A stretch of 64,000 bases of DNA from Microvirga lenta (GTDB lineage: Bacteria; Pseudomonadota; Alphaproteobacteria; Rhizobiales; Beijerinckiaceae): NCBI RefSeq assembly GCF_020532555.1, contig NZ_JAJBBR010000005.1, forward strand, positions 186,001-250,000. Reading direction: 5' to 3'. Under the pieces are notes generated by a model. That model was not told the DNA's origin. It worked only from the letters and a program-made list of their open reading frames with translations, and did no database searches. The translations under genes and the position numbers were made by a program. This document shows positions 1-64,000 of the stretch, one piece after another. Numbering within the stretch: the stretch's first letter is position 1; every line of letters begins with the position of its first letter.

Positions 1-1225
1 GCACCACGATCTCATAGGCGAGAAGATGCCCCTGAAGCCCGAGGATCGGGATGGCCTGATAGGCGGGCGAGCCGATGAAGACGATGTAGAACCACAAGGA
101 CAGCCAGCGGGCGTAATCCCCCGCGGCGGTCCATTCCGCGCCGAAGACGAGGCTGAAGAGCCAGGGCGCGAAGGCGATCATGATCCCGAAGGGAAGAAGG
201 CCGACCGCCGCCAGCGCGGCGGTGCCCTTCAGGAGCAGCGGACGCAACCTTTCCGACCGGTGGCTCGCCTCCGCGATGCGCGGCAGGAACACCGTGCCCA
301 CCGCCGCCGAGATGACCGTGATGGGGAGCGACACCACCCGGTAGGACAGGACGTAGAACCCCGCCGCCACCGGCCCCACCAGGGCCGCCAGCATGAGCGA
401 CGGGATATTGTGCGAAAGGCCGTTGAGCCAGTCGTGCGGCGCGCGAAAGAGCGGGAAGTCGCGGTAGCGATAGGCCACGTCCCTCAGCGGCACAGGTGGA
501 TCCTGATCGGCGCGTTTTCCCGGCACGAGCGTGTCGCGGGCGCTGGTCCAGAGCAGCGCCAGCTTGAGCAGGCCCGCGAGCGCCACCGATGTGAGCAGCA
601 CGGGCGCCGTCGCCGCCACGAAGCCGACCGCCGTCTTCGCGCCGCCGACGATGGTTGCCTCCGCGACGGAGATGCGCGAAAGGGCGCCGAACTGCTTCTT
701 GCGCGCCAGCCAATGGTGGAACGGCTGCGCGACGGCTATGACGAGGATCGTCACGGGCGCGAGCCACAGCAATTGCGAGGGCGCGGTGAACCCGATCGCC
801 TCCGCGATGTCGCGGTGGAAGATGCCGAACACCAATGTCGAGAGCGCCGTCACCGCGAGGCTGATCAGCACCGAGAGCCGGAAGAGCGCCCGCGCCTCGT
901 TGTCGGTCGCGGGCAGCACGATGGATGCGCCGTAGGCCAGATTGGCGAAGGGCAGCACGAGGCCGACCGCCGCCAGGAAGATGCCCTGCACGCCGAAGAT
1001 CTCCGGCCCGTAGAGGCGCGTGATGAGCGGCGAGAAGGCCAGCGTGATGAGCTGCGCCGCCGCGGTGCCGCCCACCACCACGGCGACGCCGCGCAGGAAC
1101 GCGTGTCCGCGCAGGCGGTCGATCCAGACAGCCGCCCTTCCCGGCGGGCTGACGCCGCTCGAGCGCAGGCGCCGCCGCGGCGGGCGGCCGAGAAGCGGCC
1201 TTCTCTCGGGGATCGGCGCGATCAT
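1..1225 (-). CDS. Wzx-like polysaccharide/oligosaccharide flippase (partial, C-terminus off the window)
   Basis: Reading leftward from the ATG at 1225 gives an uninterrupted frame of about 408 codons that leaves the window without a stop. It begins with a basic, proline/arginine-rich cytoplasmic tail of about 40 residues. A string of hydrophobic segments follows, with features typical of the MATE/MVF-type polysaccharide flippases, such as a GGTAAAQLITLAFSPLITRLYGP-like first helix region and a later FYVLSYRVVSLPITVIS segment. Such proteins flip undecaprenyl-linked sugar repeat units across the inner membrane. The start overlaps the TGA of the upstream acyltransferase gene in an ATGA, so the two are probably translationally coupled. 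It suggests that a surface polysaccharide locus continues to the left. Confidence 0.82.
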   Translation of the reverse strand, partial: MIAPIPERRPLLGRPPRRRLRSSGVSPPGRAAVWIDRLRGHAFLRGVAVVVGGTAAAQLITLAFSPLITRLYGPEIFGVQGIFLAAVGLVLPFANLAYGASIVLPATDNEARALFRLSVLISLAVTALSTLVFGIFHRDIAEAIGFTAPSQLLWLAPVTILVIAVAQPFHHWLARKKQFGALSRISVAEATIVGGAKTAVGFVAATAPVLLTSVALAGLLKLALLWTSARDTLVPGKRADQDPPVPLRDVAYRYRDFPLFRAPHDWLNGLSHNIPSLMLAALVGPVAAGFYVLSYRVVSLPITVISAAVGTVFLPRIAEASHRSERLRPLLLKGTAALAAVGLLPFGIMIAFAPWLFSLVFGAEWTAAGDYARWLSLWFYIVFIGSPAYQAIPILGLQGHLLAYEIVV

Positions 1226-2526
1226 GGAATCCCGCCGTCCTTCTCTCTGTCCGGAGCGGGGCGGCTCTCCGCCGCCCGTTGGGGCTTGCGGTCTCCCCGG
1301 CGCCGGAACCGGCGATGGGCTTCCTTCAGGGCTTCCGGAATGTTCGGCCGCACATAATCGCGGTAGATCGAGCGCGACACCACGCGCGACAGCTGGAACA
1401 GAACCGGCAGCGCGTTCGCGCGCACGAGATGCACGTTGGTGTAGGCGTCCTGCGGCATGTGCCAGTAGCGGTGCGCCTCCGCGAAGCTCATGTGATTGAT
1501 CTCGTCGATCTCGGGACGGGAGAAGGCGTCCTTCAGCGCCTCCGCCGTGACGAGAGTGCCGGGCCTGCACATGGCGAAGTTCTCGTCGAACGCCACCTTC
1601 GGGAGCATGAGGGCGCTCCCGCAGCGGATGCCCAACCGGGCCGCCACGAGGTGATCGTCCACCCGGATACCGTACCATTCCAGACCTCCCTCGGCGGCGA
1701 AGTTCCTCACCAGGGTGGTGTGGTATGCGAGGGAGTTCTCGCTGTTGAGGATTGCCGTGCCGAGGCGCCCTTTCCAGCCCGATGCCTCGAGGGCCAGGAA
1801 CTCGTCCAGGAACCCGACATCGGCCTCGTCCCCTTTCCTGATCTCGACCGAGACATGCCCCATTCCATCGAGCTTCCTTCGATAGCGCTTGAGGTTGGTG
1901 CGCATCTTTCCGGCGGTCGTCAGAAAGCTGTCGAAATCGCCGCTCACGTCGAGAAAGGAGTTCATGTAGCGCGCACCGCGACGCACCACGTAGCCTTCGA
2001 GCCCCTCCTCCAGGGCCGCCCACAGGGGCGAATTGCTGCGCACCGCCATGAGATCGATGCCGAGATGGCTCGGCACCTCCCTGTCGACGGCTTCCAGCAG
2101 CGCCCTCAGCGCGGGTCCCGCCTGGTCCGGCGCCAGCAGGATCCTGTCCATGGTGACATGCCTGTCGCAGGTGCGCAGGACGGGCCGGCTCCGGCCCAGC
2201 ACCGGGTGCGGCCCGGCAATCACCGGCAGCACGCCGACGAGCCTTTCGGCCAGATAGACGAAGCAGCAGAACCAGAGTTCGCCGGGCTCCGGACCATGGC
2301 GGAAACCGGCATCGACCCAAGCCGGCAGCAGCGTCGCCAGCTTCTGCGGCGCCTCCAGGGCCAATCGCCGCCACGAGTCGAAATGCGGCCGCAAAGCTTC
2401 GAGATCATGAACGACGACCGTGCGCAGCCCGGTCGACGGGATGGTCCTGGGCCGCCGGCGACCCTGTACGTGATAACTGTGGCTTGATCCCATCTCGCTG
2501 ACCGTGCTGGGGCTCCGTCGCGGCAT
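1222..2526 (-). CDS. FemAB-like / GNAT acyltransferase, polysaccharide-associated
   Basis: The product is 434 residues. The central part, roughly residues 170-330, has the look of the BioF2/FemAB-like acetyltransferase domain (Acetyltransf_6): a KMRTNLKRYRRKLDGMG block followed by a GWKGRLGTAI segment and a WYGIRVDDHLVAARLGI strand. These proteins usually transfer acyl or aminoacyl groups during cell-surface polysaccharide synthesis, and the coupled flippase downstream fits that role; the actual donor and acceptor are unknown. The ATG at 2526 is taken as start, but an ATG at 2493 is also possible because neither has a clear Shine-Dalgarno sequence. Confidence 0.8.
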   Translation of the reverse strand: MPRRSPSTVSEMGSSHSYHVQGRRRPRTIPSTGLRTVVVHDLEALRPHFDSWRRLALEAPQKLATLLPAWVDAGFRHGPEPGELWFCCFVYLAERLVGVLPVIAGPHPVLGRSRPVLRTCDRHVTMDRILLAPDQAGPALRALLEAVDREVPSHLGIDLMAVRSNSPLWAALEEGLEGYVVRRGARYMNSFLDVSGDFDSFLTTAGKMRTNLKRYRRKLDGMGHVSVEIRKGDEADVGFLDEFLALEASGWKGRLGTAILNSENSLAYHTTLVRNFAAEGGLEWYGIRVDDHLVAARLGIRCGSALMLPKVAFDENFAMCRPGTLVTAEALKDAFSRPEIDEINHMSFAEAHRYWHMPQDAYTNVHLVRANALPVLFQLSRVVSRSIYRDYVRPNIPEALKEAHRRFRRRGDRKPQRAAESRPAPDREKDGGIP

Positions 2527-2785
2527 GCCCGCAGGTCAATATTGGCACCGCTGCCCAAAGGTCATGACCTCTATATTGGGTATCCCGCCTCTGGCCGCCG
2601 AGACATCCGGGCTACTTCACAAGATGAGGAAAAATGCATCCGGGAAATACGGCCATCGGGAGTTGTCTCGACCCGGCAGTCGCCCGGCGCCGGTCGGGAC
2701 CCGGTGCCTACCCCCTCACGTCCGCACTTCTCACGCCACCGCGGGACCTGTAGCATCTTCCCCAACGTAATTGGGTGCGGGACAC

Positions 2786-3565
2786 ATGACAGACGGGGTT
2801 GGGCACCGGAGGAGGACGAGGCCGCTTCTCCTCCTGATCGCCGCGGGGCTCCTGACGGGCGCGGCGGCTCAGGCCCAGGGAAACGGCAAGCCGCAGCTCC
2901 TGTGCCCGGGCTCGGCGAAGATGATGGCGGCGGACCCGCTCCTGCGCGACGCGGTCAAGGCCGCCTATCCGAAGATCCCGGAGAGCCGTCGCAGCGTTCG
3001 CCAGCACGGGGCGGCGCCGTGCCTCTTTCCCTACCAGGCCATTCTCTACGGCGATTCGGTGGTGCTGCTCACCCTGGGCCGGATTCCCGGAGAGGCCTGT
3101 CATGGCTGCGCCGGCGAGCTGAGCGCCGTCTTCCTGCGCAAGAGCAAGGACGACCTGACCGTCGAAGGGCGCCATGACGGGTTCGCCGAAAGCGGAACCT
3201 TCGGCGATCCCGGCATCGTCACCCCCACGCGGCTCGGTCCCGACAACGGCATCGTCATCGAGGGCGGCGGCACGTTCCAGGGCGAGACGTCGAGCTCCCT
3301 GCAGGCCTTCATCTTCCGGGACAGACGCGCCGTCAGGCTCGGCCCCAGGGACGGCATTCCGCTGCGCCTGAGCAACTGCGAGGCGAAGGAAAAGGGCGAA
3401 CCCTGCACGGACATCAACGCCGCCTGGCGCGTGGATCCGGGCGGTCGCCTGCTGATCGATTACGGCGGCAAGTTCGCAGACGGAACCAAGGTGGCCACGA
3501 CGGTCATCTACGAGCGTCGCGGCGACAAGCTCGTCCTCGCCTCCGGCAAACCGCCTGCGTTCTGA
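2786..3565 (+). CDS. Secreted hypothetical protein with signal peptide
   Basis: This is a 259-residue protein of no family I recognise. After a basic start there is a hydrophobic core (LLLLIAAGLLTGAAAQAQG) that looks like a Sec signal peptide with cleavage near AQA-QG, so the protein is probably periplasmic. The mature part has paired cysteines (about residues 98 and 101 in CHGC, and two in the C-terminal half) that could form disulfides. An in-frame TTG at 2771 could add five residues, but the ATG at 2786 is a more natural start. It is divergent from the acyltransferase gene across about 260 bp with no clear signals. Confidence 0.65.
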   Translation: MTDGVGHRRRTRPLLLLIAAGLLTGAAAQAQGNGKPQLLCPGSAKMMAADPLLRDAVKAAYPKIPESRRSVRQHGAAPCLFPYQAILYGDSVVLLTLGRIPGEACHGCAGELSAVFLRKSKDDLTVEGRHDGFAESGTFGDPGIVTPTRLGPDNGIVIEGGGTFQGETSSSLQAFIFRDRRAVRLGPRDGIPLRLSNCEAKEKGEPCTDINAAWRVDPGGRLLIDYGGKFADGTKVATTVIYERRGDKLVLASGKPPAF

Positions 3566-3671
3566 GGCCGGAAGGGTCCGCCTCCCCCGCCTTCACTTCC
3601 CGGTCCGGCAGAACGAAACCGGGCGCGACAGGAGCTTCCCGCCGCGCCCGCTCGGGATAACGAATCTTCCT

Positions 3672-4118
3672 TTACGGTTCGAGTCCGAACAACACCTTGC
3701 CGGTTTCCATGTCGAAGGGGGCCGAGAAGTGTTCGTGCACGATCGTCCACTGGTCGGCCTTCTTTCGGCAGCCGACGCTCACGCGCATCCAGCAGAACTT
3801 CTCTTCGCCGTTCGCATCCGCTCCACCGCAGCGGCTGAGATAATGGCCGAAGGCCACGTCCTCGCCCGCCGCAATGGCGAGGTCGTGAATCTCGAAGGTC
3901 ATGGCGCCCTCGCACATGTCCATGCACGCCTTCCAGTGCTGGCTGTAGGCGTCGACTCCCTTGAACTGCAGCTGCGCGATGGCGTCGAAGGCCACGATGT
4001 CCGGCGCATAGTGGGATGCGATCGCATCCACGTCCTTGGCTCGGACCGCATTGAGCCAGGAATGCAGCAGATCGCGAACCTGGTCCTCGGACCTGACTTT
4101 GTAGGCAGCGGTATCCAT
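3672..4118 (-). CDS. SnoaL-like / NTF2-fold protein (DUF4440-type)
   Basis: The product has 148 residues with the pattern of an NTF2-like cone fold: a helix with LLHSWLNAVRAKDVDAIASHY near the start, then YAPDIVAFD and repeated beta strands ending in WTIVHEHFSAPFD. Members include ketosteroid isomerase-like enzymes and many uncharacterised proteins, so no reaction can be assigned. The ATG at 4118 is preceded by GAGGGAG at a good distance, whereas the longer open frame to 4220 has no ribosome site. It is transcribed away from the MarR gene, and the intergenic palindrome makes it a likely target of that regulator. Confidence 0.82.
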   Translation of the reverse strand: MDTAAYKVRSEDQVRDLLHSWLNAVRAKDVDAIASHYAPDIVAFDAIAQLQFKGVDAYSQHWKACMDMCEGAMTFEIHDLAIAAGEDVAFGHYLSRCGGADANGEEKFCWMRVSVGCRKKADQWTIVHEHFSAPFDMETGKVLFGLEP

Positions 4119-4226
4119 GGTCTTCTCCCTCTTCGAGAATGGTCGGCCTTGCCGACGGCGTGGCGATGGGTGTGATCGCTTCCCAGCCTGGACATCTGGC
4201 GGCCCGGTGAGTCCGGGCACTCGGCC

Positions 4227-4255
4227 TTGACAAATACGTTGATATCAACATAATA
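4227..4255 (+). promoter_or_regulatory. Promoter with palindromic MarR-type operator
   Basis: TTGACA at 4227-4232 is a perfect -35, and CATAAT/ATAATA at 4249-4255 a good -10 at a spacing of 16-17 bp. Between them lies the perfect 12-bp palindrome GTTGATATCAAC (4238-4249). A regulator bound there would block RNA polymerase. The expected transcription start is about 4261, directly at the ATG (4262) of the MarR gene, so the mRNA may be leaderless. Confidence 0.72.
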
Positions 4256-4261
4256 AAGACC

Positions 4262-4708
4262 ATGTCAAGCCGTGACGAGCTTCCCTTCGATCTCACCCTC
4301 AGGGTCCGCGATACCTGCCTGTGCCTGCACGTGCAGCGTGCGGCCCGGGCCGTCGCCCGTCGCTACGACGTGGCGCTGCGGCCCCTGGGGCTGACGAATT
4401 TCCAGTTCTCGCTGCTGATGTCGCTCAACCGGCCGGCGCCGCCGACGATGAGCCAGGTCTCGTCCCTGCTGGCCATGGACCGCACCACCCTGACCGCCAA
4501 CCTGAAGCCGCTGGAGCGGCGGGGCCTCGTGACGGTGGGCGTCGATCCGGCCGACAAGCGCAGCCGGCTCCTGAGCCTGACGCCCGAAGGCCGCTCGCTG
4601 CTGGCGGCGGCCATGCCGCTCTGGGAGAAGGCCCAGGAGCAGACGGCGCAGCTGATCACGCAGGCCGAGCCCGATGCCCTGAGGGCGGATCTGCGCGCGC
4701 TGTCCTGA
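4262..4708 (+). CDS. MarR family transcriptional regulator
   Basis: The 148-residue protein has a winged helix-turn-helix at about residues 62-106: MSQVSSLLAMDRTTLTANLKPLERRGLV, with a wing containing the DPADKRSR motif that is diagnostic of MarR proteins. Flanking helices would form the dimer interface. Two cysteines (19 and 21) lie in the first helix, about where the peroxide-sensing cysteine of OhrR sits, so redox sensing is possible but unproven. The gene is divergent from an NTF2-fold gene, and the palindrome in the shared region suggests autoregulation and control of that neighbour. No Shine-Dalgarno precedes the start. Confidence 0.92.
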   Translation: MSSRDELPFDLTLRVRDTCLCLHVQRAARAVARRYDVALRPLGLTNFQFSLLMSLNRPAPPTMSQVSSLLAMDRTTLTANLKPLERRGLVTVGVDPADKRSRLLSLTPEGRSLLAAAMPLWEKAQEQTAQLITQAEPDALRADLRALS

Positions 4709-4720
4709 ATCCGGCGTCGC

Positions 4721-4960
4721 CTACGCGTCGCGGAAATAGGGCTCGACCTTGCCCTTGAGCTTGATCGTCATGGGATTGCCCGCGCGATCCTTGGCATTGC
4801 CGGCGGTGACCCGGATCCAGCCTTCGCTGACGCAGTACTCGTCCACATTGGTCTTTTCGGCCCCGTTGAAGCGGATGCCGATGCCGCGCGAGAGGAGGGC
4901 CTCGTCGTAGTAGGGGCTGCTGGGATTCACGGACAGGCGGTCGGGGGGCGTGTCGGTCAT
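4721..4960 (-). CDS. DUF3297 family protein
   Basis: This 79-residue protein has the full conserved pattern of DUF3297: TPPDRLSVNP, PYYDEALLSRGIGIRFNG, EKTNVDEYCVSEGWIRV and a closing GNPMTIKLKGKVEPYF. The function of the family is unknown; it is widespread in proteobacteria. I chose the ATG at 4960 because homologues start just before TPPDRL, but a GTG at 4975 has the better ribosome site (AGGA six bases upstream) and would add five residues. It is convergent with the MarR gene with only 12 bp between stops. Confidence 0.9.
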   Translation of the reverse strand: MTDTPPDRLSVNPSSPYYDEALLSRGIGIRFNGAEKTNVDEYCVSEGWIRVTAGNAKDRAGNPMTIKLKGKVEPYFRDA

Positions 4961-5067
4961 GGCTCTGCGGCTCACTCTCGTTCCTGGTTTGATTTGCGGC
5001 GCAACCTAGCCGCAGACGGCCGCGCTGCCAATCGCCCGGAAACGGAGTATCCCCTGCCCCGGCAGCC

Positions 5068-5502
5068 TCAGCCGGTCTCGCCCGCCGCCACCCGCTCGGT
5101 GGCCCGGCGCCAATAGATCTCGCCGTCGTATTTTTCGCGCAGATCGTCGAGTTCGCGGCGGAGCTCGCCCAGACGCAGATCCATGCGATGCACCTGCCGT
5201 CGCCTCCGGCGCAGCATGGCGGCCAACACCACCGCCAGAAGCCCCGCCAGGACCGTGAGCGCCGTGAGCGCCCAGCGGAAGAGCGGGTCCGTCCCGACCT
5301 GGAAGCTGAAGAGTGCGATGGCGGCCAGAACGAGCGTGAGAAGAAAGGCGGTGAAGCTGCGGAACAGGAGCGCCAGGATCGCCGGCGCCGCCAGGATCGC
5401 CAGGAGCACCGGATCCAGGGTGCGGAGCATCTCGGTGAGCTGCTCGCCCCAGCGAAGCAGCTCGGGCCAGAGGTTCCGCCAGAGATTCTCCACCTCGACC
5501 AT
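5068..5502 (-). CDS. Small membrane protein with C-terminal coiled coil, hypothetical
   Basis: The 144-residue product has three predicted membrane segments (about residues 31-47, 50-67 and 76-97), a basic RRRRRQ stop-transfer stretch, and then a charged heptad-like helix (about 104-128) that should be cytoplasmic. I do not recognise the family. The ATG at 5502 is supported by GGAGG five bases upstream; a GTG at 5505 is too close to it. It stands alone between DUF3297 and the DUF2254 gene on the same strand, with gaps of about 100 bp. Confidence 0.7.
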   Translation of the reverse strand: MVEVENLWRNLWPELLRWGEQLTEMLRTLDPVLLAILAAPAILALLFRSFTAFLLTLVLAAIALFSFQVGTDPLFRWALTALTVLAGLLAVVLAAMLRRRRRQVHRMDLRLGELRRELDDLREKYDGEIYWRRATERVAAGETG

Positions 5503-5608
5503 CACCGCCTCCGCTCCAATCCATCCGCAGGGGATGGGCAGGGAGACACCATATCAGACGACATCGCCTTTTCCGAGACGGACCAAAGGGCAGCCGCTGC
5601 CGTGTCGT

Positions 5609-6940
5609 TCAGAGAGCGTGGAGGAGCCCTTCCTTCGGCCGGGCGCTGACGGCGACCTTCGCCTGCTCGATGCGAACCAGAACCGCCGTCCGGTCGCTGG
5701 GCGCGAGACCGGCCTCTCCGACCGTCTCCGCCAGCTTGGCGAGCTGCAGCGTCACGGCCTCGCGCATGGCGTCGGTCTTCGCGGCGGGCGCGAGCTGCCC
5801 CAGCACGTCGGCCATCCGGATGAGCACGGCGGGATGCCCGCGGGCCGCCTGGCGGATGGCGTCGAAGGCCGCGTCGGCCAGCCCCTCGACGTCCGAGCGC
5901 TGGGCGATGACGCGCATCGCCCCTTCCTTGTCCCGCAGCACCCTCGGTTGGAGCTGCCGCCCGAAGATCTCCTCCAGGGCGGCTCCCAGACGGTTGATGA
6001 CCGCGATCGCCGTGAAGGGATCGTTGATGCCCGGCGAGAGGGCCCGCAGGGCAATCTCGACGAGCTGACGCAATCCGTATTCCAGGTCCTGCGCCGGGCT
6101 GCGCTGGCTGTCGATCACGAAGGCGCGCCGCACCGCCTCGGCGGCGTCGGGCTCGAGCGGGCGCTCGCCATGAACGACCACGTGCTCGCCGCTCTTCATG
6201 ACGAAGTGCCCTGCCCGCACCTTCACCTCGAGGAGCGCCATCTCGCGGCAGGCGACGGCGACGAGCTCGTCGTAATCGATCACCTGGATGTACCCGCTCC
6301 GGCCGAGCGAAATCGTGCAGGCTTTCCGCATCGTCACGTCCGGCACGGCACGCTCCGTCCCGTCCGCCTCATCGGGCAGCATCTCGCAAATGTCGCCGTA
6401 GAGATCGCTCGCCACCCGCGCGACGATGTTGTCGGCGATGATCGAGCGGGCGATCTTGTGCACGTAGAAGAGCAGCGCGAAGAGGCAGACGATGGTGAGC
6501 CCGCTGCCGAGGGTCACCGCGATATGCGGCACCCCCTCGGAGCCGAGATCCTCGTCGAGGGTGCGCAGCACCACGAGCACGTAGAGAATGGTGCCCAGGA
6601 AGAGGCCGAGAACCACCTGGATCTGCCGGTCGGCCATGAAGGTGCTGATGAGGCGCGGCCCGAGCTGGTTCGCCGACAGGGTGAGGATCACGAAGGTGAC
6701 CGAGACGATGAGGGAAATCATCGTCATCAGGCCCGAGAGCTGGCTCGACAGGAGATCCCGGGCGCTGCTGGCATCGCCGCTGTAGAGCCACCAGAGCTTG
6801 CCGTCGTCCCAGGATGCGAAGAGCACGGCGCCGGAATTGAGGATCCACAAGGCGAAGGCCATGGACAGGACGCTGATGACCAGCGGAATGATCCAGAGCT
6901 GCGCGCGCAGGAGAGCGAGGATGTTGCGGACCCGATCCAT
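5609..6940 (-). CDS. DUF2254 family membrane protein
   Basis: The 443-residue protein begins with a membrane helix, followed by the segment containing SWDDGKLWWLYSGDASSARDLLS. Three more helices come at about residues 68-95, 106-127 and 140-164, and then a large soluble C-terminal region with the RGALSPGINDPFTA-like motif seen here as LRALSPGINDPFTAIAVINRLG. This arrangement is typical of DUF2254, a family of unknown function found in many soil bacteria. The ATG at 6940 has only a weak ribosome site. No catalytic motif is visible, and its neighbours give no firm hint of its role. Confidence 0.88.
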   Translation of the reverse strand: MDRVRNILALLRAQLWIIPLVISVLSMAFALWILNSGAVLFASWDDGKLWWLYSGDASSARDLLSSQLSGLMTMISLIVSVTFVILTLSANQLGPRLISTFMADRQIQVVLGLFLGTILYVLVVLRTLDEDLGSEGVPHIAVTLGSGLTIVCLFALLFYVHKIARSIIADNIVARVASDLYGDICEMLPDEADGTERAVPDVTMRKACTISLGRSGYIQVIDYDELVAVACREMALLEVKVRAGHFVMKSGEHVVVHGERPLEPDAAEAVRRAFVIDSQRSPAQDLEYGLRQLVEIALRALSPGINDPFTAIAVINRLGAALEEIFGRQLQPRVLRDKEGAMRVIAQRSDVEGLADAAFDAIRQAARGHPAVLIRMADVLGQLAPAAKTDAMREAVTLQLAKLAETVGEAGLAPSDRTAVLVRIEQAKVAVSARPKEGLLHAL

Positions 6941-7079
6941 GAATGGTCAACCTTGAGCAGGCCCGGAGGATCCATGGGAGGCCGTCCGCTTGCGCTGCAG
7001 CCTTTCGGTGAGAGGCTATAGGCCGGTCGGCCAAGCGTATGGGCGAAATGGGGAGGACCGAGGTCCTCCCCACGATTCG

Positions 7080-7778
7080 TTACGGACGCGGAGCCGTCGT
7101 GCCCGTTCCGGTCGTACCGGTGCCGGTCGTGCCGGTCGTGCCGGCGCCCGATCCGCGGTTGTTCTCCTCGAACTTCGGCGCGTTCTGGAGCTGCTCCTTG
7201 GTCATGACCACGACGATCATGTCCGGCGCGCTGGCATTGGCACCCCCGGCCATGCCCGGCTGGTTGTTGCCCGTCCGGGCGGCCGTGTTCTGACCGGCGC
7301 CGCCCATGGTGGTGGCGCCACCCGTCGTCGTGGTTCCGGTCGTGCCGGCGGTCCCGCCGACGGAGCCCGTGGCGGTGGCATTCTGCTGACCGCCGAACTG
7401 GACCGATTCCATGGGGATGGCAACGTGCGTCTCGCCGATGCCGAGGAAGCCGCCGATGTCCACGACCACGGCGCGGGCCCGGCCGCTGCTGTCGATCAGG
7501 ACGTCGCCGACCTCGCCGATATCCTCGTTTTTGGCGCCACGGACCTCGGTGCCGATCAGCTCGGAGGCGCGGTACATGCCGGGCTCGCGCTGGGTGATGA
7601 AGGAGTTGGCGCCCATGGCCGCGTTGGGGTTCGCCCCCATGGTGGAACCGGCCGGTCCGGCCGGGGTCGTCACGGGAGCCGTGTTCGTCGCCGGGGCCGT
7701 CGGGGACGTCTGGGCCAGGGCCGGCGCCGCGAACAGGGCGGAAGCGGCAAGGCATGCCGCCATATGGCGTTTCAGCAT
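7080..7778 (-). CDS. PRC-barrel domain protein, exported
   Basis: The 232-residue protein starts with a signal peptide (cleavage likely after ALA near residue 22). A low-complexity Thr/Ala/Pro linker follows, then a PRC-barrel at about residues 66-130 (MYRASELIGTEVRG, IGEVGDVLID, RAVVVDIGGFLGIGE, HVAIPMESV). The C-terminus is a Gly/Thr-rich tail with GTTGTTGTG repeats. I chose the ATG at 7778 because GGAGAG precedes it by six bases; the upstream ATG at 7790 has no ribosome site. Exported PRC-barrel proteins are frequent members of stress regulons in this order, and a near-consensus EcfG promoter lies about 50 bp upstream. The molecular role is unknown. Confidence 0.88.
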   Translation of the reverse strand: MLKRHMAACLAASALFAAPALAQTSPTAPATNTAPVTTPAGPAGSTMGANPNAAMGANSFITQREPGMYRASELIGTEVRGAKNEDIGEVGDVLIDSSGRARAVVVDIGGFLGIGETHVAIPMESVQFGGQQNATATGSVGGTAGTTGTTTTGGATTMGGAGQNTAARTGNNQPGMAGGANASAPDMIVVVMTKEQLQNAPKFEENNRGSGAGTTGTTGTGTTGTGTTAPRP

Positions 7779-7825
7779 AAGTCTCTCCATTCTGTCGAAT
7801 GAGATCCCACTTGATCCCGAAGGAA

Positions 7826-7850
7826 AACGTGTACTGCCCGGCTTGGTTCA
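7826..7850 (-). promoter_or_regulatory. Putative EcfG-type promoter of the PRC-barrel gene
   Basis: On the minus strand the sequence reads TGAAC (7850-7846), 16 bases, then CGTT (7829-7826). The EcfG consensus is GGAAC-N16/17-CGTT, so there is one mismatch in the -35. The implied start site, near 7818, gives a leader of about 40 nt to the ATG at 7778. Confidence 0.5.
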
Positions 7851-7895
7851 GTTCGGCCTCGGTCAGTCGCGGAAGGCCCCGTTCGGCAGCGCGCT

Positions 7896-8678
7896 TCAGT
7901 CCGGGCGCCGCCCCTGCAGTTCCTTCCGCAGCAGGGCGATTTCCTCGCGCAGGGCGGCCAGGTCCCCGACGCCGGCCACGTCGCTTTCCCGGGATTTCGC
8001 TTCCTGGCCGATGAAGAAGGTGGCGAAGCTGGCGGTGATGTAGCCGAACACGGCGAAGCCGTAGAGGGAGATCAGGAGCGCCAGGAGGCGCCCCTCGGCC
8101 GTCTCCGGCCAGAAGCCCGACCCCATGGTGGTGACCAGCATGGCGGTCCACCACAGGGCGTCGCCATAGCTCTCGAACCCGCCCTCCACCTCCCGCGCCG
8201 GCTCGAAGGCCAGCATCCCGGCCGCGCCGAGCACGGTCACGAGAACGGTGGCGCCGAGCACGTAGCCCAGGCCGCGCCGGTCGAAGCTCTTGCGCAGGGC
8301 GTTCAGCCCTCGGTTGGCCGTGCCGACGATGCGCACGAGGCGCAGGCCCCGCGCCAGGCGCAGGAAGCGCAGGACGTAGAACATGCGGAAGGCGGGCGCG
8401 AGCAGCGCCACGATGGTGATCGGGTTGCGGCGCAGGAAGTTCAGCTTGTCCGGGGCCAGGACGAGGCGCAGGACGAACTCGGCGATGAAGACGATCCAGA
8501 TGATCGTGCCGAGAAGCTCGAACACGCCGGACGTGCCCCAGACCAGCTCGACGAGGACCAGGGAGAGCCAGACGAAGCTGAGCACCAGCATCGGGGTCTC
8601 GAGCCACTCCTCGAGCTGGGTCAGGACCTGCCAGCGCTCCTCGCGCTCGGCCTCCGGCGCCTGGTTCGGATCGCTCAC
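7896..8678 (-). CDS. Voltage-gated-type ion channel with an atypical selectivity filter
   Basis: The 260-residue protein has the six-helix layout of Kv-type ion transporters. Helix S4 carries spaced arginines (about residues 104-118: RFLRLARGLRLVRIV). A pore loop follows (WWTAMLVTTMGSGFWPET), then S6, and a short C-terminal coiled coil (about 237-256). The filter at residues 183-188 reads TTMGSG where potassium channels have T(V/I)GYG, so selectivity cannot be assumed. The start is a GTG at 8678 with a strong GGAGGAGG ribosome site. Homologues with similar altered filters occur in alphaproteobacteria, so this is probably a distinct subfamily rather than a broken gene. Confidence 0.85.
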   Translation of the reverse strand: MSDPNQAPEAEREERWQVLTQLEEWLETPMLVLSFVWLSLVLVELVWGTSGVFELLGTIIWIVFIAEFVLRLVLAPDKLNFLRRNPITIVALLAPAFRMFYVLRFLRLARGLRLVRIVGTANRGLNALRKSFDRRGLGYVLGATVLVTVLGAAGMLAFEPAREVEGGFESYGDALWWTAMLVTTMGSGFWPETAEGRLLALLISLYGFAVFGYITASFATFFIGQEAKSRESDVAGVGDLAALREEIALLRKELQGRRPD

Positions 8679-8741
8679 CGCTCGCTCCTCCTCCGCTTCA
8701 GCCTGCCCTCCTTTCGGTTCCCGGCAATCACGCGGACGAAG

Positions 8742-9722
<981 letters not shown>

Positions 9723-9781
9723 GGGAAATCTCCTGGATTGGAAGCGTTCGGCCTGAACACACCGCGGCGCACCCGGTTCCG

Positions 9782-11209
9782 TCACGTAGGCATGGTGCCG
9801 TAGGCGTCCGCCATCGTGGCGATGTCGTCCAGCTTCGCGGTGAAGATGGTCCAGTCGTCGCGATCGGCAATGGGGGCCCAGGCCGCCTCCACATCCTCGA
9901 CGAGCATGGTGCAGGGGCTCCTACGGGCGAAATAGGGATGGTCCAGCCGCGCATCCGGCGCAGGCTCGAAGCCCTCCATCGCCGCGTGCACGGGACGGAA
10001 GGCGGGCTGCGCATAGAACGCGGCCGAGGGGCTTCGCGCGGCCCGCTGCTCGCTCGCCCATCCGCCGCGCCAGTCGAACAGGGTCTGCTCGAAGGGCGCC
10101 TTCGTCTCGTGCAGGAAGGTCCAGAGCGCCCGGGCGAGCCTGCCGTCGCGCTCGAACCCCGCCGAAGCCAGGCCGAGACGGCGCAGGAGCGCGGCCGGAA
10201 ACTCCCGGTGCAGGGCGGGCTCGAAAACCTGAAGCGCCTTTTCGAGCTCCGCCTGCGGCGCGAGCGGCAGAAGGCATTCCGCCAGCCGGAAGAGATTCCA
10301 CAGCAGCGCATCGGGCTGGCGGCCGAAGGCGTAAAGCCCGGTCTCGTCGAAATAGGCGGCGGTGAAGGCCGGGTCGTAGGCGGGAATGAAGCGCCAGGGG
10401 CCGTAGTCGAAGCTCTCGCCGGTGACGTTGATGTTGTCGGTGTTGAGCACCCCGTGCACGAAGCCCGCCGCCATCCACTGCGCGCCCATGCGCGCCACCC
10501 TCCGGCAGACCTCCTCGAGAAAGGCCACCGCACGGGCGGGCTCGTCCTCGCGCCGCGCATCGGGCATGTAGGTCTCGACGGTGTAGTCGAGGAGCTTGCG
10601 GATGTTGTCCGTCTCGTCGAGATAGAGGAAGCGCTGAAACGTCCCGATGCGGATGTGGGAATGGCTCAGGCGCACCAGCACCGAGGAGCGCGTGGGGGAA
10701 GGCTCGTCGCCGCGCTCCAGCTCCTCCCCGGTCTCGATCAGGCTGAAGGTCTTGGAGGTTTCGACGCCGAGCGCCTCCAGCATCTCCGTCGCCAGCACCT
10801 CGCGCACCCCGCCCTTCAGGGTCAGCCGCCCGTCCGCGTGGCGCGACCAGGGTGTCTGGCCGCTGCCCTTGGTGGCGAGATCGAGCAGCCGCCCGTCCGC
10901 GAGGTCGTGCAGCTGCGCGAAGAGAAAGCCGCGCCCGTCGCCGAGATGGGGATTGTAGGTCCGGAACTGGTGGCCGTGATAGCGCAGCGCCAGCGGCTCC
11001 CGCAGGCTCCCCGGAAGCGGCTCGAAGCGCCCGAAATGGGCGATCCACTCCTCATCCGTCAGCGTGTCGAGTCCGACCCTGGCCGCCCAGCGCCGGTTGC
11101 GGTAGCGCAGGATGTGCTGCGGGAACGAGGCGGGCGCGACCACGTCGTAGAAATCGGAGCCGAGGCTCGCGTGGCGCGTCGAGGGGCGAACGGCGGTTGA
11201 AACGGGCAT
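9782..11209 (-). CDS. selO: Protein adenylyltransferase SelO (YdiU/UPF0061)
   Basis: The 475-residue protein has the conserved SelO blocks in order: the nucleotide-binding [11 protein letters not shown] (about 90-100), [28 protein letters not shown] with Lys114 (about 112-139), and [21 protein letters not shown], in which Asn259 and Asp268 have the nine-residue spacing of the metal-binding pair. SelO is a pseudokinase-fold enzyme that moves AMP from ATP onto Ser/Thr/Tyr of target proteins and is linked to the oxidative stress response. The C-terminus (AYGTMPT) lacks the terminal cysteine/selenocysteine of some homologues. It may be cotranscribed with the aldo/keto reductase. Confidence 0.95.
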
Positions 11210-11361
11210 CGGGAACCAATCGCGCTGCAGTCGAAAAGGTTCAACGCATCAGGCGCCGTTTCGGCGCAGGCGGAGCTCCGTCGGCATATCTCGCATACCG
11301 CGTGTGAACCCGAACGGCCCGCTCCGGGTTGTCCCTTCAGATCATTTGCAGGAAACACGCC

Positions 11362-11430
11362 ATGTTCAAGCTCATTCGCAATTTCTTCATCCTCCGGCAG
11401 GCCTGGAAGCTCATCAAGCGCCGGCGCTAG
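11362..11430 (+). CDS. Putative 22-residue cationic amphipathic peptide
   Basis: An ATG at 11362 is preceded by AGGAAA at seven bases and opens a 22-codon frame (MFKLIRNFFILRQAWKLIKR followed by RR) that ends with TAG at 11428-11430. The peptide is strongly basic, has no acidic residue, and would form an amphipathic helix able to sit on membranes. No family is recognised. It is convergent with the phosphotransferase gene and overlaps its disturbed 3' end. Because it is so short, coding status rests only on the ribosome site and composition. Confidence 0.35.
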   Translation: MFKLIRNFFILRQAWKLIKRRR

Positions 11431-12466
11431 CGCTCGCGCGGCGCAGCACGCGAAGCCAGTCGCGGGGGGGGGCACGCACGCTACCCCTGGGGGGGGGGGC
11501 GGTTACCGCGCCCCCCCGCCGACGCGCGCACAGAGCCGGCTCCTGGACCCGCTGGAGATGGTGGAGCAGGGCTCCGGACAGGGCGTTCGACGCTCCCGCA
11601 ATCCAGTAAGCGTCACGGACCGACGAGGTGAGGCCCCCGTCTGCTCCGAAAGCGGACAGGTAGGCCGCGAGCAGCGTGTCGTGCCGGCGCCCCGCCTCGG
11701 GCTCCCAGACGCGGAGCGATTGCAGCCAGGAGCTCGCATCTTCGAGCGGAGAGCCGAGGCGCGCCCGCCCCCAATCCAGGAGAACCGGCTCGGCGCCCTG
11801 CCCCCTCCGGCACACCAGCACATTCCCGGGATGAACGTCGCCATGGATCGGCCGGCATCCGAACGGGTGCTCGGCCAGGAGTTGCTCGCGCAGGCGCACC
11901 CGCTCCAGCACGATGCGCCTCAGGGCGGGCAGGTCCCTGGCCAGAGCCGACAGGCCGGGCTGGCTCCGGCACCGGTCGAGCGCCGTCCATGTGGCCTCGG
12001 CCAGCAGGCCGAGCTCCGCCTCGTAGTCCCATGCCGGGATTTTCGCATCCGCCTCCCCGGCAATCCGGTGGAAATGCGCGAGACGCACGAGCAGCTCGCT
12101 CCCGGCGGACAGGTTCCGCCATGGCCAGGATGCGGTTCTGCGAATGGCCTCGAGGCACAGAAGAACTGAATCGTCGGAATGCTCGACCGCGAGCAGACGC
12201 GGCGAGATCCGGCTGGCGCAGTGCGCCACGAGTCCTTCGTAGATCGCGGCCTCGCGTGCGGGCCGTCCCTGGAGCCGCTTCATGACCACGCGCAGAAGCC
12301 TCGGGAGCCCGCCTTCACGGTAGCGGGCGGTCACCAGCACCACCTGGGAGGCCTCCATGCCGCCGCCGAAGGATTGCCGATCCACCTGCGCCTGCAGCAT
12401 CTGTTCGCCGGCGATGCGGACGAGCATCGTCCTGACGGGGTCCTGGCGTTCGAGCGTCGTCGTCAT
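11414..12466 (-). CDS. Aminoglycoside phosphotransferase-family kinase (3' end disturbed)
   Basis: The 350-residue product has the choline/aminoglycoside kinase fold: the catalytic loop HGDVHPGNVLV and the metal-binding LLDWGRA segment. The substrate is unknown; the gene is not near resistance genes. From about 11520 downstream the frame runs through three homopolymer runs (nine G, eleven G, seven C), and the last 40 residues become low-complexity (RRRGGAVTAPPPRGS...). The true C-terminus is therefore probably shifted by an indel or assembly error. The ATG at 12466 is preferred over a TTG at 12472. Confidence 0.75.
   Translation of the reverse strand: MTTTLERQDPVRTMLVRIAGEQMLQAQVDRQSFGGGMEASQVVLVTARYREGGLPRLLRVVMKRLQGRPAREAAIYEGLVAHCASRISPRLLAVEHSDDSVLLCLEAIRRTASWPWRNLSAGSELLVRLAHFHRIAGEADAKIPAWDYEAELGLLAEATWTALDRCRSQPGLSALARDLPALRRIVLERVRLREQLLAEHPFGCRPIHGDVHPGNVLVCRRGQGAEPVLLDWGRARLGSPLEDASSWLQSLRVWEPEAGRRHDTLLAAYLSAFGADGGLTSSVRDAYWIAGASNALSGALLHHLQRVQEPALCARRRGGAVTAPPPRGSVRAPPRDWLRVLRRASASAGA
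11464..11517. repeat. Cluster of poly-G/poly-C runs
   Basis: Within 54 bases there are runs of nine G (11464-11472), eleven G (11489-11499) and seven C (11511-11517). The last two are partly complementary around GGTTACC and could fold into a hairpin. The runs fall at the 3' end of the phosphotransferase gene, between convergent genes. Confidence 0.9.
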
Positions 12467-12625
12467 GCCCAAATGATGGCCCCGGCCCGAGTGGCCTCAA
12501 CCCTGCTCCCGATATTGTCAGGCTGGCCTGCATCGCCGACCGGCTTGCCCCGCTCGGTTCGGCGGCACATCTTGGTGGGCACGGACCCTTCCCGAGACAA
12601 TTGTCCTGACGAGGTGAGAAACCAG

Positions 12626-13660
12626 ATGCCGAAATCCACCGCGCGCCGCGCCATCATCCCGGTCGATCTCGCCCTCCAGGGCGGCGGTGCGCACGGCGCG
12701 TTCACCTGGGGCGTCCTCGACCGGCTGCTGGAGGAGCCCTGGCTCACCTTCGACGGCATTTCCGGCACCTCCGCCGGGGCCATGAACGCGGCGGTCCTCG
12801 TGGGCGGCTATGCCGAAGGCGGGCCCGAGGGCGCGCGGGCCGCCCTGGAACGGTTCTGGCGGCGGGTTTCCGAGGTGGCCCTGCTCAGCCCCTTTCGCCG
12901 CACGCCGCTGGACATCCTGCTCGGCCGCTGGTCGCTGGACTATTCCCCGGCCTTCGTCGCCTACGACATCGTGGCGCGTCTGGTCTCGCCCTACGACCTG
13001 AACATCCTGAAGGAGAACAATCCTCTGCGGGACATTCTGGAGGCGACCATCGATTTCGGCCGTCTCGCCGATGCGCCGATCAAGCTCTTCGTCACCGCCA
13101 CGAACGTCCATACGGGCCAGGGCCGGATCTTCCGGAATCCCGGCATCACGCCGGACGCGCTGCTCGCCTCCGCCTGCCTGCCCTTCCTGTTCCAGGCGGT
13201 CGAAATCGACGGCGAGCCCTATTGGGACGGCGGCTATACGGGCAATCCGGCGATCACGCCCCTGGTGAAGGAATGCGGATCGGACGACGTCATCATCGTG
13301 CAGGTCAATCCGGTCGAGCGTCCCGGCACGCCGCGCAGCGCCCGCGAAATCGTGAACCGGGTGAACGAAGTATCCTTCAACTCCAGCCTGCTGAAGGAAC
13401 TGCGGATGATCGCCCTGCTGCGGCAGGTGGCGGATCCCGGCAATTGCGAGGGGGCCCTGTGGGCGAAGATGCGCGTCCACCGCATCGCGAGCCCGGAGAT
13501 GGCGGATCTGGGCTATTCCTCGAAACTCAACGCGGAGTGGGATTTTCTCTGCCATCTGCGGGATGCCGGACGCCGCTCGGCGGAGACATTCCTGCAGAAC
13601 GACGCGGGCCGGCTCGGCCGGGATTCGAGCCTCGATCTCGATGCTCTGCTGGACGAATGA
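12626..13660 (+). CDS. Patatin-like phospholipase
   Basis: The 344-residue protein has all patatin motifs: the oxyanion loop GGGAHG (19-24), the nucleophile Ser49 in GTSAG, and the catalytic Asp201 in the DGGYTGNP motif. It should hydrolyse acyl chains from lipids. No signal peptide is visible, so a cytoplasmic or membrane-surface location is likely. The ATG at 12626 has GAGGTGAG about eight bases upstream; the open frame extends further upstream but without patatin similarity. The gene is divergent from the phosphotransferase gene and is followed by 150 bp before the Mrp operon. Confidence 0.93.
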   Translation: MPKSTARRAIIPVDLALQGGGAHGAFTWGVLDRLLEEPWLTFDGISGTSAGAMNAAVLVGGYAEGGPEGARAALERFWRRVSEVALLSPFRRTPLDILLGRWSLDYSPAFVAYDIVARLVSPYDLNILKENNPLRDILEATIDFGRLADAPIKLFVTATNVHTGQGRIFRNPGITPDALLASACLPFLFQAVEIDGEPYWDGGYTGNPAITPLVKECGSDDVIIVQVNPVERPGTPRSAREIVNRVNEVSFNSSLLKELRMIALLRQVADPGNCEGALWAKMRVHRIASPEMADLGYSSKLNAEWDFLCHLRDAGRRSAETFLQNDAGRLGRDSSLDLDALLDE

Positions 13661-13812
13661 CCATGCGTCCGCACGCTTTTCGCTGGCGCGACGGTTGACC
13701 ATCGGCCATTGACAGGCCCTGATGCAATCTGGTTCGAGGCACTGCACGCCCTAGTTAGCGGCGGACGTGAAGACCCATTTTCCGTAGCAAGAGCGAGACA
13801 GATCCGACACCG

Positions 13813-16683
13813 ATGAACATTGCCCTGCTTCCAGTCCTGCCGCTCCTTGCCGCCTTTCTTCCCTCGCTGGCGATCAAGTCGGGGCGGACCATCTCCGCCA
13901 TCGTGGCGGCGGTGCCGACGGTTGCGGCGCTGTTCCTCCTGGCGGCCGCCGCGCCCCGGATCTATGGCGGCGAGGTCCTCACCGCGCGCTACGAATGGCT
14001 GCCGCAGATCGGCCTGTCGTTCAGCGTGTTTCTGGACGGGCTGGGCTTTTTCTTCGCGGCCATGATCCTGGCGATCGGCCTGCTGGTGATCGTCTACTCG
14101 CGCTACTACCTGAGCCCCAACGATCCCATGGGGCGCTTCTACACCTATCTCCTCCTGTTCCAGGGGGCGATGGTGGGCGTCGTCGTCAGCGACAACGTCC
14201 TCCTGCTGACGGTGTTCTGGGAACTCACGAGCCTCAGCTCCTTCCTGCTGATCGGCTACTGGCGCGCCGTCCCGGAAGGGCGGCAGGGCGCACGCATGGC
14301 CCTCGTGGTCACGGGCGGCGGCGGCCTTATGCTGATGGCGGGCGTCCTGCTGCTCGGCCAGATCGCGGGCTCATACGAGCTGACGGAGATCCTTCAGCGC
14401 GGCGACGTGATCAAGAACTCCCCGCTCTACCTGCCGATGCTGCTGCTGATCCTCGGCGGCGCCTTCACCAAGTCGGCCCAGTTCCCGTTCCATTTCTGGC
14501 TGCCGCACGCCATGGCCGCGCCGACGCCGGTCTCGGCCTACCTGCACTCCGCCACCATGGTGAAGGCCGGCGTGTTCCTCCTGGCCCGCCTGTGGCCGGT
14601 GCTCGCCGGCACCGAGGCCTGGTTCCTCATCGTCACCCTGACCGGCCTCGTCACCATGCTGGTCGGCGCGTGGATCGCCTTTTTCAAGGACGACCTCAAG
14701 GCCATCCTCGCCTATTCGACGGTCAGCCATCTCGGCCTCATGACCATGATGCTGGGCATCGGCACGCCCCTGGCGGCGGTGGGCGCGGTGTTCCACATCC
14801 TCAACCATGCCACCTTCAAGGCGGCGCTCTTCATGAGCGTCGGCATCGTCGACCACGAGACCGGCACGCGGGACGTGAAGCGGCTCGGCGGGCTGCTGCG
14901 CCTCATGCCGATCAGCGCCTCGCTCGCCCTCGTGGCCACGGGCTCCATGGCGGGCCTGCCGCTTCTCAACGGCTTCCTCTCCAAGGAGATGATGCTCGAA
15001 ACCGTCGGCCACACGACCTATGCGGGCAATTACTGGATCCTGCCGACCCTCGCGACCGCGGGCGCCCTGCTCTCCGTCGCCTATTCGGCCCGGCTGGCGA
15101 TGCTGGTCTATCTCGGCCCCGTGCGCCACGACTATCCGCACCACCCGCACGATCCCCCGGTGGGCCTCTGGCTGCCGGTGGCGATCCTCGTGGTGCCGGT
15201 GATCGCCATCGGGCTCCTGCCGGCCTTCTTCGCGGGCCCGGTGGTCGAGCGCACGGCGCTCGCGGTCGTGGGCGCGCCCCTGCCCTCCTACTACCTCGCG
15301 CTCTGGCACGGGGTCACGCCCGCGCTCTTCATGAGCATCGTGGCCTTCATCGGCGGCGGAGCCGTGCTGGCCGCCTTCGGCCTCTTCGACCGCCTGCGCC
15401 TGTCCGTCCCGCGCCCGGAGGCCAAGCGCCTCTTCGACGCGACGGTGAGCGCCGCCGTCGAAGGCGCGCGCGATCTGATCGGGGCGCTGCACACGGAATC
15501 CCTGACGCGCTACTTCGCCGTCATCGTGGTGTCGATCGTCGCGGTCGGCATGGTGGGCTTCTTCACGGGCCCCTACGAGGCGGGCGACAGGCCTCTCCTG
15601 CCGGTCAACCTGCCGGCCCTGATCATCTGGATCTCGCTGGTGGCGACCTGCCTCGCCGTGGTGGTGCTCCACGCGAACCGGCTTCTCACCCTCATCCTGA
15701 CCAGCATCGTCGGCCTCGTCGTCTCCCTGGCCTTCATCCAGTTCTCGGCTCCCGACCTGGCCCTGACGCAGATCTCGGTCGAGGTCGTGATGACGATCCT
15801 GATGCTGCTCGCCCTCAACCTCCTGCCGCGCACGACCCCGCGGGAATCCGGACGGATTCGCCGGATCAGGGACGGCGTCGTGGCCTGCGTGGCGGGACTG
15901 GGGCTCGGCGGCCTGTCCTACGCGGTCATGACGCGCAATTTCCAGTCGATCTCCGAATACCACCTGGCCCAGTCCAAGCCGGGCGGCGGCGGCACGAACG
16001 TGGTCAACGTGATCCTGGTGGATTTCCGCGGCTTCGACACCTTCGGCGAAATCATCGTGCTGTGCATCGCGGCGCTGGCGATCTACGCCCTGCTCGACAG
16101 CTCGCTCCGGGGCGCCGCCGCGCAGCGCCTCGCCGCCATGCGCCAGGATACGGAAGCCGCCGACGCTCATCCGCTCATGCTCGTGATCGTGACGCGCGTG
16201 CTGCTGCCGCTCGCGCTGACGGTCGGCGTCTTCATCTTCCTGCGCGGCCACAACCAGCCGGGCGGCGGCTTCATCGCCGGTCTCGTGGTCGCCATCGCGC
16301 TTCTCATGCAGGCGATGGCGAGCGGGTACACCTGGACGGCGAACCGCCTGCACCTGAACGCCCACACCATGCTGGGCCTCGGCGTCCTGATCGCCGGCCT
16401 CACCGGCCTTGCCGCCCTGCTCTTCGCGCGCCCCTTCCTCACGAGCACCTTCGGCTACTTCCACCTGCCGGTCATCGGCGAGTTCGAGCTGGCCTCCGCG
16501 ATGGCCTTCGACACCGGCGTCTTCTTCGCCGTGGTGGGAACGGTGCTCCTGTCCCTGGCCCAGATCTCGCGCGTGCAGGCACGGGCCGAGCGCAAGCCCG
16601 TGCCGGAAGGCCCCTCGGACATCCGGCTGCCGCCGGTGCGCGTCTTCAACGCCCCCACCCCCGCCTACGGAAAGGAGGACTGA
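13813..16683 (+). CDS. mrpA: Na+/H+ antiporter Mrp subunit A, fused to MnhB domain
   Basis: The 956-residue, many-helix protein carries the NuoL-like proton-translocating core (about residues 60-420, with KSAQFPFHFWLPHAMAAPTPVSAYLHSATMVKAG). An MbhE/MbhD-like region follows (about 600-780), and the C-terminus is MnhB-like, beginning near LPLALTVGVFIFLRGHNQPGGGFIAG. This A-B fusion is the PhaAB-type arrangement of alphaproteobacteria and explains why no separate B gene follows. The Mrp complex exchanges cytoplasmic Na+ (or K+) for protons at high pH. It is the first gene of a tightly packed six-gene operon, with only 2 bp to subunit C. Confidence 0.96.
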   Translation: MNIALLPVLPLLAAFLPSLAIKSGRTISAIVAAVPTVAALFLLAAAAPRIYGGEVLTARYEWLPQIGLSFSVFLDGLGFFFAAMILAIGLLVIVYSRYYLSPNDPMGRFYTYLLLFQGAMVGVVVSDNVLLLTVFWELTSLSSFLLIGYWRAVPEGRQGARMALVVTGGGGLMLMAGVLLLGQIAGSYELTEILQRGDVIKNSPLYLPMLLLILGGAFTKSAQFPFHFWLPHAMAAPTPVSAYLHSATMVKAGVFLLARLWPVLAGTEAWFLIVTLTGLVTMLVGAWIAFFKDDLKAILAYSTVSHLGLMTMMLGIGTPLAAVGAVFHILNHATFKAALFMSVGIVDHETGTRDVKRLGGLLRLMPISASLALVATGSMAGLPLLNGFLSKEMMLETVGHTTYAGNYWILPTLATAGALLSVAYSARLAMLVYLGPVRHDYPHHPHDPPVGLWLPVAILVVPVIAIGLLPAFFAGPVVERTALAVVGAPLPSYYLALWHGVTPALFMSIVAFIGGGAVLAAFGLFDRLRLSVPRPEAKRLFDATVSAAVEGARDLIGALHTESLTRYFAVIVVSIVAVGMVGFFTGPYEAGDRPLLPVNLPALIIWISLVATCLAVVVLHANRLLTLILTSIVGLVVSLAFIQFSAPDLALTQISVEVVMTILMLLALNLLPRTTPRESGRIRRIRDGVVACVAGLGLGGLSYAVMTRNFQSISEYHLAQSKPGGGGTNVVNVILVDFRGFDTFGEIIVLCIAALAIYALLDSSLRGAAAQRLAAMRQDTEAADAHPLMLVIVTRVLLPLALTVGVFIFLRGHNQPGGGFIAGLVVAIALLMQAMASGYTWTANRLHLNAHTMLGLGVLIAGLTGLAALLFARPFLTSTFGYFHLPVIGEFELASAMAFDTGVFFAVVGTVLLSLAQISRVQARAERKPVPEGPSDIRLPPVRVFNAPTPAYGKED

Positions 16684-16685
16684 CC

Positions 16686-17045
16686 GTGGAAATCCTCATG
16701 GCAAGCAGCATCGGCTTCCTGAGCGCCGCCGGCATCTACCTGATCCTGCGCGGACGCAGCTTCCCCGTGATCATCGGGCTCACCTTCCTCTCCTATGCGG
16801 TGAACGTGTTCCTGTTCGCCATGGGCAGGCTGGCGGTCGACGAGCCCCCGATCATCGCCTACGACGCGGCGCGCTACACCGATCCGCTGCCGCAGGCCCT
16901 GGTGCTGACCGCCATCGTGATCTCGTTCGGCATGACGGCGCTGATCGTCGTGCTGGCCCTGCGCGGCTATCTGGAGACCGGGTCCGACCGGGTCGACCAG
17001 GGCGTGCCCAAGATGGAGCCGGCCGAGGAGCGGCTGACCTCATGA
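16686..17045 (+). CDS. mrpC: Na+/H+ antiporter Mrp subunit C
   Basis: The 119-residue protein is a NuoK homologue with three membrane helices and the family signature GIYLILRGRSFPVIIGLTFLSYAVNVFLF followed by DPLPQALVLTAIVISFG. The start is a GTG at 16686 with AGGAGG at an ideal distance inside the end of mrpA; an ATG at 16698 is less well placed. The stop overlaps the mrpD start as ATGA. It is an essential small membrane subunit of the antiporter. Confidence 0.96.
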   Translation: MEILMASSIGFLSAAGIYLILRGRSFPVIIGLTFLSYAVNVFLFAMGRLAVDEPPIIAYDAARYTDPLPQALVLTAIVISFGMTALIVVLALRGYLETGSDRVDQGVPKMEPAEERLTS

Positions 17046-18580
17046 GTTCCTGGATCGTCGCCCCCATCCTGATCCCGGCCCTGACGGCGCCGCTGCTGCT
17101 GCTGACCCGACGCGCGCCCAACCTGCAGCGCCGGACGTCCCTGGCCGCGGTTGCGCTCCTGCTGGTCGCGAGCATCGGCGTCTTCATGCTCGCCACCGAC
17201 GGTATGGTGCGCTCCTATCGCCTCGGCGACTGGCCCGCCCCGTTCGGAATCGTGCTCGTGCTCGACCGGCTTTCGGCCACCATGGTGCTCCTGACGGCGG
17301 TTCTGGCCTCGGCGGTGGCGATCTACGCCTCGAACGGCTGGGACGAGAAGGGACACCATTTCCATCCGATCCTCCAGTTCCAGCTCATGGGGATCAACGG
17401 AGCCTTCCTCACGGGCGACGTGTTCAACCTGTTCGTGTTCTTCGAGGTCATGCTCATCGCCTCCTACGGGCTGCTCCTGCACGGCGGCGGGCCGCGCCGT
17501 CTCGGAGCCGGCTTCCAATACGTGGCGATCAACCTCATCGGCTCGACCCTCTTCCTCTTCGCGGTCGGCCTGATCTACGGCGTCACCGGCACCCTCAACA
17601 TGGCCGATCTCGCCGGCAAGGTGGCGCAGGTTCCGGCCGCCGACGCGGCGCTCCTGCGCACGGGAGCGCTCCTGCTCTTCCTGGTCTTCGCCATCAAGGC
17701 CGCGCTGGTGCCGCTCCACTGGTGGCTGCCCACCGCCTATGCGGCGGCGCCCGCGCCTTCGGCCGCGCTCTTCGCCATCATGACCAAGGTGGGCGCCTAT
17801 TCCATCATCCGCGTCTTCACCCTCGTCTTCGGACCGGAAGCGGGCTTCGCGGCGAACATCGCCGCCCCGTGGATCATGCCGGCCGCCCTCGCCACCCTGG
17901 CCATCGGCGCGGTGGGCGTGCTGGCGAGCCGGGTGCTGGTGGACCTCGTGTGCTTCGCCATCGTCTGGTCCATGGGCTCGCTCCTCGTGGCGGTCGCGCT
18001 GTTCGACGTCACGGGACTCACGGCCGCGCTCTACTACACCCTGCACTCCACCCTGATCGGCGCCGCCCTCTTCCTGCTCAGCGACCTCATCGCCCGCCGC
18101 CGCGGCCGCTGGCGGGACGATCTGGAGCCGAGCCCCGTCATGGCCCAGGCGCCGCTGATGGGGGCCCTGTTCTTCCTGGCGGCCATCGCCATGAGCGGCC
18201 TGCCGCCCCTGTCCGGCTTCATCGGCAAGATCATGATCCTGGACGCGACGCGGCCCTCGGGCGCGGTCGGCTGGATCTGGGCCGTGGTGCTCGCTACCAG
18301 CCTTGTCGTCATCCTCGGCTTCAGCCGTGCGGGCACGACCCTGTTCTGGAAGAGCGAAGCCGTTGCGGGCGAGCCCGAACCGATGCCTCAGCCGGCCCGG
18401 GCCATGCCCGTCATGGCGGCGGCGGCGCTGGTGGCTGGAACCGTGCTCCTCTCCCTGTGGGCGGGCCCGGTGACGCGTCACCTGGAGGCGACCGCACGGC
18501 AGCTCGTCGACCCCAGGGCCTATGTGGAGGCCGTACTTGGCGCCCCGCCCCAGGCGCAGCTCTCGGAGCCGCAGCCATGA
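17042..18580 (+). CDS. mrpD: Na+/H+ antiporter Mrp subunit D
   Basis: The 512-residue protein is the second NuoL/M/N-like subunit of the complex. Characteristic blocks are HFHPILQFQLMGINGAFLTGD, NLFVFFEVMLIASYGLLLHGG and the ALVPLHWWLPTAYAAAPAPS segment, with the conserved lysine that precedes it. About 14 membrane helices are expected. The ATG at 17042 overlaps the mrpC stop, which decides the start against longer frames upstream. The stop overlaps mrpE in the same ATGA manner, so the subunits should be made in fixed ratio. Confidence 0.96.
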   Translation: MSSWIVAPILIPALTAPLLLLTRRAPNLQRRTSLAAVALLLVASIGVFMLATDGMVRSYRLGDWPAPFGIVLVLDRLSATMVLLTAVLASAVAIYASNGWDEKGHHFHPILQFQLMGINGAFLTGDVFNLFVFFEVMLIASYGLLLHGGGPRRLGAGFQYVAINLIGSTLFLFAVGLIYGVTGTLNMADLAGKVAQVPAADAALLRTGALLLFLVFAIKAALVPLHWWLPTAYAAAPAPSAALFAIMTKVGAYSIIRVFTLVFGPEAGFAANIAAPWIMPAALATLAIGAVGVLASRVLVDLVCFAIVWSMGSLLVAVALFDVTGLTAALYYTLHSTLIGAALFLLSDLIARRRGRWRDDLEPSPVMAQAPLMGALFFLAAIAMSGLPPLSGFIGKIMILDATRPSGAVGWIWAVVLATSLVVILGFSRAGTTLFWKSEAVAGEPEPMPQPARAMPVMAAAALVAGTVLLSLWAGPVTRHLEATARQLVDPRAYVEAVLGAPPQAQLSEPQP

Positions 18581-19065
18581 CCCGCCTCTTTCCCCACCCG
18601 ATCCTGAGCGTCGTCATCGCCATCGTCTGGATCCTGCTCGTGAACGAGATCACGGCCGGTCAGATCGTCATCGGGATCTTCCTGGGCTGGGCCATTCCCA
18701 AGCTGACGAGCCCCTACTGGCCCGATCGCCCGCGCATCAGGCGTCCGGGCGCGGTGATCGCCTATATGGGCATCGTCCTGTGGGACATCGTGGTCTCGAA
18801 CATCCAGGTCGCCTATTGGGTGCTGTTCCGTCGCGGAAACTCCCTCCGGTCCCGGTTCGTCACCGTTCCCCTCGATCTGACCACGGCCGAGGCCATCACG
18901 GCGCTCGCGGGCACCATCACCATGACCCCGGGCACCGTGAGCGCGGACCTGTCCGCCGACGGACGGTCCCTCCTCGTCCATTGCCTGGAAACCGACGATC
19001 CGGACGCCACCGTCGCCCAGATCAAGGACCGCTACGAGCGCCGTCTCAAGGAGATCTTCGAATGA
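18577..19065 (+). CDS. mrpE: Na+/H+ antiporter Mrp subunit E
   Basis: The 162-residue protein has two or three N-terminal membrane helices and a soluble C-terminal domain with the MnhE signature LTTAEAITALAGTITMTPGTVSADLS, followed by LLVHCLETDD. The start ATG at 18577 overlaps the mrpD stop (ATGA), and its stop overlaps the mrpF start. MrpE is needed for full assembly and activity of the complex. Confidence 0.95.
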   Translation: MTRLFPHPILSVVIAIVWILLVNEITAGQIVIGIFLGWAIPKLTSPYWPDRPRIRRPGAVIAYMGIVLWDIVVSNIQVAYWVLFRRGNSLRSRFVTVPLDLTTAEAITALAGTITMTPGTVSADLSADGRSLLVHCLETDDPDATVAQIKDRYERRLKEIFE

Positions 19066-19331
19066 TCGACGTCGCCTGCCTCATCGCCACCGTCACCATC
19101 GCCGCCGCGAGCCTGCTGACCCTCTACCGGCTGGCCCGCGGCCCGGACGTGGTCGACCGGATCCTGGCCCTCGACACCCTGGTCATCAACACGATCGGCC
19201 TCATCGTCGTGGTCGGCCTCTGGTTCCGCTCCACCATGTATTTCGAGGCGGCCCTGCTCTTCGCCATGGTGGGCTTCCTGACCACCGTCGCCCTGTGCAA
19301 GTATCTCCTGCGCGGGAACGTGATCGAGTAG
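19062..19331 (+). CDS. mrpF: Na+/H+ antiporter Mrp subunit F
   Basis: The 89-residue protein has three membrane helices and the MrpF motif RLARGPDVVDRILALDTLVIN. Length and composition match the family. The ATG at 19062 overlaps the mrpE stop. The gap to mrpG is 11 bp. Confidence 0.95.
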   Translation: MIDVACLIATVTIAAASLLTLYRLARGPDVVDRILALDTLVINTIGLIVVVGLWFRSTMYFEAALLFAMVGFLTTVALCKYLLRGNVIE

Positions 19332-19342
19332 GGTTCAAGTCC

Positions 19343-19741
19343 ATGATCATCGCCGAAGCGGCCGTCGCGGCCATCATTCTGATCGGAGCGTTCTTTCTCC
19401 TCGTCGGCTCCTTGGGCCTCGCCAAGCTGCCCGACCTGATGCGGCGGCTGCACGCGCCGACCAAGGCGACCACCTTGGGCATCGGGAGCATGCTGATCGC
19501 CTCCATGCTCTATTTCGCGATCATCGAAGGCAAGCCTTCGATCCACGAGCTTCTGATCACCCTGTTCCTGTTCCTCACCGCCCCGGTGACGGCCCAGATG
19601 GTGGCCAAGGCCTACATCCTTCGCACCAGACAGCTTCACGAGGTGCTTCCCGGCACCGGCCGCCCCGTCGGATGGGCCACGCTCGATGCGGCGCAGGCCG
19701 ATGCGTGCTCCGAGACGGTGCAGCACACGACCATCGACTAA
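19343..19741 (+). CDS. mrpG: Na+/H+ antiporter Mrp subunit G
   Basis: The 132-residue protein has three membrane helices and the MrpG signature GSLGLAKLPDLMRRLHAPTKATTLG, followed by LFLFLTAPVTAQMVAKAY. It completes the set A(B)-C-D-E-F-G. The ATG at 19343 is chosen over a start inside mrpF because it is the family's usual position; the ribosome site (AGGG) is weak. The DUF502 gene begins 18 bp after its stop and is likely cotranscribed. Confidence 0.95.
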   Translation: MIIAEAAVAAIILIGAFFLLVGSLGLAKLPDLMRRLHAPTKATTLGIGSMLIASMLYFAIIEGKPSIHELLITLFLFLTAPVTAQMVAKAYILRTRQLHEVLPGTGRPVGWATLDAAQADACSETVQHTTID

Positions 19742-19759
19742 GGGTTTCTGGAGCCCGGC

Positions 19760-20470
19760 ATGGAACGCCTCCGTCGCAATATTCTCGCCGGTCTCCTGAC
19801 GGTGATCCCTCTCTGGATCACGGTGTGGATGATGTGGTTCATCCTGGACTACATCATCTATCTGGGCCGCCCCCTCGTCTTCGCCCTGGCCGCCGCCATC
19901 CGCCCCTATGCGGAGGACGTGGCCGACCTGCTCATCCTCGACTGGTTCCAGCAGGCCGTCGCCATCCTCATCGTCCTGGCCGCCCTCTACATGATCGGCG
20001 CCACCGCCAACGCGGTGATCGGCCGCCGCATCCTGCGCCTCGTCGACCGGCTGATCGACCGGGTGCCCCTCGCCAAGACCATTTACGGAGCGACCCGCAC
20101 CCTGATCGAGTCCGTAAAGGGGGGCCAGCAGGGCGGCCAGCGGGCGGTCCTGATCGAATTCCCGCACCCTGACATGCGCGTGGTCGGGTTCGTGACGGCC
20201 ACCTTCCATGCCAGCGACACGGGGGAGGAACTGGCCGCCGTCTACGTGCCGACGACCCCGAACCCGACCTCCGGCTACGTGGAGATCGTGCCCACGCGGC
20301 GGCTGGTCTGGCTCGACTGGAGCGTCAACGACGCCATGTCCTTCATCGTCTCGGGAGGCGCCATGACGCCGAGCGGCATCCGGATGAACCCGACCCCGCC
20401 TCGCGTGCCCAGCGTGGACGACCTCGTGGCGCCGGAGCGGGAGCGGGAGAGCGAGACCTCGCCCACCTGA
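19760..20470 (+). CDS. DUF502 family membrane protein
   Basis: The 236-residue protein starts with a basic residue cluster and two membrane helices (about 10-30 and 58-82). The conserved DUF502 soluble part follows, containing VPLAKTIYGATRTLIESV, and then the VYVPTTPNPTSGYVEIVP strand region. The family is widespread and of unknown function; in plants, homologues are called COV. GGAG eight bases before the ATG supports the start. Its position at the end of the Mrp operon suggests an envelope- or ion-related role, but this is context only. Confidence 0.92.
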   Translation: MERLRRNILAGLLTVIPLWITVWMMWFILDYIIYLGRPLVFALAAAIRPYAEDVADLLILDWFQQAVAILIVLAALYMIGATANAVIGRRILRLVDRLIDRVPLAKTIYGATRTLIESVKGGQQGGQRAVLIEFPHPDMRVVGFVTATFHASDTGEELAAVYVPTTPNPTSGYVEIVPTRRLVWLDWSVNDAMSFIVSGGAMTPSGIRMNPTPPRVPSVDDLVAPERERESETSPT

Positions 20471-20474
20471 GGGA

Positions 20475-20642
20475 TCAGTGCGTCCGCCGCGCGATGATCC
20501 AGACCGCGTGCACGATTCCGGGAATGTAGCCGAGCAGCGTGAGCAGGATGTTGAGCCAGAACTGGCCGCCGAAGCCCACGGTGAAGAAGACGCCGACCGG
20601 CGGCAGCAGGATGGCGAGGATGACGCGAAGAAGATTGCTCAT
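20475..20642 (-). CDS. YqaE/Pmp3 family small membrane protein
   Basis: Reading the minus strand from the ATG at 20642 gives 55 residues with the Pmp3 signature: ILAILLPPVGVFFTVG, then FWLNILLTLLGYIPGIVHAVWII. Two membrane helices fill nearly the whole protein. Homologues protect the membrane potential under salt or cold stress. The gene is convergent with the DUF502 gene (stops 4 bp apart) and has a perfect EcfG-type promoter about 35 bp upstream, consistent with stress induction. The ribosome site is weak (AGAGCAG). Confidence 0.93.
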   Translation of the reverse strand: MSNLLRVILAILLPPVGVFFTVGFGGQFWLNILLTLLGYIPGIVHAVWIIARRTH

Positions 20643-20674
20643 GGGCTGCTCTGGTCAAGGTGGGATGCATGGCA

Positions 20675-20701
20675 GGAACGCATCCATGTCCCGCCTGTTC
20701 C
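20675..20701. promoter_or_regulatory. EcfG-type promoter, possibly bidirectional (Pmp3 / NADH dehydrogenase)
   Basis: On the minus strand GGAAC (20701-20697), 16 bases and CGTT (20680-20677) match the general-stress sigma factor EcfG consensus exactly and point at the Pmp3 gene (leader about 27 nt). On the plus strand the same segment reads GGAAC (20675-20679)-N16-TGTT, a near match facing the flavoprotein gene at 20809. Confidence 0.7.
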
Positions 20702-20808
20702 TCAACCTGTGACGCGGCGGCCCTATTGCCGGGCCGTCGCGGCCTTTTTCCGTCGAACCGTTGCCTGTTCCGGTCGTTCACCCCTGGAGGTTCGCGACGG
20801 GATTTGGA

Positions 20809-22221
20809 ATGACCATTCTGCCGGGAGGAAATGAGGAGCGCGGCCAGGTGCCGGCCCGGCCCATGGCCGGGAGCACAGGGCCGAGTCTTGGGGAGCGCCC
20901 GCATCACGTAGTCGTCGTGGGGGCGGGCTTCGCCGGCCTGTCCCTGGCCCAGGGTCTCGGCGGCACGCCGCTGCGGATCACGCTCGTGGATCGTCGCAAC
21001 TACCACCTGTTCCAGCCCCTCCTCTATCAGGTGGCGACCGCCGTCCTGTCGCAGGGCGAGATCGCCGAACCGATCCGCCGCATCCTGAGGCGGCACAAGA
21101 ACGTGAGCGTCCTGCTCGGCGAGGTCGACGGCATCGATACCGGGCGGCAGGAGATCAGCATCGACGGAGAGAGACTGGCCTACGACACTCTCGTGCTCGC
21201 GACGGGAGCGACGCACAGCTATTTCGGCCATCCGGAATGGGAGCGGTTCGCCCCCGGCCTCAAGACGCTGGACGATGCCCGGCGCATTCGCGCCAAGGTT
21301 CTGATGGCCTTCGAGCTTGCCGAGCTGGAGGAGGACCCGGCCGAGCGCGAGCGGCTTCTGACCTTCACGGTCATCGGCGGCGGACCGACGGGCGTCGAGA
21401 TGGCCGGCGCCATCGCGGGCCTCGCCAAACAGGCCCTGGCCCGAGACTTCCGCAATATCGATCCGACGAAGGCGCGCATCCTCCTGGTGGAGGCCGCTCC
21501 CCGGATCCTGGGTCCGTTTCCGGAGGACCTCGCGACCTACGCCGTACGGGCGCTGGAGCGGCTCGGCGTGACCATCCTCACCGACCGTCCCGTGGAGAAT
21601 ATCGACGAGAGAGGCATCGTCGTCGGGGGCGAGTTCGTCCCGACGGCGACGGTCGTCTGGGCCGCGGGCGTGACCGCATCGCCCGCGGGCAAATGGCTGG
21701 ATGTCGGCACGGACAAGGCCGGCCGCGTCGAGGTTGGGCCCGACCTCTCCGTCCCCGGCCTCGAGAACGTCTATGTTCTCGGCGACCTCGCGCTGGCGCG
21801 CGACGAGAACGGCAAGCCCCTGCCGGGCCTGGCGCAGGTGGCGCATCAGCAGGGCGATTATCTCGCGAAGGCTCTCCAGGCGCGCATTCTGCGGGGCGAG
21901 ACCCCGAAGCCCTTCCGCTTCCGCAGCCGTGGCAATCTCGCCGTCATCGGCCGCAACGAGGCCGTGGTGCATTGGGACACGGTGAAGCTGAAGGGCTTCT
22001 CCGCCTGGCTCGTCTGGGGCATCGCCCATGTCTACCTGCTCGTGGGGTTCCAGAACCGGCTCCTGGTCAGCCTGCGGTGGCTCTGGTCCTACATCACCCA
22101 CCAGTTCGGGTCCCGGATCATCGACGAGGATCTTTCCCGGCGGCATTCGCACGAGGCGAGAACGGAGGTTTTCATTGACGCAGCTCATGGCGAGGAATTG
22201 CGGGACCGTGCGAGAAGTTGA
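20809..22221 (+). CDS. Type II NADH dehydrogenase-like NAD(P)/FAD oxidoreductase
   Basis: The 470-residue protein has an N-terminal FAD site (VVVVGAGFAGLSLAQ), the NDH-2 segment RRNYHLFQPLLYQVATAVLS, an NADH site (TVIGGGPTGVEMAGAIAGL), and the VYVLGDLA motif that contacts flavin. It ends with a hydrophobic region typical of membrane-associated NDH-2. It would oxidise NADH and reduce quinone without pumping protons. The exact start is uncertain: ATG at 20809 is used here, and ATG at 20862 or TTG at 20761 are alternatives. It is followed after 78 bp by the S2P gene. Confidence 0.92.
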   Translation: MTILPGGNEERGQVPARPMAGSTGPSLGERPHHVVVVGAGFAGLSLAQGLGGTPLRITLVDRRNYHLFQPLLYQVATAVLSQGEIAEPIRRILRRHKNVSVLLGEVDGIDTGRQEISIDGERLAYDTLVLATGATHSYFGHPEWERFAPGLKTLDDARRIRAKVLMAFELAELEEDPAERERLLTFTVIGGGPTGVEMAGAIAGLAKQALARDFRNIDPTKARILLVEAAPRILGPFPEDLATYAVRALERLGVTILTDRPVENIDERGIVVGGEFVPTATVVWAAGVTASPAGKWLDVGTDKAGRVEVGPDLSVPGLENVYVLGDLALARDENGKPLPGLAQVAHQQGDYLAKALQARILRGETPKPFRFRSRGNLAVIGRNEAVVHWDTVKLKGFSAWLVWGIAHVYLLVGFQNRLLVSLRWLWSYITHQFGSRIIDEDLSRRHSHEARTEVFIDAAHGEELRDRARS

Positions 22222-22299
22222 GGCCGCGGGGCGTCTAAGCCGGATCTTGACCCGCCGGACGGACGTTCCCGCACGAACCGGGAAAGGCGAGGGTTGAGC

Positions 22300-23412
22300 A
22301 TGGGATGGTCGATCCCCGTCGGCACGGTGAAGGGCACGGTCATCCGGATCCATTTCACCTTTATTCTCTTCCTCGTCTGGATCGCGGTGTCGCATTACGC
22401 GAGCGGCGGACGCCAGGCGGCCATCGAAGGCACGGCCTTCGTCATCCTCCTGTTCCTGTGCGTGCTGCTGCACGAGTTCGGCCATGTCTTCGCGGCCCGG
22501 CGCTACGGCGTGCAGACACCCGACATCACGCTGCTGCCCATCGGCGGCGTGGCGCGCCTGGAGCGCATTCCCGAGGAGCCGTCGCAGGAGCTGATCGTGG
22601 CTCTCGCCGGGCCTGCGGTGAACGTGGTGATCGCGGCCATCCTGTTCGCCGTGCTCGGCGGCTTCGTGCCCGCGGACAGCATGGACGTCCAGAACCCCGG
22701 CACGAGCATGGTGGCCCGCCTCGCGATGGTGAACGTGTTCCTGGTGGTGTTCAATCTCATCCCGGCCTTTCCCATGGACGGCGGGCGCGTGCTGCGCGCC
22801 ATTCTGGCCTCGCGCCTGGGGTATCAACGCGGCACGCAGATCGCCGCATCGGTGGGACAGGTCGTGGCCTTCGGCCTCGGCCTGCTCGGCCTCATGGGCA
22901 ACCCGCTCCTGATCTTCATCGCGATCTTCGTCTATCTCGGCGCGGCCGGGGAGGCCCACGCGGTCCAGATGCGTCAGGTCTCCCGCGGGATGCTGGTCGC
23001 GGACGCGATGATCACGAAGTTCGAGAGCCTGCGCCCCGGCAGCAGCGTCGAGGATGCGGTGCAGTGCCTGATCCACACCACCCAGCACGATTTTCCGGTG
23101 GTCGACGGCGCCGGGCACCTGCGCGGCGTCCTCACCCGCGACGACATGATCCGCGCCCTGCGCGAGCAAGGCCCTCAGACCTCGGTCATGGAAGTGATGC
23201 GCGCCGACATCCCTCTCGTTCACCACCGGCAGCCGCTGGAGAAGGCCCTGCAGATCATGCAGCAGTCCCGTGTTCCGGCCATCGGGGTGACCGACAGGGA
23301 GTCCCGGCTCGTGGGCCTGATCACGCCGGAGAACGTGGGAGAGATGATGATGGTCCTCGCGGCCAGTCCGCCGCGCCGCTCGCCCATGCCCTGGCAGCGC
23401 ATCCCGAAATAG
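22300..23412 (+). CDS. Site-2 protease family protein with CBS pair
   Basis: The 370-residue protein has an M50-type intramembrane metalloprotease domain: the zinc motif HEFGH (58-62) inside a membrane helix, and the third ligand in NLIPAFPMDGGRVLRA. A tandem CBS pair occupies about residues 228-350 (MLVADAMITKFESLRPG, FPVVDGAGHLRGVLTRDDMI, VPAIGVTDRESRLVGLIT). CBS domains usually sense adenine nucleotides and could control proteolysis. The substrate is unknown. The ATG at 22300 with upstream AGGCGAGGG is used; a TTG at 22294 is an alternative. Confidence 0.93.
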   Translation: MGWSIPVGTVKGTVIRIHFTFILFLVWIAVSHYASGGRQAAIEGTAFVILLFLCVLLHEFGHVFAARRYGVQTPDITLLPIGGVARLERIPEEPSQELIVALAGPAVNVVIAAILFAVLGGFVPADSMDVQNPGTSMVARLAMVNVFLVVFNLIPAFPMDGGRVLRAILASRLGYQRGTQIAASVGQVVAFGLGLLGLMGNPLLIFIAIFVYLGAAGEAHAVQMRQVSRGMLVADAMITKFESLRPGSSVEDAVQCLIHTTQHDFPVVDGAGHLRGVLTRDDMIRALREQGPQTSVMEVMRADIPLVHHRQPLEKALQIMQQSRVPAIGVTDRESRLVGLITPENVGEMMMVLAASPPRRSPMPWQRIPK

Positions 23413-23613
23413 AAAAGCCCGGCACGCGTCCGGGATCTTCACGACGGAACGAACTTCCACGCCGGACGCGGGAGGGAAATGATCACATCTTCTCCCGCTA
23501 TATCGTTCCGGTGAGGAACGCCATGCATCCTGCCGGAGCGTCGCGCTTCGCGCACGCCGCGCGGATACGCCATGGCGAAGCTGAAACGTCTGGCCATCGG
23601 TGACGTTAACGCC

Positions 23614-23647
23614 ATAGCCCCGGTCTGTTTCGGTCGACCGGGGCTAT
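23614..23647 (+). promoter_or_regulatory. Perfect 12-bp hairpin in the catalase leader
   Basis: ATAGCCCCGGTC (23614-23625) and GACCGGGGCTAT (23636-23647) form an uninterrupted 12-bp stem with a 10-nt loop, 37 bp before the catalase ATG. There is no following T-run, so it is not a typical terminator. A degenerate EcfG-like site (GAAAC 23583-23587, N16, CGTT 23604-23607) would start transcription at the base of this stem. Confidence 0.6.
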
Positions 23648-23684
23648 GCACATTGCCACAACCCACAAACGACAGGGGACTTCC

Positions 23685-25286
23685 ATGGCCGACAAGCGCC
23701 CGACCCTCACCACCCGACAGGGACATCCGGTCTCTGACAATCAGAGCCTGCGCAGCGTGGGGGAGCGTGGACCAGCAACGCTCGAAAACTATCAGTTCAT
23801 CGAAAAGATCACCCATTTCGACCGCGAGCGGATTCCCGAGCGCGTCGTCCATGCCCGCGGCACCGCCGCCCATGGCTATTTCGAAGCCTACGGCAAGATC
23901 GGCGACGAGCCCGCATCCAAGTACACCCGGGCCAAGGTGCTGACCCAGACCGGTGTGCGCACCCCCGTGTTCCTGCGCTTCTCCACCGTGATCGGCTCGA
24001 AGGATTCTCCCGAGACCGCCCGCGATCCGCGCGGCTTCGCGATCAAGTTCAAGACCGTCGACGGGAACTGGGACCTCGTGGGCAACAACCTGAAGGTCTT
24101 CTTCATTCGCGATGCGATCAAGTTTCCCGACATGATCCACGCCTTCAAGCCCGATCCGGTTTCGAACCGCCAGGAGCCGTGGCGCTTCTACGACTTCGTG
24201 ATGCACCACCCCGAGGCGCTGCACATGGTGACCTGGGTAAAGAGCCCGTGGGGCATCCCGGCCGATTACCGGCACATGCAGGGTTCGAGCGTCAACACCT
24301 ACAAGCTCGTCAACGACAGGGGCGAGGCGGTGCTGGTCAAGTTCTCGTTCGAGCCGAAGCTCGGCGTGAAGAATCTCACCAGCGAGCAGGCGGCCGAGAT
24401 CCAGGGCCGGGACGTGGGCCATGCGACCCGCGACCTCTACGATGCCATCGAGCGCGGCGACTATCCCGAGTGGGAGATGTGCGTGCAGATCATGTCGGAC
24501 GACGACCATCCGGAGCTCGACTTCGACCCGCTCGACGACACGAAGCGCTGGCCGGAGGATCAGTTCCCGCTGCTGCCGGTGGGCCGTCTCGTCCTCGACC
24601 GCAACCCCGACAACTTCTTCGCCGAGACGGAGCAGTCGGCTTTCGGCACGGGCGTGCTGGTGGACGGCATCGACTTCTCCGACGACAAGATGCTGCAGGG
24701 CCGGACCCTGTCCTACTCGGACACGCAGCGCTACCGCGTCGGCCCCAACTATCTGCAGCTTCCGGTCAACGCCCCGCAGGAGCAGGCGCGGGCGCAGACG
24801 AACCAGCGGGACGGCCTCATGACCTTCTATGTCGACCGTGGCCCCGATCAGAGCAAGCACGTGAACTACGAGCCGAGCTCCATGGGCGGCCTGCGCGAGG
24901 CGCCGCGGCCCGCGAAGGACTACCACCAATGGGTCGAGGGCCATCTCGGCCGGTACCAGACCACGCGCACGGCCGACGACTACAAGCAGGCCGGCGACCG
25001 CTACCGCACCTTCGAGGACTGGGAGCGCGACGACCTGATCAACAACCTCGTGGCCGACATGAAGGAATGCCCGGAGCACATCGCGCTCCGCATGGTCTGG
25101 CACTTCTGGCACTGCGACGAGGATTACGGCCGCCGTGTCGCCGAGGGCGCGGGCATCGACCTCAAGAAGGCGCTGGAACTGCCGCCGCTGGAAGGCAAGC
25201 CCGCCCCGGGCCAGAACCGTCCGGGCAGCACCTATACCAGCGGCAAGCGCGAAGGCTCCTCGCCGCGGACCGAGGCCGCCGAGTAA
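23685..25286 (+). CDS. katA: Monofunctional haem catalase
   Basis: The 533-residue protein is a clade-3-like small-subunit catalase. The catalytic His56 sits in [14 protein letters not shown], the active-site Asn in [20 protein letters not shown], and the haem-ligand Tyr344 in [17 protein letters not shown]. It converts hydrogen peroxide to water and oxygen in the cytoplasm. The ATG at 23685 has AGGGGA at five bases; longer frames upstream lack similarity. The gene is monocistronic: a hairpin precedes it and a double-stem terminator follows. The symbol katA is by family convention. Confidence 0.96.
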
Positions 25287-25301
25287 GGCGCGCCACGAAT
25301 C

Positions 25302-25347
25302 CTGAAACGCCGCGAGCCGGGCTCACGCCCGGCTCGTCCTGTTTCAG
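25302..25347. terminator. Bidirectional terminator between catalase and collagen-like gene
   Basis: CGAGCCGGGC (25313-25322) pairs with GCCCGGCTCG (25327-25336) around a TCAC loop, and an outer CTGAAAC/GTTTCAG (25302-25308 / 25341-25347) extends the structure. It lies between two convergent stops. Confidence 0.75.
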
Positions 25348-25367
25348 CCCGCCATACGCAGCAGGGG

Positions 25368-26477
25368 TCACTTCTTCGCGCAGATCGCGCGGGCGAACAT
25401 GCCGCTCGGATTGTCGCTCGTGGAGAAGCAGTAGATGCCGACCTCGTCCATATCGATCCGGTCGCCGCGATTGCACGTGCCGTTCACGGGATACTCGTCC
25501 TCGGCGCAGCGGGCCACGCAGCGCCCCTGGGCCTCGCATTGCTGCACCAGCACCCGCAGGATCGTTCCGGCCGTTCCCGGCCTCCCCTCCGGCCCCGCCG
25601 GGCCGGGAGGCCCCGGAGGGCCTGCGGGTCCCGCCTGCCCGACAGGCCCGGGCGGTCCCGGAGGTCCCGCTGGGCCGGCAGGTCCGGCCTGACCGTCCGC
25701 TCCATCGGCGCCCGCCGGACCGGGCGGGCCTTCGGGCCCGGGCTCTCCCCGGGGGCCCTGCAGGCCCTGCGGCCCCTGAGGACCCTGGTGCCCCGCCACG
25801 CCCTGCGGCCCCTGCGGGCCGGGCGGTCCCGGAGGTCCTTCGGGCCCCGCTTCGCCGGGAGGACCCGCCGGGCCGGGCTGGCCGCCGGAAGCACCCTGTC
25901 CCGGCTCACCCGGAGGCCCGGGCGGCCCCGGAGGACCGGCCGGTCCCGCTGGCCCCTGCGGGCCCGGGGCGCCGTCGCGTCCGGCCACTCCCTGAGGACC
26001 CTGAGGTCCCGGCGGACCGGCCTGGCCCTGCGGCCCTTCCGGTCCGGGAGGTCCGCTGGGCCCCGTCGGCCCCTGAGGTCCCGGCTCTCCTTGCGGTCCT
26101 GGCGGGCCCGGAGGCCCGGGAGGACCGTCCGCCCCCGCGACGGGCTGCGGAGCCTCCGCGGCGGCGGTCTGGGGTCCTTCCGGACCGCGCTGTCCGCAGA
26201 AGCCGACGACCACGTCCCGCTGCTCGTCGTCCGCCTGCAGGGTCACGACGCAGTCATCAGGATGGTAGGCGAGCCGAAAGACGAAGCGCCCGTTCGCCTC
26301 GGTTCTCGTCTGATGGTTCTGATCGAGGGTGACGGCGGTCTGGCGGGGCCTGCTCAACCGTCCGACGACGCGCAGCTCCCCGCCCGTGATCATGGCCTGA
26401 TCGACGATGATGTCGGCACTGGCCGGCGTGCAGGTGAAAGCGAATACGGATCCCGCCAACAGACGCTTGATCATCAT
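25368..26477 (-). CDS. Secreted collagen-like (Gly-X-Y) protein with Cys-rich C-terminus
   Basis: The 369-residue protein begins with a signal peptide (cleavage near ASA-D, about residue 21) and an N-terminal beta-type domain of about 90 residues. An almost unbroken Gly-X-Y tract runs from about 116 to 320, rich in [14 protein letters not shown] triplets, and should form a triple helix. The last 50 residues carry six cysteines (QQC, GRC, ARC, GTC, IYC, AIC), probably a disulfide-linked trimer cap. Such proteins are found on spores, phages or cell surfaces; its role here is unknown. GAGGGG directly precedes the ATG. It could be cotranscribed with the upstream amidohydrolase gene, but a hairpin region lies between. 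Confidence 0.85.
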
Positions 26478-26543
26478 GCCCCTCGCGCAAGCTGTGCCTT
26501 GAAGCGTCTCTCCCTCGTGCGGGGGCGTCAATTAACTAAGAAG

Positions 26544-26588
26544 GGTAGAACGTTCGGCTACCACCAACGCACTCACGCGGTAGCCGAA
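26544..26588 (-). promoter_or_regulatory. Alternative hairpin arms ahead of the collagen-like gene
   Basis: On the minus strand TTCGGCTACC (26588-26579) pairs perfectly with GGTAGCCGAA (26562-26553). The same GGTAG can instead pair with CTACC at 26548-26544. The region lies between the amidohydrolase stop and the collagen-like start, and could be a terminator or an attenuator. Confidence 0.4.
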
Positions 26589-26604
26589 AGGATCCGACCC
26601 GTCC

Positions 26605-27651
26605 TCACCCCGCCAGCAGGCCGTCGAGGAACTGCCCCAGGCAATCGCCGATGACGGAGACCTGATAGCCGCCTTCCTGCACCACCACGGTGGGAAGCCC
26701 GATGGAGCGGATGCGCGCGCCGATTCCGCGGAATGCCGCCGTCGAGACATCGAGGAGGCCGATGGGATCCTCCCGATGGCTGTCGTAGCCCAGGGCCACC
26801 ACCAGGGCCTCCGCACCGAAGGCCTGAACGGTCTCGAGGCCGCGCTCGACGGCCTGGAACATGGCATCGTCGCGGGATTTCGGCTGGAGCGGGATGTTCA
26901 GGTTGAAGCCCTCGCCTTCGCCGTGGCCGCGCTCATGGGCATAGCCGGTGAAGAAGGGATAATAGGAGTTCGGATCCACATGGATCGACACGGTCAGCAC
27001 ATCGGCGCGGCGATAGAAGATCTCCTGCGTGCCGTCGCCGTGATGCGCATCCACATCCAGAACGGCCACCCGGCCGAAGCGCGAGCGCAGGTGCTGGGCG
27101 GCGATGGCCGAGTTGTTGAGATAGCAGAAACCGTTCGCCTGATCGGCGCGGGCATGGTGCCCCGACGGGCGGCACAGGGCATAGACGGCGCCCGCGCCTT
27201 CGACCACCGCGTCCGCCGCGGCCATGGCCGTGTGGCTGGACCTCAGCGAAGAGCGCCAGGTGTTCGGACCGACGGGCACGGAAAGCCCGCCGAGATAATA
27301 CCCCGCCTGCGCCACCACGGATTGCGACGGGCATGGCGGCCGGTGCGGCCAGTCGGGCCGCCCGCTCCAATAGGGCGCCACATTGGGCAGCACCTCGATT
27401 CCGGCGTTGGGGAGCTGGCGCCAGCGCTCGTAGGCCGTGGCGAGGAATTGCAGGTAGTGTTCCGCATGAACCGTCAGGGCGGGACCGAGCTCGTAATCCT
27501 CGGGCTGCTCCGGCTGCAAGCCGCGTGCCGACAGGGCCCGAAGCAACGCATCCACCCGGTTCGGACGGTCCTGCGGATCGACGATCCTGCCGACCTGCAT
27601 GAATTGCTGCGGATCGTGCAGGTGCTGATCGGGATGGAAGAAGACGCGCAT
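26605..27651 (-). CDS. Histone deacetylase-family acetylpolyamine amidohydrolase-like protein
   Basis: The 348-residue protein has the arginase/deacetylase fold signatures: RPSGHHARADQANGFCYLNN, with the catalytic His pair; the zinc-binding DVDAHHGDGTQEIFY; and ALGYDSHREDP, with a further metal-site Asp. The bacterial members with this spacing are acetylpolyamine amidohydrolases, which remove acetyl from amines. The ATG at 27651 has GGGAG eight bases upstream. It begins 39 bp after the TPP enzyme gene on the same strand, so it may be the fourth gene of the kinase/lyase operon. Confidence 0.9.
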   Translation of the reverse strand: MRVFFHPDQHLHDPQQFMQVGRIVDPQDRPNRVDALLRALSARGLQPEQPEDYELGPALTVHAEHYLQFLATAYERWRQLPNAGIEVLPNVAPYWSGRPDWPHRPPCPSQSVVAQAGYYLGGLSVPVGPNTWRSSLRSSHTAMAAADAVVEGAGAVYALCRPSGHHARADQANGFCYLNNSAIAAQHLRSRFGRVAVLDVDAHHGDGTQEIFYRRADVLTVSIHVDPNSYYPFFTGYAHERGHGEGEGFNLNIPLQPKSRDDAMFQAVERGLETVQAFGAEALVVALGYDSHREDPIGLLDVSTAAFRGIGARIRSIGLPTVVVQEGGYQVSVIGDCLGQFLDGLLAG

Positions 27652-27690
27652 CGGACAGGCTCCCGTCAAGAATTTCGTAAAGTCGGATCG

Positions 27691-29244
27691 TTAAAGGACG
27701 GCCTCGATCAGGAACGGGCCGCGGCGCGAGAGCGCACCTTCGAGGAGCCTCACGAACTCCTCCACCGTGGTGGCGCGTCCCGCCTCCACGCCCATGCCCC
27801 TGGCCATCGTCACCCAGTCGAGCGCCGGCTCGTCGATGGTGAGCATGCGCTCCGCGTTGCGGCCGAACCGGTTGACGCCGACATTGCGCATCTCTCCCTG
27901 GAGAATGGCATAGGCGCGGTTGGAGAAGACGATGGTGACCACGTCGAGATTCTCGCGCGCCTGGGTCCACAAGCCCTGGATCGTGTACATGCCGCTGCCG
28001 TCCGCCTGGAGGCCGATCACCTTGCGGTCGGGGCAGGCCACTGCGGCGCCGGCGGCCATGGGGATGCCGATGCCGATGGCGCCGCCCGTGAGCTGCAGGT
28101 AATCGTGCGGCGCCGCCTGCTGCGACAGAGCGAAGAACCGCCGCCCCGAGGTGACGGATTCATCGCAGACGATCGCGTTTTCCGGAATGAGACGCGCGAC
28201 GGCGAGCGAAATCGCGTCCTGCGTCAGCGGGCCGGTCGGAAGGGCCTCGTCGATCGTGCCGGGCCGGACGACGGGGGCAGGCGCGCCGGGCTTCACTCCG
28301 AGCTCGTCGGCGAGCCAGGCGAGCGCCGTCTTGGGATCGCCGCCCATCCGCGCGAGCTCCACCACTTGGCAATCGTCGCGAATGAGACGCCCGGGCTTGC
28401 CGGGATAGGCGAAGAACGCCACCGGCACCTTCGCGCCGACGACGATGAGGACATCGATGTCGCGGAGCGCCTCCACGGCCTGATCGACCGGGTACGGCAC
28501 CTTGGTGACGGGTACGCGGCCCACGCCGCGCTCGATGCGCCCGTTGGAGGTCTGCGCCATGAGCCGGACGCCCGTGGCTTCGGCGATCCGCCCCGCGATT
28601 TCCAGCGCATCGGCGCGCAAAGCCCGCCCGCTCATGAAGAGCGCCGCGCGGCGCCCGGAGCGGACGGCATCCGCCGCGGCCCTGACCGCCTCCGCTGCGA
28701 CGGGCTGCGGGTCCGGAACGACCGCGCGGGAGATCGGCTTGTCCGACGCCTCGCCCCAGGCGGCATCGGCGGGCAGGATCAGGGTCGTCACCCCGGGCAG
28801 CGACATGGCCGCCGCGTAGGCTGCCGCCGTGTCGGGACCGACGCTCTCCGCATCCGCGATGCGCCGGACCCAGTGGGACATGGGCCGGGCGAGGCTCTCG
28901 ATGTCGCTGGTCAGCGGCGCATCGTGCTGCAGATGGTAGCTGGCATGGTCGCCGACCACGTTGATCATCGGCGTGAAGGCCCGGCGCGCATTGTGGAGAT
29001 TGGCCAGACCGTTGGCGAGGCCGGGCCCCAGATGCAGGAGGGTGGCGGCGGGCTTGTCCGCCATGCGGGCATAGCCATCCGCCGCCGCCGTCACCACGCC
29101 TTCGAAGAGACCGAGCACGCAGCGCATGCGCGGCTTGCGGTCGAGGGCCGCCACGAAATGCATCTCCGAAGTGCCGGGATTGGCGAAACAGACATCCACG
29201 TCGTTCGCAAGCAGCACGTCGCACAGGCGGTCGGCACCGTTCAT
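27691..29244 (-). CDS. Thiamine pyrophosphate-dependent enzyme (acetolactate synthase large-subunit-like)
   Basis: The 517-residue protein has the three TPP-enzyme domains. The N-terminal domain has FANPGTSEMHFVAAL and the catalytic-type Glu in GLFEGVVTAAADGYARM. The central domain binds nucleotide-like cofactor or is structural (about 190-320). The C-terminal domain has the TPP motif ADGSGMYTIQG ending in FSN instead of the usual NN. Proteins of this type decarboxylate 2-oxo acids or condense the product; the real substrate is unknown and acetolactate synthesis is unlikely without a small subunit. The ATG at 29244 is the first start at the beginning of similarity. It lies 96 bp after the phospho-lyase gene. 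Confidence 0.88.
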   Translation of the reverse strand: MNGADRLCDVLLANDVDVCFANPGTSEMHFVAALDRKPRMRCVLGLFEGVVTAAADGYARMADKPAATLLHLGPGLANGLANLHNARRAFTPMINVVGDHASYHLQHDAPLTSDIESLARPMSHWVRRIADAESVGPDTAAAYAAAMSLPGVTTLILPADAAWGEASDKPISRAVVPDPQPVAAEAVRAAADAVRSGRRAALFMSGRALRADALEIAGRIAEATGVRLMAQTSNGRIERGVGRVPVTKVPYPVDQAVEALRDIDVLIVVGAKVPVAFFAYPGKPGRLIRDDCQVVELARMGGDPKTALAWLADELGVKPGAPAPVVRPGTIDEALPTGPLTQDAISLAVARLIPENAIVCDESVTSGRRFFALSQQAAPHDYLQLTGGAIGIGIPMAAGAAVACPDRKVIGLQADGSGMYTIQGLWTQARENLDVVTIVFSNRAYAILQGEMRNVGVNRFGRNAERMLTIDEPALDWVTMARGMGVEAGRATTVEEFVRLLEGALSRRGPFLIEAVL

Positions 29245-29340
29245 CGATTTTTCCGTCTTTCGTCCGTTGGCTGAAGGTTCGCGGGAGAGCTTATCCCGCT
29301 GCGGCGTCGAAGCTCCAGAAGGGATTCCCTGCACAGGTCC

Positions 29341-30678
29341 TCATCCACCGCCCATTTCGGCTCGAAGGATATCGTCCATGGCCGAGAGGAACAGGTCGGC
29401 GTTCCCGGTCGAGAAGACGAGCGGAGGGCGGATCTTGAGGATGTTCGCCGCAGGACCCGTGGCGCTGATGAGGATCCGCCGCTCCCGCAGGGCGTTGACG
29501 AGCCGCGCGGTCTCCTCCGTCGCAGGCTCCTTCGTCGGGCGGTCGCGCACCAGCTCGACGCCGATGAAGTGACCCGCGCCACGCACATCGCCGATGACCG
29601 GATAGCGTTGCGCCAGCGCCTGAAGGCCATCACGCAGGTAGTCGCCCACGCGGCGGGCATTCTCGACGAGCCCCTCCTCCTCGATTACCTCGAGCACCGC
29701 CATGCCGACGGCGGCGGAGACGGGATTGCCGCCGAAGGTGTTGAAGTAGCGGGTGCGCTGTCCGAACTCGGCCAGCACGTCCGGCCGCGCCACCATGCCG
29801 GCGACGGGATGGCCGTTGCCCATGGGCTTGCCGAGGGTGACGATGTCGGGCACGAGGCCATGGCGTTCGAAGCCCCACATCTGCCCGCCCGTGCGGCCGA
29901 AGCCGGGCTGCACCTCGTCGGCGATGAACAATCCGCCTGCCTCGCGGATCGCCGCGGCGGCAGGAGCCAGGAACCCAGGCGGATCGGCATAGACGCCGTC
30001 GCTGGAGAAGATCGTGTCCACCAGAAGCGCCGCCGGCCTGATGCCGCTCGCCGCCATGTCGGCGACGGCGGCGCGGACATGGCGGGCGAAGACCTCGCCC
30101 ACATCGCCGCCGTTGCCCCGGTAGGCATCGGGCGCGGGCACCGTGCGGGCGTGCTCGCCCAATGTCATCGAGCGGCCGAGCGAGGGCGAGAGTTCCGCCG
30201 TCGCGGCCGTGGTGCCGTGATAGGCGAGCCGCGTCACGATCACCCCCGTGCCGCCCGTGTGGGTTTTCGCGACGCGCAGGGCGAGGTCGTTCGCCTCGCT
30301 GCCCGTGCAGGTGAACATCACGTTGGAGAGCTCCGCCGGAAAATATCCGAGGAGCTTTTCCGCGTAGTCCAGGATCGTGTCGTGCAGATAGCGCGTGTGG
30401 GTGTTGAGGATCGCCGCCTGTCGCGACAGGGCCGCCACCACATGGGGGTGGCCGTGCCCGACGGAGGCGACGTTGTTGTACATGTCGAGATAGGCCCGCC
30501 CGTCCGGATCGTAGAGCCACACGCCCTCCCCTCGCACCACATGGACCGGGTTGGCATAGAAGAGCCGGTAGGCCGGGCCGAGCAGGCGCTGCCTCCGGGC
30601 GATCATCTCCTTCTCGCGCAGGGCCACGCCGGCATCCTCGCCCGCGTCATAGGCGTTGATCATCGACACGTCGGTCAT
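29341..30678 (-). CDS. Class III aminotransferase-fold phospho-lyase (ETNPPL/PHYKPL type)
   Basis: The 445-residue PLP enzyme closely follows the pattern of phosphoethanolamine / 5-phosphohydroxylysine phospho-lyases. The PLP lysine is in [21 protein letters not shown], followed by [34 protein letters not shown], and the [12 protein letters not shown] end block. These enzymes do not transaminate; they eliminate phosphate and ammonia from an O-phosphorylated amino alcohol to give an aldehyde. The start overlaps the stop of a hydroxylysine kinase-like gene (ATGA), a coupling that strongly supports kinase-then-lyase chemistry. The specific substrate cannot be fixed from sequence. Confidence 0.88.
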
Positions 30679-31724
30679 TCCCCTCGGCAGACGTTGTGCA
30701 GATAGGCGCGGGCCTCCTCGCGGGAGAGGCCCGAGAGCCTCTCCAGCCCGGCCCAGGCCTTCGGATTGTTGCGCAGAATATAGTCCCGGTTCTCGGGATA
30801 GCGCGCGGCGCGCCAGCCGCTGATCGCCACCGTCAGCACCATACGCGTCGCCAGGAGGTCGAACAGGATGTCGATCTCCTCCGGCGCCAGCGGGAGCACC
30901 GCATGGTAGCCCGCCAGCATTTCGCCGGGCCCCTCCAGCGGATGCCCCGCCTCGTTCAGCTGATACGCGGCCGCCACGGCGAGGTCGTTCACCAAAGGCG
31001 CGTGAACCGCATCGCCGAAATCGATGATGCCGGCGATCTCGTCGGTTGCGTCGGGAGACACCAGAACGTTGTGCGGGTTCATGTCGTTGTGGATCACCTG
31101 AGCGCGCAGGCCCGGCATCGCCGGCAGGGCATGGCGCTCGAAGGCGTCGAGAAAGCGTGCGGCGAGCGCGCGCCGCCCTTCGTCCGCGATGTGAACGAGC
31201 AGGTGGCGCACGCGGCTTGCGTGCTTCAGGTCCCACATCAGCTCGTGGCCGGAAGCGGGATGCGAGAAGCCCTGCAGCGCCCGGTCGAGCCGGGCGAGGC
31301 ATGTTCCGAGATTGCGCTGCTGCAAGGCGCTGCGGGAGGCCCGGTGGAGGGGTTGCCCCTCGAGATAGGTGAGAATGCGCAGGATGCGCGGCGGCTCGCC
31401 GGGCCGCGTCAGGACCACCTCCGCCTCGCCCGCCTTCGTTCGCAGGACCCGCGGCACCGGCAGCGATGCGTCCCTGCTCTCGATGTGCAGCAGCGCCTGC
31501 GTCTGGAAGCGGGTGACCTCCGGATCCTCGGCCGGATTGCCGATCTTCAGCACGAAGTGGCGACCGTCTCCGGTCCGGAGGTGGAAGTTGCTGTCCCGCT
31601 CGCCCTTGAGCTCCACGGCCACCGCGTCGAGGCCGTAGAACGCGGCGGCGAGCCGCCGGGCTTCCCCGGCAGGAATGTCCGGCGCGGCCGTGGCGAGAAG
31701 CGGATCGATATTCTGTTGCGACAT
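30675..31724 (-). CDS. Hydroxylysine kinase-like phosphotransferase (AGPHD1/HYKK type)
   Basis: The 349-residue protein has the aminoglycoside phosphotransferase fold. FVLKIGNP carries the nucleotide-binding Lys, the catalytic loop is VIHNDMNPHNVLV, and GIIDFGDAVHAPLVNDLAVAAAYQ has the metal-binding Asp. This last motif with its extended LVNDLAVA tail is typical of the HYKK/AGPHD1 group, which phosphorylates 5-hydroxylysine using GTP. The ATG at 31724 is chosen because the upstream extension has no similarity. It heads a probable operon with the phospho-lyase, TPP enzyme and amidohydrolase genes, and diverges from an aldehyde dehydrogenase gene over 200 bp. Confidence 0.85.
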   Translation of the reverse strand: MSQQNIDPLLATAAPDIPAGEARRLAAAFYGLDAVAVELKGERDSNFHLRTGDGRHFVLKIGNPAEDPEVTRFQTQALLHIESRDASLPVPRVLRTKAGEAEVVLTRPGEPPRILRILTYLEGQPLHRASRSALQQRNLGTCLARLDRALQGFSHPASGHELMWDLKHASRVRHLLVHIADEGRRALAARFLDAFERHALPAMPGLRAQVIHNDMNPHNVLVSPDATDEIAGIIDFGDAVHAPLVNDLAVAAAYQLNEAGHPLEGPGEMLAGYHAVLPLAPEEIDILFDLLATRMVLTVAISGWRAARYPENRDYILRNNPKAWAGLERLSGLSREEARAYLHNVCRGE

Positions 31725-31924
31725 TATGATCGGCAGGCTTTCGTCGTTTCCCGACCTTAGCCCATGCCTTGCCGCATGTCCGCACCATGCGCGAAGAATA
31801 TCGCCGGGACCGTTCCGCCGCCCTATCTCGACCATTCCCGGGTTTTCCCTTGGCCCCGGATGTGGAATACGAAGCTGAACGATCCCGCACCTTGCAGCAC
31901 GACCTCAAAGGACCAGGCCAGACC

Positions 31925-33367
31925 ATGAACGAGCATCTCTCCTTCTACATCGACGGCAAATGGGTGCAGCCGGAAGGCCGCCAGACCCTCGACGTCATCA
32001 ATCCGGCCACGGAAGAGCCTTTTGCGCGCATCGCCCTCGGCACGGCCGCCGACGTGGACAGCGCGGTCGCCGCGGCCAAGCGCGCCTTCCCGTCCTATTC
32101 CCGCACGAGCCGCAAGGAGCGCCTGGATCTCCTCGGCTCCGTCCTCGACGCCTACAAGAAGCGCATCGACGACATCGCCGAGGCGATCTCTCAGGAGATG
32201 GGCGCCCCCATGACCCTGGCGAAGCAGGCCCAGGCCGCGGCCGGCGTCGGCCATATCAGCCGGGGCATCGAGGTCCTGAAGACCATGGAATTCGAGGAGC
32301 TCATCAACAACACCCTCGTGGTGCGCGAGCCCATCGGCGTCGTGGGCCTCATCACCCCCTGGAACTGGCCGCTCAACCAGATCACCTGCAAGGTGGCGCC
32401 CGCCCTCGGGACCGGCTGCACCATGGTGCTCAAGCCCAGCGAAGTCTCGCCGATTTCCGCCATCGTCTTCGCGGAGATCATGCACGAGGCGGGGGTGCCG
32501 GCGGGCGTGTTCAACCTCGTCAACGGCGACGGACCGACGGTCGGCGCGGCGATCTCGAGCCACCCCGACATCGACATGGTGTCCTTCACCGGCTCCACCC
32601 GCGCAGGCATCCTCGTCGCCAAGGCGGCGGCCGACACGGTGAAGCGCGTCCATCAGGAGCTCGGCGGCAAGTCGCCCAACATCATCCTCGACGATGCCGA
32701 TTTCGAAGCGGCGATCACCCACGGGGCCAAGGGCTGCTTCAACAATAGCGGCCAGTCCTGCAACGCTCCGACGCGCCTGCTCGTGCCGCGCGCCCGGCAG
32801 GACGAGGTGGCGGCCATCGCCAAGCGGATCGCGGAGGCGACCATCGTGGGCGACCCGCGCTCGGCGGATACGGTCATCGGCCCCGTGGTGAGCGAAGTGC
32901 AGTTCAACCGGATCCAGGACCTCATCGATGCGGGCATCAAGGAAGGTGCCCGGCTGGTGACCGGCGGCCTCGGCCGTCCGGAAGGCCTGAACCGGGGCTA
33001 CTACGTGCGGCCCACGGTCTTTGCCGATGTGACGAACGACATGCGCATCGCGCGCGAGGAGATCTTCGGCCCCGTGCTGTCGATCCTGCCCTACGAGTCG
33101 GAGGAGGAGGCGATCTCCATCGCCAACGACACGATCTACGGCCTGTCGAGCTATGTGACCTCGGGCGATCCCGAGCGGGCGCGCCGCATCGCCCGGGAGA
33201 TCCGCGCCGGCATGGTGCACATCAACGGCTCCAGGGGCGACAACGCCGCGCCGTTCGGCGGCTACAAGCAGTCGGGCAACGGCCGCGAATGGGGCCGCTA
33301 CGGCTTCGAGGACTACCTCGAGGTCAAGTCCATGTTCGGCTATCAGACCGCCGGACAGGCGGCCTGA
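31925..33367 (+). CDS. NAD(P)+-dependent aldehyde dehydrogenase
   Basis: The 480-residue protein is a full-length ALDH: VVGLITPWNWPLNQI at the cofactor site, FTGSTRAG, the general-base Glu in QELGGKSPN, the nucleophile Cys in NNSGQSCNAPTRLLV, and the closing PFGGYKQSGNGREWG. It oxidises an aldehyde to an acid. It is divergent from the kinase/phospho-lyase operon and may oxidise the aldehyde released there (2-aminoadipate semialdehyde if the substrate is phosphohydroxylysine), but this is inference from position. A strong terminator follows directly. Confidence 0.94.
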   Translation: MNEHLSFYIDGKWVQPEGRQTLDVINPATEEPFARIALGTAADVDSAVAAAKRAFPSYSRTSRKERLDLLGSVLDAYKKRIDDIAEAISQEMGAPMTLAKQAQAAAGVGHISRGIEVLKTMEFEELINNTLVVREPIGVVGLITPWNWPLNQITCKVAPALGTGCTMVLKPSEVSPISAIVFAEIMHEAGVPAGVFNLVNGDGPTVGAAISSHPDIDMVSFTGSTRAGILVAKAAADTVKRVHQELGGKSPNIILDDADFEAAITHGAKGCFNNSGQSCNAPTRLLVPRARQDEVAAIAKRIAEATIVGDPRSADTVIGPVVSEVQFNRIQDLIDAGIKEGARLVTGGLGRPEGLNRGYYVRPTVFADVTNDMRIAREEIFGPVLSILPYESEEEAISIANDTIYGLSSYVTSGDPERARRIAREIRAGMVHINGSRGDNAAPFGGYKQSGNGREWGRYGFEDYLEVKSMFGYQTAGQAA

Positions 33368-33393
33368 ACCGGGACCGCAGGTCGATTCGGATC

Positions 33394-33436
33394 AGACCGG
33401 CAGGGAGGCGACCTCCCTGCCGGTCTTTCTCTTTCT
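33394..33436 (+). terminator. Rho-independent terminator of the aldehyde dehydrogenase gene
   Basis: AGACCGGCAGGGAGG (33394-33408) and its exact complement (33412-33426) form a 15-bp stem with a CGA loop, followed by the T-rich TTCTCTTTCT. It lies 27 bp after the stop. Confidence 0.92.
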
Positions 33437-33511
33437 GGAGGACTAAAGTCTTTGAACTTTCAGCGTCCTTTCGAATTTCAAAAGGAGTGAACTCGAGCCG
33501 GAGACGCGGAT

Positions 33512-34570
33512 TTGTACGGAATCGGACAGAACCTGGAGGACCGAGTCGCGGTGGTGACCGGCGCATCCGCCGGCGTGGGCCGGGCCACGGCCATCGCGCT
33601 GGCCGAAGCCGGCGTCCATGTGGGCATCATCGCCCGCCACGAGGAAGGCCTCGCCGAGGTCGCCCGTCTTGTGGAGAGCCACGGCGTGAGATGCGCTCCC
33701 GTCTCCTGCGACGTCGCGGATGCGGAGAGCATGATCGCCGCAGCCGACCGGATCTCCGAAGCCCTGGGGCCGATCGACATCTGGGTGAACTGCGCGATGG
33801 CCACGGTGTTCGCGCGCTTCGAGGACATCGCACCCGACGAATACGCGCGCGTGACGAATGTCTGCTATCTCGGCATGGTCAACGGCACGCGCGCGGCCCT
33901 CAGGCACATGCGCCCGCGCGACCGGGGCCTCATCCTCCAGGTCGGCTCCGCCCTCGCCTATCGGTCGATCCCCCTGCAGAGCCCCTATTGCGGCGCCAAG
34001 CACGCCATCGTCGGCTTTACCGACTCGCTCAGGAGCGAACTGCTCAAGGAGAAGAGCTCCATCACCATCACCGCCGTGCATCTGCCGGCGGTGAACACGC
34101 CGCAATTCGCCTGGGGGCGGGCGCATGTTGACTACGAGCCGCGTCCAGCCGGCACGCCCGTCGCGCCGGAGGTGGCGGGCGAGGCCATCGTCTCTGCCAT
34201 CCGCAACCCGCGCCGGGATTACTGGCTCGGATTGCAGACGGCGCAGGCCATCCTCGGCGGAATGGTGGCGCCGGGCCTGCTCGACCGCTTCCTGGCCTGG
34301 ACGGCCTATGAGGGACAGTTCGGCCCGGACCGCCTCGACGAGGACCGTCCGGACAATCTCTTCACGCCGGTCGGAAGCGTGGATCGTGAGCGCGGGCCCT
34401 ATGCGGATGAGGAGAAGGGTTCGGCCGTGCTCGTCTCCGGCGCGGCGGCCCGTTTCGCCCTGGCCGGCGTCGTGGTGGGCGCGCTCGTCGGGGCAGGCTT
34501 CGCGCTCCGCGCCGGCACCCGGAACGGGAACCGTCTCCCTCGCCCGCCGGCGAGGCGCGCGATGAGATGA
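33512..34570 (+). CDS. Short-chain dehydrogenase/reductase with C-terminal membrane segment
   Basis: The 352-residue protein has the classical SDR layout: the cofactor motif TGASAGVGRA (about 16-25) and the active site Tyr159/Lys163 in SPYCGAKHAIVG. The catalytic Ser is within LQVGSALAYRS. Beyond the usual 250 residues it carries an extension ending with a hydrophobic helix (ARFALAGVVVGALVGAGFAL) and a basic tail, so it is probably membrane-anchored. The start is a TTG at 33512 with GGAG at eight bases. Its stop overlaps the start of the GH15 gene as ATGA. The substrate is unknown. Confidence 0.9.
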   Translation: MYGIGQNLEDRVAVVTGASAGVGRATAIALAEAGVHVGIIARHEEGLAEVARLVESHGVRCAPVSCDVADAESMIAAADRISEALGPIDIWVNCAMATVFARFEDIAPDEYARVTNVCYLGMVNGTRAALRHMRPRDRGLILQVGSALAYRSIPLQSPYCGAKHAIVGFTDSLRSELLKEKSSITITAVHLPAVNTPQFAWGRAHVDYEPRPAGTPVAPEVAGEAIVSAIRNPRRDYWLGLQTAQAILGGMVAPGLLDRFLAWTAYEGQFGPDRLDEDRPDNLFTPVGSVDRERGPYADEEKGSAVLVSGAAARFALAGVVVGALVGAGFALRAGTRNGNRLPRPPARRAMR

Positions 34571-36423
34571 GACCGGACAAGCGCTCCTACCGCCCGATCG
34601 AGGATTACGCGCTGATCGGCAACGGCTTCGGCTCCGCGCTGGTCGCGCGGGACGGCTCCATCGACTGGTGCTGCCTGACGCGGTTCGATGCTCCTCCGGT
34701 TTTTTCACGCCTGCTCGACCGGATCCGCGGGGGCTTCTTTCAGATCGTGCCTGAGGAACCGCACGAGGTCTCGCGCGCCTATCTTCCCAGCACCAACATT
34801 CTCGAAACGACGTTCAAGACATCGGGCGGCACGGCGAAGCTGACGGACTTCATGCTGATGCCGCATGACGGTTCGCCCAGGCCCCTTCTCGTGCGGCTCG
34901 TTTCCGGCCTCGCGGGAGAGATTGCCTTGCGCGCGGTCTATCGTCCCCATGCCGGCTTCGCCCAGACCTTCCCGCCCCTGAACGTCTCAGGGGAAAGGGT
35001 GAGCGCCCCCGGATGCCCGGCATTCCTCTCGGATACCCCGTTCGCGGAGAAGGATGGAGCCGCCTGCGCGAGGCTGCATGTATACGAGGGCAGCGAGCAT
35101 GTGTTCTGCCTCTTCGACGAGGACGCGTCCGAAATCTCGTGCCCCTCCGCGTCGGAGCTGCTCCAGCACGCCCGCACGCGCTGGTCCGACTGGGTGCAGG
35201 ATGCAAACTATGCCGGCCCGCTCGAACAGGAGCTGATCCGCAGCGCCCTGGTTCTCAAGGCCCTGACCTACCAGCCGACGGGCGCGATGGTCGCGGCGCC
35301 GACCACCTCACTGCCGGAAGTGGTCGGCGGCGTGAGGAACTGGGATTACCGCTTCTGCTGGCTGCGCGATTCCTGCCTGGCCTTCTATGCACTCAAGAAA
35401 TTCGGCTATGTGGCGGAGGCCGGCGACTTCTTCTCCTTCATCAATGACATCGCGCATCGCCGGGAGGTGAGCCTGAAGCCGCTCTATCCGGTGGACGGCG
35501 TTGCCGACATGCACGAGAAGGTCGTCGATCATTTCGAGGGCTGGCAGGGAAGCGCTCCGGTCCGCGTCGGCAACAAGGCCTCGGAGCAGCACCAGATCGA
35601 CACCTACGGTCAGGTGCTCGATCTCATGTACATGCACGTCCGCCTCGGCGGAGCCCTCGACGACAAAACCAAGATCACCGGAACTTGCCTCGCCGACCAC
35701 GTGGCGCGGGAATGGCGCAAGCCCGACAACGGCTTGTGGGAGCCGCGCCTCGAACCTAAGCGCTATCTGCATGCCGCGATCATGAACTGGGCGGCTCTCG
35801 ACCGCGCCATCGCGCTCTTCGGCGAGAAGAGGGAATGGTGCGAGGCCCGTGCAGCCATCGAGAAGGACATCAAGACCGAAGGAGTTCACCCCGAGCACGG
35901 CTACCTGACCCAGGCTTTCGGGGAGGATGCGGTGGATGCGGCCGTGCTCGTTGCGCCCATGGTCGGATTTCCCGTCGATCATGACGTCTTCGCACGCACC
36001 GTCGACACCGTGATCGAGCAGTTGGCCCGCGGGCCGCTGGTCTACCGCTATCTCAACGACGACGGTCTGCCGGGACACGAAGGAACCTTCCTGCTCTGCG
36101 CCTTCTGGTTGGTCGACGCCCTGGCATGGCTGGACAGGGGAGAAGAGGCGGCGCAGCGTTTCGAGGATCTGCGGAAGCTTGCGAACGATGTCGGCCTCTA
36201 TCCCGAGGAGATCGCCGAGGATGGCCGCTTTCTCGGCAATTTCCCGCAGGCTTTCAGCCATCTGGGATTCCTGCACTCCGCCCTCGTGCTGGATCTCTAC
36301 CGGGAGGGCGGCCCGGAGGCCCTGCGGGGCACCTATGCCGACCGCACCCTGCGCGAGACGCGGCACCGGCAAGCACCCCGCATCGGCGGCAATGGCGAGG
36401 GCGCGGCGGAAATGCGCCGCTGA
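34567..36423 (+). CDS. Glycoside hydrolase family 15 protein (glucoamylase/trehalase-like)
   Basis: The 618-residue protein has the bacterial GH15 arrangement: an N-terminal beta domain starting RPIEDYALIGNGFGSALVARDGSIDWCC, then the (alpha/alpha)6 barrel with GGVRNWDYRFCWLRD, the general-acid region PDNGLWEPR and the second Glu in LPGHEGTFLLCAFWLVDAL. Members release glucose from starch-like glucans or split trehalose. No signal peptide is seen, so it is cytoplasmic. Translation is coupled to the upstream SDR by a 4-bp overlap. A link to trehalose metabolism and osmotic stress is plausible but not shown. Confidence 0.93.
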   Translation: MRPDKRSYRPIEDYALIGNGFGSALVARDGSIDWCCLTRFDAPPVFSRLLDRIRGGFFQIVPEEPHEVSRAYLPSTNILETTFKTSGGTAKLTDFMLMPHDGSPRPLLVRLVSGLAGEIALRAVYRPHAGFAQTFPPLNVSGERVSAPGCPAFLSDTPFAEKDGAACARLHVYEGSEHVFCLFDEDASEISCPSASELLQHARTRWSDWVQDANYAGPLEQELIRSALVLKALTYQPTGAMVAAPTTSLPEVVGGVRNWDYRFCWLRDSCLAFYALKKFGYVAEAGDFFSFINDIAHRREVSLKPLYPVDGVADMHEKVVDHFEGWQGSAPVRVGNKASEQHQIDTYGQVLDLMYMHVRLGGALDDKTKITGTCLADHVAREWRKPDNGLWEPRLEPKRYLHAAIMNWAALDRAIALFGEKREWCEARAAIEKDIKTEGVHPEHGYLTQAFGEDAVDAAVLVAPMVGFPVDHDVFARTVDTVIEQLARGPLVYRYLNDDGLPGHEGTFLLCAFWLVDALAWLDRGEEAAQRFEDLRKLANDVGLYPEEIAEDGRFLGNFPQAFSHLGFLHSALVLDLYREGGPEALRGTYADRTLRETRHRQAPRIGGNGEGAAEMRR

Positions 36424-36575
36424 ACGCGCAAAACAGGCCCGATCTGGGGCGCAGCTTCCCGCGTCTTTTGCAAGTCTCTCGAAAGTCCCACGCCTTACCC
36501 ATTTGGGAGCATGTCAAAGTGCGGCAGCCTCCCGTACGCTCACCTCTTCCGGAAGCGGGAAGAGCGGGCACGCCC

Positions 36576-37787
36576 ATGAAAATCGCATGCGTCGGAGCGG
36601 GACCGGCGGGTCTCTATTTCGCGATCCTGATGAAGCTGCGCGACCCGCGCCACGAGATCACCGTCTACGAGCGTAACCCGGAAGGGGTGACCCATGGATG
36701 GGGTGTCGTGTTCTGGGACGATCTCGTCGCCGATCTGCGGGCGAACGACCCCGTGACGGCGCAGGCGATTCTCGACCGCTCCTTCGGGTGGATCGATCAG
36801 GTCGTCGACGTGAAGGGCAGCAGGCCGGCGCGCGGCGGTGGAACGGGGTTCGGCATCTGTCGCCGGACATTGCTCGCCATCCTGCGGGAGCGTGCGACGG
36901 ATCTCGGCGTCGAGATCCTGTTCGAGCACGAGATCGCGGAGGGGGCCCAACTGCCGGATGCGGACGTGATCGTGGCCGCCGACGGCGTCGGCAGTCAGGT
37001 CCGGCGCCTGCGCATGGACCGGTTCAGGACCAGGATCGATCTGGGCCGCAACAAATATGTGTGGCTCGGCACGCCGCGGGTGTTCGAGGCCTTCACCTTC
37101 GGCCTCGTGCCGACGCAGGCCGGCTGGATCTGGTTCCATGCCTATGGCTACAGCAAGGACATGAGCACCTTCATCGTCGAGTGCTCGCCGGAAACATGGA
37201 AGGGCCTGGGCTTCGACCGGCGGAACTCCGCCCAGAGCCTCACGCTCCTCGAGAATCTCTTCGAGGACCATCTCAACGGCCATCGTCTGCTCAGCCATTC
37301 CGACAGCCAGGAAAGCCTGCCCTGGCTCAATTTCCGCAACATGACGAACGAGAAGTGGCACGCGGACAACATCGCGCTCCTGGGCGATGCGGCGCACACC
37401 ACGCACTTCTCCATCGGGTCGGGTACACGGCTGGCGATTCAGGATGCGATTGCGCTGGCCGCTAACCTGCATGGACACGAGGACGTGCAGACCGCCCTCG
37501 CCGCCTACGAACAGGAACGGCAGCTCGCCATGCTGCGCCCGCAGCGGGAGGCACGCCTCAGCGCGGCATGGTTCGAGAACATCCCGCGCTATGCCCATCT
37601 CGCGCCGCCGCAGTTGTTCGCGCTGCTGCTGGACCGCCGGTCCCGTCTGGTCTCGCACATTCCCCCGAAGCTGTATTACCGCCTCCATTGGGCGAAGCGC
37701 ATCCCGCCCGTCCGAATGCTCTATCGCTGGGCGGCGTTGGGGGTCGAACAGCTCGCAGGGCTGCACCGCCGGCTGTCGCATTCGTAA
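36576..37787 (+). CDS. FAD-dependent aromatic monooxygenase (salicylyl-/anthraniloyl-CoA hydroxylase-like)
   Basis: The 403-residue protein has the PHBH-type FAD motifs: CVGAGPAGLYFAILMK at the N-terminus, DVIVAADGVGSQVR in the middle, and ALLGDAAHTTHFSIGSGTRLAIQDAIALA. The last pattern is typical of the FAD half of the bifunctional salicylyl-CoA 5-hydroxylase and anthraniloyl-CoA monooxygenase. The reductase half of those fusions is absent here, so this is a stand-alone hydroxylase. It would hydroxylate an aromatic substrate with NAD(P)H and oxygen. The gene follows GH15 by 152 bp and has only a weak ribosome site. Confidence 0.9.
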   Translation: MKIACVGAGPAGLYFAILMKLRDPRHEITVYERNPEGVTHGWGVVFWDDLVADLRANDPVTAQAILDRSFGWIDQVVDVKGSRPARGGGTGFGICRRTLLAILRERATDLGVEILFEHEIAEGAQLPDADVIVAADGVGSQVRRLRMDRFRTRIDLGRNKYVWLGTPRVFEAFTFGLVPTQAGWIWFHAYGYSKDMSTFIVECSPETWKGLGFDRRNSAQSLTLLENLFEDHLNGHRLLSHSDSQESLPWLNFRNMTNEKWHADNIALLGDAAHTTHFSIGSGTRLAIQDAIALAANLHGHEDVQTALAAYEQERQLAMLRPQREARLSAAWFENIPRYAHLAPPQLFALLLDRRSRLVSHIPPKLYYRLHWAKRIPPVRMLYRWAALGVEQLAGLHRRLSHS

Positions 37788-37801
37788 GCTGCCGACAGGC
37801 G

Positions 37802-38815
37802 CTAGGCGGCAGGAGCATCGATGGTGCAGATCAATCCGGTGGGAGCGAAATCGACCTGCACCCTGCCGCCGAGAGCCTGTGCCAGGCTTCGCTCGATCAG
37901 CCGGGTCCCGAATCCTCGCGTCTTCGGCGGCTCCACCGCCGGACCGCCCTTCTCCTCCCAGCGCAGCGACAGGCGGGGCGGTTCCACGTCGTGAGCGACC
38001 GACCAGGTCAGGAAGATGCGGCCCGTATCGTTTGACAGCGCGCCGTATTTCACCGCATTTGTCGCCAGCTCGTGCAGCGCCATCGCCAGATCGAGGGCCA
38101 CGCGAGGCGACAACCTCACATCCGGCCCCTGAATGTGGAACCGCCCCTCTCCAGGCACCTGGAAGGGTTCGATTGCATTCGCGACGATCTCGCGCAGGGA
38201 CGCCCCATCCCAGCTCTGACGGGTCAGCACGTCATGGGCCCGCGACAGCGCGATCATGCGCTGCTCGATGGCGGCGCGCGCCTCGGGCGGCGTCGGTGCG
38301 GTGCGGAGCGTCTGGGACACGATCGACTGGACGGTGGCGAGCGTGTTCTTCACCCGATGGTTCAGCTCGTGCAGCAGAAGCTGCTGGTGTTCGGCCGCAC
38401 GCACCCGATCCGTCACGTCGCTGCCCTCGATGAAGATGCCCGTGACGTTTCCATCGGCGCCGATGATGGGCTGGTAAACGAAATCGACGAAGACATCCTC
38501 CGCAGGCGCATCGGGACGCCTCTGGATCTTCATGGCCACTTCCCGGCCCACAAAGGGCATCCCCGTCGCGTAGACCTGATCGAGCAGCTCGAAGAAACCC
38601 TGCCCTGCCAGTTCGGGCTTCGCCTCGCGCACGGGCTTTCCGATGAGATCGCGGTTGCCGGAGAACTGGAGGAAGGCCGCATTGGCGAGTTCGAACACGT
38701 GGTCGGGCCCGCGCATGACGGCCATGAAGCCCGGCGCCTGCCGGAAGAGATCGGCAAGGCGCTCCTTCTCCTGCCGGAGAGTGGCCTTGGTGATGGTTTT
38801 GTCCATGCTGTTCAT
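37802..38815 (-). CDS. PAS-domain HWE-family sensor histidine kinase
   Basis: The 337-residue cytoplasmic protein has a PAS domain at about residues 22-140 (FRQAPGFMAVMRGPDHVFELAN) and an HWE kinase core: LLHELNHRVKNTLATVQSI with phospho-acceptor His153, ALHELATNAVKYGALS as the ATP-binding N box, the WEE triplet, and GFGTRLIERSLAQALGG. No PAS cysteine of the LOV type (NCRFL) is present, so it is not a blue-light sensor of that class. HWE/HisKA_2 kinases commonly feed the PhyR-EcfG general stress pathway in this order, but no response regulator gene lies nearby. It is convergent with the monooxygenase gene. Confidence 0.92.
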   Translation of the reverse strand: MNSMDKTITKATLRQEKERLADLFRQAPGFMAVMRGPDHVFELANAAFLQFSGNRDLIGKPVREAKPELAGQGFFELLDQVYATGMPFVGREVAMKIQRRPDAPAEDVFVDFVYQPIIGADGNVTGIFIEGSDVTDRVRAAEHQQLLLHELNHRVKNTLATVQSIVSQTLRTAPTPPEARAAIEQRMIALSRAHDVLTRQSWDGASLREIVANAIEPFQVPGEGRFHIQGPDVRLSPRVALDLAMALHELATNAVKYGALSNDTGRIFLTWSVAHDVEPPRLSLRWEEKGGPAVEPPKTRGFGTRLIERSLAQALGGRVQVDFAPTGLICTIDAPAA

Positions 38816-38969
38816 GAGGTCCAGCCGCCCGGGTCATGCGTCTCTTCGGCCACGAGACTTTAGGCATGCTCCACCGGACAGACGCTGCCGGACTCAGTGT
38901 AACTGATCCAATTGATGTCAGAAACGGACCGAAAAGGATGATGGCCGAACCGGCCTCATCCAGCCCCGA

Positions 38970-39347
38970 TCAAGGGCTGCGCCGTCTCAGCACGGGGCCG
39001 GGGCTGTAGACGGGGTGCCGGATGCTCCTGCGCAGATCGACCACGGCATCCTGCAGAATGTCGATCGCAGCGATGGCCTGCGCCCTTGCCTTGGCGATCG
39101 TCGCAAGATTGCGCTCGGCGAAGCGGTCGGCCACCTGTGCCAGGCGCAAGCATCGCGCTTCGATGGCGGCCCTCGCCTCCTCCAGGCGGGGATTGAGGTC
39201 GTCCCAAGCGATGACGGCATCGCACACGCTCAGAACGTCCTCGGTCAGATTCTCGTCGGGATAGAGCCCCGTGTAGCGGCGAACCCGGGCGCGCGCGTCA
39301 TCCAGCATGATTCGGATTTCTTCGCGCAACACCCTGTCGTCGCCCAT
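38970..39347 (-). CDS. Helical hypothetical protein
   Basis: The 125-residue protein is almost wholly alpha-helical by composition, with alternating charged and hydrophobic residues (EARAAIEARCLRLAQVADRFAERNL) and no membrane segment. I do not recognise the family. The ATG at 39347 is well supported by GGAGG eight bases upstream; the open frame upstream of it lacks a ribosome site. It sits between two kinase genes on the minus strand, 154 bp from the HWE kinase gene. Confidence 0.65.
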   Translation of the reverse strand: MGDDRVLREEIRIMLDDARARVRRYTGLYPDENLTEDVLSVCDAVIAWDDLNPRLEEARAAIEARCLRLAQVADRFAERNLATIAKARAQAIAAIDILQDAVVDLRRSIRHPVYSPGPVLRRRSP

Positions 39348-39674
39348 GGTACGATCCTCCAGATAGCAAAGCGGCATCCTCGCCGGAGACGACGAGAATC
39401 GGACAGGGCCCTTCGAGCCCGGACGCTCACGCATTGCCGTGCGTTCCGAAACGGTTCCGTGACAGAACCGCGCTGTACAGCCCCTCGCCGGAACGTGCGA
39501 TCCGGCACGGGAGGAGCATGACGCATACGACGGCGCAACCACTCTAGATCAGCCGGCTCTGCGTCGGCAACTCCGGATGAAGTTGCGGTTGCTCTTGTCA
39601 TCGCCGCCGCCGCCCTATTCTATCTCGTCACGCCCGGCAGCCGGTGCCGGCCCTCGAGACTATGTGAGCACCGC
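39348..39674. other. Intergenic region, 327 bp, with a possible 9-codon leader ORF
   Basis: The region separates the divergent helical protein and hybrid kinase genes. An inverted repeat CGGTTC/GAACCG lies near 39453-39471. A nine-codon frame at 39518-39547 (MTHTTAQPL) is preceded by GGAGGAG at good spacing, but nothing else supports it. No RNA gene or mobile element is visible. Confidence 0.4.
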
Positions 39675-42206
39675 TTGTCCCATCCAACGTCGTCGCGCCC
39701 CCAACCTACGCCCCCGTCGCTCAAGTCCCTGAGGCTGATGGCCGTTGCGGCGGTCCTGGTTCCGCTCGCGCTGTTCCTCGTCGCCGCCTGGGAGAGCCGG
39801 AGCCAGCGCTTTCAGGAGGCGGAGCAGCTGGTCCACCGCACGGTCGACGTTCTGCGCGAACACGCCGGAAGAGTCTTCGAGACCCAATCCCTGGTCCTGG
39901 ACCGGGTGGACGAGCGAATCCGCGGAATGAGCTGGTCCGAAATCGCCGCCTCGGAAGAGCTCCACCGGGACCTGCGCGCCATCGACGGAAAGCTCGATCA
40001 GGTGGACAATGTCTGGTTGATCGATCCCGAAGCGCGGGGACGGGCCAGCAGCAACTTCTTTCCGGCTCCGGCCAGCTCCTATGTTCCCGACCGCGACTAC
40101 TTCGTCGCCCTCAAGCAAAAGGACGAGGGCATCTATATCGGCCAGTCGTATCCCGGGCGCTCGAATCCCGGCAGCGTGTTCTTCAACATTGCGCGGCGCC
40201 GCTCGACCCCCGACGGCTCGTTCGACGGAATCATCGTCACGTCGCTTCAGCCGAGCTATTTCGCGGCTTTCTACCGTCCTCTCATCTCCGCGCCCAAGGA
40301 CACGACATCCCTGATCCGCGGCGACGGGACGGTGCTGGCCAGGGGGCCCGAGTCCCTTTCGCATTCTTCCGTCCTGAGTCAGGACAGCGCATTCATGCGC
40401 GCCATCCGGAACGGCAGCCACGGCCTCTACCGCACCGTCTCCCAGGTGGACGGAGTGGAGCGGATCTACGCGTTCCGCAAGCTCGATCCGTACCCGCTTT
40501 ACGTAACATTCGGACATCCCGTGAGCGCCATTCTCGCGAAGTGGCACAAGGACCTGATGCTCTACGGCGGGGTGACAGCCGCCGCGCTGTTCGCGCTCCT
40601 CGGCGTCACCGCCGTCGCCATGCGCCGCGCGCGGCACGAGCGTCAGGTCTTCGTCCGCTGGCGCGAGAGCGAGGCGCGTTACGAGGCCCTGTTTCAGCAA
40701 TCGCCCACGGGCCTGCTGCTTTCCACGGTCAGGGATGACGGCTCCTTCGCCTTCGAGGAGATCAACCCGGCCCTGTGCCGCACATTGGGCGTCGCCCCCG
40801 AGGCCATCGTCGGCCGGGCACCGCGCGACGCATTCCCGGGGGAACTCGGCAGCACCATTCAGGATGCCTATGCGCGCTGCGTCTCGCGCAGGGAGCCCGT
40901 CGAATACGAGGCGAGCGGCGAAGGCTTCGATGGCCCGTTCACGCGGCGCGTGATCGTGATCCCGATCATGGATGCGCAGGGGCGGGTGCGAAAGCTGCTC
41001 GGCACCTCGATGGACATCACCCAGACCCGCCAGCTCGAGGAGCAGGTACGCCAGATGCAGAAGATCGAAGCGGTGGGCCAGCTCACGGGCGGCGTGGCGC
41101 ACGACTTCAACAACCTTCTGATGGCCGTGATCGGCAATCTCGACCTGCTGCGCAAACGCATTCCGGAGGATCCTCGCGCCCAGCGATATCTGGACGGGGC
41201 CCTTCAGGGCGCGCAGCGCGGCGCCGCCCTCACACAGCGTCTGCTCGCCTTCGCCCGACGGCAGGATCTGCAGGCACGTGCGGTCGATGTGGCGACACTC
41301 GTGGAGGGCATCAAGGATCTGCTGGAGCGTTCGCTCGGTCCGCGCGTGAAGGTCCGCTATTCCCTCCCGACGGGTCTTTCCCCCGCGAAGATCGACCCGA
41401 ACCAGCTCGAGCTGGCGCTGCTCAATCTCGCCGTCAATGCCCGCGATGCAATGCCCATGGGCGGCTCGCTGTCGGTGGAACTCGACGAGGTCGCGGTTGC
41501 GGATGCCCGGATCGAGGGCCTGCAGTCCGGCCGCTATCTCTGCCTGCGGGTCACCGATACCGGGACGGGCATGGACGAGGAAACGCTCAGGCGGGCCGTC
41601 GAGCCCTTCTTCTCGACCAAGGGCGTCGGCAAGGGCACCGGCCTCGGCCTCTCCATGGTCTACGGCCTTGCCGCGCAATCGGGCGGCGCCTTGCGCCTGT
41701 CGAGCGCTCTTGGGAAAGGCACGACCGCGGAGTTGTGGCTGCCGGTGACGGAGGCGGCCATGGAGGCGCCACGACGCACCGCCTCCGCCGTTCCGGCCGC
41801 CGCTCCTTCGACGATTCTCCTCGTCGACGACGACGCTCTCATCCTGATGAGCACGGCCAGCATGCTCGAGGATCTGGGGCATACCGTGATCGAGACCGAG
41901 TCGGGAACCAAGGCATTGGAGATGCTCAGGGCGGGTCCGCCTGTCGATCTTCTGCTGACCGACTATGCCATGCCGGGAATGACCGGGCTCGAACTCGCCC
42001 GTGCCGCGCGGGTGCTTCGGCCAGACCTCAAGATCCTTCTCGCGACCGGGTATGCCGACCTGCCGGAGGGTGCAACCCTCGATCTTCCCCGGCTGCCCAA
42101 GCCCTACACCCAGGACCAGCTCGCCGCACAGATCGGAGCCCTGGTCGGGCCGCAGGATTCCTCCTCGAAGGTCGTTTCCCTTCAAGAGTGGCGCAGCGCC
42201 GAATAG
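39675..42206 (+). CDS. Hybrid sensor histidine kinase / response regulator
   Basis: The 843-residue protein has a first membrane helix (about 20-41), a periplasmic dCache-like sensor (about 45-290), a second helix (about 298-315) and a PAS domain (about 330-450). A histidine kinase core follows with His476 in GQLTGGVAHDFNNLLMAVIGN and the ATP-binding GTGLGLSMVYGLAAQSGG. The C-terminus is a receiver with phospho-acceptor Asp763 in LLLTDYAMPGMTG. The start is uncertain: a TTG at 39675 keeps a basic cytoplasmic tail before the first helix, whereas the ATG at 39738 would start inside the helix. The signal is unknown. It is convergent with trkH with 6 bp between stops. Confidence 0.92.
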   Translation: MSHPTSSRPQPTPPSLKSLRLMAVAAVLVPLALFLVAAWESRSQRFQEAEQLVHRTVDVLREHAGRVFETQSLVLDRVDERIRGMSWSEIAASEELHRDLRAIDGKLDQVDNVWLIDPEARGRASSNFFPAPASSYVPDRDYFVALKQKDEGIYIGQSYPGRSNPGSVFFNIARRRSTPDGSFDGIIVTSLQPSYFAAFYRPLISAPKDTTSLIRGDGTVLARGPESLSHSSVLSQDSAFMRAIRNGSHGLYRTVSQVDGVERIYAFRKLDPYPLYVTFGHPVSAILAKWHKDLMLYGGVTAAALFALLGVTAVAMRRARHERQVFVRWRESEARYEALFQQSPTGLLLSTVRDDGSFAFEEINPALCRTLGVAPEAIVGRAPRDAFPGELGSTIQDAYARCVSRREPVEYEASGEGFDGPFTRRVIVIPIMDAQGRVRKLLGTSMDITQTRQLEEQVRQMQKIEAVGQLTGGVAHDFNNLLMAVIGNLDLLRKRIPEDPRAQRYLDGALQGAQRGAALTQRLLAFARRQDLQARAVDVATLVEGIKDLLERSLGPRVKVRYSLPTGLSPAKIDPNQLELALLNLAVNARDAMPMGGSLSVELDEVAVADARIEGLQSGRYLCLRVTDTGTGMDEETLRRAVEPFFSTKGVGKGTGLGLSMVYGLAAQSGGALRLSSALGKGTTAELWLPVTEAAMEAPRRTASAVPAAAPSTILLVDDDALILMSTASMLEDLGHTVIETESGTKALEMLRAGPPVDLLLTDYAMPGMTGLELARAARVLRPDLKILLATGYADLPEGATLDLPRLPKPYTQDQLAAQIGALVGPQDSSSKVVSLQEWRSAE

Positions 42207-42212
42207 CGCGGA

Positions 42213-43712
42213 TCATCCGCGCCAGAAATGCGGGAAGAACAGGATCAGCACCGTGAAGAGTTCGAGCCGGCCCAGCAGCATCGCGAAGGACAGGATCCAT
42301 TTCGCGGAATCCGGAACGGTGGCGAAATTGCCCGCCGGGCCGATGATGGGGCCAAGCCCGGGCCCCACATTCGCCAGTGCGGTCACCGCCGCGCTGGCAC
42401 TGGTGAGGAAATCGAGGTCGAGCGCCATCAGCATGATCGTGACGGCGCTGTAGCAGATGAAGAAGAAAGCGAAGAAGACGACGACCGAGGCCACCACGTC
42501 GTCGGGCAGCACGCGCCCGGCATAGACGCGCTGGAAGACGCCTCGCGGGTAGATGAGATGCCGCACATGCGAGCGCAGGAGCGTCGCCATCACCTCGAAA
42601 CGGAAGATCTTGATGCCGCCGGCCGTCGAGCCCGTGCAGCCGCCCACGAAGGTGAGGCCGAAGAAGATCCCCACCGCCACGTTGCCCCACAGGCTGTAAT
42701 CCGTCGTCGCGAACCCGGTCGTGGTGACCACCGAAACCACGTTGAAGGCCGCCTGACGGAAGGCCTCCTCGATTCCGTAGCGGCCGTTCGCGATCAGCCA
42801 GATCGCAAGACCGAAGATCACGATGCCGAGGAGAGCGAGCAGGCTGCGGACCTGGCTGTCGCGCAAGCTGTCGCGCTCGCCCTGCAGCATCCGGACATAG
42901 AGCACGAACGGAATGCCGCCGCAGAGCATGAACACCGTGCAGATCCACTGGGCCGCGGGACCGAACTTGCCCATGGAGCTGTCCGAGGTGGAATAGCCGC
43001 CGGTCGACAGCGTCGTGAGCCCGTGCACGAGCGCCTCGAACGGCGTCATTCCGGCAAGCCAGTAGAGGAAGCCGCAGGTGACGGTGAGACCGACATAGAC
43101 GAGGCCGATGGCGGTCGCGATCTCGCGCACGCGGGGCATGACCTTTTCGGAACGATCCGACGATTCCGTGCGGAAAAGCTGCATGCCGCCGACCCCGAGC
43201 GCCGGGAGGATGGCGATGGCCGTCGCGACGATGCCGATGCCGCCCATCCATTGCAGCAGCGCGCGCCACAGGAGAATGCCGGGAGGGGCGGCGTCGAGCC
43301 CCACGATCACTGTGGAGCCCGTGGTGGTGAGGCCCGACATGGACTCGAAGAACGCGTTCGTGAAACTGTCCTTCAGCTGCGCATAATCCGAGAAATAGAG
43401 CGGCATGGCTCCGAACAGCGCAATGGTGGACCATGCGAGCGGCGTGAGAACGAAGGACTGGCGCAGGGTAAGCCCGCCAGAGAGGCGGCAGCGGGCGCCG
43501 TAGAGGAGACCGGCACCGCAGACGAAGGTCAGTCCGCTCGACACGAAGAAGGCCAGCCAATCCGGATTGCGCGCGATCAGGTCGGCGATCATCGGCGGCA
43601 GCATGGCGGTCGAGAGCGCGACCAGCATCCCGCCGATCAGATAGAGCACCGGACGCAGCTTCGGCGGCGACCAGGTTCGGAAGACGGGATTCACGGGAAG
43701 CGGGCGTGGCAT
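42213..43712 (-). CDS. trkH: Potassium uptake protein TrkH
   Basis: The 499-residue membrane protein has the four pore repeats of the Trk/Ktr/HKT superfamily: FESMSGLTTTGSTV, GLTTLSTGGYST, FNVVSVVTTTGFATTDY with the downstream FVGGCTGSTAGGIK, and TALANVGPGLGPIIGP. Each supplies a selectivity-filter glycine. With TrkA it takes up K+ driven by the membrane potential. It starts 7 bp after trkA's stop, so the two form an operon in the order trkA-trkH. Confidence 0.95.
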   Translation of the reverse strand: MPRPLPVNPVFRTWSPPKLRPVLYLIGGMLVALSTAMLPPMIADLIARNPDWLAFFVSSGLTFVCGAGLLYGARCRLSGGLTLRQSFVLTPLAWSTIALFGAMPLYFSDYAQLKDSFTNAFFESMSGLTTTGSTVIVGLDAAPPGILLWRALLQWMGGIGIVATAIAILPALGVGGMQLFRTESSDRSEKVMPRVREIATAIGLVYVGLTVTCGFLYWLAGMTPFEALVHGLTTLSTGGYSTSDSSMGKFGPAAQWICTVFMLCGGIPFVLYVRMLQGERDSLRDSQVRSLLALLGIVIFGLAIWLIANGRYGIEEAFRQAAFNVVSVVTTTGFATTDYSLWGNVAVGIFFGLTFVGGCTGSTAGGIKIFRFEVMATLLRSHVRHLIYPRGVFQRVYAGRVLPDDVVASVVVFFAFFFICYSAVTIMLMALDLDFLTSASAAVTALANVGPGLGPIIGPAGNFATVPDSAKWILSFAMLLGRLELFTVLILFFPHFWRG

Positions 43713-43719
43713 ACGGGCC

Positions 43720-45102
43720 TCAACCTTCGGCCCGCGTGGTGCCGAGCATCGCCTCGGCCCGGCGAAGAACCCGGTAGGTCACCATGGCGATGACCCGGTC
43801 GCCGGGAAGGACCCGCGACTCGCCGGTCGGAATGATCACTTCGTTGCTGCGCACGATGGCGCCGATCAGCATTCCTTCCGGCAACCCGATCTCGCGCAGC
43901 GTTCCCTGCACGAGTGGCGCGCCGGGCTGCGCCACGGCCTCGATCACCTCGCCGAAATCCTCGCGCAGGGTGTAGAGCGCCGCAACCGAGCGATGCCGCA
44001 CATGGCGCAGGATGCTGGAGATGGTGATGGCGTTGGGGCTGACCACCGCGTCGATCCCGAGCGCCGGCAGGACAGGCTCGTAGGAAGTCTTGTTGACCAG
44101 CGTCACGGCGCGCGGGCAGCCCTCGTGCTTGGCCAGGACTGACGTGAAGATGTTGGTCTCGTCGTCGTTGGTCACGGCGACGACCGTCTCGGCGGCGCTC
44201 ACATTCGCCTCGGCGAGCACCTCCTTGTCGAGCGCGTCCCCGTGCAGGACGACCGCCATGTCCCCGAGTTCCCGGGCCAGGAACTCCGCCCTCTCGCGGG
44301 AATGCTCGACCACCTTCAGGGACAGGCCCGGCGCCTTGGCCGCGAGGCGCTTGGCGAGGTTGAGGCCCACATTGCCGCCGCCGATGATCACGATGCGGCG
44401 GGCCACCTGCTCCGTATGCCCGAACAGCCGCATCACGTCCTCGACCCGGCGGGGCTCGCTCACCACGTAGACGTCGTCGCCACGCTCGATCCGGTCGTGT
44501 CCCCGCGGCACGAAGCCCTGCCCGCCGCGCACCACCGCCACCACCACGAAGCCCGGCTCCGCCCCCATGGCGGGAAGGTCGCTCAGGCGGCGCCCCGCCA
44601 TGGCGCAATTGCCCGAATTGCAGTGGATGCCGAGGAGCTGCACCCGCCCGTCCGCCAGCGAGACGGTATCGAACGCCCCGGGGGTCCTGAGACGCCGCAC
44701 GATGCCGTTCGCCACCTCCACCTCGGGGGAGATGATGACGTCGATGGGCATCTGGTCGCTGGCATAGAGCCCCTGCCAGATCGGCTCCAGATAGCCGTGA
44801 TAGCGCACCCGGGCGATGCGGCGGCGGACCTTGAACAGGGAATAGGCGACCTGGCAGGCCACCATGTTGACCTCGTCCGAGCGGGTCACCGCGATCAGCA
44901 TGTCGGCATCGCGGGCGCCTGCGCGCTCGAGCACCTCGGGATGCGAGGCGTGCCCCACCATACCGCGCACATCGTAGGACTCGTCGACGCGCCGTGCCTG
45001 TTCCGGAGAGATGTCGAGCACGGTGACGTCGATGCCTTCGGTGGCGAGATGGCGTGCAATGGTCGAGCCGACCTGGCCGGCACCGCACACGATCACCCTC
45101 AT
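43720..45102 (-). CDS. trkA: Trk potassium transporter regulatory subunit TrkA
   Basis: The 460-residue cytoplasmic protein has two RCK units, each an NAD-binding Rossmann domain followed by a TrkA-C domain. The first begins MRVIVCGAGQVGSTIARHL and the second VIIGGGNVGLNLAKRLA. Length matches the double-domain TrkA. The ATG at 45102 is preceded by GGGGAGG at a good distance, and the longer frame upstream has no similarity. It gates TrkH in response to nucleotides. Confidence 0.96.
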   Translation of the reverse strand: MRVIVCGAGQVGSTIARHLATEGIDVTVLDISPEQARRVDESYDVRGMVGHASHPEVLERAGARDADMLIAVTRSDEVNMVACQVAYSLFKVRRRIARVRYHGYLEPIWQGLYASDQMPIDVIISPEVEVANGIVRRLRTPGAFDTVSLADGRVQLLGIHCNSGNCAMAGRRLSDLPAMGAEPGFVVVAVVRGGQGFVPRGHDRIERGDDVYVVSEPRRVEDVMRLFGHTEQVARRIVIIGGGNVGLNLAKRLAAKAPGLSLKVVEHSRERAEFLARELGDMAVVLHGDALDKEVLAEANVSAAETVVAVTNDDETNIFTSVLAKHEGCPRAVTLVNKTSYEPVLPALGIDAVVSPNAITISSILRHVRHRSVAALYTLREDFGEVIEAVAQPGAPLVQGTLREIGLPEGMLIGAIVRSNEVIIPTGESRVLPGDRVIAMVTYRVLRRAEAMLGTTRAEG

Positions 45103-45273
45103 GCTGCCTCCCCTCGCTGGATTCCGGTCGGAGCGCCCATCGCGACGATCTCCCGGCACGTCCGGAATGTATCTCGATACGAAGATGCACGGGAAAGGAT
45201 CATGTTCCCTTTTCCCGTCCGTGCCCGCGAAGGTCAAGCTTGGAAGCCGGAGCGTAGAGCCTCCGGCGCCTCG

Positions 45274-45927
45274 TCAGGCTGGCTTCGTCCCTGTGGAAAG
45301 CGTCCGTTCCACGTCCTTCGAGATGACCGCGAGCCGGGTCATGAGGCCGACGAGCTCGGCCTGCCGCTTCGTTCCGGTCTTGGCGAAGACCGCCTTGATC
45401 TGTGCGCGGATCGTGCCGACGCTCACGCCCGCCTCCTTCGCAATCTCCTGAACCGTAAGGCCGCACATGAGCCGGGTGGCCACCCGGGCCTCTTTCCTGG
45501 TCAGGCCGAAGAGCTGCTGGAGAAGGACAGGCGACGGCTCGGGGCACGTCTCGGGGTCGACAAGGACGGCGACCAGCGCGGCTCCCTCGAAGACCGGCCG
45601 CATGTCGCCAGCGATGTCGACGATCCGCAGGATCAGGGGTCTTCTGTCGATTCGGCCCAGGCCGAGGGCACTCCTTGCCTCGGAGGCGCCGTCCCGGTGC
45701 TCCCTGAGGATGTTCTGCAGCACCTTGTCGGATGCGGGATCGCTCGCCGCCAAGCCACCTGCCTTGATGTGCAACCCTGCCCCGAAATGCTGCTTCGCCA
45801 AGCGGTTGAAGTGGAGGATCTGCAGATCGGGGCCGATCACGAGAGTGCCGAAGCCCAGCGCATCGAAGATGCGACCGAAGCAATCCAAGGTCGATGCCGC
45901 GACCGGGGCAGAGCGCGTATGTGCCAT
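45274..45927 (-). CDS. LuxR family transcriptional regulator with N-terminal PAS-like domain
   Basis: The 217-residue protein has a PAS-like sensory part (about residues 12-130, LGFGTLVIGPDLQILHFNRLAKQHF). A C-terminal LuxR helix-turn-helix follows (about 148-205): LTRKEARVATRLMCGLTVQEIAKEAGVSVGTIRAQIKAVFAKTG. No receiver domain or acyl-homoserine-lactone domain is seen, so it probably senses a small ligand or redox state. The ATG at 45927 is used; a TTG at 45939 is possible. Two dyads lie directly upstream and could be operator sites. It precedes trkA by 171 bp on the same strand. Confidence 0.88.
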   Translation of the reverse strand: MAHTRSAPVAASTLDCFGRIFDALGFGTLVIGPDLQILHFNRLAKQHFGAGLHIKAGGLAASDPASDKVLQNILREHRDGASEARSALGLGRIDRRPLILRIVDIAGDMRPVFEGAALVAVLVDPETCPEPSPVLLQQLFGLTRKEARVATRLMCGLTVQEIAKEAGVSVGTIRAQIKAVFAKTGTKRQAELVGLMTRLAVISKDVERTLSTGTKPA

Positions 45928-45933
45928 GTGACG

Positions 45934-45972
45934 GGCCAAGCTTGGCCGACAACTGCCGGTTTGTAAACAAAC
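45934..45972 (-). promoter_or_regulatory. Two dyads upstream of the LuxR regulator gene
   Basis: GGCCAAGCTTGGCC (45934-45947) is a perfect 14-bp palindrome six bases upstream of the ATG. GTTTGT-AA-ACAAAC (45959-45972) is a second perfect dyad 12 bp further upstream. Either could bind the regulator itself. Confidence 0.45.
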
Positions 45973-46108
45973 AACGCCGACAACCTTCTTTTTATCCCAA
46001 ACGGGGGATGAAACTTAGGCGTAACCCAGCGGAAGCTGAGACGTAGCACTTTCGAATCGGCCATGCCCATCACGAGGGTTTCAGCGTCACAACGATCCGA
46101 GGGGTATC

Positions 46109-46387
46109 ATGCGAGCAGAAGACCAGCCGGCAAGGGCGGCTGCAGGACGAAGCGGACTCGAGATCGATTTCCAGGTCTCCCGCAGCACCGAGACGCTTTG
46201 GACGATCGAGCCCGTCTCCCAGAAGGCGAAGCTCATTGCAGCGGCGGAATTCGGGCTGGCGGAAACGTCCCCCCAGAAGCCGGGCCTCGTGGCCGGACAT
46301 GTCAGGTCCAACGCGCTTCTCCACGCATTGCGGTCGCGGGGATTCTCCATTCTCTACAACGGACCGGCGGGGCCCATCACGCTGTAG
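46109..46387 (+). CDS. Small hypothetical protein
   Basis: The 92-residue protein has no membrane segment or recognisable domain. GAGGGG precedes the ATG at about five bases, and the frame stays open for a length that supports coding. It is divergent from the LuxR gene and followed 5 bp later by the DUF6894 gene on the same strand, so the two are probably cotranscribed. Confidence 0.6.
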   Translation: MRAEDQPARAAAGRSGLEIDFQVSRSTETLWTIEPVSQKAKLIAAAEFGLAETSPQKPGLVAGHVRSNALLHALRSRGFSILYNGPAGPITL

Positions 46388-46392
46388 CATCC

Positions 46393-46641
46393 GTGCCTCG
46401 TTACTTCTTCAATCTTCGATACGGACATCTCCATGTCCTCGATTCGCGGGGCGAGACCTGCTCGGACCCGGGAGAAGCGCTGGAGCACGCCGTCGTCGCC
46501 GTGCTCGACCTGATCACCAAGGAAGGACGCTTCCGCAACTGGGCGCGCTGGTCCATCGAGATCGAGGACGAGAACCGCAGGCGCGTCGCCACCCTGCCCT
46601 TCACCCTCGTCCTGAAATCGCACCGCCAGCCCGGCGAATGA
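46393..46641 (+). CDS. DUF6894 family protein
   Basis: The 82-residue protein begins with the hallmark PRYFFNLRYGHLHVLDSRG and ends in the WSIEIEDENRRRVATLPFTLVL strand pattern of DUF6894, a family of small proteins very common in Rhizobiales and of unknown function. The start is a GTG at 46393, since homologues start directly before PRYFF. It follows the small hypothetical gene by 5 bp. It is convergent with the flavoprotein gene. Confidence 0.88.
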   Translation: MPRYFFNLRYGHLHVLDSRGETCSDPGEALEHAVVAVLDLITKEGRFRNWARWSIEIEDENRRRVATLPFTLVLKSHRQPGE

Positions 46642-46678
46642 CGCTGCGGAACACCCGTCGAACGCAGCGGCCGGGGCC

Positions 46679-47857
46679 TCAGGCCACCTGCCCCGCGCAC
46701 CAGCCCGACGACCAGGCCCATTGAAAATTGTAGCCGCCGAGCCAGCCGGTCACGTCCACCACCTCGCCGATGAAATAGAGCCCCGGCACGGCCTTGGCCT
46801 CCATGGTGCGGGAGTCGAGCTCGCGCGTGTCCACGCCGCCCAGCGTCACTTCCGCCGTGCGGTACCCTTCCGACCCGGCCGGTTTGAAGCGCCACTGGTT
46901 CACGGCGCCCTCGATCCGCCGCAGATGCTTGTCGGAATAATCCGCGAGATTGGCGGGGCCCGGCTCGCCCTCGGCGATAAGCTGTGCCAGGCGCTTGGGA
47001 AGGAAGGCGGAGAGCGCGGTCTGCAGGGCCTGACGCCCGTTGCGGGAGCGGGCGGCCCGCAGCTCCTCGAACAGGTCGACCTGCGGCAGCATGGAAACCG
47101 TGATTTCCCCGCCCTCGCGCCAATAGGACGAGATCTGCAGGATCGCCGGACCGCTCAGGCCCCGGTGCGTGAACAGCATCGCCTCCGCGAAGCGGGTCTT
47201 GCCGCAGGCCACCACCGCGTCCACCGCCACACCCGCCAGGGGCTTGAGCCGCTCCAGCATGGTGGGCTCCAGGGTCAGGGGGACGAGGGCCGGCCGTGTC
47301 TCCGTGACCTTCAGGCCGAACTGCGCCGCGAGATCGTATCCGAAGCCGGTCGCGCCCATCTTCGGAATGGACTTGCCCCCGGTGGCGACCACGAGGGACC
47401 GGCACCCGATCATTCCGTGCGAAAGGCCGAGACGGAATCCCTCCGCCGTCTTCTCGACCGTCTCCACGTGCGTGGAAAGGCGCAGCTCCGCCCCGTGGAG
47501 CTTCATCTCCGACAGCAGCAGATTGACGATCTGCGTCGAGGGGCCGTCGCAGAAGAGCTGGCCCAGGGCCTTCTCGTGATAGGCGATGCCGTGGCTCTCC
47601 ACCAGGGCGATGAAATCGCGCTGGGTGTACCGGCGCAGGGCCGAAATGGCGAAGCTCGGGTTCTGCGACAGGAAGTTCTGCGGAGCGGCATGGAGGTTTG
47701 TGAAGTTGCACCGCCCCCCGCCGGAGATGCGGATCTTCTCGCCCGGCTTGGCGGCATGGTCGACGACCAGCACCGAACGGCCGCGCTTTCCGGCCTCGAT
47801 GGCGCACATCATGCCGGCCGCGCCGGCCCCGATCACCACCACATCGAACACATCCAC
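46679..47857 (-). CDS. BaiN/HI0933-family NAD(P)/FAD-dependent oxidoreductase
   Basis: The 392-residue flavoprotein has the N-terminal FAD motif DVVVIGAGAAGMMCAIEAGKRG, the family signature GEKIRISGGGRCNFTN, LVVATGGKSIPKMGATGFGYDLA, and the C-terminal GLYFIGEVVDVTGWLGGYNFQWAW. Reactions differ among members; the reaction here is unknown. The start is a GTG at 47857 with AAGGAAG seven bases upstream; the open frame continues upstream without similarity. Confidence 0.93.
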   Translation of the reverse strand: MDVFDVVVIGAGAAGMMCAIEAGKRGRSVLVVDHAAKPGEKIRISGGGRCNFTNLHAAPQNFLSQNPSFAISALRRYTQRDFIALVESHGIAYHEKALGQLFCDGPSTQIVNLLLSEMKLHGAELRLSTHVETVEKTAEGFRLGLSHGMIGCRSLVVATGGKSIPKMGATGFGYDLAAQFGLKVTETRPALVPLTLEPTMLERLKPLAGVAVDAVVACGKTRFAEAMLFTHRGLSGPAILQISSYWREGGEITVSMLPQVDLFEELRAARSRNGRQALQTALSAFLPKRLAQLIAEGEPGPANLADYSDKHLRRIEGAVNQWRFKPAGSEGYRTAEVTLGGVDTRELDSRTMEAKAVPGLYFIGEVVDVTGWLGGYNFQWAWSSGWCAGQVA

Positions 47858-48078
47858 CAGAGAGCTTCCTTCAATGACGTCCCACAGGCCCCGGACGGGA
47901 GAGTTCCGTAATGCAGGGAAAGACGACCTTGCAAGTTTGCGCATCCGGCCTGCGCCAATGCGTCCGCCGCAGCACCGGCCGAACGAGCGTCTTCCCCCGC
48001 AGAATATAGGTTTTCCGAAACGGGCCGATCCGCCGTCTTCCTTCGGGCTGAAAGCAAAAATGCAAGAAAAAATGATTC

Positions 48079-48103
48079 GGAACGACTCAAATAGAGTCGC
48101 GTT
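48079..48103 (+). promoter_or_regulatory. EcfG-type promoter of ku-ligD
   Basis: GGAAC (48079-48083), 16 bases, then CGTT (48100-48103) matches the general-stress sigma consensus exactly. The predicted start near 48110 leaves a leader of about 70 nt to the Ku ATG. The rest of the 324-bp region upstream (47858-48078) shows nothing further. Confidence 0.75.
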
Positions 48104-48151
48104 TGATTCGAACCTGCGGCGGATTGAATCAGCGATGAGTCGAAACGACTC
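48083..48151. repeat. Paired CGACTC/GAGTCG dyads upstream of ku
   Basis: CGACTC-N5-GAGTCG (48083-48099) lies inside the EcfG spacer, and GAGTCG-AAA-CGACTC (48137-48151) lies in the leader. The half-sites are identical but in opposite order. Related GATTCG/GATTGAATC words fall between them. Confidence 0.6.
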
Positions 48152-48181
48152 TCGTGTCCAAGTATAGTTCGGAGTATTACT

Positions 48182-49075
48182 ATGGCGGCACGGGCAATCT
48201 GGAAAGGCTACTTGAAGCTATCGCTGGTTTCCTGCGCGGTGGCCATCTATCCGTCGACCAATTCATCGAGCCGGATCCGTTTCAACACCCTCAACCGCAA
48301 GACCGGCAATCGCGTCCAGCGGCAATATATCGATTCCGAGACCGGGGAGCCGGTCGAGCCGGAAGATCAGGTGAAGGGCTACAAGGTCGGCAAGGGCAGC
48401 TACATCCTCGTGGAGGACGAGGAGCTCGACGCGCTCAAGCTCGAGAGCACGCATACCATCGATATCGAGGCCTTCATTCCGCGCGACGAGGTGGACGAGC
48501 GCTATCTCGACACCTCCTACTACATCGCCCCCGACGACCGGGTGGCGCAGGAGGCCTTCGCGGTCATCCGCGACGCCATCCGCGACAAGGGCATGGCGGG
48601 CCTGGGCCGCCTCGTGATGGCGCGGCGCGAAAGGCTGCTTCTGCTGGAACCCCTCGACCAGGGACTGATGGGAACCACGCTGCATTCCGCGGCAGAGGTC
48701 CGGGACGAGAGCAGCATCTTCGACGAGATCCCGGAGATCAAATACCCGAAGGAGATGCGCGACCTCGCGGCCCACATCATCGAAGGCAAGACCGCCCATT
48801 TCGACCCGAAGATGTTCGAGGACCGCTACGAGAACGCGCTGATCGAGCTCGTGCGCTCCAAGCAGGACGGTCATGGGACGAAAGCCGTCTCCGCGCCCAA
48901 GCCGTCGAACGTGGTCAACCTGATGGACGCCCTGCGCAAGAGCATCGAGGCCGAGAAGCCTGCGGCGAAGAAGGCAAAGCCCTCGGAACGCAAGAAGGCG
49001 GCACCCGGCGGGCGCAGTTCCGCCAAGGCGCGTTCGGGCGCAGGTCGCTCCAAGAGCATGAAGCGCGCGAGCTGA
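48182..49075 (+). CDS. ku: Non-homologous end joining protein Ku
   Basis: The 297-residue protein begins with the canonical bacterial Ku segment AARAIWKGYLKLSLVSCAVAIYPST and continues with the Ku core (IRFNTLNRKTGNRVQRQYID, PDDRVAQEAFAVIRDAI, GLGRLVMARRERLLLLEP). It ends in a Lys/Ala-rich tail of about 50 residues that should bind DNA. It binds double-strand ends and recruits LigD, encoded 4 bp downstream. The ATG at 48182 has GGAG seven bases upstream. The EcfG promoter upstream suggests induction in stress or stationary phase. Confidence 0.96.
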   Translation: MAARAIWKGYLKLSLVSCAVAIYPSTNSSSRIRFNTLNRKTGNRVQRQYIDSETGEPVEPEDQVKGYKVGKGSYILVEDEELDALKLESTHTIDIEAFIPRDEVDERYLDTSYYIAPDDRVAQEAFAVIRDAIRDKGMAGLGRLVMARRERLLLLEPLDQGLMGTTLHSAAEVRDESSIFDEIPEIKYPKEMRDLAAHIIEGKTAHFDPKMFEDRYENALIELVRSKQDGHGTKAVSAPKPSNVVNLMDALRKSIEAEKPAAKKAKPSERKKAAPGGRSSAKARSGAGRSKSMKRAS

Positions 49076-49079
49076 CCTC

Positions 49080-51644
49080 ATGGCGAAAGGCAACTCCGCA
49101 AAGCGGCCGCGCGCGGTGTCTAAGCGCGCGCATGAGCCGGGCTCGCTCAAGACCTATGACGCCAAGCGCGACTTCTCCGTCACCACCGAGCCGCGAGCGA
49201 AGCGAACGAAGGTGAAGGGCAACCGCTTCGCGGTGCAGAAACACGCGGCACGACGCCTGCATTTCGATCTCCGCCTCGAACTCGACGGCGTCCTGAAGAG
49301 CTGGGCCGTCACCCGTGGCCCGAGTCTCGTTCCGGGCGAGAAGCGCCTGTCGATCCATACCGAGGACCATCCCCTCGAATACCTCACCTTCGAGGGCGTC
49401 ATTCCCGCCGGTCAGTATGGCGGCGGCACCATGATTGTCTGGGACGAAGGCCGCTGGCTGCCCGAGGGCGACCCACACAAGGCCTACGCCGAGGGCCGCC
49501 TGACCTTCACCCTCGAAGGCCGGCGCCTGAAAGGTCGCTGGCATCTCGTTCGCACGCGCCCGAAACCGCGCGAGACGAAGGAGCAATGGCTGCTGCTGAA
49601 ATCCGAGGACGAACACGCCCGCGCGCCGGGCGCGCCCGAGATCGTGGAGGAGGAAGCGGCCTCGATCCGTTCCGGGCGCACCATCGAGGAGCTGGCGCGC
49701 GAGGGCGAATTGCGGATCGATCACCGCAACCGCATCGAGGTGGAGGCATCCCGGCCGGACGCCAGGAGGAAGACGGCGAAGATCGCCGGCGCCAGAAAGG
49801 CGATCCTGCCGCCCTTCGTCGAACCGAGCCTCGCCAAGCTGGTGGCGAGCGCGCCCACGGGTCCGCACTGGCTGCACGAGATCAAGTTCGACGGCTACCG
49901 CATCCAGGCGCGCATCGACGGCGGCAAGGTCCGCCTGCTCACGCGGAAAGGACTGGACTGGACGAGGAAGTTCTCGTCCATCGCCGAAGCCCTGAAGGAG
50001 CTGCGCCTGCCCTCCGCGCTGATCGACGGCGAGATCGTGGTGGAGGACGAGAGCGGCGTCTCCGACTTCTCGGCCCTGCAGCAGGACCTGTCGACCGGCC
50101 GCACGGATCGCATGATCTTCTACGCTTTCGACCTGCTCTATCTCGACGGGCAGGACCTGCGTCAGGTCCCGCTGCAGGACCGCAAGGCGCTTCTGCAGCT
50201 CGCGCTTGACGATCTGCCGGAAGGGGGCACGATCCGGTTCAGCGAACACATCGCCGAGGACGGCGCTTCTCTCATCCGCCACGCCTGCCGCATGGGACTG
50301 GAGGGCATCGTCTCCAAGCGGGCGGACCAGCCCTACAAATCCGGGCGCGGCGAGCATTGGCTCAAGAGCAAGTGCACCCAGCGGCAGGAATTCGTCGTTG
50401 CAGGCTACGTCCCCTCCTCCACCAGCCGCAAGGCCGTGGGCTCCCTGGTCCTGGGCTACTACGACGGCAAGGACCTCGTGCATGTCGGCCGCACCGGAAC
50501 CGGCTTCACGGCCGCGACCGCGCGTTCGCTCTGGGCGCAGATCAGCGCCCTCGAAATGCAGGCGTCGCCATTCCACGCACGACTCTCCGCGGAGGCGCGG
50601 CGCAACGTGCGGTGGATGCGGCCCGAACTCGTGGCGGAGGTCGAGTATCGCGGCTGGACCCATGACGGGCATCTGCGTCATGCGGCCTTCAAGGGCCTGC
50701 GGGAGGACAAGGACCCGCGCGAGGTGGTGCGCGAGGACGGGACCGTAAGCGCGCCTCCCGCGACCTCATCGCCAGCGCTCGCATCGGCGCGGCTCACCCA
50801 TCCCGATCGCGTATTGTGGGAGGACGAGGGCCTGACCAAGCTGGGGCTGGCGGAATTCTACACCGAAATTGCGGACTGGATCCTGCCGCACATCGTCGAC
50901 AGGCCGCTCTCGCTCCTGCGCTGCCCATCGGGCTCCCACAAGGAATGTTTCTTCCAAAAGCACGCCTGGGCCGGGCTGGACGAAAGCCTCGTGCAGCGGG
51001 TGAGCATCGGCGACGACGAGGTGCTTGCCATTCGCGACCTGCGCGGCTTTCTCGCCCTGGTGCAGGCCGGCGTGCTTGAAATCCACCCTTGGGGGTCGAA
51101 GCTGAAAGCCGCCGAAAAGCCCGACCGGATCGTTTTCGATCTCGATCCGGGGGAGAACGTCGCGTGGCCGGCGGTGGTGGAGGGAGCACAGGAGGTGCGC
51201 CAGCGCCTGAAGGATCTGGGCCTCGAAAGCTTCGTGAAGACGACCGGCGGCAAGGGGCTGCACGTGGTGGTCCCCGTCAAGCCGAGGGCCGGCTGGGACG
51301 CGACGAAGGCCTTCGCCGAACGCGTCGCCCTGGCCATGGCGAAGGATGCGCCGGATCGCTACACCGCGAGCCTGGCGAAGCGCGCCCGTGAGGGCCGCAT
51401 CTTCATCGACTATCTCCGCAACGGTCGCGGGGCGACGGCGGTGGCGCCCTATTCCACGCGGGCGCGCTCAGGCGCACCCGTGTCGACGCCCCTGTCCTGG
51501 AGCGAGCTTCCGAGCCTGCAGAACGGATCGCACTACCGCGTCGCCAACCTGGCCGGGCGCCTGCAGCACATGGGCGAAGACCCGTGGCACGAGTTGACGG
51601 CCGTTTCGCAGTCCCTGACGGAACGCCTCATCCGGCGTCTGTAG
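49080..51644 (+). CDS. ligD: Multifunctional DNA ligase D (phosphoesterase-ligase-polymerase)
   Basis: The 854-residue protein has the domain order phosphoesterase, ligase, polymerase. The phosphoesterase part (about 40-180) shows HAARRLHFDLRLELDG and PAGQYGGGTM. The ATP-dependent ligase (about 255-540) has the nucleotidyl Lys269 in HEIKFDGYR and EGIVSKRADQPYKSGR. The polymerase/primase (about 560-845) has the metal pair Asp687/Asp689 in FDLDPG. It trims, fills and seals DNA ends held by Ku. No strong ribosome site is seen, so translation may depend on that of ku. Its end overlaps the next, convergent gene by 17 bp. Confidence 0.97.
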   Translation: MAKGNSAKRPRAVSKRAHEPGSLKTYDAKRDFSVTTEPRAKRTKVKGNRFAVQKHAARRLHFDLRLELDGVLKSWAVTRGPSLVPGEKRLSIHTEDHPLEYLTFEGVIPAGQYGGGTMIVWDEGRWLPEGDPHKAYAEGRLTFTLEGRRLKGRWHLVRTRPKPRETKEQWLLLKSEDEHARAPGAPEIVEEEAASIRSGRTIEELAREGELRIDHRNRIEVEASRPDARRKTAKIAGARKAILPPFVEPSLAKLVASAPTGPHWLHEIKFDGYRIQARIDGGKVRLLTRKGLDWTRKFSSIAEALKELRLPSALIDGEIVVEDESGVSDFSALQQDLSTGRTDRMIFYAFDLLYLDGQDLRQVPLQDRKALLQLALDDLPEGGTIRFSEHIAEDGASLIRHACRMGLEGIVSKRADQPYKSGRGEHWLKSKCTQRQEFVVAGYVPSSTSRKAVGSLVLGYYDGKDLVHVGRTGTGFTAATARSLWAQISALEMQASPFHARLSAEARRNVRWMRPELVAEVEYRGWTHDGHLRHAAFKGLREDKDPREVVREDGTVSAPPATSSPALASARLTHPDRVLWEDEGLTKLGLAEFYTEIADWILPHIVDRPLSLLRCPSGSHKECFFQKHAWAGLDESLVQRVSIGDDEVLAIRDLRGFLALVQAGVLEIHPWGSKLKAAEKPDRIVFDLDPGENVAWPAVVEGAQEVRQRLKDLGLESFVKTTGGKGLHVVVPVKPRAGWDATKAFAERVALAMAKDAPDRYTASLAKRAREGRIFIDYLRNGRGATAVAPYSTRARSGAPVSTPLSWSELPSLQNGSHYRVANLAGRLQHMGEDPWHELTAVSQSLTERLIRRL

Positions 51645-51894
51645 GGCTCTCTGCGGCTTGGTTTCGGTCGGGTGAAGCGGGCTTCTCGGCAATGCGCGCA
51701 TTGCGCCAGCCCAGAACCTCCGCCTCGATCGCGTCGCCGGTTCGCCCGTTGATCCATTTCCCGTCGGCGCGCTCGCATGGAAAGGGAATGAGATAGGTTC
51801 CCACATGGTCCTCGCACAGCAGCTCGACGAAGCATCCCGAGGGCGGGTCGCGATCCGTCACGAATTCGTTCAGTCGCTCGCTGCGCGTCGCCAT
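51628..51894 (-). CDS. Small hypothetical protein
   Basis: The 88-residue protein has a compact centre (GCFVELLCEDHVGTYLIPFPCERADGKW) with three cysteines and a hydrophilic tail. No family is recognised. It starts 3 bp after the stop of the next upstream small gene, so both should be one transcript. Its 3' end overlaps ligD on the other strand. Confidence 0.65.
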   Translation of the reverse strand: MATRSERLNEFVTDRDPPSGCFVELLCEDHVGTYLIPFPCERADGKWINGRTGDAIEAEVLGWRNARIAEKPASPDRNQAAESPTDAG

Positions 51895-51897
51895 CGC

Positions 51898-52098
51898 TCA
51901 GCGGACGCGCTTGATGCTGGCGATGGCGCCCGCGGGAATGAGCCCCTGATCCTGCTGCTCCTTCGCGATGAGGTTCACGCGCAGATCGTCGACCCCCTTG
52001 CTGTGCCCTTCCGACCAGAGATAGGCCGTGCGTCCGTCCGTGTAGGTGACGAGGAACATGACCGACTTCGCGGGAGCGGATTTGTGGAACGTGTACAT
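51898..52098 (-). CDS. Small hypothetical protein
   Basis: The 66-residue protein starts MYTFHKSAPAKSVMFLVTYTDG and has a beta-rich look; no family is recognised. The ATG at 52098 has GAGG five bases upstream, whereas an ATG at 52122 has no ribosome site. It is the first gene of a two-gene unit and lies just downstream of the cold-shock gene terminator. Confidence 0.62.
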   Translation of the reverse strand: MYTFHKSAPAKSVMFLVTYTDGRTAYLWSEGHSKGVDDLRVNLIAKEQQDQGLIPAGAIASIKRVR

Positions 52099-52151
52099 CA
52101 CACCCTCAATCGTGGGTGACATGAAGCGGGTTTCACCGGCCTCATGCCAAG

Positions 52152-52178
52152 CAAAAAGCCGCCCCTGACGGGGCGGCT
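52152..52178 (-). terminator. Rho-independent terminator of the cold-shock gene
   Basis: On the minus strand AGCCGCCCC and GGGGCGGCT form a nine-bp perfect stem with a GTCA loop (52178-52157), followed by TTTTGC. It lies about 38 bp after the cold-shock protein stop. Confidence 0.93.
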
Positions 52179-52215
52179 CCAGAAGATGGCGCAGATCACC
52201 TACGCCGGTTCGTGC

Positions 52216-52425
52216 TCAGGCCGTCTGGATGTTGTTGACGGCGACCTTGCCGCTGCGACGATCCTCGGCGGTGTCGAAGGACACCTTCTGGCCTTCGCGA
52301 AGGCCGCGGATGCCGGCGCGCTCGAGAGCGGTGGCGTGGACGAACACGTCCTTGTCGCCGTTGTCCGGCTGGATGAAGCCGAAGCCCTTTTGGTCGTTGT
52401 AGAATTTCACGGTGCCCGTGTTCAT
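52216..52425 (-). CDS. Cold-shock protein (CspA family)
   Basis: The 69-residue protein is a single cold-shock domain with RNP1 (KGFGFIQP) and RNP2 (DVFVHATAL). It binds single-stranded RNA and DNA. The ATG at 52425 has AGGAAT six bases upstream; a frame from 52443 would add residues not seen in the family. The 222 bp upstream is a likely promoter and long leader. In it AGGCGTAAC occurs twice (52542-52550 and 52589-52597), and GTTAC/GTAAC forms a dyad at 52582-52597. Confidence 0.96.
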   Translation of the reverse strand: MNTGTVKFYNDQKGFGFIQPDNGDKDVFVHATALERAGIRGLREGQKVSFDTAEDRRSGKVAVNNIQTA

Positions 52426-52647
52426 GGGATATTCCTCAGTCATGTGTCAGTGCACGTGGGCGCAAGGGCGTGGCAACGCACGGCCTCGAACCCGGTTCGT
52501 CGATGTTTGGAAGAGTGTCTGAACGTGCGCCTGGCATGCCAAGGCGTAACAGCCCGATTGTCCGGCCAAATGTCGATAAATGTTACATAGGCGTAACGGC
52601 GGCGGAATACAAGGGAAGCCTGCGTATTCCACCGCCATTGCGCCGCA

Positions 52648-53736
52648 TCAGGGCCAGCGCGCCTCTACGGTTTCGCCTGTCGGCGCCGCGACGCGGGACC
52701 GTCTCGCCCGATGCACGGCTCGCTCCACGGCCTCGATCACCAGATCCGGCGCCGATTGGTGGCCCATATGGCCGATGCCCGGCATTTCCACGAATTCGCT
52801 GCCCGGGACATCGTGATGCAAGCGCTCGGAATGGCGTTCTATATCCACGATCCGGTCACCCGCGCCCGCGACGATCACGAGCGGAGCCGTGATCTCGTGG
52901 TAGCGGTGCTGGAGCTTGGCGGCCGACGGGATCATCAGCGCGACGTCCTCCGAGGCCGCGCGCAGGTGCGACGGCCTGAGGACCAGCTCCCGGGGGAAGT
53001 GCCGTGCGAAATGCTCCGGAACGGGTGCGGGATCGAAGATCTTGTCGAAGATCTGCGGAAGCATGAGGCTCGAGGTCACGGGCGCGATGGTATGGCGTAT
53101 CACGTCGCCGACCACGGGAACGGCAGGCGGCGAGACGAGCAGCACATCCGCCCGCGGGGTCGGGTAGAAGTAGCCGGATTCCAGAACGAGGCTCTCCACG
53201 AAAGTGGGGAAATCCACGGCAAGCGCCGCTGCGACCATGGCGCCCCAGGAATGGCCGAGCACGTGGGCCCGCTCGACCCCGAGGCGTTGAAGCGCATCAT
53301 GCATCAGCTTCGCCTGCGCCTGCGGGGTCCAGAGGCGGCGCGGGCGCGAGCTGTAGCCGAAGCCCGGGCGCTCGATCACGATCACCCGGTAGCGCTTGGC
53401 GAGTTCGTCCACCATGCCGCAGATCAGGAAATCCTGCATGAGCGAGCCGTTGCCGTGAATGAGCGCAAGCGGTTCGCCCTGCCCGCGCTCGATGTAGTGC
53501 AGGCGGACGCCGTTGACGTCGATGAAGCGGCCGATGGGCGGGTGCAGCCGCTCCGCCTCCTTGGAACGTCGATGCACGTAGAGCGCCGTGGCGCTCAGGG
53601 CCGCCGCCACTCCGCCGATCAGGGCCGGCGCAAGCCATGATCCGGAGGCCGGACGCGAACGCCCTGCGCGGTCGTGCTCTCGCGAGCCCCGCATCCCATG
53701 CGCGGTTTTAGCCCTCGTCCTGTTCATGTCCTGCAC
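52648..53736 (-). CDS. Membrane-anchored alpha/beta hydrolase
   Basis: The 362-residue protein has a basic N-terminal tail, one membrane helix (about 35-55), and an alpha/beta hydrolase domain: LALIHGNGSLMQDF, the nucleophile Ser in LGHSWGAMVAAAL, the acid in AGAGDRIVD, and the catalytic His in MPGIGHMGHQ. The substrate is unknown. The start is taken as a GTG at 53736 because GGAG stands seven bases upstream; an ATG at 53727 is the alternative. Confidence 0.9.
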   Translation of the reverse strand: MQDMNRTRAKTAHGMRGSREHDRAGRSRPASGSWLAPALIGGVAAALSATALYVHRRSKEAERLHPPIGRFIDVNGVRLHYIERGQGEPLALIHGNGSLMQDFLICGMVDELAKRYRVIVIERPGFGYSSRPRRLWTPQAQAKLMHDALQRLGVERAHVLGHSWGAMVAAALAVDFPTFVESLVLESGYFYPTPRADVLLVSPPAVPVVGDVIRHTIAPVTSSLMLPQIFDKIFDPAPVPEHFARHFPRELVLRPSHLRAASEDVALMIPSAAKLQHRYHEITAPLVIVAGAGDRIVDIERHSERLHHDVPGSEFVEMPGIGHMGHQSAPDLVIEAVERAVHRARRSRVAAPTGETVEARWP

Positions 53737-53933
53737 GACGTCTCTCCTTGGCCATCAAGGATAGACAACGCGGAACACCGGCGGCAGTTGCTCACTTTTG
53801 CGGGAGGTGCTGGACATGGCACCCCGATGTGAGGATCTTGCCGTGTCGCTTCGCCGATGAATGACCGCCACGATCATCCTCCCCGCCCGCTCGACACGAG
53901 CACGATTTTGCCGGCAACAGAGATTCCGCCTTC

Positions 53934-54371
53934 ATGCCCTCCTTTGCCGAATACGGCGCCCTCTTCACCGCTGCCTTTCTTTCGGCCACCCTGTTCCCGT
54001 TCCAGTCGGAAGCGGTGCTCTTCGCCATGCTTCTCTCGGAGCGCTACTCGGAATGGCTGTTGATCGCGGTGGCGAGCGTCGGCAACACGCTGGGATCGGT
54101 GGCGAACTGGTTCCTCGGGCGGTTCCTCGCCCATTTCGAGGGGCGGCGCTGGTTTCCGGTCAAGCGCGAGCAGATGAAGAAGGCGGAGGGCTGGTATCAT
54201 CGCTACGGCCGCTGGACGCTGCTCCTGAGCTGGATGCCCGTCATCGGCGACCCGCTCACGCTGGTGGCGGGGGTCCTGCGGGAGCCCCTGCCCGTCTTCA
54301 TCCTTCTCGTTGCGGTGGCCAAGACGGCCCGATACCTGACGGTCGGGGCGCTGAGCCTCGGCTGGATGTGA
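53934..54371 (+). CDS. YqaA/DedA family membrane protein
   Basis: The 145-residue protein has the SNARE-associated/VTT fold pattern of YqaA: FLSATLFPFQSEAVLFAML, VGNTLGSVANWFLGRF, and then RYGRWTLLLSWMPVIGDPLTLVAGVLR, with the conserved Arg and Pro/Gly-Asp motif. Four membrane segments are expected. DedA-related proteins move lipid carriers across the membrane. The gene is convergent with a small hypothetical gene (9 bp apart) and has no strong ribosome site. Confidence 0.9.
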   Translation: MPSFAEYGALFTAAFLSATLFPFQSEAVLFAMLLSERYSEWLLIAVASVGNTLGSVANWFLGRFLAHFEGRRWFPVKREQMKKAEGWYHRYGRWTLLLSWMPVIGDPLTLVAGVLREPLPVFILLVAVAKTARYLTVGALSLGWM

Positions 54372-54380
54372 GCCGGGGGC

Positions 54381-54626
54381 TCAAGGCCCCTGAACGCTCG
54401 CCCAGATCTCCTCCAAATGCTCCGGTTCGAGCACGTGCCCCGAAGCCGCGCGGATCACCGCGTGCTTGCCGGCCGGAGCCTCCTCGTTCATGGCCCAATG
54501 CACCGCTTCGCGCAGGGACGGGAACTCCCGGGCATCGCCCCAGTCGCGCTGCCTGTCGCCCTTGGATGCGCCGACGGTCTCGTAATGCAGCTGGGCCGGG
54601 GCATTCAAATCCGATTCTGTGAGCAT
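54381..54626 (-). CDS. Small hypothetical protein, probable stress gene
   Basis: The 81-residue acidic protein (REAVHWAMNEEAPAGKHAVIRAASGHVLEP in its middle) is soluble and matches no family I recognise. GGAGGCGAG stands upstream of the ATG, and a perfect EcfG-type promoter (GGAAC-N17-CGTT) lies 39 bp before it, which makes it a credible stress-induced gene. Confidence 0.72.
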   Translation of the reverse strand: MLTESDLNAPAQLHYETVGASKGDRQRDWGDAREFPSLREAVHWAMNEEAPAGKHAVIRAASGHVLEPEHLEEIWASVQGP

Positions 54627-54664
54627 GAAAGTCTCGCCTCCGGCTGTTCACGATCCGCCATGCC

Positions 54665-54690
54665 AACGGAATGCATGGCGCTGTCGTTCC
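54665..54690 (-). promoter_or_regulatory. EcfG-type promoter of the 81-residue protein gene
   Basis: On the minus strand GGAAC (54690-54686), 17 bases and CGTT (54668-54665) match the EcfG consensus. The implied start near 54657 leaves a 30-nt leader. Confidence 0.68.
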
Positions 54691-54715
54691 GAGGCGACTG
54701 CCGCTGGGGAAGGGA

Positions 54716-55552
54716 TCAGGTCTTCACGGCCTCGATCAGGATGCTCACCAGCCGCTCCTCCATCATGTTGCGCACGAAGTTCTGGCGCCGCTCGATGAAG
54801 TCGTTGCCGAGGACGACCTGATTGGCCACCTGCTGCGCCATCGGGGGCGGCGTGGGTTCGGCCGTGCCGTTCTGCTGGGCCGGCGCGATGAACCTCTCGG
54901 TCTCGTCGATGAAATCGACGATGTGGAAACGCGCCTTGGTGAAGGTCTGCTGCAGAACCTGCGGCGGCACGAGGAAGCTGGCCGATGGGAAGCGCGCCCA
55001 CGGCACCGGAAACCGGACGGGGCCGACGGGGCCGAGCGCGGCCTCGCTCCATACCAGATGCCCTCCCGGCTTCAGCACGCGGCGGATCTCGCGGCACAGA
55101 TGCGCCTTGTCGACCACGTTCATGCCCACATAGAGGCAGAGGGCAGCGTCGAAGGTGTTATCCTCGAAGGGCATGGAGAGCGCGTCCGCCTCCTCGAACG
55201 AGACGCGGCGGTCCAGGCCGCAGCGTCGGGTCAGCTCGTTGGCCGTGGCCACGAATTCGGGCGTGATGTCGATCCCCGTCACCGCCACGTCGTAGGTCTG
55301 CGCCACGTAGCGCGCCGGCCCCCCGATGCCCGATCCGACATCGAGCACATGCATGCCCGGCGTCAACCGCAGACGGCCCACATGCTCCCGCGTGGCAACG
55401 ATTTCGCGCCCATGAAGCTGGTCGAACGGGTAGAGCATTTCGGCAGCGAGCTGATCGGTCCTGTGGCCCGCCTCGGCCACCGCTGCGAGCACCCGGTCAA
55501 TGATGTCCGGACTGCCGTAGTTATCACGGACATCATCCCCGCGCTGCACCAT
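54716..55552 (-). CDS. Class I SAM-dependent methyltransferase
   Basis: The 278-residue protein has the Rossmann-type methyltransferase core: motif I HVLDVGSGIGGPARYVA (about 68-84), GIDITPEFVATANEL, and DAALCLYVGMNVVDKAHLCREIRRVLKPGGHLVW as motifs II-III. The pattern resembles sarcosine/glycine and sterol-type methyltransferases, but the acceptor is unknown. GGAGG five bases before the ATG supports the start. It is divergent from the GH113-like gene over 263 bp. Confidence 0.92.
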   Translation of the reverse strand: MVQRGDDVRDNYGSPDIIDRVLAAVAEAGHRTDQLAAEMLYPFDQLHGREIVATREHVGRLRLTPGMHVLDVGSGIGGPARYVAQTYDVAVTGIDITPEFVATANELTRRCGLDRRVSFEEADALSMPFEDNTFDAALCLYVGMNVVDKAHLCREIRRVLKPGGHLVWSEAALGPVGPVRFPVPWARFPSASFLVPPQVLQQTFTKARFHIVDFIDETERFIAPAQQNGTAEPTPPPMAQQVANQVVLGNDFIERRQNFVRNMMEERLVSILIEAVKT

Positions 55553-55815
55553 CCAGGCCTCCCGAGCCCTCCACTCGGGCTCACACTTTGTTGATTCAGC
55601 CTAGCATTGAGCCCCCTGCCGGAAAGGCACTCTTTCGCGGTCATCCTTCGGGGGTGCAGGAATTATTGCACCGCCAAACAGGCGCGACATTTTGGACATT
55701 ATAAAGACAAATTAGGAGTTTAAATGCGATACAATATGACATAACGTGTCGTTGCTGGCGGGTTGAACGAGCCGGGCAAACGGCTCTCCGCGACAGATGC
55801 AACGGGGGCCGAAAC

Positions 55816-58317
55816 ATGCCGACAGGCGAGAAGATTTTCACATGGGAGGGCATCAGCCTGCCTTCCTACTGGGGCGGGAACTGGGGCACGACAACCGCGG
55901 ATGCGGCCTTCAACCAGATCAGGGAAACCGGCGCCAGCTCCGTGGCGATCATCCCGTCGTTCTACATGCCGAGCTACACGTCCAATACGATGGGGCTGGT
56001 TCACCAGTCGACCGACTTCAACAGCGAGTCCATGGCGCAGACCCGGGCTGCCATGCTCGACGTGACGTCGCGCGGCATGAACGTGATGCTCAAGCCGCAT
56101 GTGGAGACGATGGACCGCAAGTGGCGCGCGACCATCGACCCGTCCGATGTGAACCTGTGGTTCGAAAACTATACGTCGATGATGGTGCAATACGCCCAGC
56201 TCGCTCAGGAAACCGGCGCCCCGATGCTCTGCATCGGCACCGAGCTCGTGAGCATGAGCGGCGGCGGCATCATCCCCACCGATCGCGGCGGCAACGGCGT
56301 GACCACCTACCGCGACAAGTGGGTCGAACTCATCGCCGAAGTGCGCAGCGTCTATAGCGGCCTCGTCACCTATGCGGCCACCTATGAGGAAGTGAGCCAT
56401 GTGAGCTTCTGGGATCAGGTCGATTACATCGGCATCGACGCCTATGTTCCGCTCACGAACACGACGACGCCGACGGTAGACCAGTTGGTGCGCGGATGGA
56501 CGGAACCGTCCACCAACGGCTGGGTCAACGAGATCTACGGCGGCAAGCCGGTCATCGAGTACTACAAGGCGCTGTCCGAGCAATACGGCAAAAAGGTGAT
56601 CTTCACCGAGGTCGGCTATCGCAGCCGCGACGGGAACAACATGGATCCCGGCCTTTGGCAGGATGGCGGCACCGTGGATCACCAGGAGCAGAAGGACGCC
56701 TACGAGGCTCTGTTCAAGGTGATGACCACCCATGGCGGGCAGTGGCTCGACGGCGCGTTCCTGTGGAGCTACCACCCGTTCGAGAACCCGGAAGCGCACG
56801 ATGTCCAGGCGACCGACTTCACCACCCAGGGCAAGCCTGCCAACACGGTGGTGTCCTCGTATTACAGCAGTCCCGCCCATGTGGCAGGCCTCAACCGCAC
56901 CGGTACGGCTGGAGCGGACAAGCTCGACGGCGGCTATCACAACGACACCCTGAGCGGCAGCGCCGGCAACGACATTCTCTGGGGCGGCGCGGGTCACGAC
57001 GCGCTGAACGGCGGCGACGGAGCCGACACCCTGAACGGCGGCTCGGGCAACGACACCATGGATGGCGGCGCGGGCGAGAACATCGCAGTCTTCTCCGGCT
57101 CGAGCGCCAGCTACTCCATCGCAACCAACAGCGACGGCAGCTTCACCATCACCGACGCGCGCTCCGATGGAACCGGTTCGGACGTGCTCAGGAACGTGCA
57201 GTTCGCCAGATTCAGCGACCAGACGGTCGCCCTGGGAACCACACCTCCTCCGCCCCCGCCCGTGAACGAGGCACCGAGCGACATCACGCTCTCGAACGCC
57301 TCGGTACCCGAGAACAGCGGCGGCGGAACGCCCGTGGGGTTCTTGAGCGCCACGGACCCGAATGCGGGCGACGCCTTCACCTATTCCCTCGTGAGCGATC
57401 CTGGCGCCAAGTTCCAGATCGTCAACGACCAGCTTCAGGTCCGGCCCGGTGCGGTTCTAGACTACGAGACCCAATCCTCGCATCAGGTCACGATCCGGGT
57501 GACGGATCAGAGCGGCCTGTCCTACGACGAGGTTTTCACCATCGCGGTCGGCGACGTGCAGGAAGGATCGCCGAACCAGGCGCCCACGAACCTTGCGCTG
57601 TCGGGAACGGCCGTGAAGGAAAACAGCGCCGGTGGCCAGTATATCGGCATGCTGAGCGCCACGGACCCGAATGCGGGCGACACCTTCACTTATTCGATCG
57701 TGAGCGACCCGGACTCCAAGTTCCAGGTCGCCGGCAGTCAGCTCCAGGTGCGCCAGGGTGCGATCCTCGACTTCGAGACCAAGACCTCGCATCAGCTCAC
57801 CCTGCGCGTGACGGACCAGAGCGGCCTGTCCTACGACAAGAGCTTCACGATCTCGGTCGTCGACATCAAGAACGAGAAGATCAGAGGCCGCAGCACCAGC
57901 GAGGTCCTGACGGGAAGCGCCCAGAGCGAAGAGATCGACGGCAGCGCCGGCAACGACAAGATCTCGGGCGGGCTGGGCAAGGATGTGCTCGTCGGCGGCA
58001 AGGGTCGGGACACCTTCGTGTTCGATACGCGCCTGAGCAGGGCCAATGTGGACCGGATCGACGATTACAGCGTCAAGCACGACACGATTTATCTGGCCAA
58101 GAAGGTCTTTTCCAAGATCGGCAAGAAGGGCGTGCTGAAGAAAGACGCGTTCTGGATCGGCTCCAAGGCCCACGATGCCTCCGACCGCATCATCTACAAC
58201 AAGAAGACCGGCGCGGTGTTCTACGATTCCGACGGCACCGGAGCCGCGAAGGCCATCAAATTCGCGATTCTGGACAAGAACCTTAAGCTGACCCAGTTCG
58301 ACTTCTTCTCGATCTAA
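55816..58317 (+). CDS. Secreted multidomain protein: GH113-like glycosidase, RTX repeats, two cadherin-like domains
   Basis: The 833-residue protein starts without a signal peptide. A TIM-barrel domain (about 5-350) resembles GH113 beta-mannanases (GISLPSYWGGNWG, GAPMLCIGTELV, VIFTEVGYRSRDG with likely acid and nucleophile Glu, FLWSYHP). A short RTX block follows (about 370-420, GGxGxD nonapeptides), then a beta region and a proline linker. Two cadherin-like domains (484-586 and 587-690) and a C-terminal RTX/T1SS region (SGGLGKDVLVGGKGRDTFVF) complete it. Such proteins leave by a type I secretion system and bind calcium. It probably cuts a mannan- or glucan-type polysaccharide outside the cell. 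No T1SS genes are in the window. Confidence 0.88.
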   Translation: MPTGEKIFTWEGISLPSYWGGNWGTTTADAAFNQIRETGASSVAIIPSFYMPSYTSNTMGLVHQSTDFNSESMAQTRAAMLDVTSRGMNVMLKPHVETMDRKWRATIDPSDVNLWFENYTSMMVQYAQLAQETGAPMLCIGTELVSMSGGGIIPTDRGGNGVTTYRDKWVELIAEVRSVYSGLVTYAATYEEVSHVSFWDQVDYIGIDAYVPLTNTTTPTVDQLVRGWTEPSTNGWVNEIYGGKPVIEYYKALSEQYGKKVIFTEVGYRSRDGNNMDPGLWQDGGTVDHQEQKDAYEALFKVMTTHGGQWLDGAFLWSYHPFENPEAHDVQATDFTTQGKPANTVVSSYYSSPAHVAGLNRTGTAGADKLDGGYHNDTLSGSAGNDILWGGAGHDALNGGDGADTLNGGSGNDTMDGGAGENIAVFSGSSASYSIATNSDGSFTITDARSDGTGSDVLRNVQFARFSDQTVALGTTPPPPPPVNEAPSDITLSNASVPENSGGGTPVGFLSATDPNAGDAFTYSLVSDPGAKFQIVNDQLQVRPGAVLDYETQSSHQVTIRVTDQSGLSYDEVFTIAVGDVQEGSPNQAPTNLALSGTAVKENSAGGQYIGMLSATDPNAGDTFTYSIVSDPDSKFQVAGSQLQVRQGAILDFETKTSHQLTLRVTDQSGLSYDKSFTISVVDIKNEKIRGRSTSEVLTGSAQSEEIDGSAGNDKISGGLGKDVLVGGKGRDTFVFDTRLSRANVDRIDDYSVKHDTIYLAKKVFSKIGKKGVLKKDAFWIGSKAHDASDRIIYNKKTGAVFYDSDGTGAAKAIKFAILDKNLKLTQFDFFSI
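57265..57882 (+). repeat. 309-bp tandem cadherin-domain duplication
   Basis: Two consecutive 309-bp units (57265-57573 and 57574-57882) encode 103-residue cadherin-like domains. They share long nearly identical DNA stretches, such as the segment coding SATDPNAGD at 57346 and again at 57655, which points to a fairly recent duplication. Confidence 0.85.
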
Positions 58318-58375
58318 GAGGCTCGAACCATCCGGTCTCCCGCCCCCCCCTGCAGGGCTCGGGAACGAGCAAGAT

Positions 58376-58415
58376 GAGAACGCCCGCTCCTCCCGTATGG
58401 AGGGCGGGCGTTCTC
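58376..58415. terminator. Bidirectional terminator between GH113-like and autotransporter genes
   Basis: GAGAACGCCCGC (58376-58387) and GCGGGCGTTCTC (58404-58415) pair perfectly. A further CCTCC/GGAGG pairing continues the stem after a single T bulge. It sits between two convergent stops. Confidence 0.82.
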
Positions 58416-58440
58416 ATGACCTTCGCCGCAGCGGCAAACC

Positions 58441-61209
58441 TCAGAACCGAATGCTCAGGCTGCCGCGCAGGGTGTGCTCCTGGTTCTTCGCGCCGATGGC
58501 GCCGGTATAGGCGACGCCGAGCGTGACCTTCTCGCTCACCGCCCAGTTCAGCCCCGCTTCGGCCACGAGGCTATCCGTGTCGATAGGCGCGCCCGAGATG
58601 AGGAAGGGCGTGCTGCCGGACACGTAGGAGAAGGTTGCTTCCGGCACCGTGTCGCCGAAGGCATGGCGCCACCCGAGCATGCCCTTGAACGTGAGCAGGC
58701 CGGCGCTGGTCGGCAGGGTGGCGGTCAGGCGCGCTCCGAGGGTGGAGTAGGTGGTGTCGAAGGAATGGGCCTCGCCCATCACCGCGACGGCGGAGCCCTC
58801 CTCCATGATCGCGCGGCTGTCGATATGCACGTGCGCCAGGCCTGCGAAGGGCTCGATGACGAGGCGTTCGCTCAGCGGGATCGCGTAGCCGACCTCTCCG
58901 AAGGCCTGGACGGAATCCGTCGAGCTGCCGGAGAGCGTGGTGCCGGAAAAGCCCGTGAAGGCGATGGCCCGGTGCACGTCGACCTCGTGGTGGGCATAGG
59001 CCACGCCGCCCCGCAGGTTGAAGGCCCCGAGAGAGGCGGAACCGTAGGCGCCGATATGAAGGCTTTCGACCGTTCCGGAGGACGAGAGTCCCGCCACGTC
59101 GAAGCCGGTCGAGAAGTAGCCGGCCGCGAGCCCGAAGCGATAGGGCGTGCCGAGACCGCCATCGACGCCGAACACGACGCCGCCGGTAGTGCGCTCCACC
59201 GCCGCCGTGGTGGCCGTCGCATCCGTCGTGCCCCAGGAGCCGATGGCCTTGCCCCAGACGGCCCAATCCGTGTTCCGGGCAGGCGCAACGGCCACCGGCG
59301 CCGCGACGGCCTGCCTGCGCGCGGGCATGTCGGCCATGTAATCGACCTGCACGCCGTCGAGCGCCGCGAAGGTGGGCAGCCCGCCCATGGAGCACCGCAG
59401 GCGGCAGAGGATGGCGGCGCGGAAGAGATCGTCGTGGCTCAAGATCACGCCCGTGGCGCTCACCAGCGCCTCGCCCGAGGTGAGGTCGAGAACCCGGGGC
59501 AGCTCGTCCTCCGTCACCGGCAGATAGGGATCGATGATCGGCCGGTCGGCGGGCATCGTGGAGGGCCGGATCTGCGGCAGCATGAGATAGATGTTGTTGC
59601 CGTCCTTCGTCAGGATCGGCCTGAAGAAGGCGAGGTTCGTGGTCACGCTGGAGAACTGCCCCGTCACGCCGCCCTGCGCCGTGAGGATCGTCCACCGGCT
59701 GCCCGGCCTGTAATCGCCCGGCAGGGCATTGACCTGGACGCGCCCCCCTTGAACCTCCGCCGTGCCGTTGGCCACGATTCTGTCGCTCTGCAGGCCCGCA
59801 TCGAGGTCGACCCGGTAGATCGTGCCGTTGGCGATCAGCACGTTACCCGTGACGTTCAGGATGCCGATTCCGCCCACGCCCGGCGTCAACGTGCTGCCGG
59901 ACCGGGCGCTGATGCTGCCGACCGTTCCGGAGCCGCCGAGGGTCGCTCCCGAGAACACGGTCATGTCCGAGCCGCCCATGGACCCGACCACCATGAGCGT
60001 TCCCTCCCGGACGGCCCAGGGCATGGCGGCATCGTTGGTGCCGACCGTCGTCCAGGTCGAGGCTCCGACCTTCTCGTAATTCTCGAAGTGGCGGTACTGC
60101 GCCGCGGGGCCGATCTTGCTCACGTCGAAGGTGGCGTCTGTGTCGCCGCCGAGCGCAAAGGTATCCGTTCCGCTCTCGGCGTCGATGTAGCCGTCGATCT
60201 GCGACGAGGAGCCGATCAGGAAGTAATCGTCCCCGCTTCCCAGCTGCCCGGCGACGCCGCTGCGGGCGACGATGCGGCCGAAATTCTCGAACCGCTCGCT
60301 GCCACCCTCGAAGTGCAGGGCATCGCTCTGCCGGGTCTCGATGACGCCCGAGGCCTCGTTGACGAGACGCGTGCTCTGGCCGGAGGTCGTGCTGACCCAG
60401 ATGCCGTAGGAAGATGCGGCCCCGCTGGTGTGAACCGAGCCGCTGTTGACGACGGCGTTGCCGGTGCCCTGGTCGACCTTGATCCCCTGGGCGTTGCCGC
60501 CCGACGTTCTGATCGTGCCGCTGTTGGAGATCGCGTTGCGACTTCCGGTCGCCCTCACGCCGTTGCTGAAGTCGCCGGACGTGGAGATCTGGTTCTCGTT
60601 CACGAGCGTGTTGTCGTCGCCCTTGGCTCTCATGCCTTCGGCGCCTCGCCCCGTGGTGACGATGCTGCCCCGGTTGGTGAGGGTGTTGGCGTCCCCCTCC
60701 CCGTACATGGCGCGGCCGGAGGATCCGGTCGTCCGCACGGTGCCTGCATTGGTCACGGCGTTCCGGTCCCCGACGGCGCGCAGCGCATCGGCGGACGTGC
60801 CTTCCGACGATACGGTTCCACGGTTGAGGATGACGCCCTGATGACCGACGATCTCCATCACGTCCGCCGCGTTTCCGTTCGTCGACAGGGTGCCGTCGTT
60901 GGTCAGCGAGGTGCGGTCGCCGGACCCCAGGATCGCGCTGAACGTATCGCCGTTGACCGTCGCCTGTCCCTCGACCGTGACGGCTCCGTCGCTGTTGACC
61001 ACGGCGAGCGGAGCATTGGTGGAGACGGACGTGCCGGAGCAGGCGACCGAATTGCCGTTCCGCACGCAATCCGCCCAGGCGGGCCGACCCAGAACCAGGA
61101 GGGCGAGGACGCCGGCAGAGGCGCCTGCCATCAGACGGAATGTCAGATACTTCGCGGCTGTTCCGATACGCTGCCCTGGGGCATCACCACGCCTGTCGAT
61201 CTTGATCAT
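58441..61209 (-). CDS. Autotransporter (type V secretion) protein
   Basis: The 922-residue protein has an extended N-terminal signal peptide (basic start, hydrophobic core, cleavage near AWA-D, about residue 46). A passenger follows with beta-helix repeats of about 22 residues of the form ALTNxGTVxTxG (about 80-280). A variable part with the autotransporter-associated strands comes next, and the last 270 residues form a 12-strand outer membrane barrel ending in the classic SLSIRF C-terminal phenylalanine. The passenger is probably displayed on the surface as an adhesin; no protease or lipase motif is seen. GGAGGGAG precedes the ATG. Confidence 0.93.
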   Translation of the reverse strand: MIKIDRRGDAPGQRIGTAAKYLTFRLMAGASAGVLALLVLGRPAWADCVRNGNSVACSGTSVSTNAPLAVVNSDGAVTVEGQATVNGDTFSAILGSGDRTSLTNDGTLSTNGNAADVMEIVGHQGVILNRGTVSSEGTSADALRAVGDRNAVTNAGTVRTTGSSGRAMYGEGDANTLTNRGSIVTTGRGAEGMRAKGDDNTLVNENQISTSGDFSNGVRATGSRNAISNSGTIRTSGGNAQGIKVDQGTGNAVVNSGSVHTSGAASSYGIWVSTTSGQSTRLVNEASGVIETRQSDALHFEGGSERFENFGRIVARSGVAGQLGSGDDYFLIGSSSQIDGYIDAESGTDTFALGGDTDATFDVSKIGPAAQYRHFENYEKVGASTWTTVGTNDAAMPWAVREGTLMVVGSMGGSDMTVFSGATLGGSGTVGSISARSGSTLTPGVGGIGILNVTGNVLIANGTIYRVDLDAGLQSDRIVANGTAEVQGGRVQVNALPGDYRPGSRWTILTAQGGVTGQFSSVTTNLAFFRPILTKDGNNIYLMLPQIRPSTMPADRPIIDPYLPVTEDELPRVLDLTSGEALVSATGVILSHDDLFRAAILCRLRCSMGGLPTFAALDGVQVDYMADMPARRQAVAAPVAVAPARNTDWAVWGKAIGSWGTTDATATTAAVERTTGGVVFGVDGGLGTPYRFGLAAGYFSTGFDVAGLSSSGTVESLHIGAYGSASLGAFNLRGGVAYAHHEVDVHRAIAFTGFSGTTLSGSSTDSVQAFGEVGYAIPLSERLVIEPFAGLAHVHIDSRAIMEEGSAVAVMGEAHSFDTTYSTLGARLTATLPTSAGLLTFKGMLGWRHAFGDTVPEATFSYVSGSTPFLISGAPIDTDSLVAEAGLNWAVSEKVTLGVAYTGAIGAKNQEHTLRGSLSIRF

Positions 61210-61441
61210 GAACTCCCTCCGAACTGCTTCGCAAGCTTCGCGGAGTTAGGTCTCGATCCGGACGGGAAACCTCTTCGTTCATATAGCTAACCTTAGGTAA
61301 TCGTTGATAATTTTTGACCTCGCCTTGAGAAAATGCACAAATGACTGCGCCGCATCGTCGCCTTTCATACCCGCGAGGGTTGACGAGACGGCGCCCTCTG
61401 GAGTCCAGTCATCCGATGAGGAAATCCTGCAGGACGAATCG

Positions 61442-61735
61442 ATGATGAGAGCCGTGCTCTCCGCCGCAATTTTCGCCTCCCTGACCGGGGCGGCCCTGGC
61501 CCAGGAGGCGTCGAAGCCCCTGCAACTGGTGGTGCGTCCCTCCGGCTACGACGCCGTTCAGAACGAGGCCAAGGAGCGGCAGGAGCGCCTGCTCAGGCGT
61601 CTGGAGCAGAGCAATCACATGATGCGTTCCATCTGCACTCATTGCGGCGACGAGTGGAAGCATCAGATCTATGCTCCGTTCCACCCCCTCGCGACCCTCG
61701 GCGGGACGCGGACGGCAGAGGAGCAGGGAAACTGA
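61442..61735 (+). CDS. Small exported hypothetical protein with CxxC
   Basis: The 97-residue protein begins with a clear signal peptide (cleavage near ALA-QE, about residue 20). The mature part has a charged helix (NEAKERQERLLRRLEQSNHMMRSI) followed by CTHCGDEWKH, a CxxC with nearby His that could bind metal or be redox active. No family is recognised. The ATG at 61442 has GGA seven bases upstream; the region before it has no similarity. Confidence 0.7.
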   Translation: MMRAVLSAAIFASLTGAALAQEASKPLQLVVRPSGYDAVQNEAKERQERLLRRLEQSNHMMRSICTHCGDEWKHQIYAPFHPLATLGGTRTAEEQGN

Positions 61736-61857
61736 GCAAGCCGGCCCCTTCCGCCCCAGTCTCGGCCGCGCGCTCCGCCGGCGCATGGGTGCCGGCGCTC
61801 GCCGCAAGACGGAACTTAAGCAAAGTCGGCTTTGCAAGTCGCGAGCCTCGCAACAGA

Positions 61858-61886
61858 TTGAGGCGGCAAAATCTTTCCTCTATACC
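61858..61886 (+). promoter_or_regulatory. Promoter of the guanidine riboswitch-gdx unit
   Basis: TTGAGG (61858-61863) and TATACC (61881-61886) are 17 bp apart, giving a likely start near 61893, just at the first riboswitch hairpin. Confidence 0.55.
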
Positions 61887-61893
61887 TTTCGGA

Positions 61894-61944
61894 GTACGAG
61901 GACGACCTCGTGCTTTCCCGGCGATCGGTGGGGACGGCCCTGCC
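61894..61944 (+). promoter_or_regulatory. Guanidine-II riboswitch (mini-ykkC)
   Basis: Two hairpins carry the diagnostic ACGR loops. The first pairs GTACGAGG (61894-61901) with CCTCGTGC (61906-61913) around ACGA. The second pairs GGTGGGG (61927-61933) with CCCTGCC (61938-61944) around ACGG. They are 13 nt apart, and the ribosome site GGAG (61951-61954) of the guanidinium exporter gene follows seven nt after the second hairpin. In this class guanidinium binding stabilises the two loops and frees the ribosome site. Confidence 0.9.
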
Positions 61945-61961
61945 TGTGACGGAGCCCTGTC

Positions 61962-62279
61962 ATGGCATGGACTTATCTCGTTCTCGCGGGCCTCTTCGAA
62001 ATCGGCTGGGCTATCGGCTTGAAGTACACGGACGGATTCACCCGCATTCTTCCCTCCGTTCTCACGGCGGCCAGCATGATCGTCAGCGTCCTGCTGCTCG
62101 GCCTGGCGCTGAAATCCCTGCCCGTCGGCACCGGCTATGCCGTCTGGACCGGGATCGGAACGGTCGGAACCGCAATTCTGGGCATCATTCTCCTGGGGGA
62201 ACCTGCGACGGCGGCGCGCCTCGCCTGCATCGGACTGATCGTGGCCGGCATTCTCGGCCTCAAGCTGGCCTCGGGCTAG
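61962..62279 (+). CDS. gdx: Guanidinium exporter Gdx (SugE-type SMR protein)
   Basis: The 105-residue, four-helix protein is an SMR transporter of the SugE/Gdx subtype: [21 protein letters not shown] with the substrate-binding Glu13 and the LKYTDGFTR tail. [23 protein letters not shown] and [14 protein letters not shown] follow. It exchanges protonated guanidine for protons across the inner membrane as an antiparallel dimer. A guanidine-II riboswitch lies directly upstream, which supports this function over quaternary-ammonium resistance. The diguanylate cyclase gene follows after 25 bp. Confidence 0.95.
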
Positions 62280-62304
62280 CCCGGACGATCCGTCGGAGGG
62301 CACC

Positions 62305-63798
62305 ATGGCGGCAGCACGTTCCATCAAGGCTTTGTCCTCGGCCCTGTGGCTGAAGGCATTCGTCGCCGTTGTCTGCCTGGCCATCGTGACCCTCGAAGGC
62401 TGGCGCGACTGGAACGAGCGCCAGGAGGAGTTCACGGCCATCGAGGCGTCGGTGACCAACCTCGCCAAATCCCTCACCCAGCACGTCGAGGACACCTTCG
62501 AACTGGCCGACGCCATTCTGGTCGACATCGTCGACCGCATCGAAAGGGGCGGCGCCTCCCCGGATGCGATCACGCAGATGGACGAGTTCCTGGCCGAGCG
62601 GATCCAAACCCTGCGCCGCTTCAAGACCCTGACCATCTACGGTGCGGACGGTGTGCTTCTCGGCAGCTCCCTGCCGGGCCACCGCTACAAGGTCGATGTC
62701 CGGGATCAGGCGTTTTTCCAGCATCACAGCACGACGCCCGCCGGGAGATGGTTCTTCGGCCCCCTCATCCGGGATCCGGTCGGCAGCGACTGGGTTCTGA
62801 CGCTCTCGCGCCGCATCGACAAACCGGACGGCAGCTTCGGCGGCGTCGCCGTAGCAACCATTCCCCATCTCTACTTCGCGACCTTTTTCAGCCGTTTCGA
62901 CGTGGGCATGCAGGGAACGATCACCCTGTTTCACACGGACGGCACCCTGCTCGTGCGCTTTCCCTCCCGGGAGAACGCCATCGGGCGCAACGTATCCTAC
63001 GAGCCCTGGTTCAAGGACGGCGTCACCTGGGGATCCTTCGAGTACAAGTCCCCCATCGACGGGGTGGAGCGCATCAGCGGCTATCAGCGCAACCACATCT
63101 TTCCCATTGGCGTCCTCGCGTCGGTCGGCAGGGTCGAGGCCCTGGCGGATTGGAACCGGGAATTCGTGTACCGGGCCGTCGCCGTCCTGATCCTGGTCGG
63201 CCTCCTGGCCTATCTCGGATGGAGCCTCTCGCGGCAGCTGACCCGGCGCGAAAGGGCGGAAGCGGAGTTGTCCATCCTGGCGGCCACCGACGGCCTGACC
63301 GGTCTCGCCAACCGCCGGACCTTCGACAAGGCTCTCGAAACCGAATGGTCCCGGGCGGCACGCCAGGGCACGCCGCTGGCGCTCCTGCTCATCGATATCG
63401 ACCGCTTCAAATGCTTCAACGACTATTACGGGCACCAGGCGGGCGACGAGAGCCTGCAGACGGTGGCACGGATGCTGTCGACGGCGGTGAAGCGCCCGGG
63501 CGATCTCGTGGCACGCTATGGCGGCGAGGAAATCGTCATTCTCCTGCCGGCGACCGATGCGGCCGGCGCCGCGGCGGTCGCGGAGGAGGCTCGGGCTCGG
63601 ATCGAGGCGCTTGCCATTCCCCACAATGCCAATACGCCGTCCTGCGTGCTCACGATCAGCATCGGCACCGCGGCGGTAATGCCCGCTTTCGAGCAGCTCG
63701 ACAGCGATCCCAAGATGCTGGTGGCTCTGGCCGATCAGGCGCTCTACCAGGCGAAGCTAGAGGGCCGCAACAGGGTGTCCATGGCGGAGGCTGCGTGA
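62305..63798 (+). CDS. Membrane diguanylate cyclase with PDC/Cache-type sensor
   Basis: The 497-residue protein has an N-terminal membrane helix (about 14-34), a periplasmic double-PDC/Cache-like sensor (about 40-285, with YGADGVLLGSS and HTDGTLLVRFP), a second helix (about 292-312) and a GGDEF domain. The active site reads GGEEI (406-410), and an RxxD inhibitory site (RPGD) stands five residues before it. It should make cyclic di-GMP with product feedback. GGAGG precedes the ATG. It follows gdx by 25 bp and could be cotranscribed with it. Confidence 0.94.
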   Translation: MAAARSIKALSSALWLKAFVAVVCLAIVTLEGWRDWNERQEEFTAIEASVTNLAKSLTQHVEDTFELADAILVDIVDRIERGGASPDAITQMDEFLAERIQTLRRFKTLTIYGADGVLLGSSLPGHRYKVDVRDQAFFQHHSTTPAGRWFFGPLIRDPVGSDWVLTLSRRIDKPDGSFGGVAVATIPHLYFATFFSRFDVGMQGTITLFHTDGTLLVRFPSRENAIGRNVSYEPWFKDGVTWGSFEYKSPIDGVERISGYQRNHIFPIGVLASVGRVEALADWNREFVYRAVAVLILVGLLAYLGWSLSRQLTRRERAEAELSILAATDGLTGLANRRTFDKALETEWSRAARQGTPLALLLIDIDRFKCFNDYYGHQAGDESLQTVARMLSTAVKRPGDLVARYGGEEIVILLPATDAAGAAAVAEEARARIEALAIPHNANTPSCVLTISIGTAAVMPAFEQLDSDPKMLVALADQALYQAKLEGRNRVSMAEAA

Positions 63799-63825
63799 TC
63801 CTCTTTGCGCAGCCTCGGGCGGCGC

Positions 63826-64000
63826 TTAGAAAACGCATTCCTCGAAGGCCGGCATGACGGAGCCGCCCCAGGCTCCGTGATAGCGCTCCAGCAGACGCTC
63901 GGCCTGAGTGCGGCCCGATGCCACGATCTCCTCCACGAAGTCGAGGTGGCGCGTCTCGTCCCGCCCTTGGTCGTCCAGGAAGCCCCTGCGCGCGAGGCCC
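63826..64000 (-). CDS. gshA: Glutamate-cysteine ligase, C-terminus (partial)
   Basis: The minus-strand frame from the right edge to TAA at 63826 codes 57 residues ending in the block EEIVASGRTQAERLLERYHG, AWGGSV and FEECVF. This is the C-terminal pattern of the class II-like glutamate-cysteine ligases of alphaproteobacteria, the first enzyme of glutathione synthesis. The rest of the gene lies to the right of the window. It is convergent with the cyclase gene, 27 bp between stops. Confidence 0.85.
   Translation of the reverse strand, partial: GLARRGFLDDQGRDETRHLDFVEEIVASGRTQAERLLERYHGAWGGSVMPAFEECVF

Follow-up and report, generated by a model that had tools for sequence, protein, structure and literature searches.

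A guanidine-II riboswitch before the gdx gene of Microvirga lenta, with a predicted start-codon-masking platform, and related leaders before PACE transporter genes

The locus studied here raises the question of whether a short leader RNA in Microvirga lenta, a member of a soil genus, senses guanidine and, if so, how sensing could govern the exporter gene that follows. The stretch of DNA that we analysed, referred to here as the window, is 64,000 nucleotides long. A first-pass annotation had described two stem-loops with ACGA and ACGG loops, 13 nt apart, before the ribosome site of a SugE/Gdx gene, and reading of the letters confirmed this arrangement (Table 1). Its assignment to the guanidine-II (mini-ykkC) class was borne out by the covariance-model search that it had named as a check. 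Comparison of the whole window with 4227 families by cmscan returned a match to RF01068 (guanidine-II) at 61894-61942 on the forward strand, with a score of 38.7 bits (E = 3.4e-4) against a gathering score of 32 bits, and the match covers the full length of the model (1-48 of 48). It is the sole Rfam match in the 64-kb window at gathering scores, and a second guanidine-II element in the genome was ruled out since the gdx leader is the single RF01068 match in the whole 4.5 Mb. In the covariance model P2 has 5 bp, which gives a linker of 15 nt, and counting P2 as 7 bp gives 13 nt. A search of the 64 kb for paired GGACGRCC cores with a spacing of 8-38 nt gave a single occurrence, compared with a mean of 0.04 in 100 dinucleotide shuffles, 4 of which contained the pattern. 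Taken alone, P1 folds far better than shuffled sequences, and P2 is moderate by this measure (z -2.2; 4/200 shuffles as good). P2 ends at 61944 and is followed by the SD-like sequence and the ATG (61962) of the Gdx-type gene. Upstream, RNA from the promoter-like TTGAGG/TATACC site would begin at about P1; for this site, picked by eye, a consensus promoter scanner reported none at its threshold. The element resembles the RF01068 class in its two G+C-rich ACGR hairpins, short linker and location immediately upstream of the ribosome site of a Gdx-type gene, and differs in a longer P2 of 7 bp that includes tandem wobbles. Our data indicate that the window element almost certainly belongs to the guanidine-II class, of which the riboswitch is an ordinary member.

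Table 1. Positions of leader elements and genes in the window
Feature	Positions	Strand	Basis
Promoter-like TTGAGG - 17 nt - TATACC	61858-61886	+	By eye only
Hairpin P1, 8 bp	61894-61901/61906-61913	+	RF01068 match, letters read, fold (z -5.3)
P1 loop ACGA	61902-61905	+	Letters read
Linker L1/2, 13 nt	61914-61926	+	RF01068 match, fold, letters read
Hairpin P2, 7 bp, two G-U wobbles	61927-61933/61938-61944	+	RF01068 match, fold, letters read
P2 loop ACGG	61934-61937	+	Letters read
P2 3' strand CCCUGCC, shared segment pairing with P2 5' strand or (predicted) start region	61938-61944	+	MFE fold, genus leaders
Predicted hairpin GUGACGG/CUGUCAU containing SD and part of start codon	61946-61963	+	MFE fold; sequence much conserved in genus
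SD-like CGGAG	61950-61954	+	Letters read
gdx/sugE, 105-aa SMR transporter of Gdx type	61962-62279	+	NF008512, PF00893, PDB relatives
Start-region competitor GGCAUGG (end of AUG, Ala2, Trp3)	61964-61970	+	Fold, codon use
dCache-GGDEF gene, own SD (GGAGG, by eye)	62305-63798	+	25 nt downstream of gdx

We found the gdx gene in all 48 searched genomes of the genus, and the two-hairpin leader stands before the orthologous gene in 39 of them. Both loops are ACGR in 38 of these 39 leaders, and the remaining one (L037) has ACGC in P2. Among 37 genus members with the leader (two of the 39 were excluded for short frames), the 62-nt leader is less divergent than the four-fold sites of gdx in 666/666 pairs, with means of 0.190 vs 0.490. 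Two family members, G148 and G015 (loci L021 and L022), carry two RF01068 matches approximately 490-540 nt apart in each stretch, one before gdx and the other before a different ORF.

The first-pass annotation had named the gene as SugE/Gdx and had held that the riboswitch fixes guanidinium as the substrate of the transporter. The family assignment stood, with a match of the product to NF008512 (SugE equivalog) at 145.4 bits, above the cut-off of 126, and to PF00893 at 95.5 bits. The best PDB relatives are 6wk5 and 8vxu, and 6wk5, whose PDB title reads only 'Multidrug resistance protein, SMR family', we take to be Gdx-Clo. Gdx-Clo and the Microvirga protein have the same length, 105 aa, and residues 1-104 align free of gaps. 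The binding pocket of Gdx-Clo is formed by W16, S42, Y59 and W62 around the central E13 (PMC10829512), and all five residues are present in the Microvirga protein, which has V43 in place of the portal residue F43 of Gdx-Clo (PMC10829512). Guanylurea is also a substrate of SMR-Gdx proteins, some of which additionally carry biguanides with a single substitution (PMC10829512). Since Gdx proteins carry these related cations as well, the claim that the substrate is fixed goes beyond the evidence. The genome holds one other SMR gene, an EmrE-like paralogue that is 36% identical to the gdx product and has alanine at positions 16 and 42. This paralogue has no RF01068 match, and no pair of ACGR-loop hairpins was seen by eye in the 151 bases upstream of it. 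That the paralogue differs in pocket residues and has no guanidine-II match supports guanidinium as the gdx substrate, short of proof. From riboswitch and pocket residues together, guanidinium is the best guess for the substrate, and a likely one.

The gene downstream of gdx encodes a dCache-GGDEF protein (diguanylate cyclase) and neighbours gdx in 26 of the 30 genus loci L031-L060. It is possible that this gene links guanidine to c-di-GMP, or that it is a mere operon partner of gdx. On the reverse strand, an autotransporter gene (PF03797) with a repetitive passenger (58441-61209) is transcribed away from gdx, and farther upstream the forward strand (55816-58317) encodes a protein that joins a GH113 glycoside hydrolase domain to RTX calcium-binding and cadherin repeats.

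We next asked how the leader could control gdx, and hypothesized that it does so at the start codon. By analogy with other members of the class, the kissing of the two hairpins would be accompanied by the binding of two guanidinium ions at the ACGA and ACGG loops. Without ligand, folding and codon choice suggest that the linker would pair with the P2 5' strand and that the freed P2 3' strand CCCUGCC would pair with GGCAUGG of the start region; its predicted pairing with AUGGCAUGG would mask the start codon, which the small SD hairpin would help to hide. A P2 held by ligand would reclaim its 3' strand, so that a build-up of guanidine would turn on production of the exporter, and the Gdx protein would then export guanidinium. 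We consider it very probable that the element is a translational ON switch, and our estimate for the whole explanation, in which a guanidine-II riboswitch exerts translational ON control of gdx by start masking, is high as well. That the start would be masked specifically through the P2 3' strand we regard as somewhat more probable than not.

In the MFE fold of a 91-nt segment of the window, P1 is formed and P2 is absent. The linker segment UCCC (61916-61919) is paired with GGGA (61931-61934), the P2 3' strand with 61964-61970, and 61946-61952 with 61957-61963, and the AUG (61962-61964) is wholly paired. GGCAUGG is complementary to the P2 3' strand save for one C/U mismatch, and P2 and the predicted ligand-free fold are mutually exclusive. 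In the 39 aptamer-bearing leaders of the genus, a threshold of 2 expected pairs was reached by the P2 3' strand with the start region in 32 cases, compared with 15 for P2 itself, 9 for the linker and P2 5' strand and 3 for the linker and start region. The start-region pairing is nearly invariant within the genus, so that there is no compensatory change to count. When P2 was forced in 45 leaders (39 of the genus and 6 of the family), the mean openness of the start region rose from 0.15 to 0.36, and that of the SD went from 0.48 to 0.40; the SD was not opened and its hairpin can persist. Since forcing P2 opens the start region and not the SD, the model favours masking of the start codon rather than of the SD. 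Forcing P2 cost 5.1 kcal/mol in the window and from 0 to 7.3 kcal/mol over the 45 leaders; by this calculation, the weak binding of two ions may barely cover the penalty of the ON fold in the window. Not all leaders share the full ligand-free fold predicted for the window, since P2 is already in the MFE of 12/45 leaders and linker pairing with the P2 5' strand reached the threshold in 9/39.

Codon choice offers a further view of the start region. This strand encodes Met-Ala-Trp, which leaves the third base of Ala2 free to vary, and the codon GCA completes the pairing UGCC:GGCA. Ala2 is GCA in 37/39 Microvirga orthologues with the two-hairpin leader (the exceptions are GCC in L078 and GCG in L026) and GCG in all nine orthologues without the aptamer. 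GCA is a rare codon, accounting for 18 of 249 Ala codons in four genes of the window. Among four-fold codons at positions kept in at least 90% of the 39 orthologues, Ala2 has the highest codon conservation; at the next best Ala position the top codon, GCC, is found in 33/39. Outside the genus, 5/6 aligned family relatives have another codon at position 2 (one for Pro in one of the five), and GCA occurs in L028 only. The contrast between GCA and GCG in the two groups of leaders represents one evolutionary event, and codon 2 may alternatively be kept for initiation itself rather than for pairing with P2.

The predicted platform can be compared with those proposed for other guanidine-II riboswitches. 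For G. violaceus, it has been suggested that a stem-loop takes in parts of both P2 and the ribosome site and cannot coexist with the folded riboswitch (PMC5486947). The proposed Microvirga fold is of the same kind, and its predicted partner differs in being the start codon and codons 2-3, with codon choice tracking it. In P. aeruginosa, a P0 helix has been modelled and is supported by a RelE translation assay (PMC9561414), and this precedent speaks for control of gdx mainly by other means, namely a P0 helix of the 5' and 3' flanks or a co-transcriptional, Rho-dependent or decay mechanism. Against it, in this one leader, the 91-nt MFE fold leaves the 5' flank (61880-61891) without a partner; in a 121-nt fold, pairing with the coding region involves a few bases of the flank. 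No terminator-like site was found in 61600-62500, which led us to reject control by a transcription terminator; we regard control mainly by such other means as improbable.

The E. coli sugE leader shares two ACGR hairpins (ACGG in P2), a 13-nt linker and the sugE gene with the Microvirga locus. Its linker has been put forward as a putative anti-SD, and an alternative fold in which P2 is opened and paired with the linker has been reported (PMC9300104, PMC9094411). A platform of this type, in which folding around the ligand pulls the linker off the SD, draws on that published model and on the leaders of PACE genes described below. In 72 distinct PACE leaders the mean duplex energy of linker and SD region is -13.26 kcal/mol, compared with -12.62 (sd 0.24) when linkers and SD regions were dealt out anew (0/200 deals as low); linker and SD region are complementary in many PACE leaders, the advantage is small, and leaders of the Agrobacterium type pair only weakly (about -5). 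In contrast to E. coli, none of the 39 genus gdx leaders, the window included, has at least 2 expected pairs between linker and SD, and in the predicted OFF state it is instead the 3' strand of P2 that would occlude the start codon. We therefore consider an E. coli-type platform for gdx very unlikely. A decayed or chance pair of hairpins before a constitutive gdx deserves hardly any credence: P2 is weaker than P1 and does not form in the ground state predicted for the window, but the RF01068 score above the cut-off, the 0.04 occurrences per window expected from shuffles and the conservation of the leader in every pair led us to reject it.

The ACGR hairpins are gone in 9 of 48 genomes (L034, L039, L049, L054, L067, L068, L071, L073 and L077), and these orthologues form one clade in the gdx tree (100/98). 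No Rfam match overlaps the nine leaders, even at E up to 10. They are nonetheless less divergent than four-fold sites in 35/36 pairs (0.244 vs 0.429). The sequence CCUCGCGUU is common to eight of the nine and can pair over the SD with GGUGACGUGAG (all nine, with one-letter variants), and the same eight share an ACGC that can pair with GCGU at codon 2. In L054 the long stem is broken. An alternative fold of the nine leaders consists of two short hairpins. We rejected the idea that the nine are paralogues from another locus, since the neighbours are kept in the four loci with a long enough stretch: an upstream 97-aa ORF in 4/4 and the downstream GGDEF gene in 3/4 (L034, L049 and L054).

Evidence for function of the nine leaders as a switch is weak. 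No pair of the SD-hiding stem is changed on both sides, and the two-hairpin fold has two such pairs, a number equalled by 18/500 shuffles. Compared with 200 shuffles, two of the nine leaders fold better than all and two no better than the shuffled mean. Forcing the second hairpin opened the SD by more than 0.05 in 3/9. A model built from the nine leaders (R1) and run on 199 family genomes, two of the nine included, matched these two and two others at 26 bits; the latter have no gdx downstream and were taken as chance. The folding calculations thus give a weak case for the nine leaders as a working switch, and a remade or a decayed riboswitch is a candidate explanation for the leader of this clade. 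By description only, the nine leaders can be set beside GGAM-5, a sugE-associated leader RNA of Alpha- and Betaproteobacteria (PMC7736828). For GGAM-2 to -6, the authors describe seeing no guanidine binding (PMC7736828).

In two of the nine loop-less genomes, a weak RF01068 match drew attention to a gene of the chlorhexidine-efflux family PACE (PF05232, 175.7 bits). Within the genus, one PACE subfamily comprises 13 loci (L081-L093) that are at least 72% identical, all with paired hairpins (L089 has ACAA in the second loop). Of these 13 loci, 12 match RF01068, with scores of 27.9-38.7 bits that reach the cut-off of 32 in 6 cases. By eye, no hairpin pair was seen at 16 more distant PACE loci (L094-L109), and the five of these put to Rfam (L094-L098) had no RF01068 match; the Rfam comparison covered 18 of the 29 genus PACE loci. 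We then turned to a wider set made up of the best 80 of 141 PACE relatives from named genomes (L114-L193), seven of which are from Microvirga. Two core motifs lie within 100 nt of the start in 69 of these best 80, and none of 3468 background stretches taken from those loci has two; RF01068 scores above the cut-off in 52 of the 80 (11 + 16 + 11 + 14), mostly in Alphaproteobacteria. The loci above the cut-off include Rhizobium, Agrobacterium, Neorhizobium, Devosia, Thalassospira and a Nitrosomonas bin, and the PACE elements of both sets (L081-L093 and L114-L193) are sited approximately 20-75 nt before the start codon. We found no statement of a link between guanidine riboswitches and PACE in the literature searched; since this negative does not extend to the supplementary gene list of PMC2864571 or to the 2017 validation paper, we make no claim to priority. 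In PMC10149990, PMC9228545 and PMC9287405, both subjects are named in unrelated places.

PACE genes with a guanidine-II-like leader are present in 8 of the 9 genomes without the gdx aptamer vs 5 of the 39 with it (Fisher 2.7e-5, with no correction for kinship, the nine being one clade). These data raise a scenario that we consider tentative and, on balance, unlikely, in which the riboswitch at gdx of this clade lost both guanidine-binding loops and was remade to another signal as a conserved leader that can fold over the SD and start, while guanidine sensing in the clade passed to a PACE transporter under guanidine-II control.

The riboswitch before gdx is itself a clean and expected example of the control of guanidine detoxification. 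The start codon and the rare second codon, acting as a decoy strand for P2, would constitute a testable expression platform, and the single loss of the aptamer loops within one genus provides a natural series for studying the death of a riboswitch or a change of its ligand. The link between guanidine-II elements and PACE genes is broad, and it suggests a role for a PACE subfamily in handling guanidinium or guanidino compounds.
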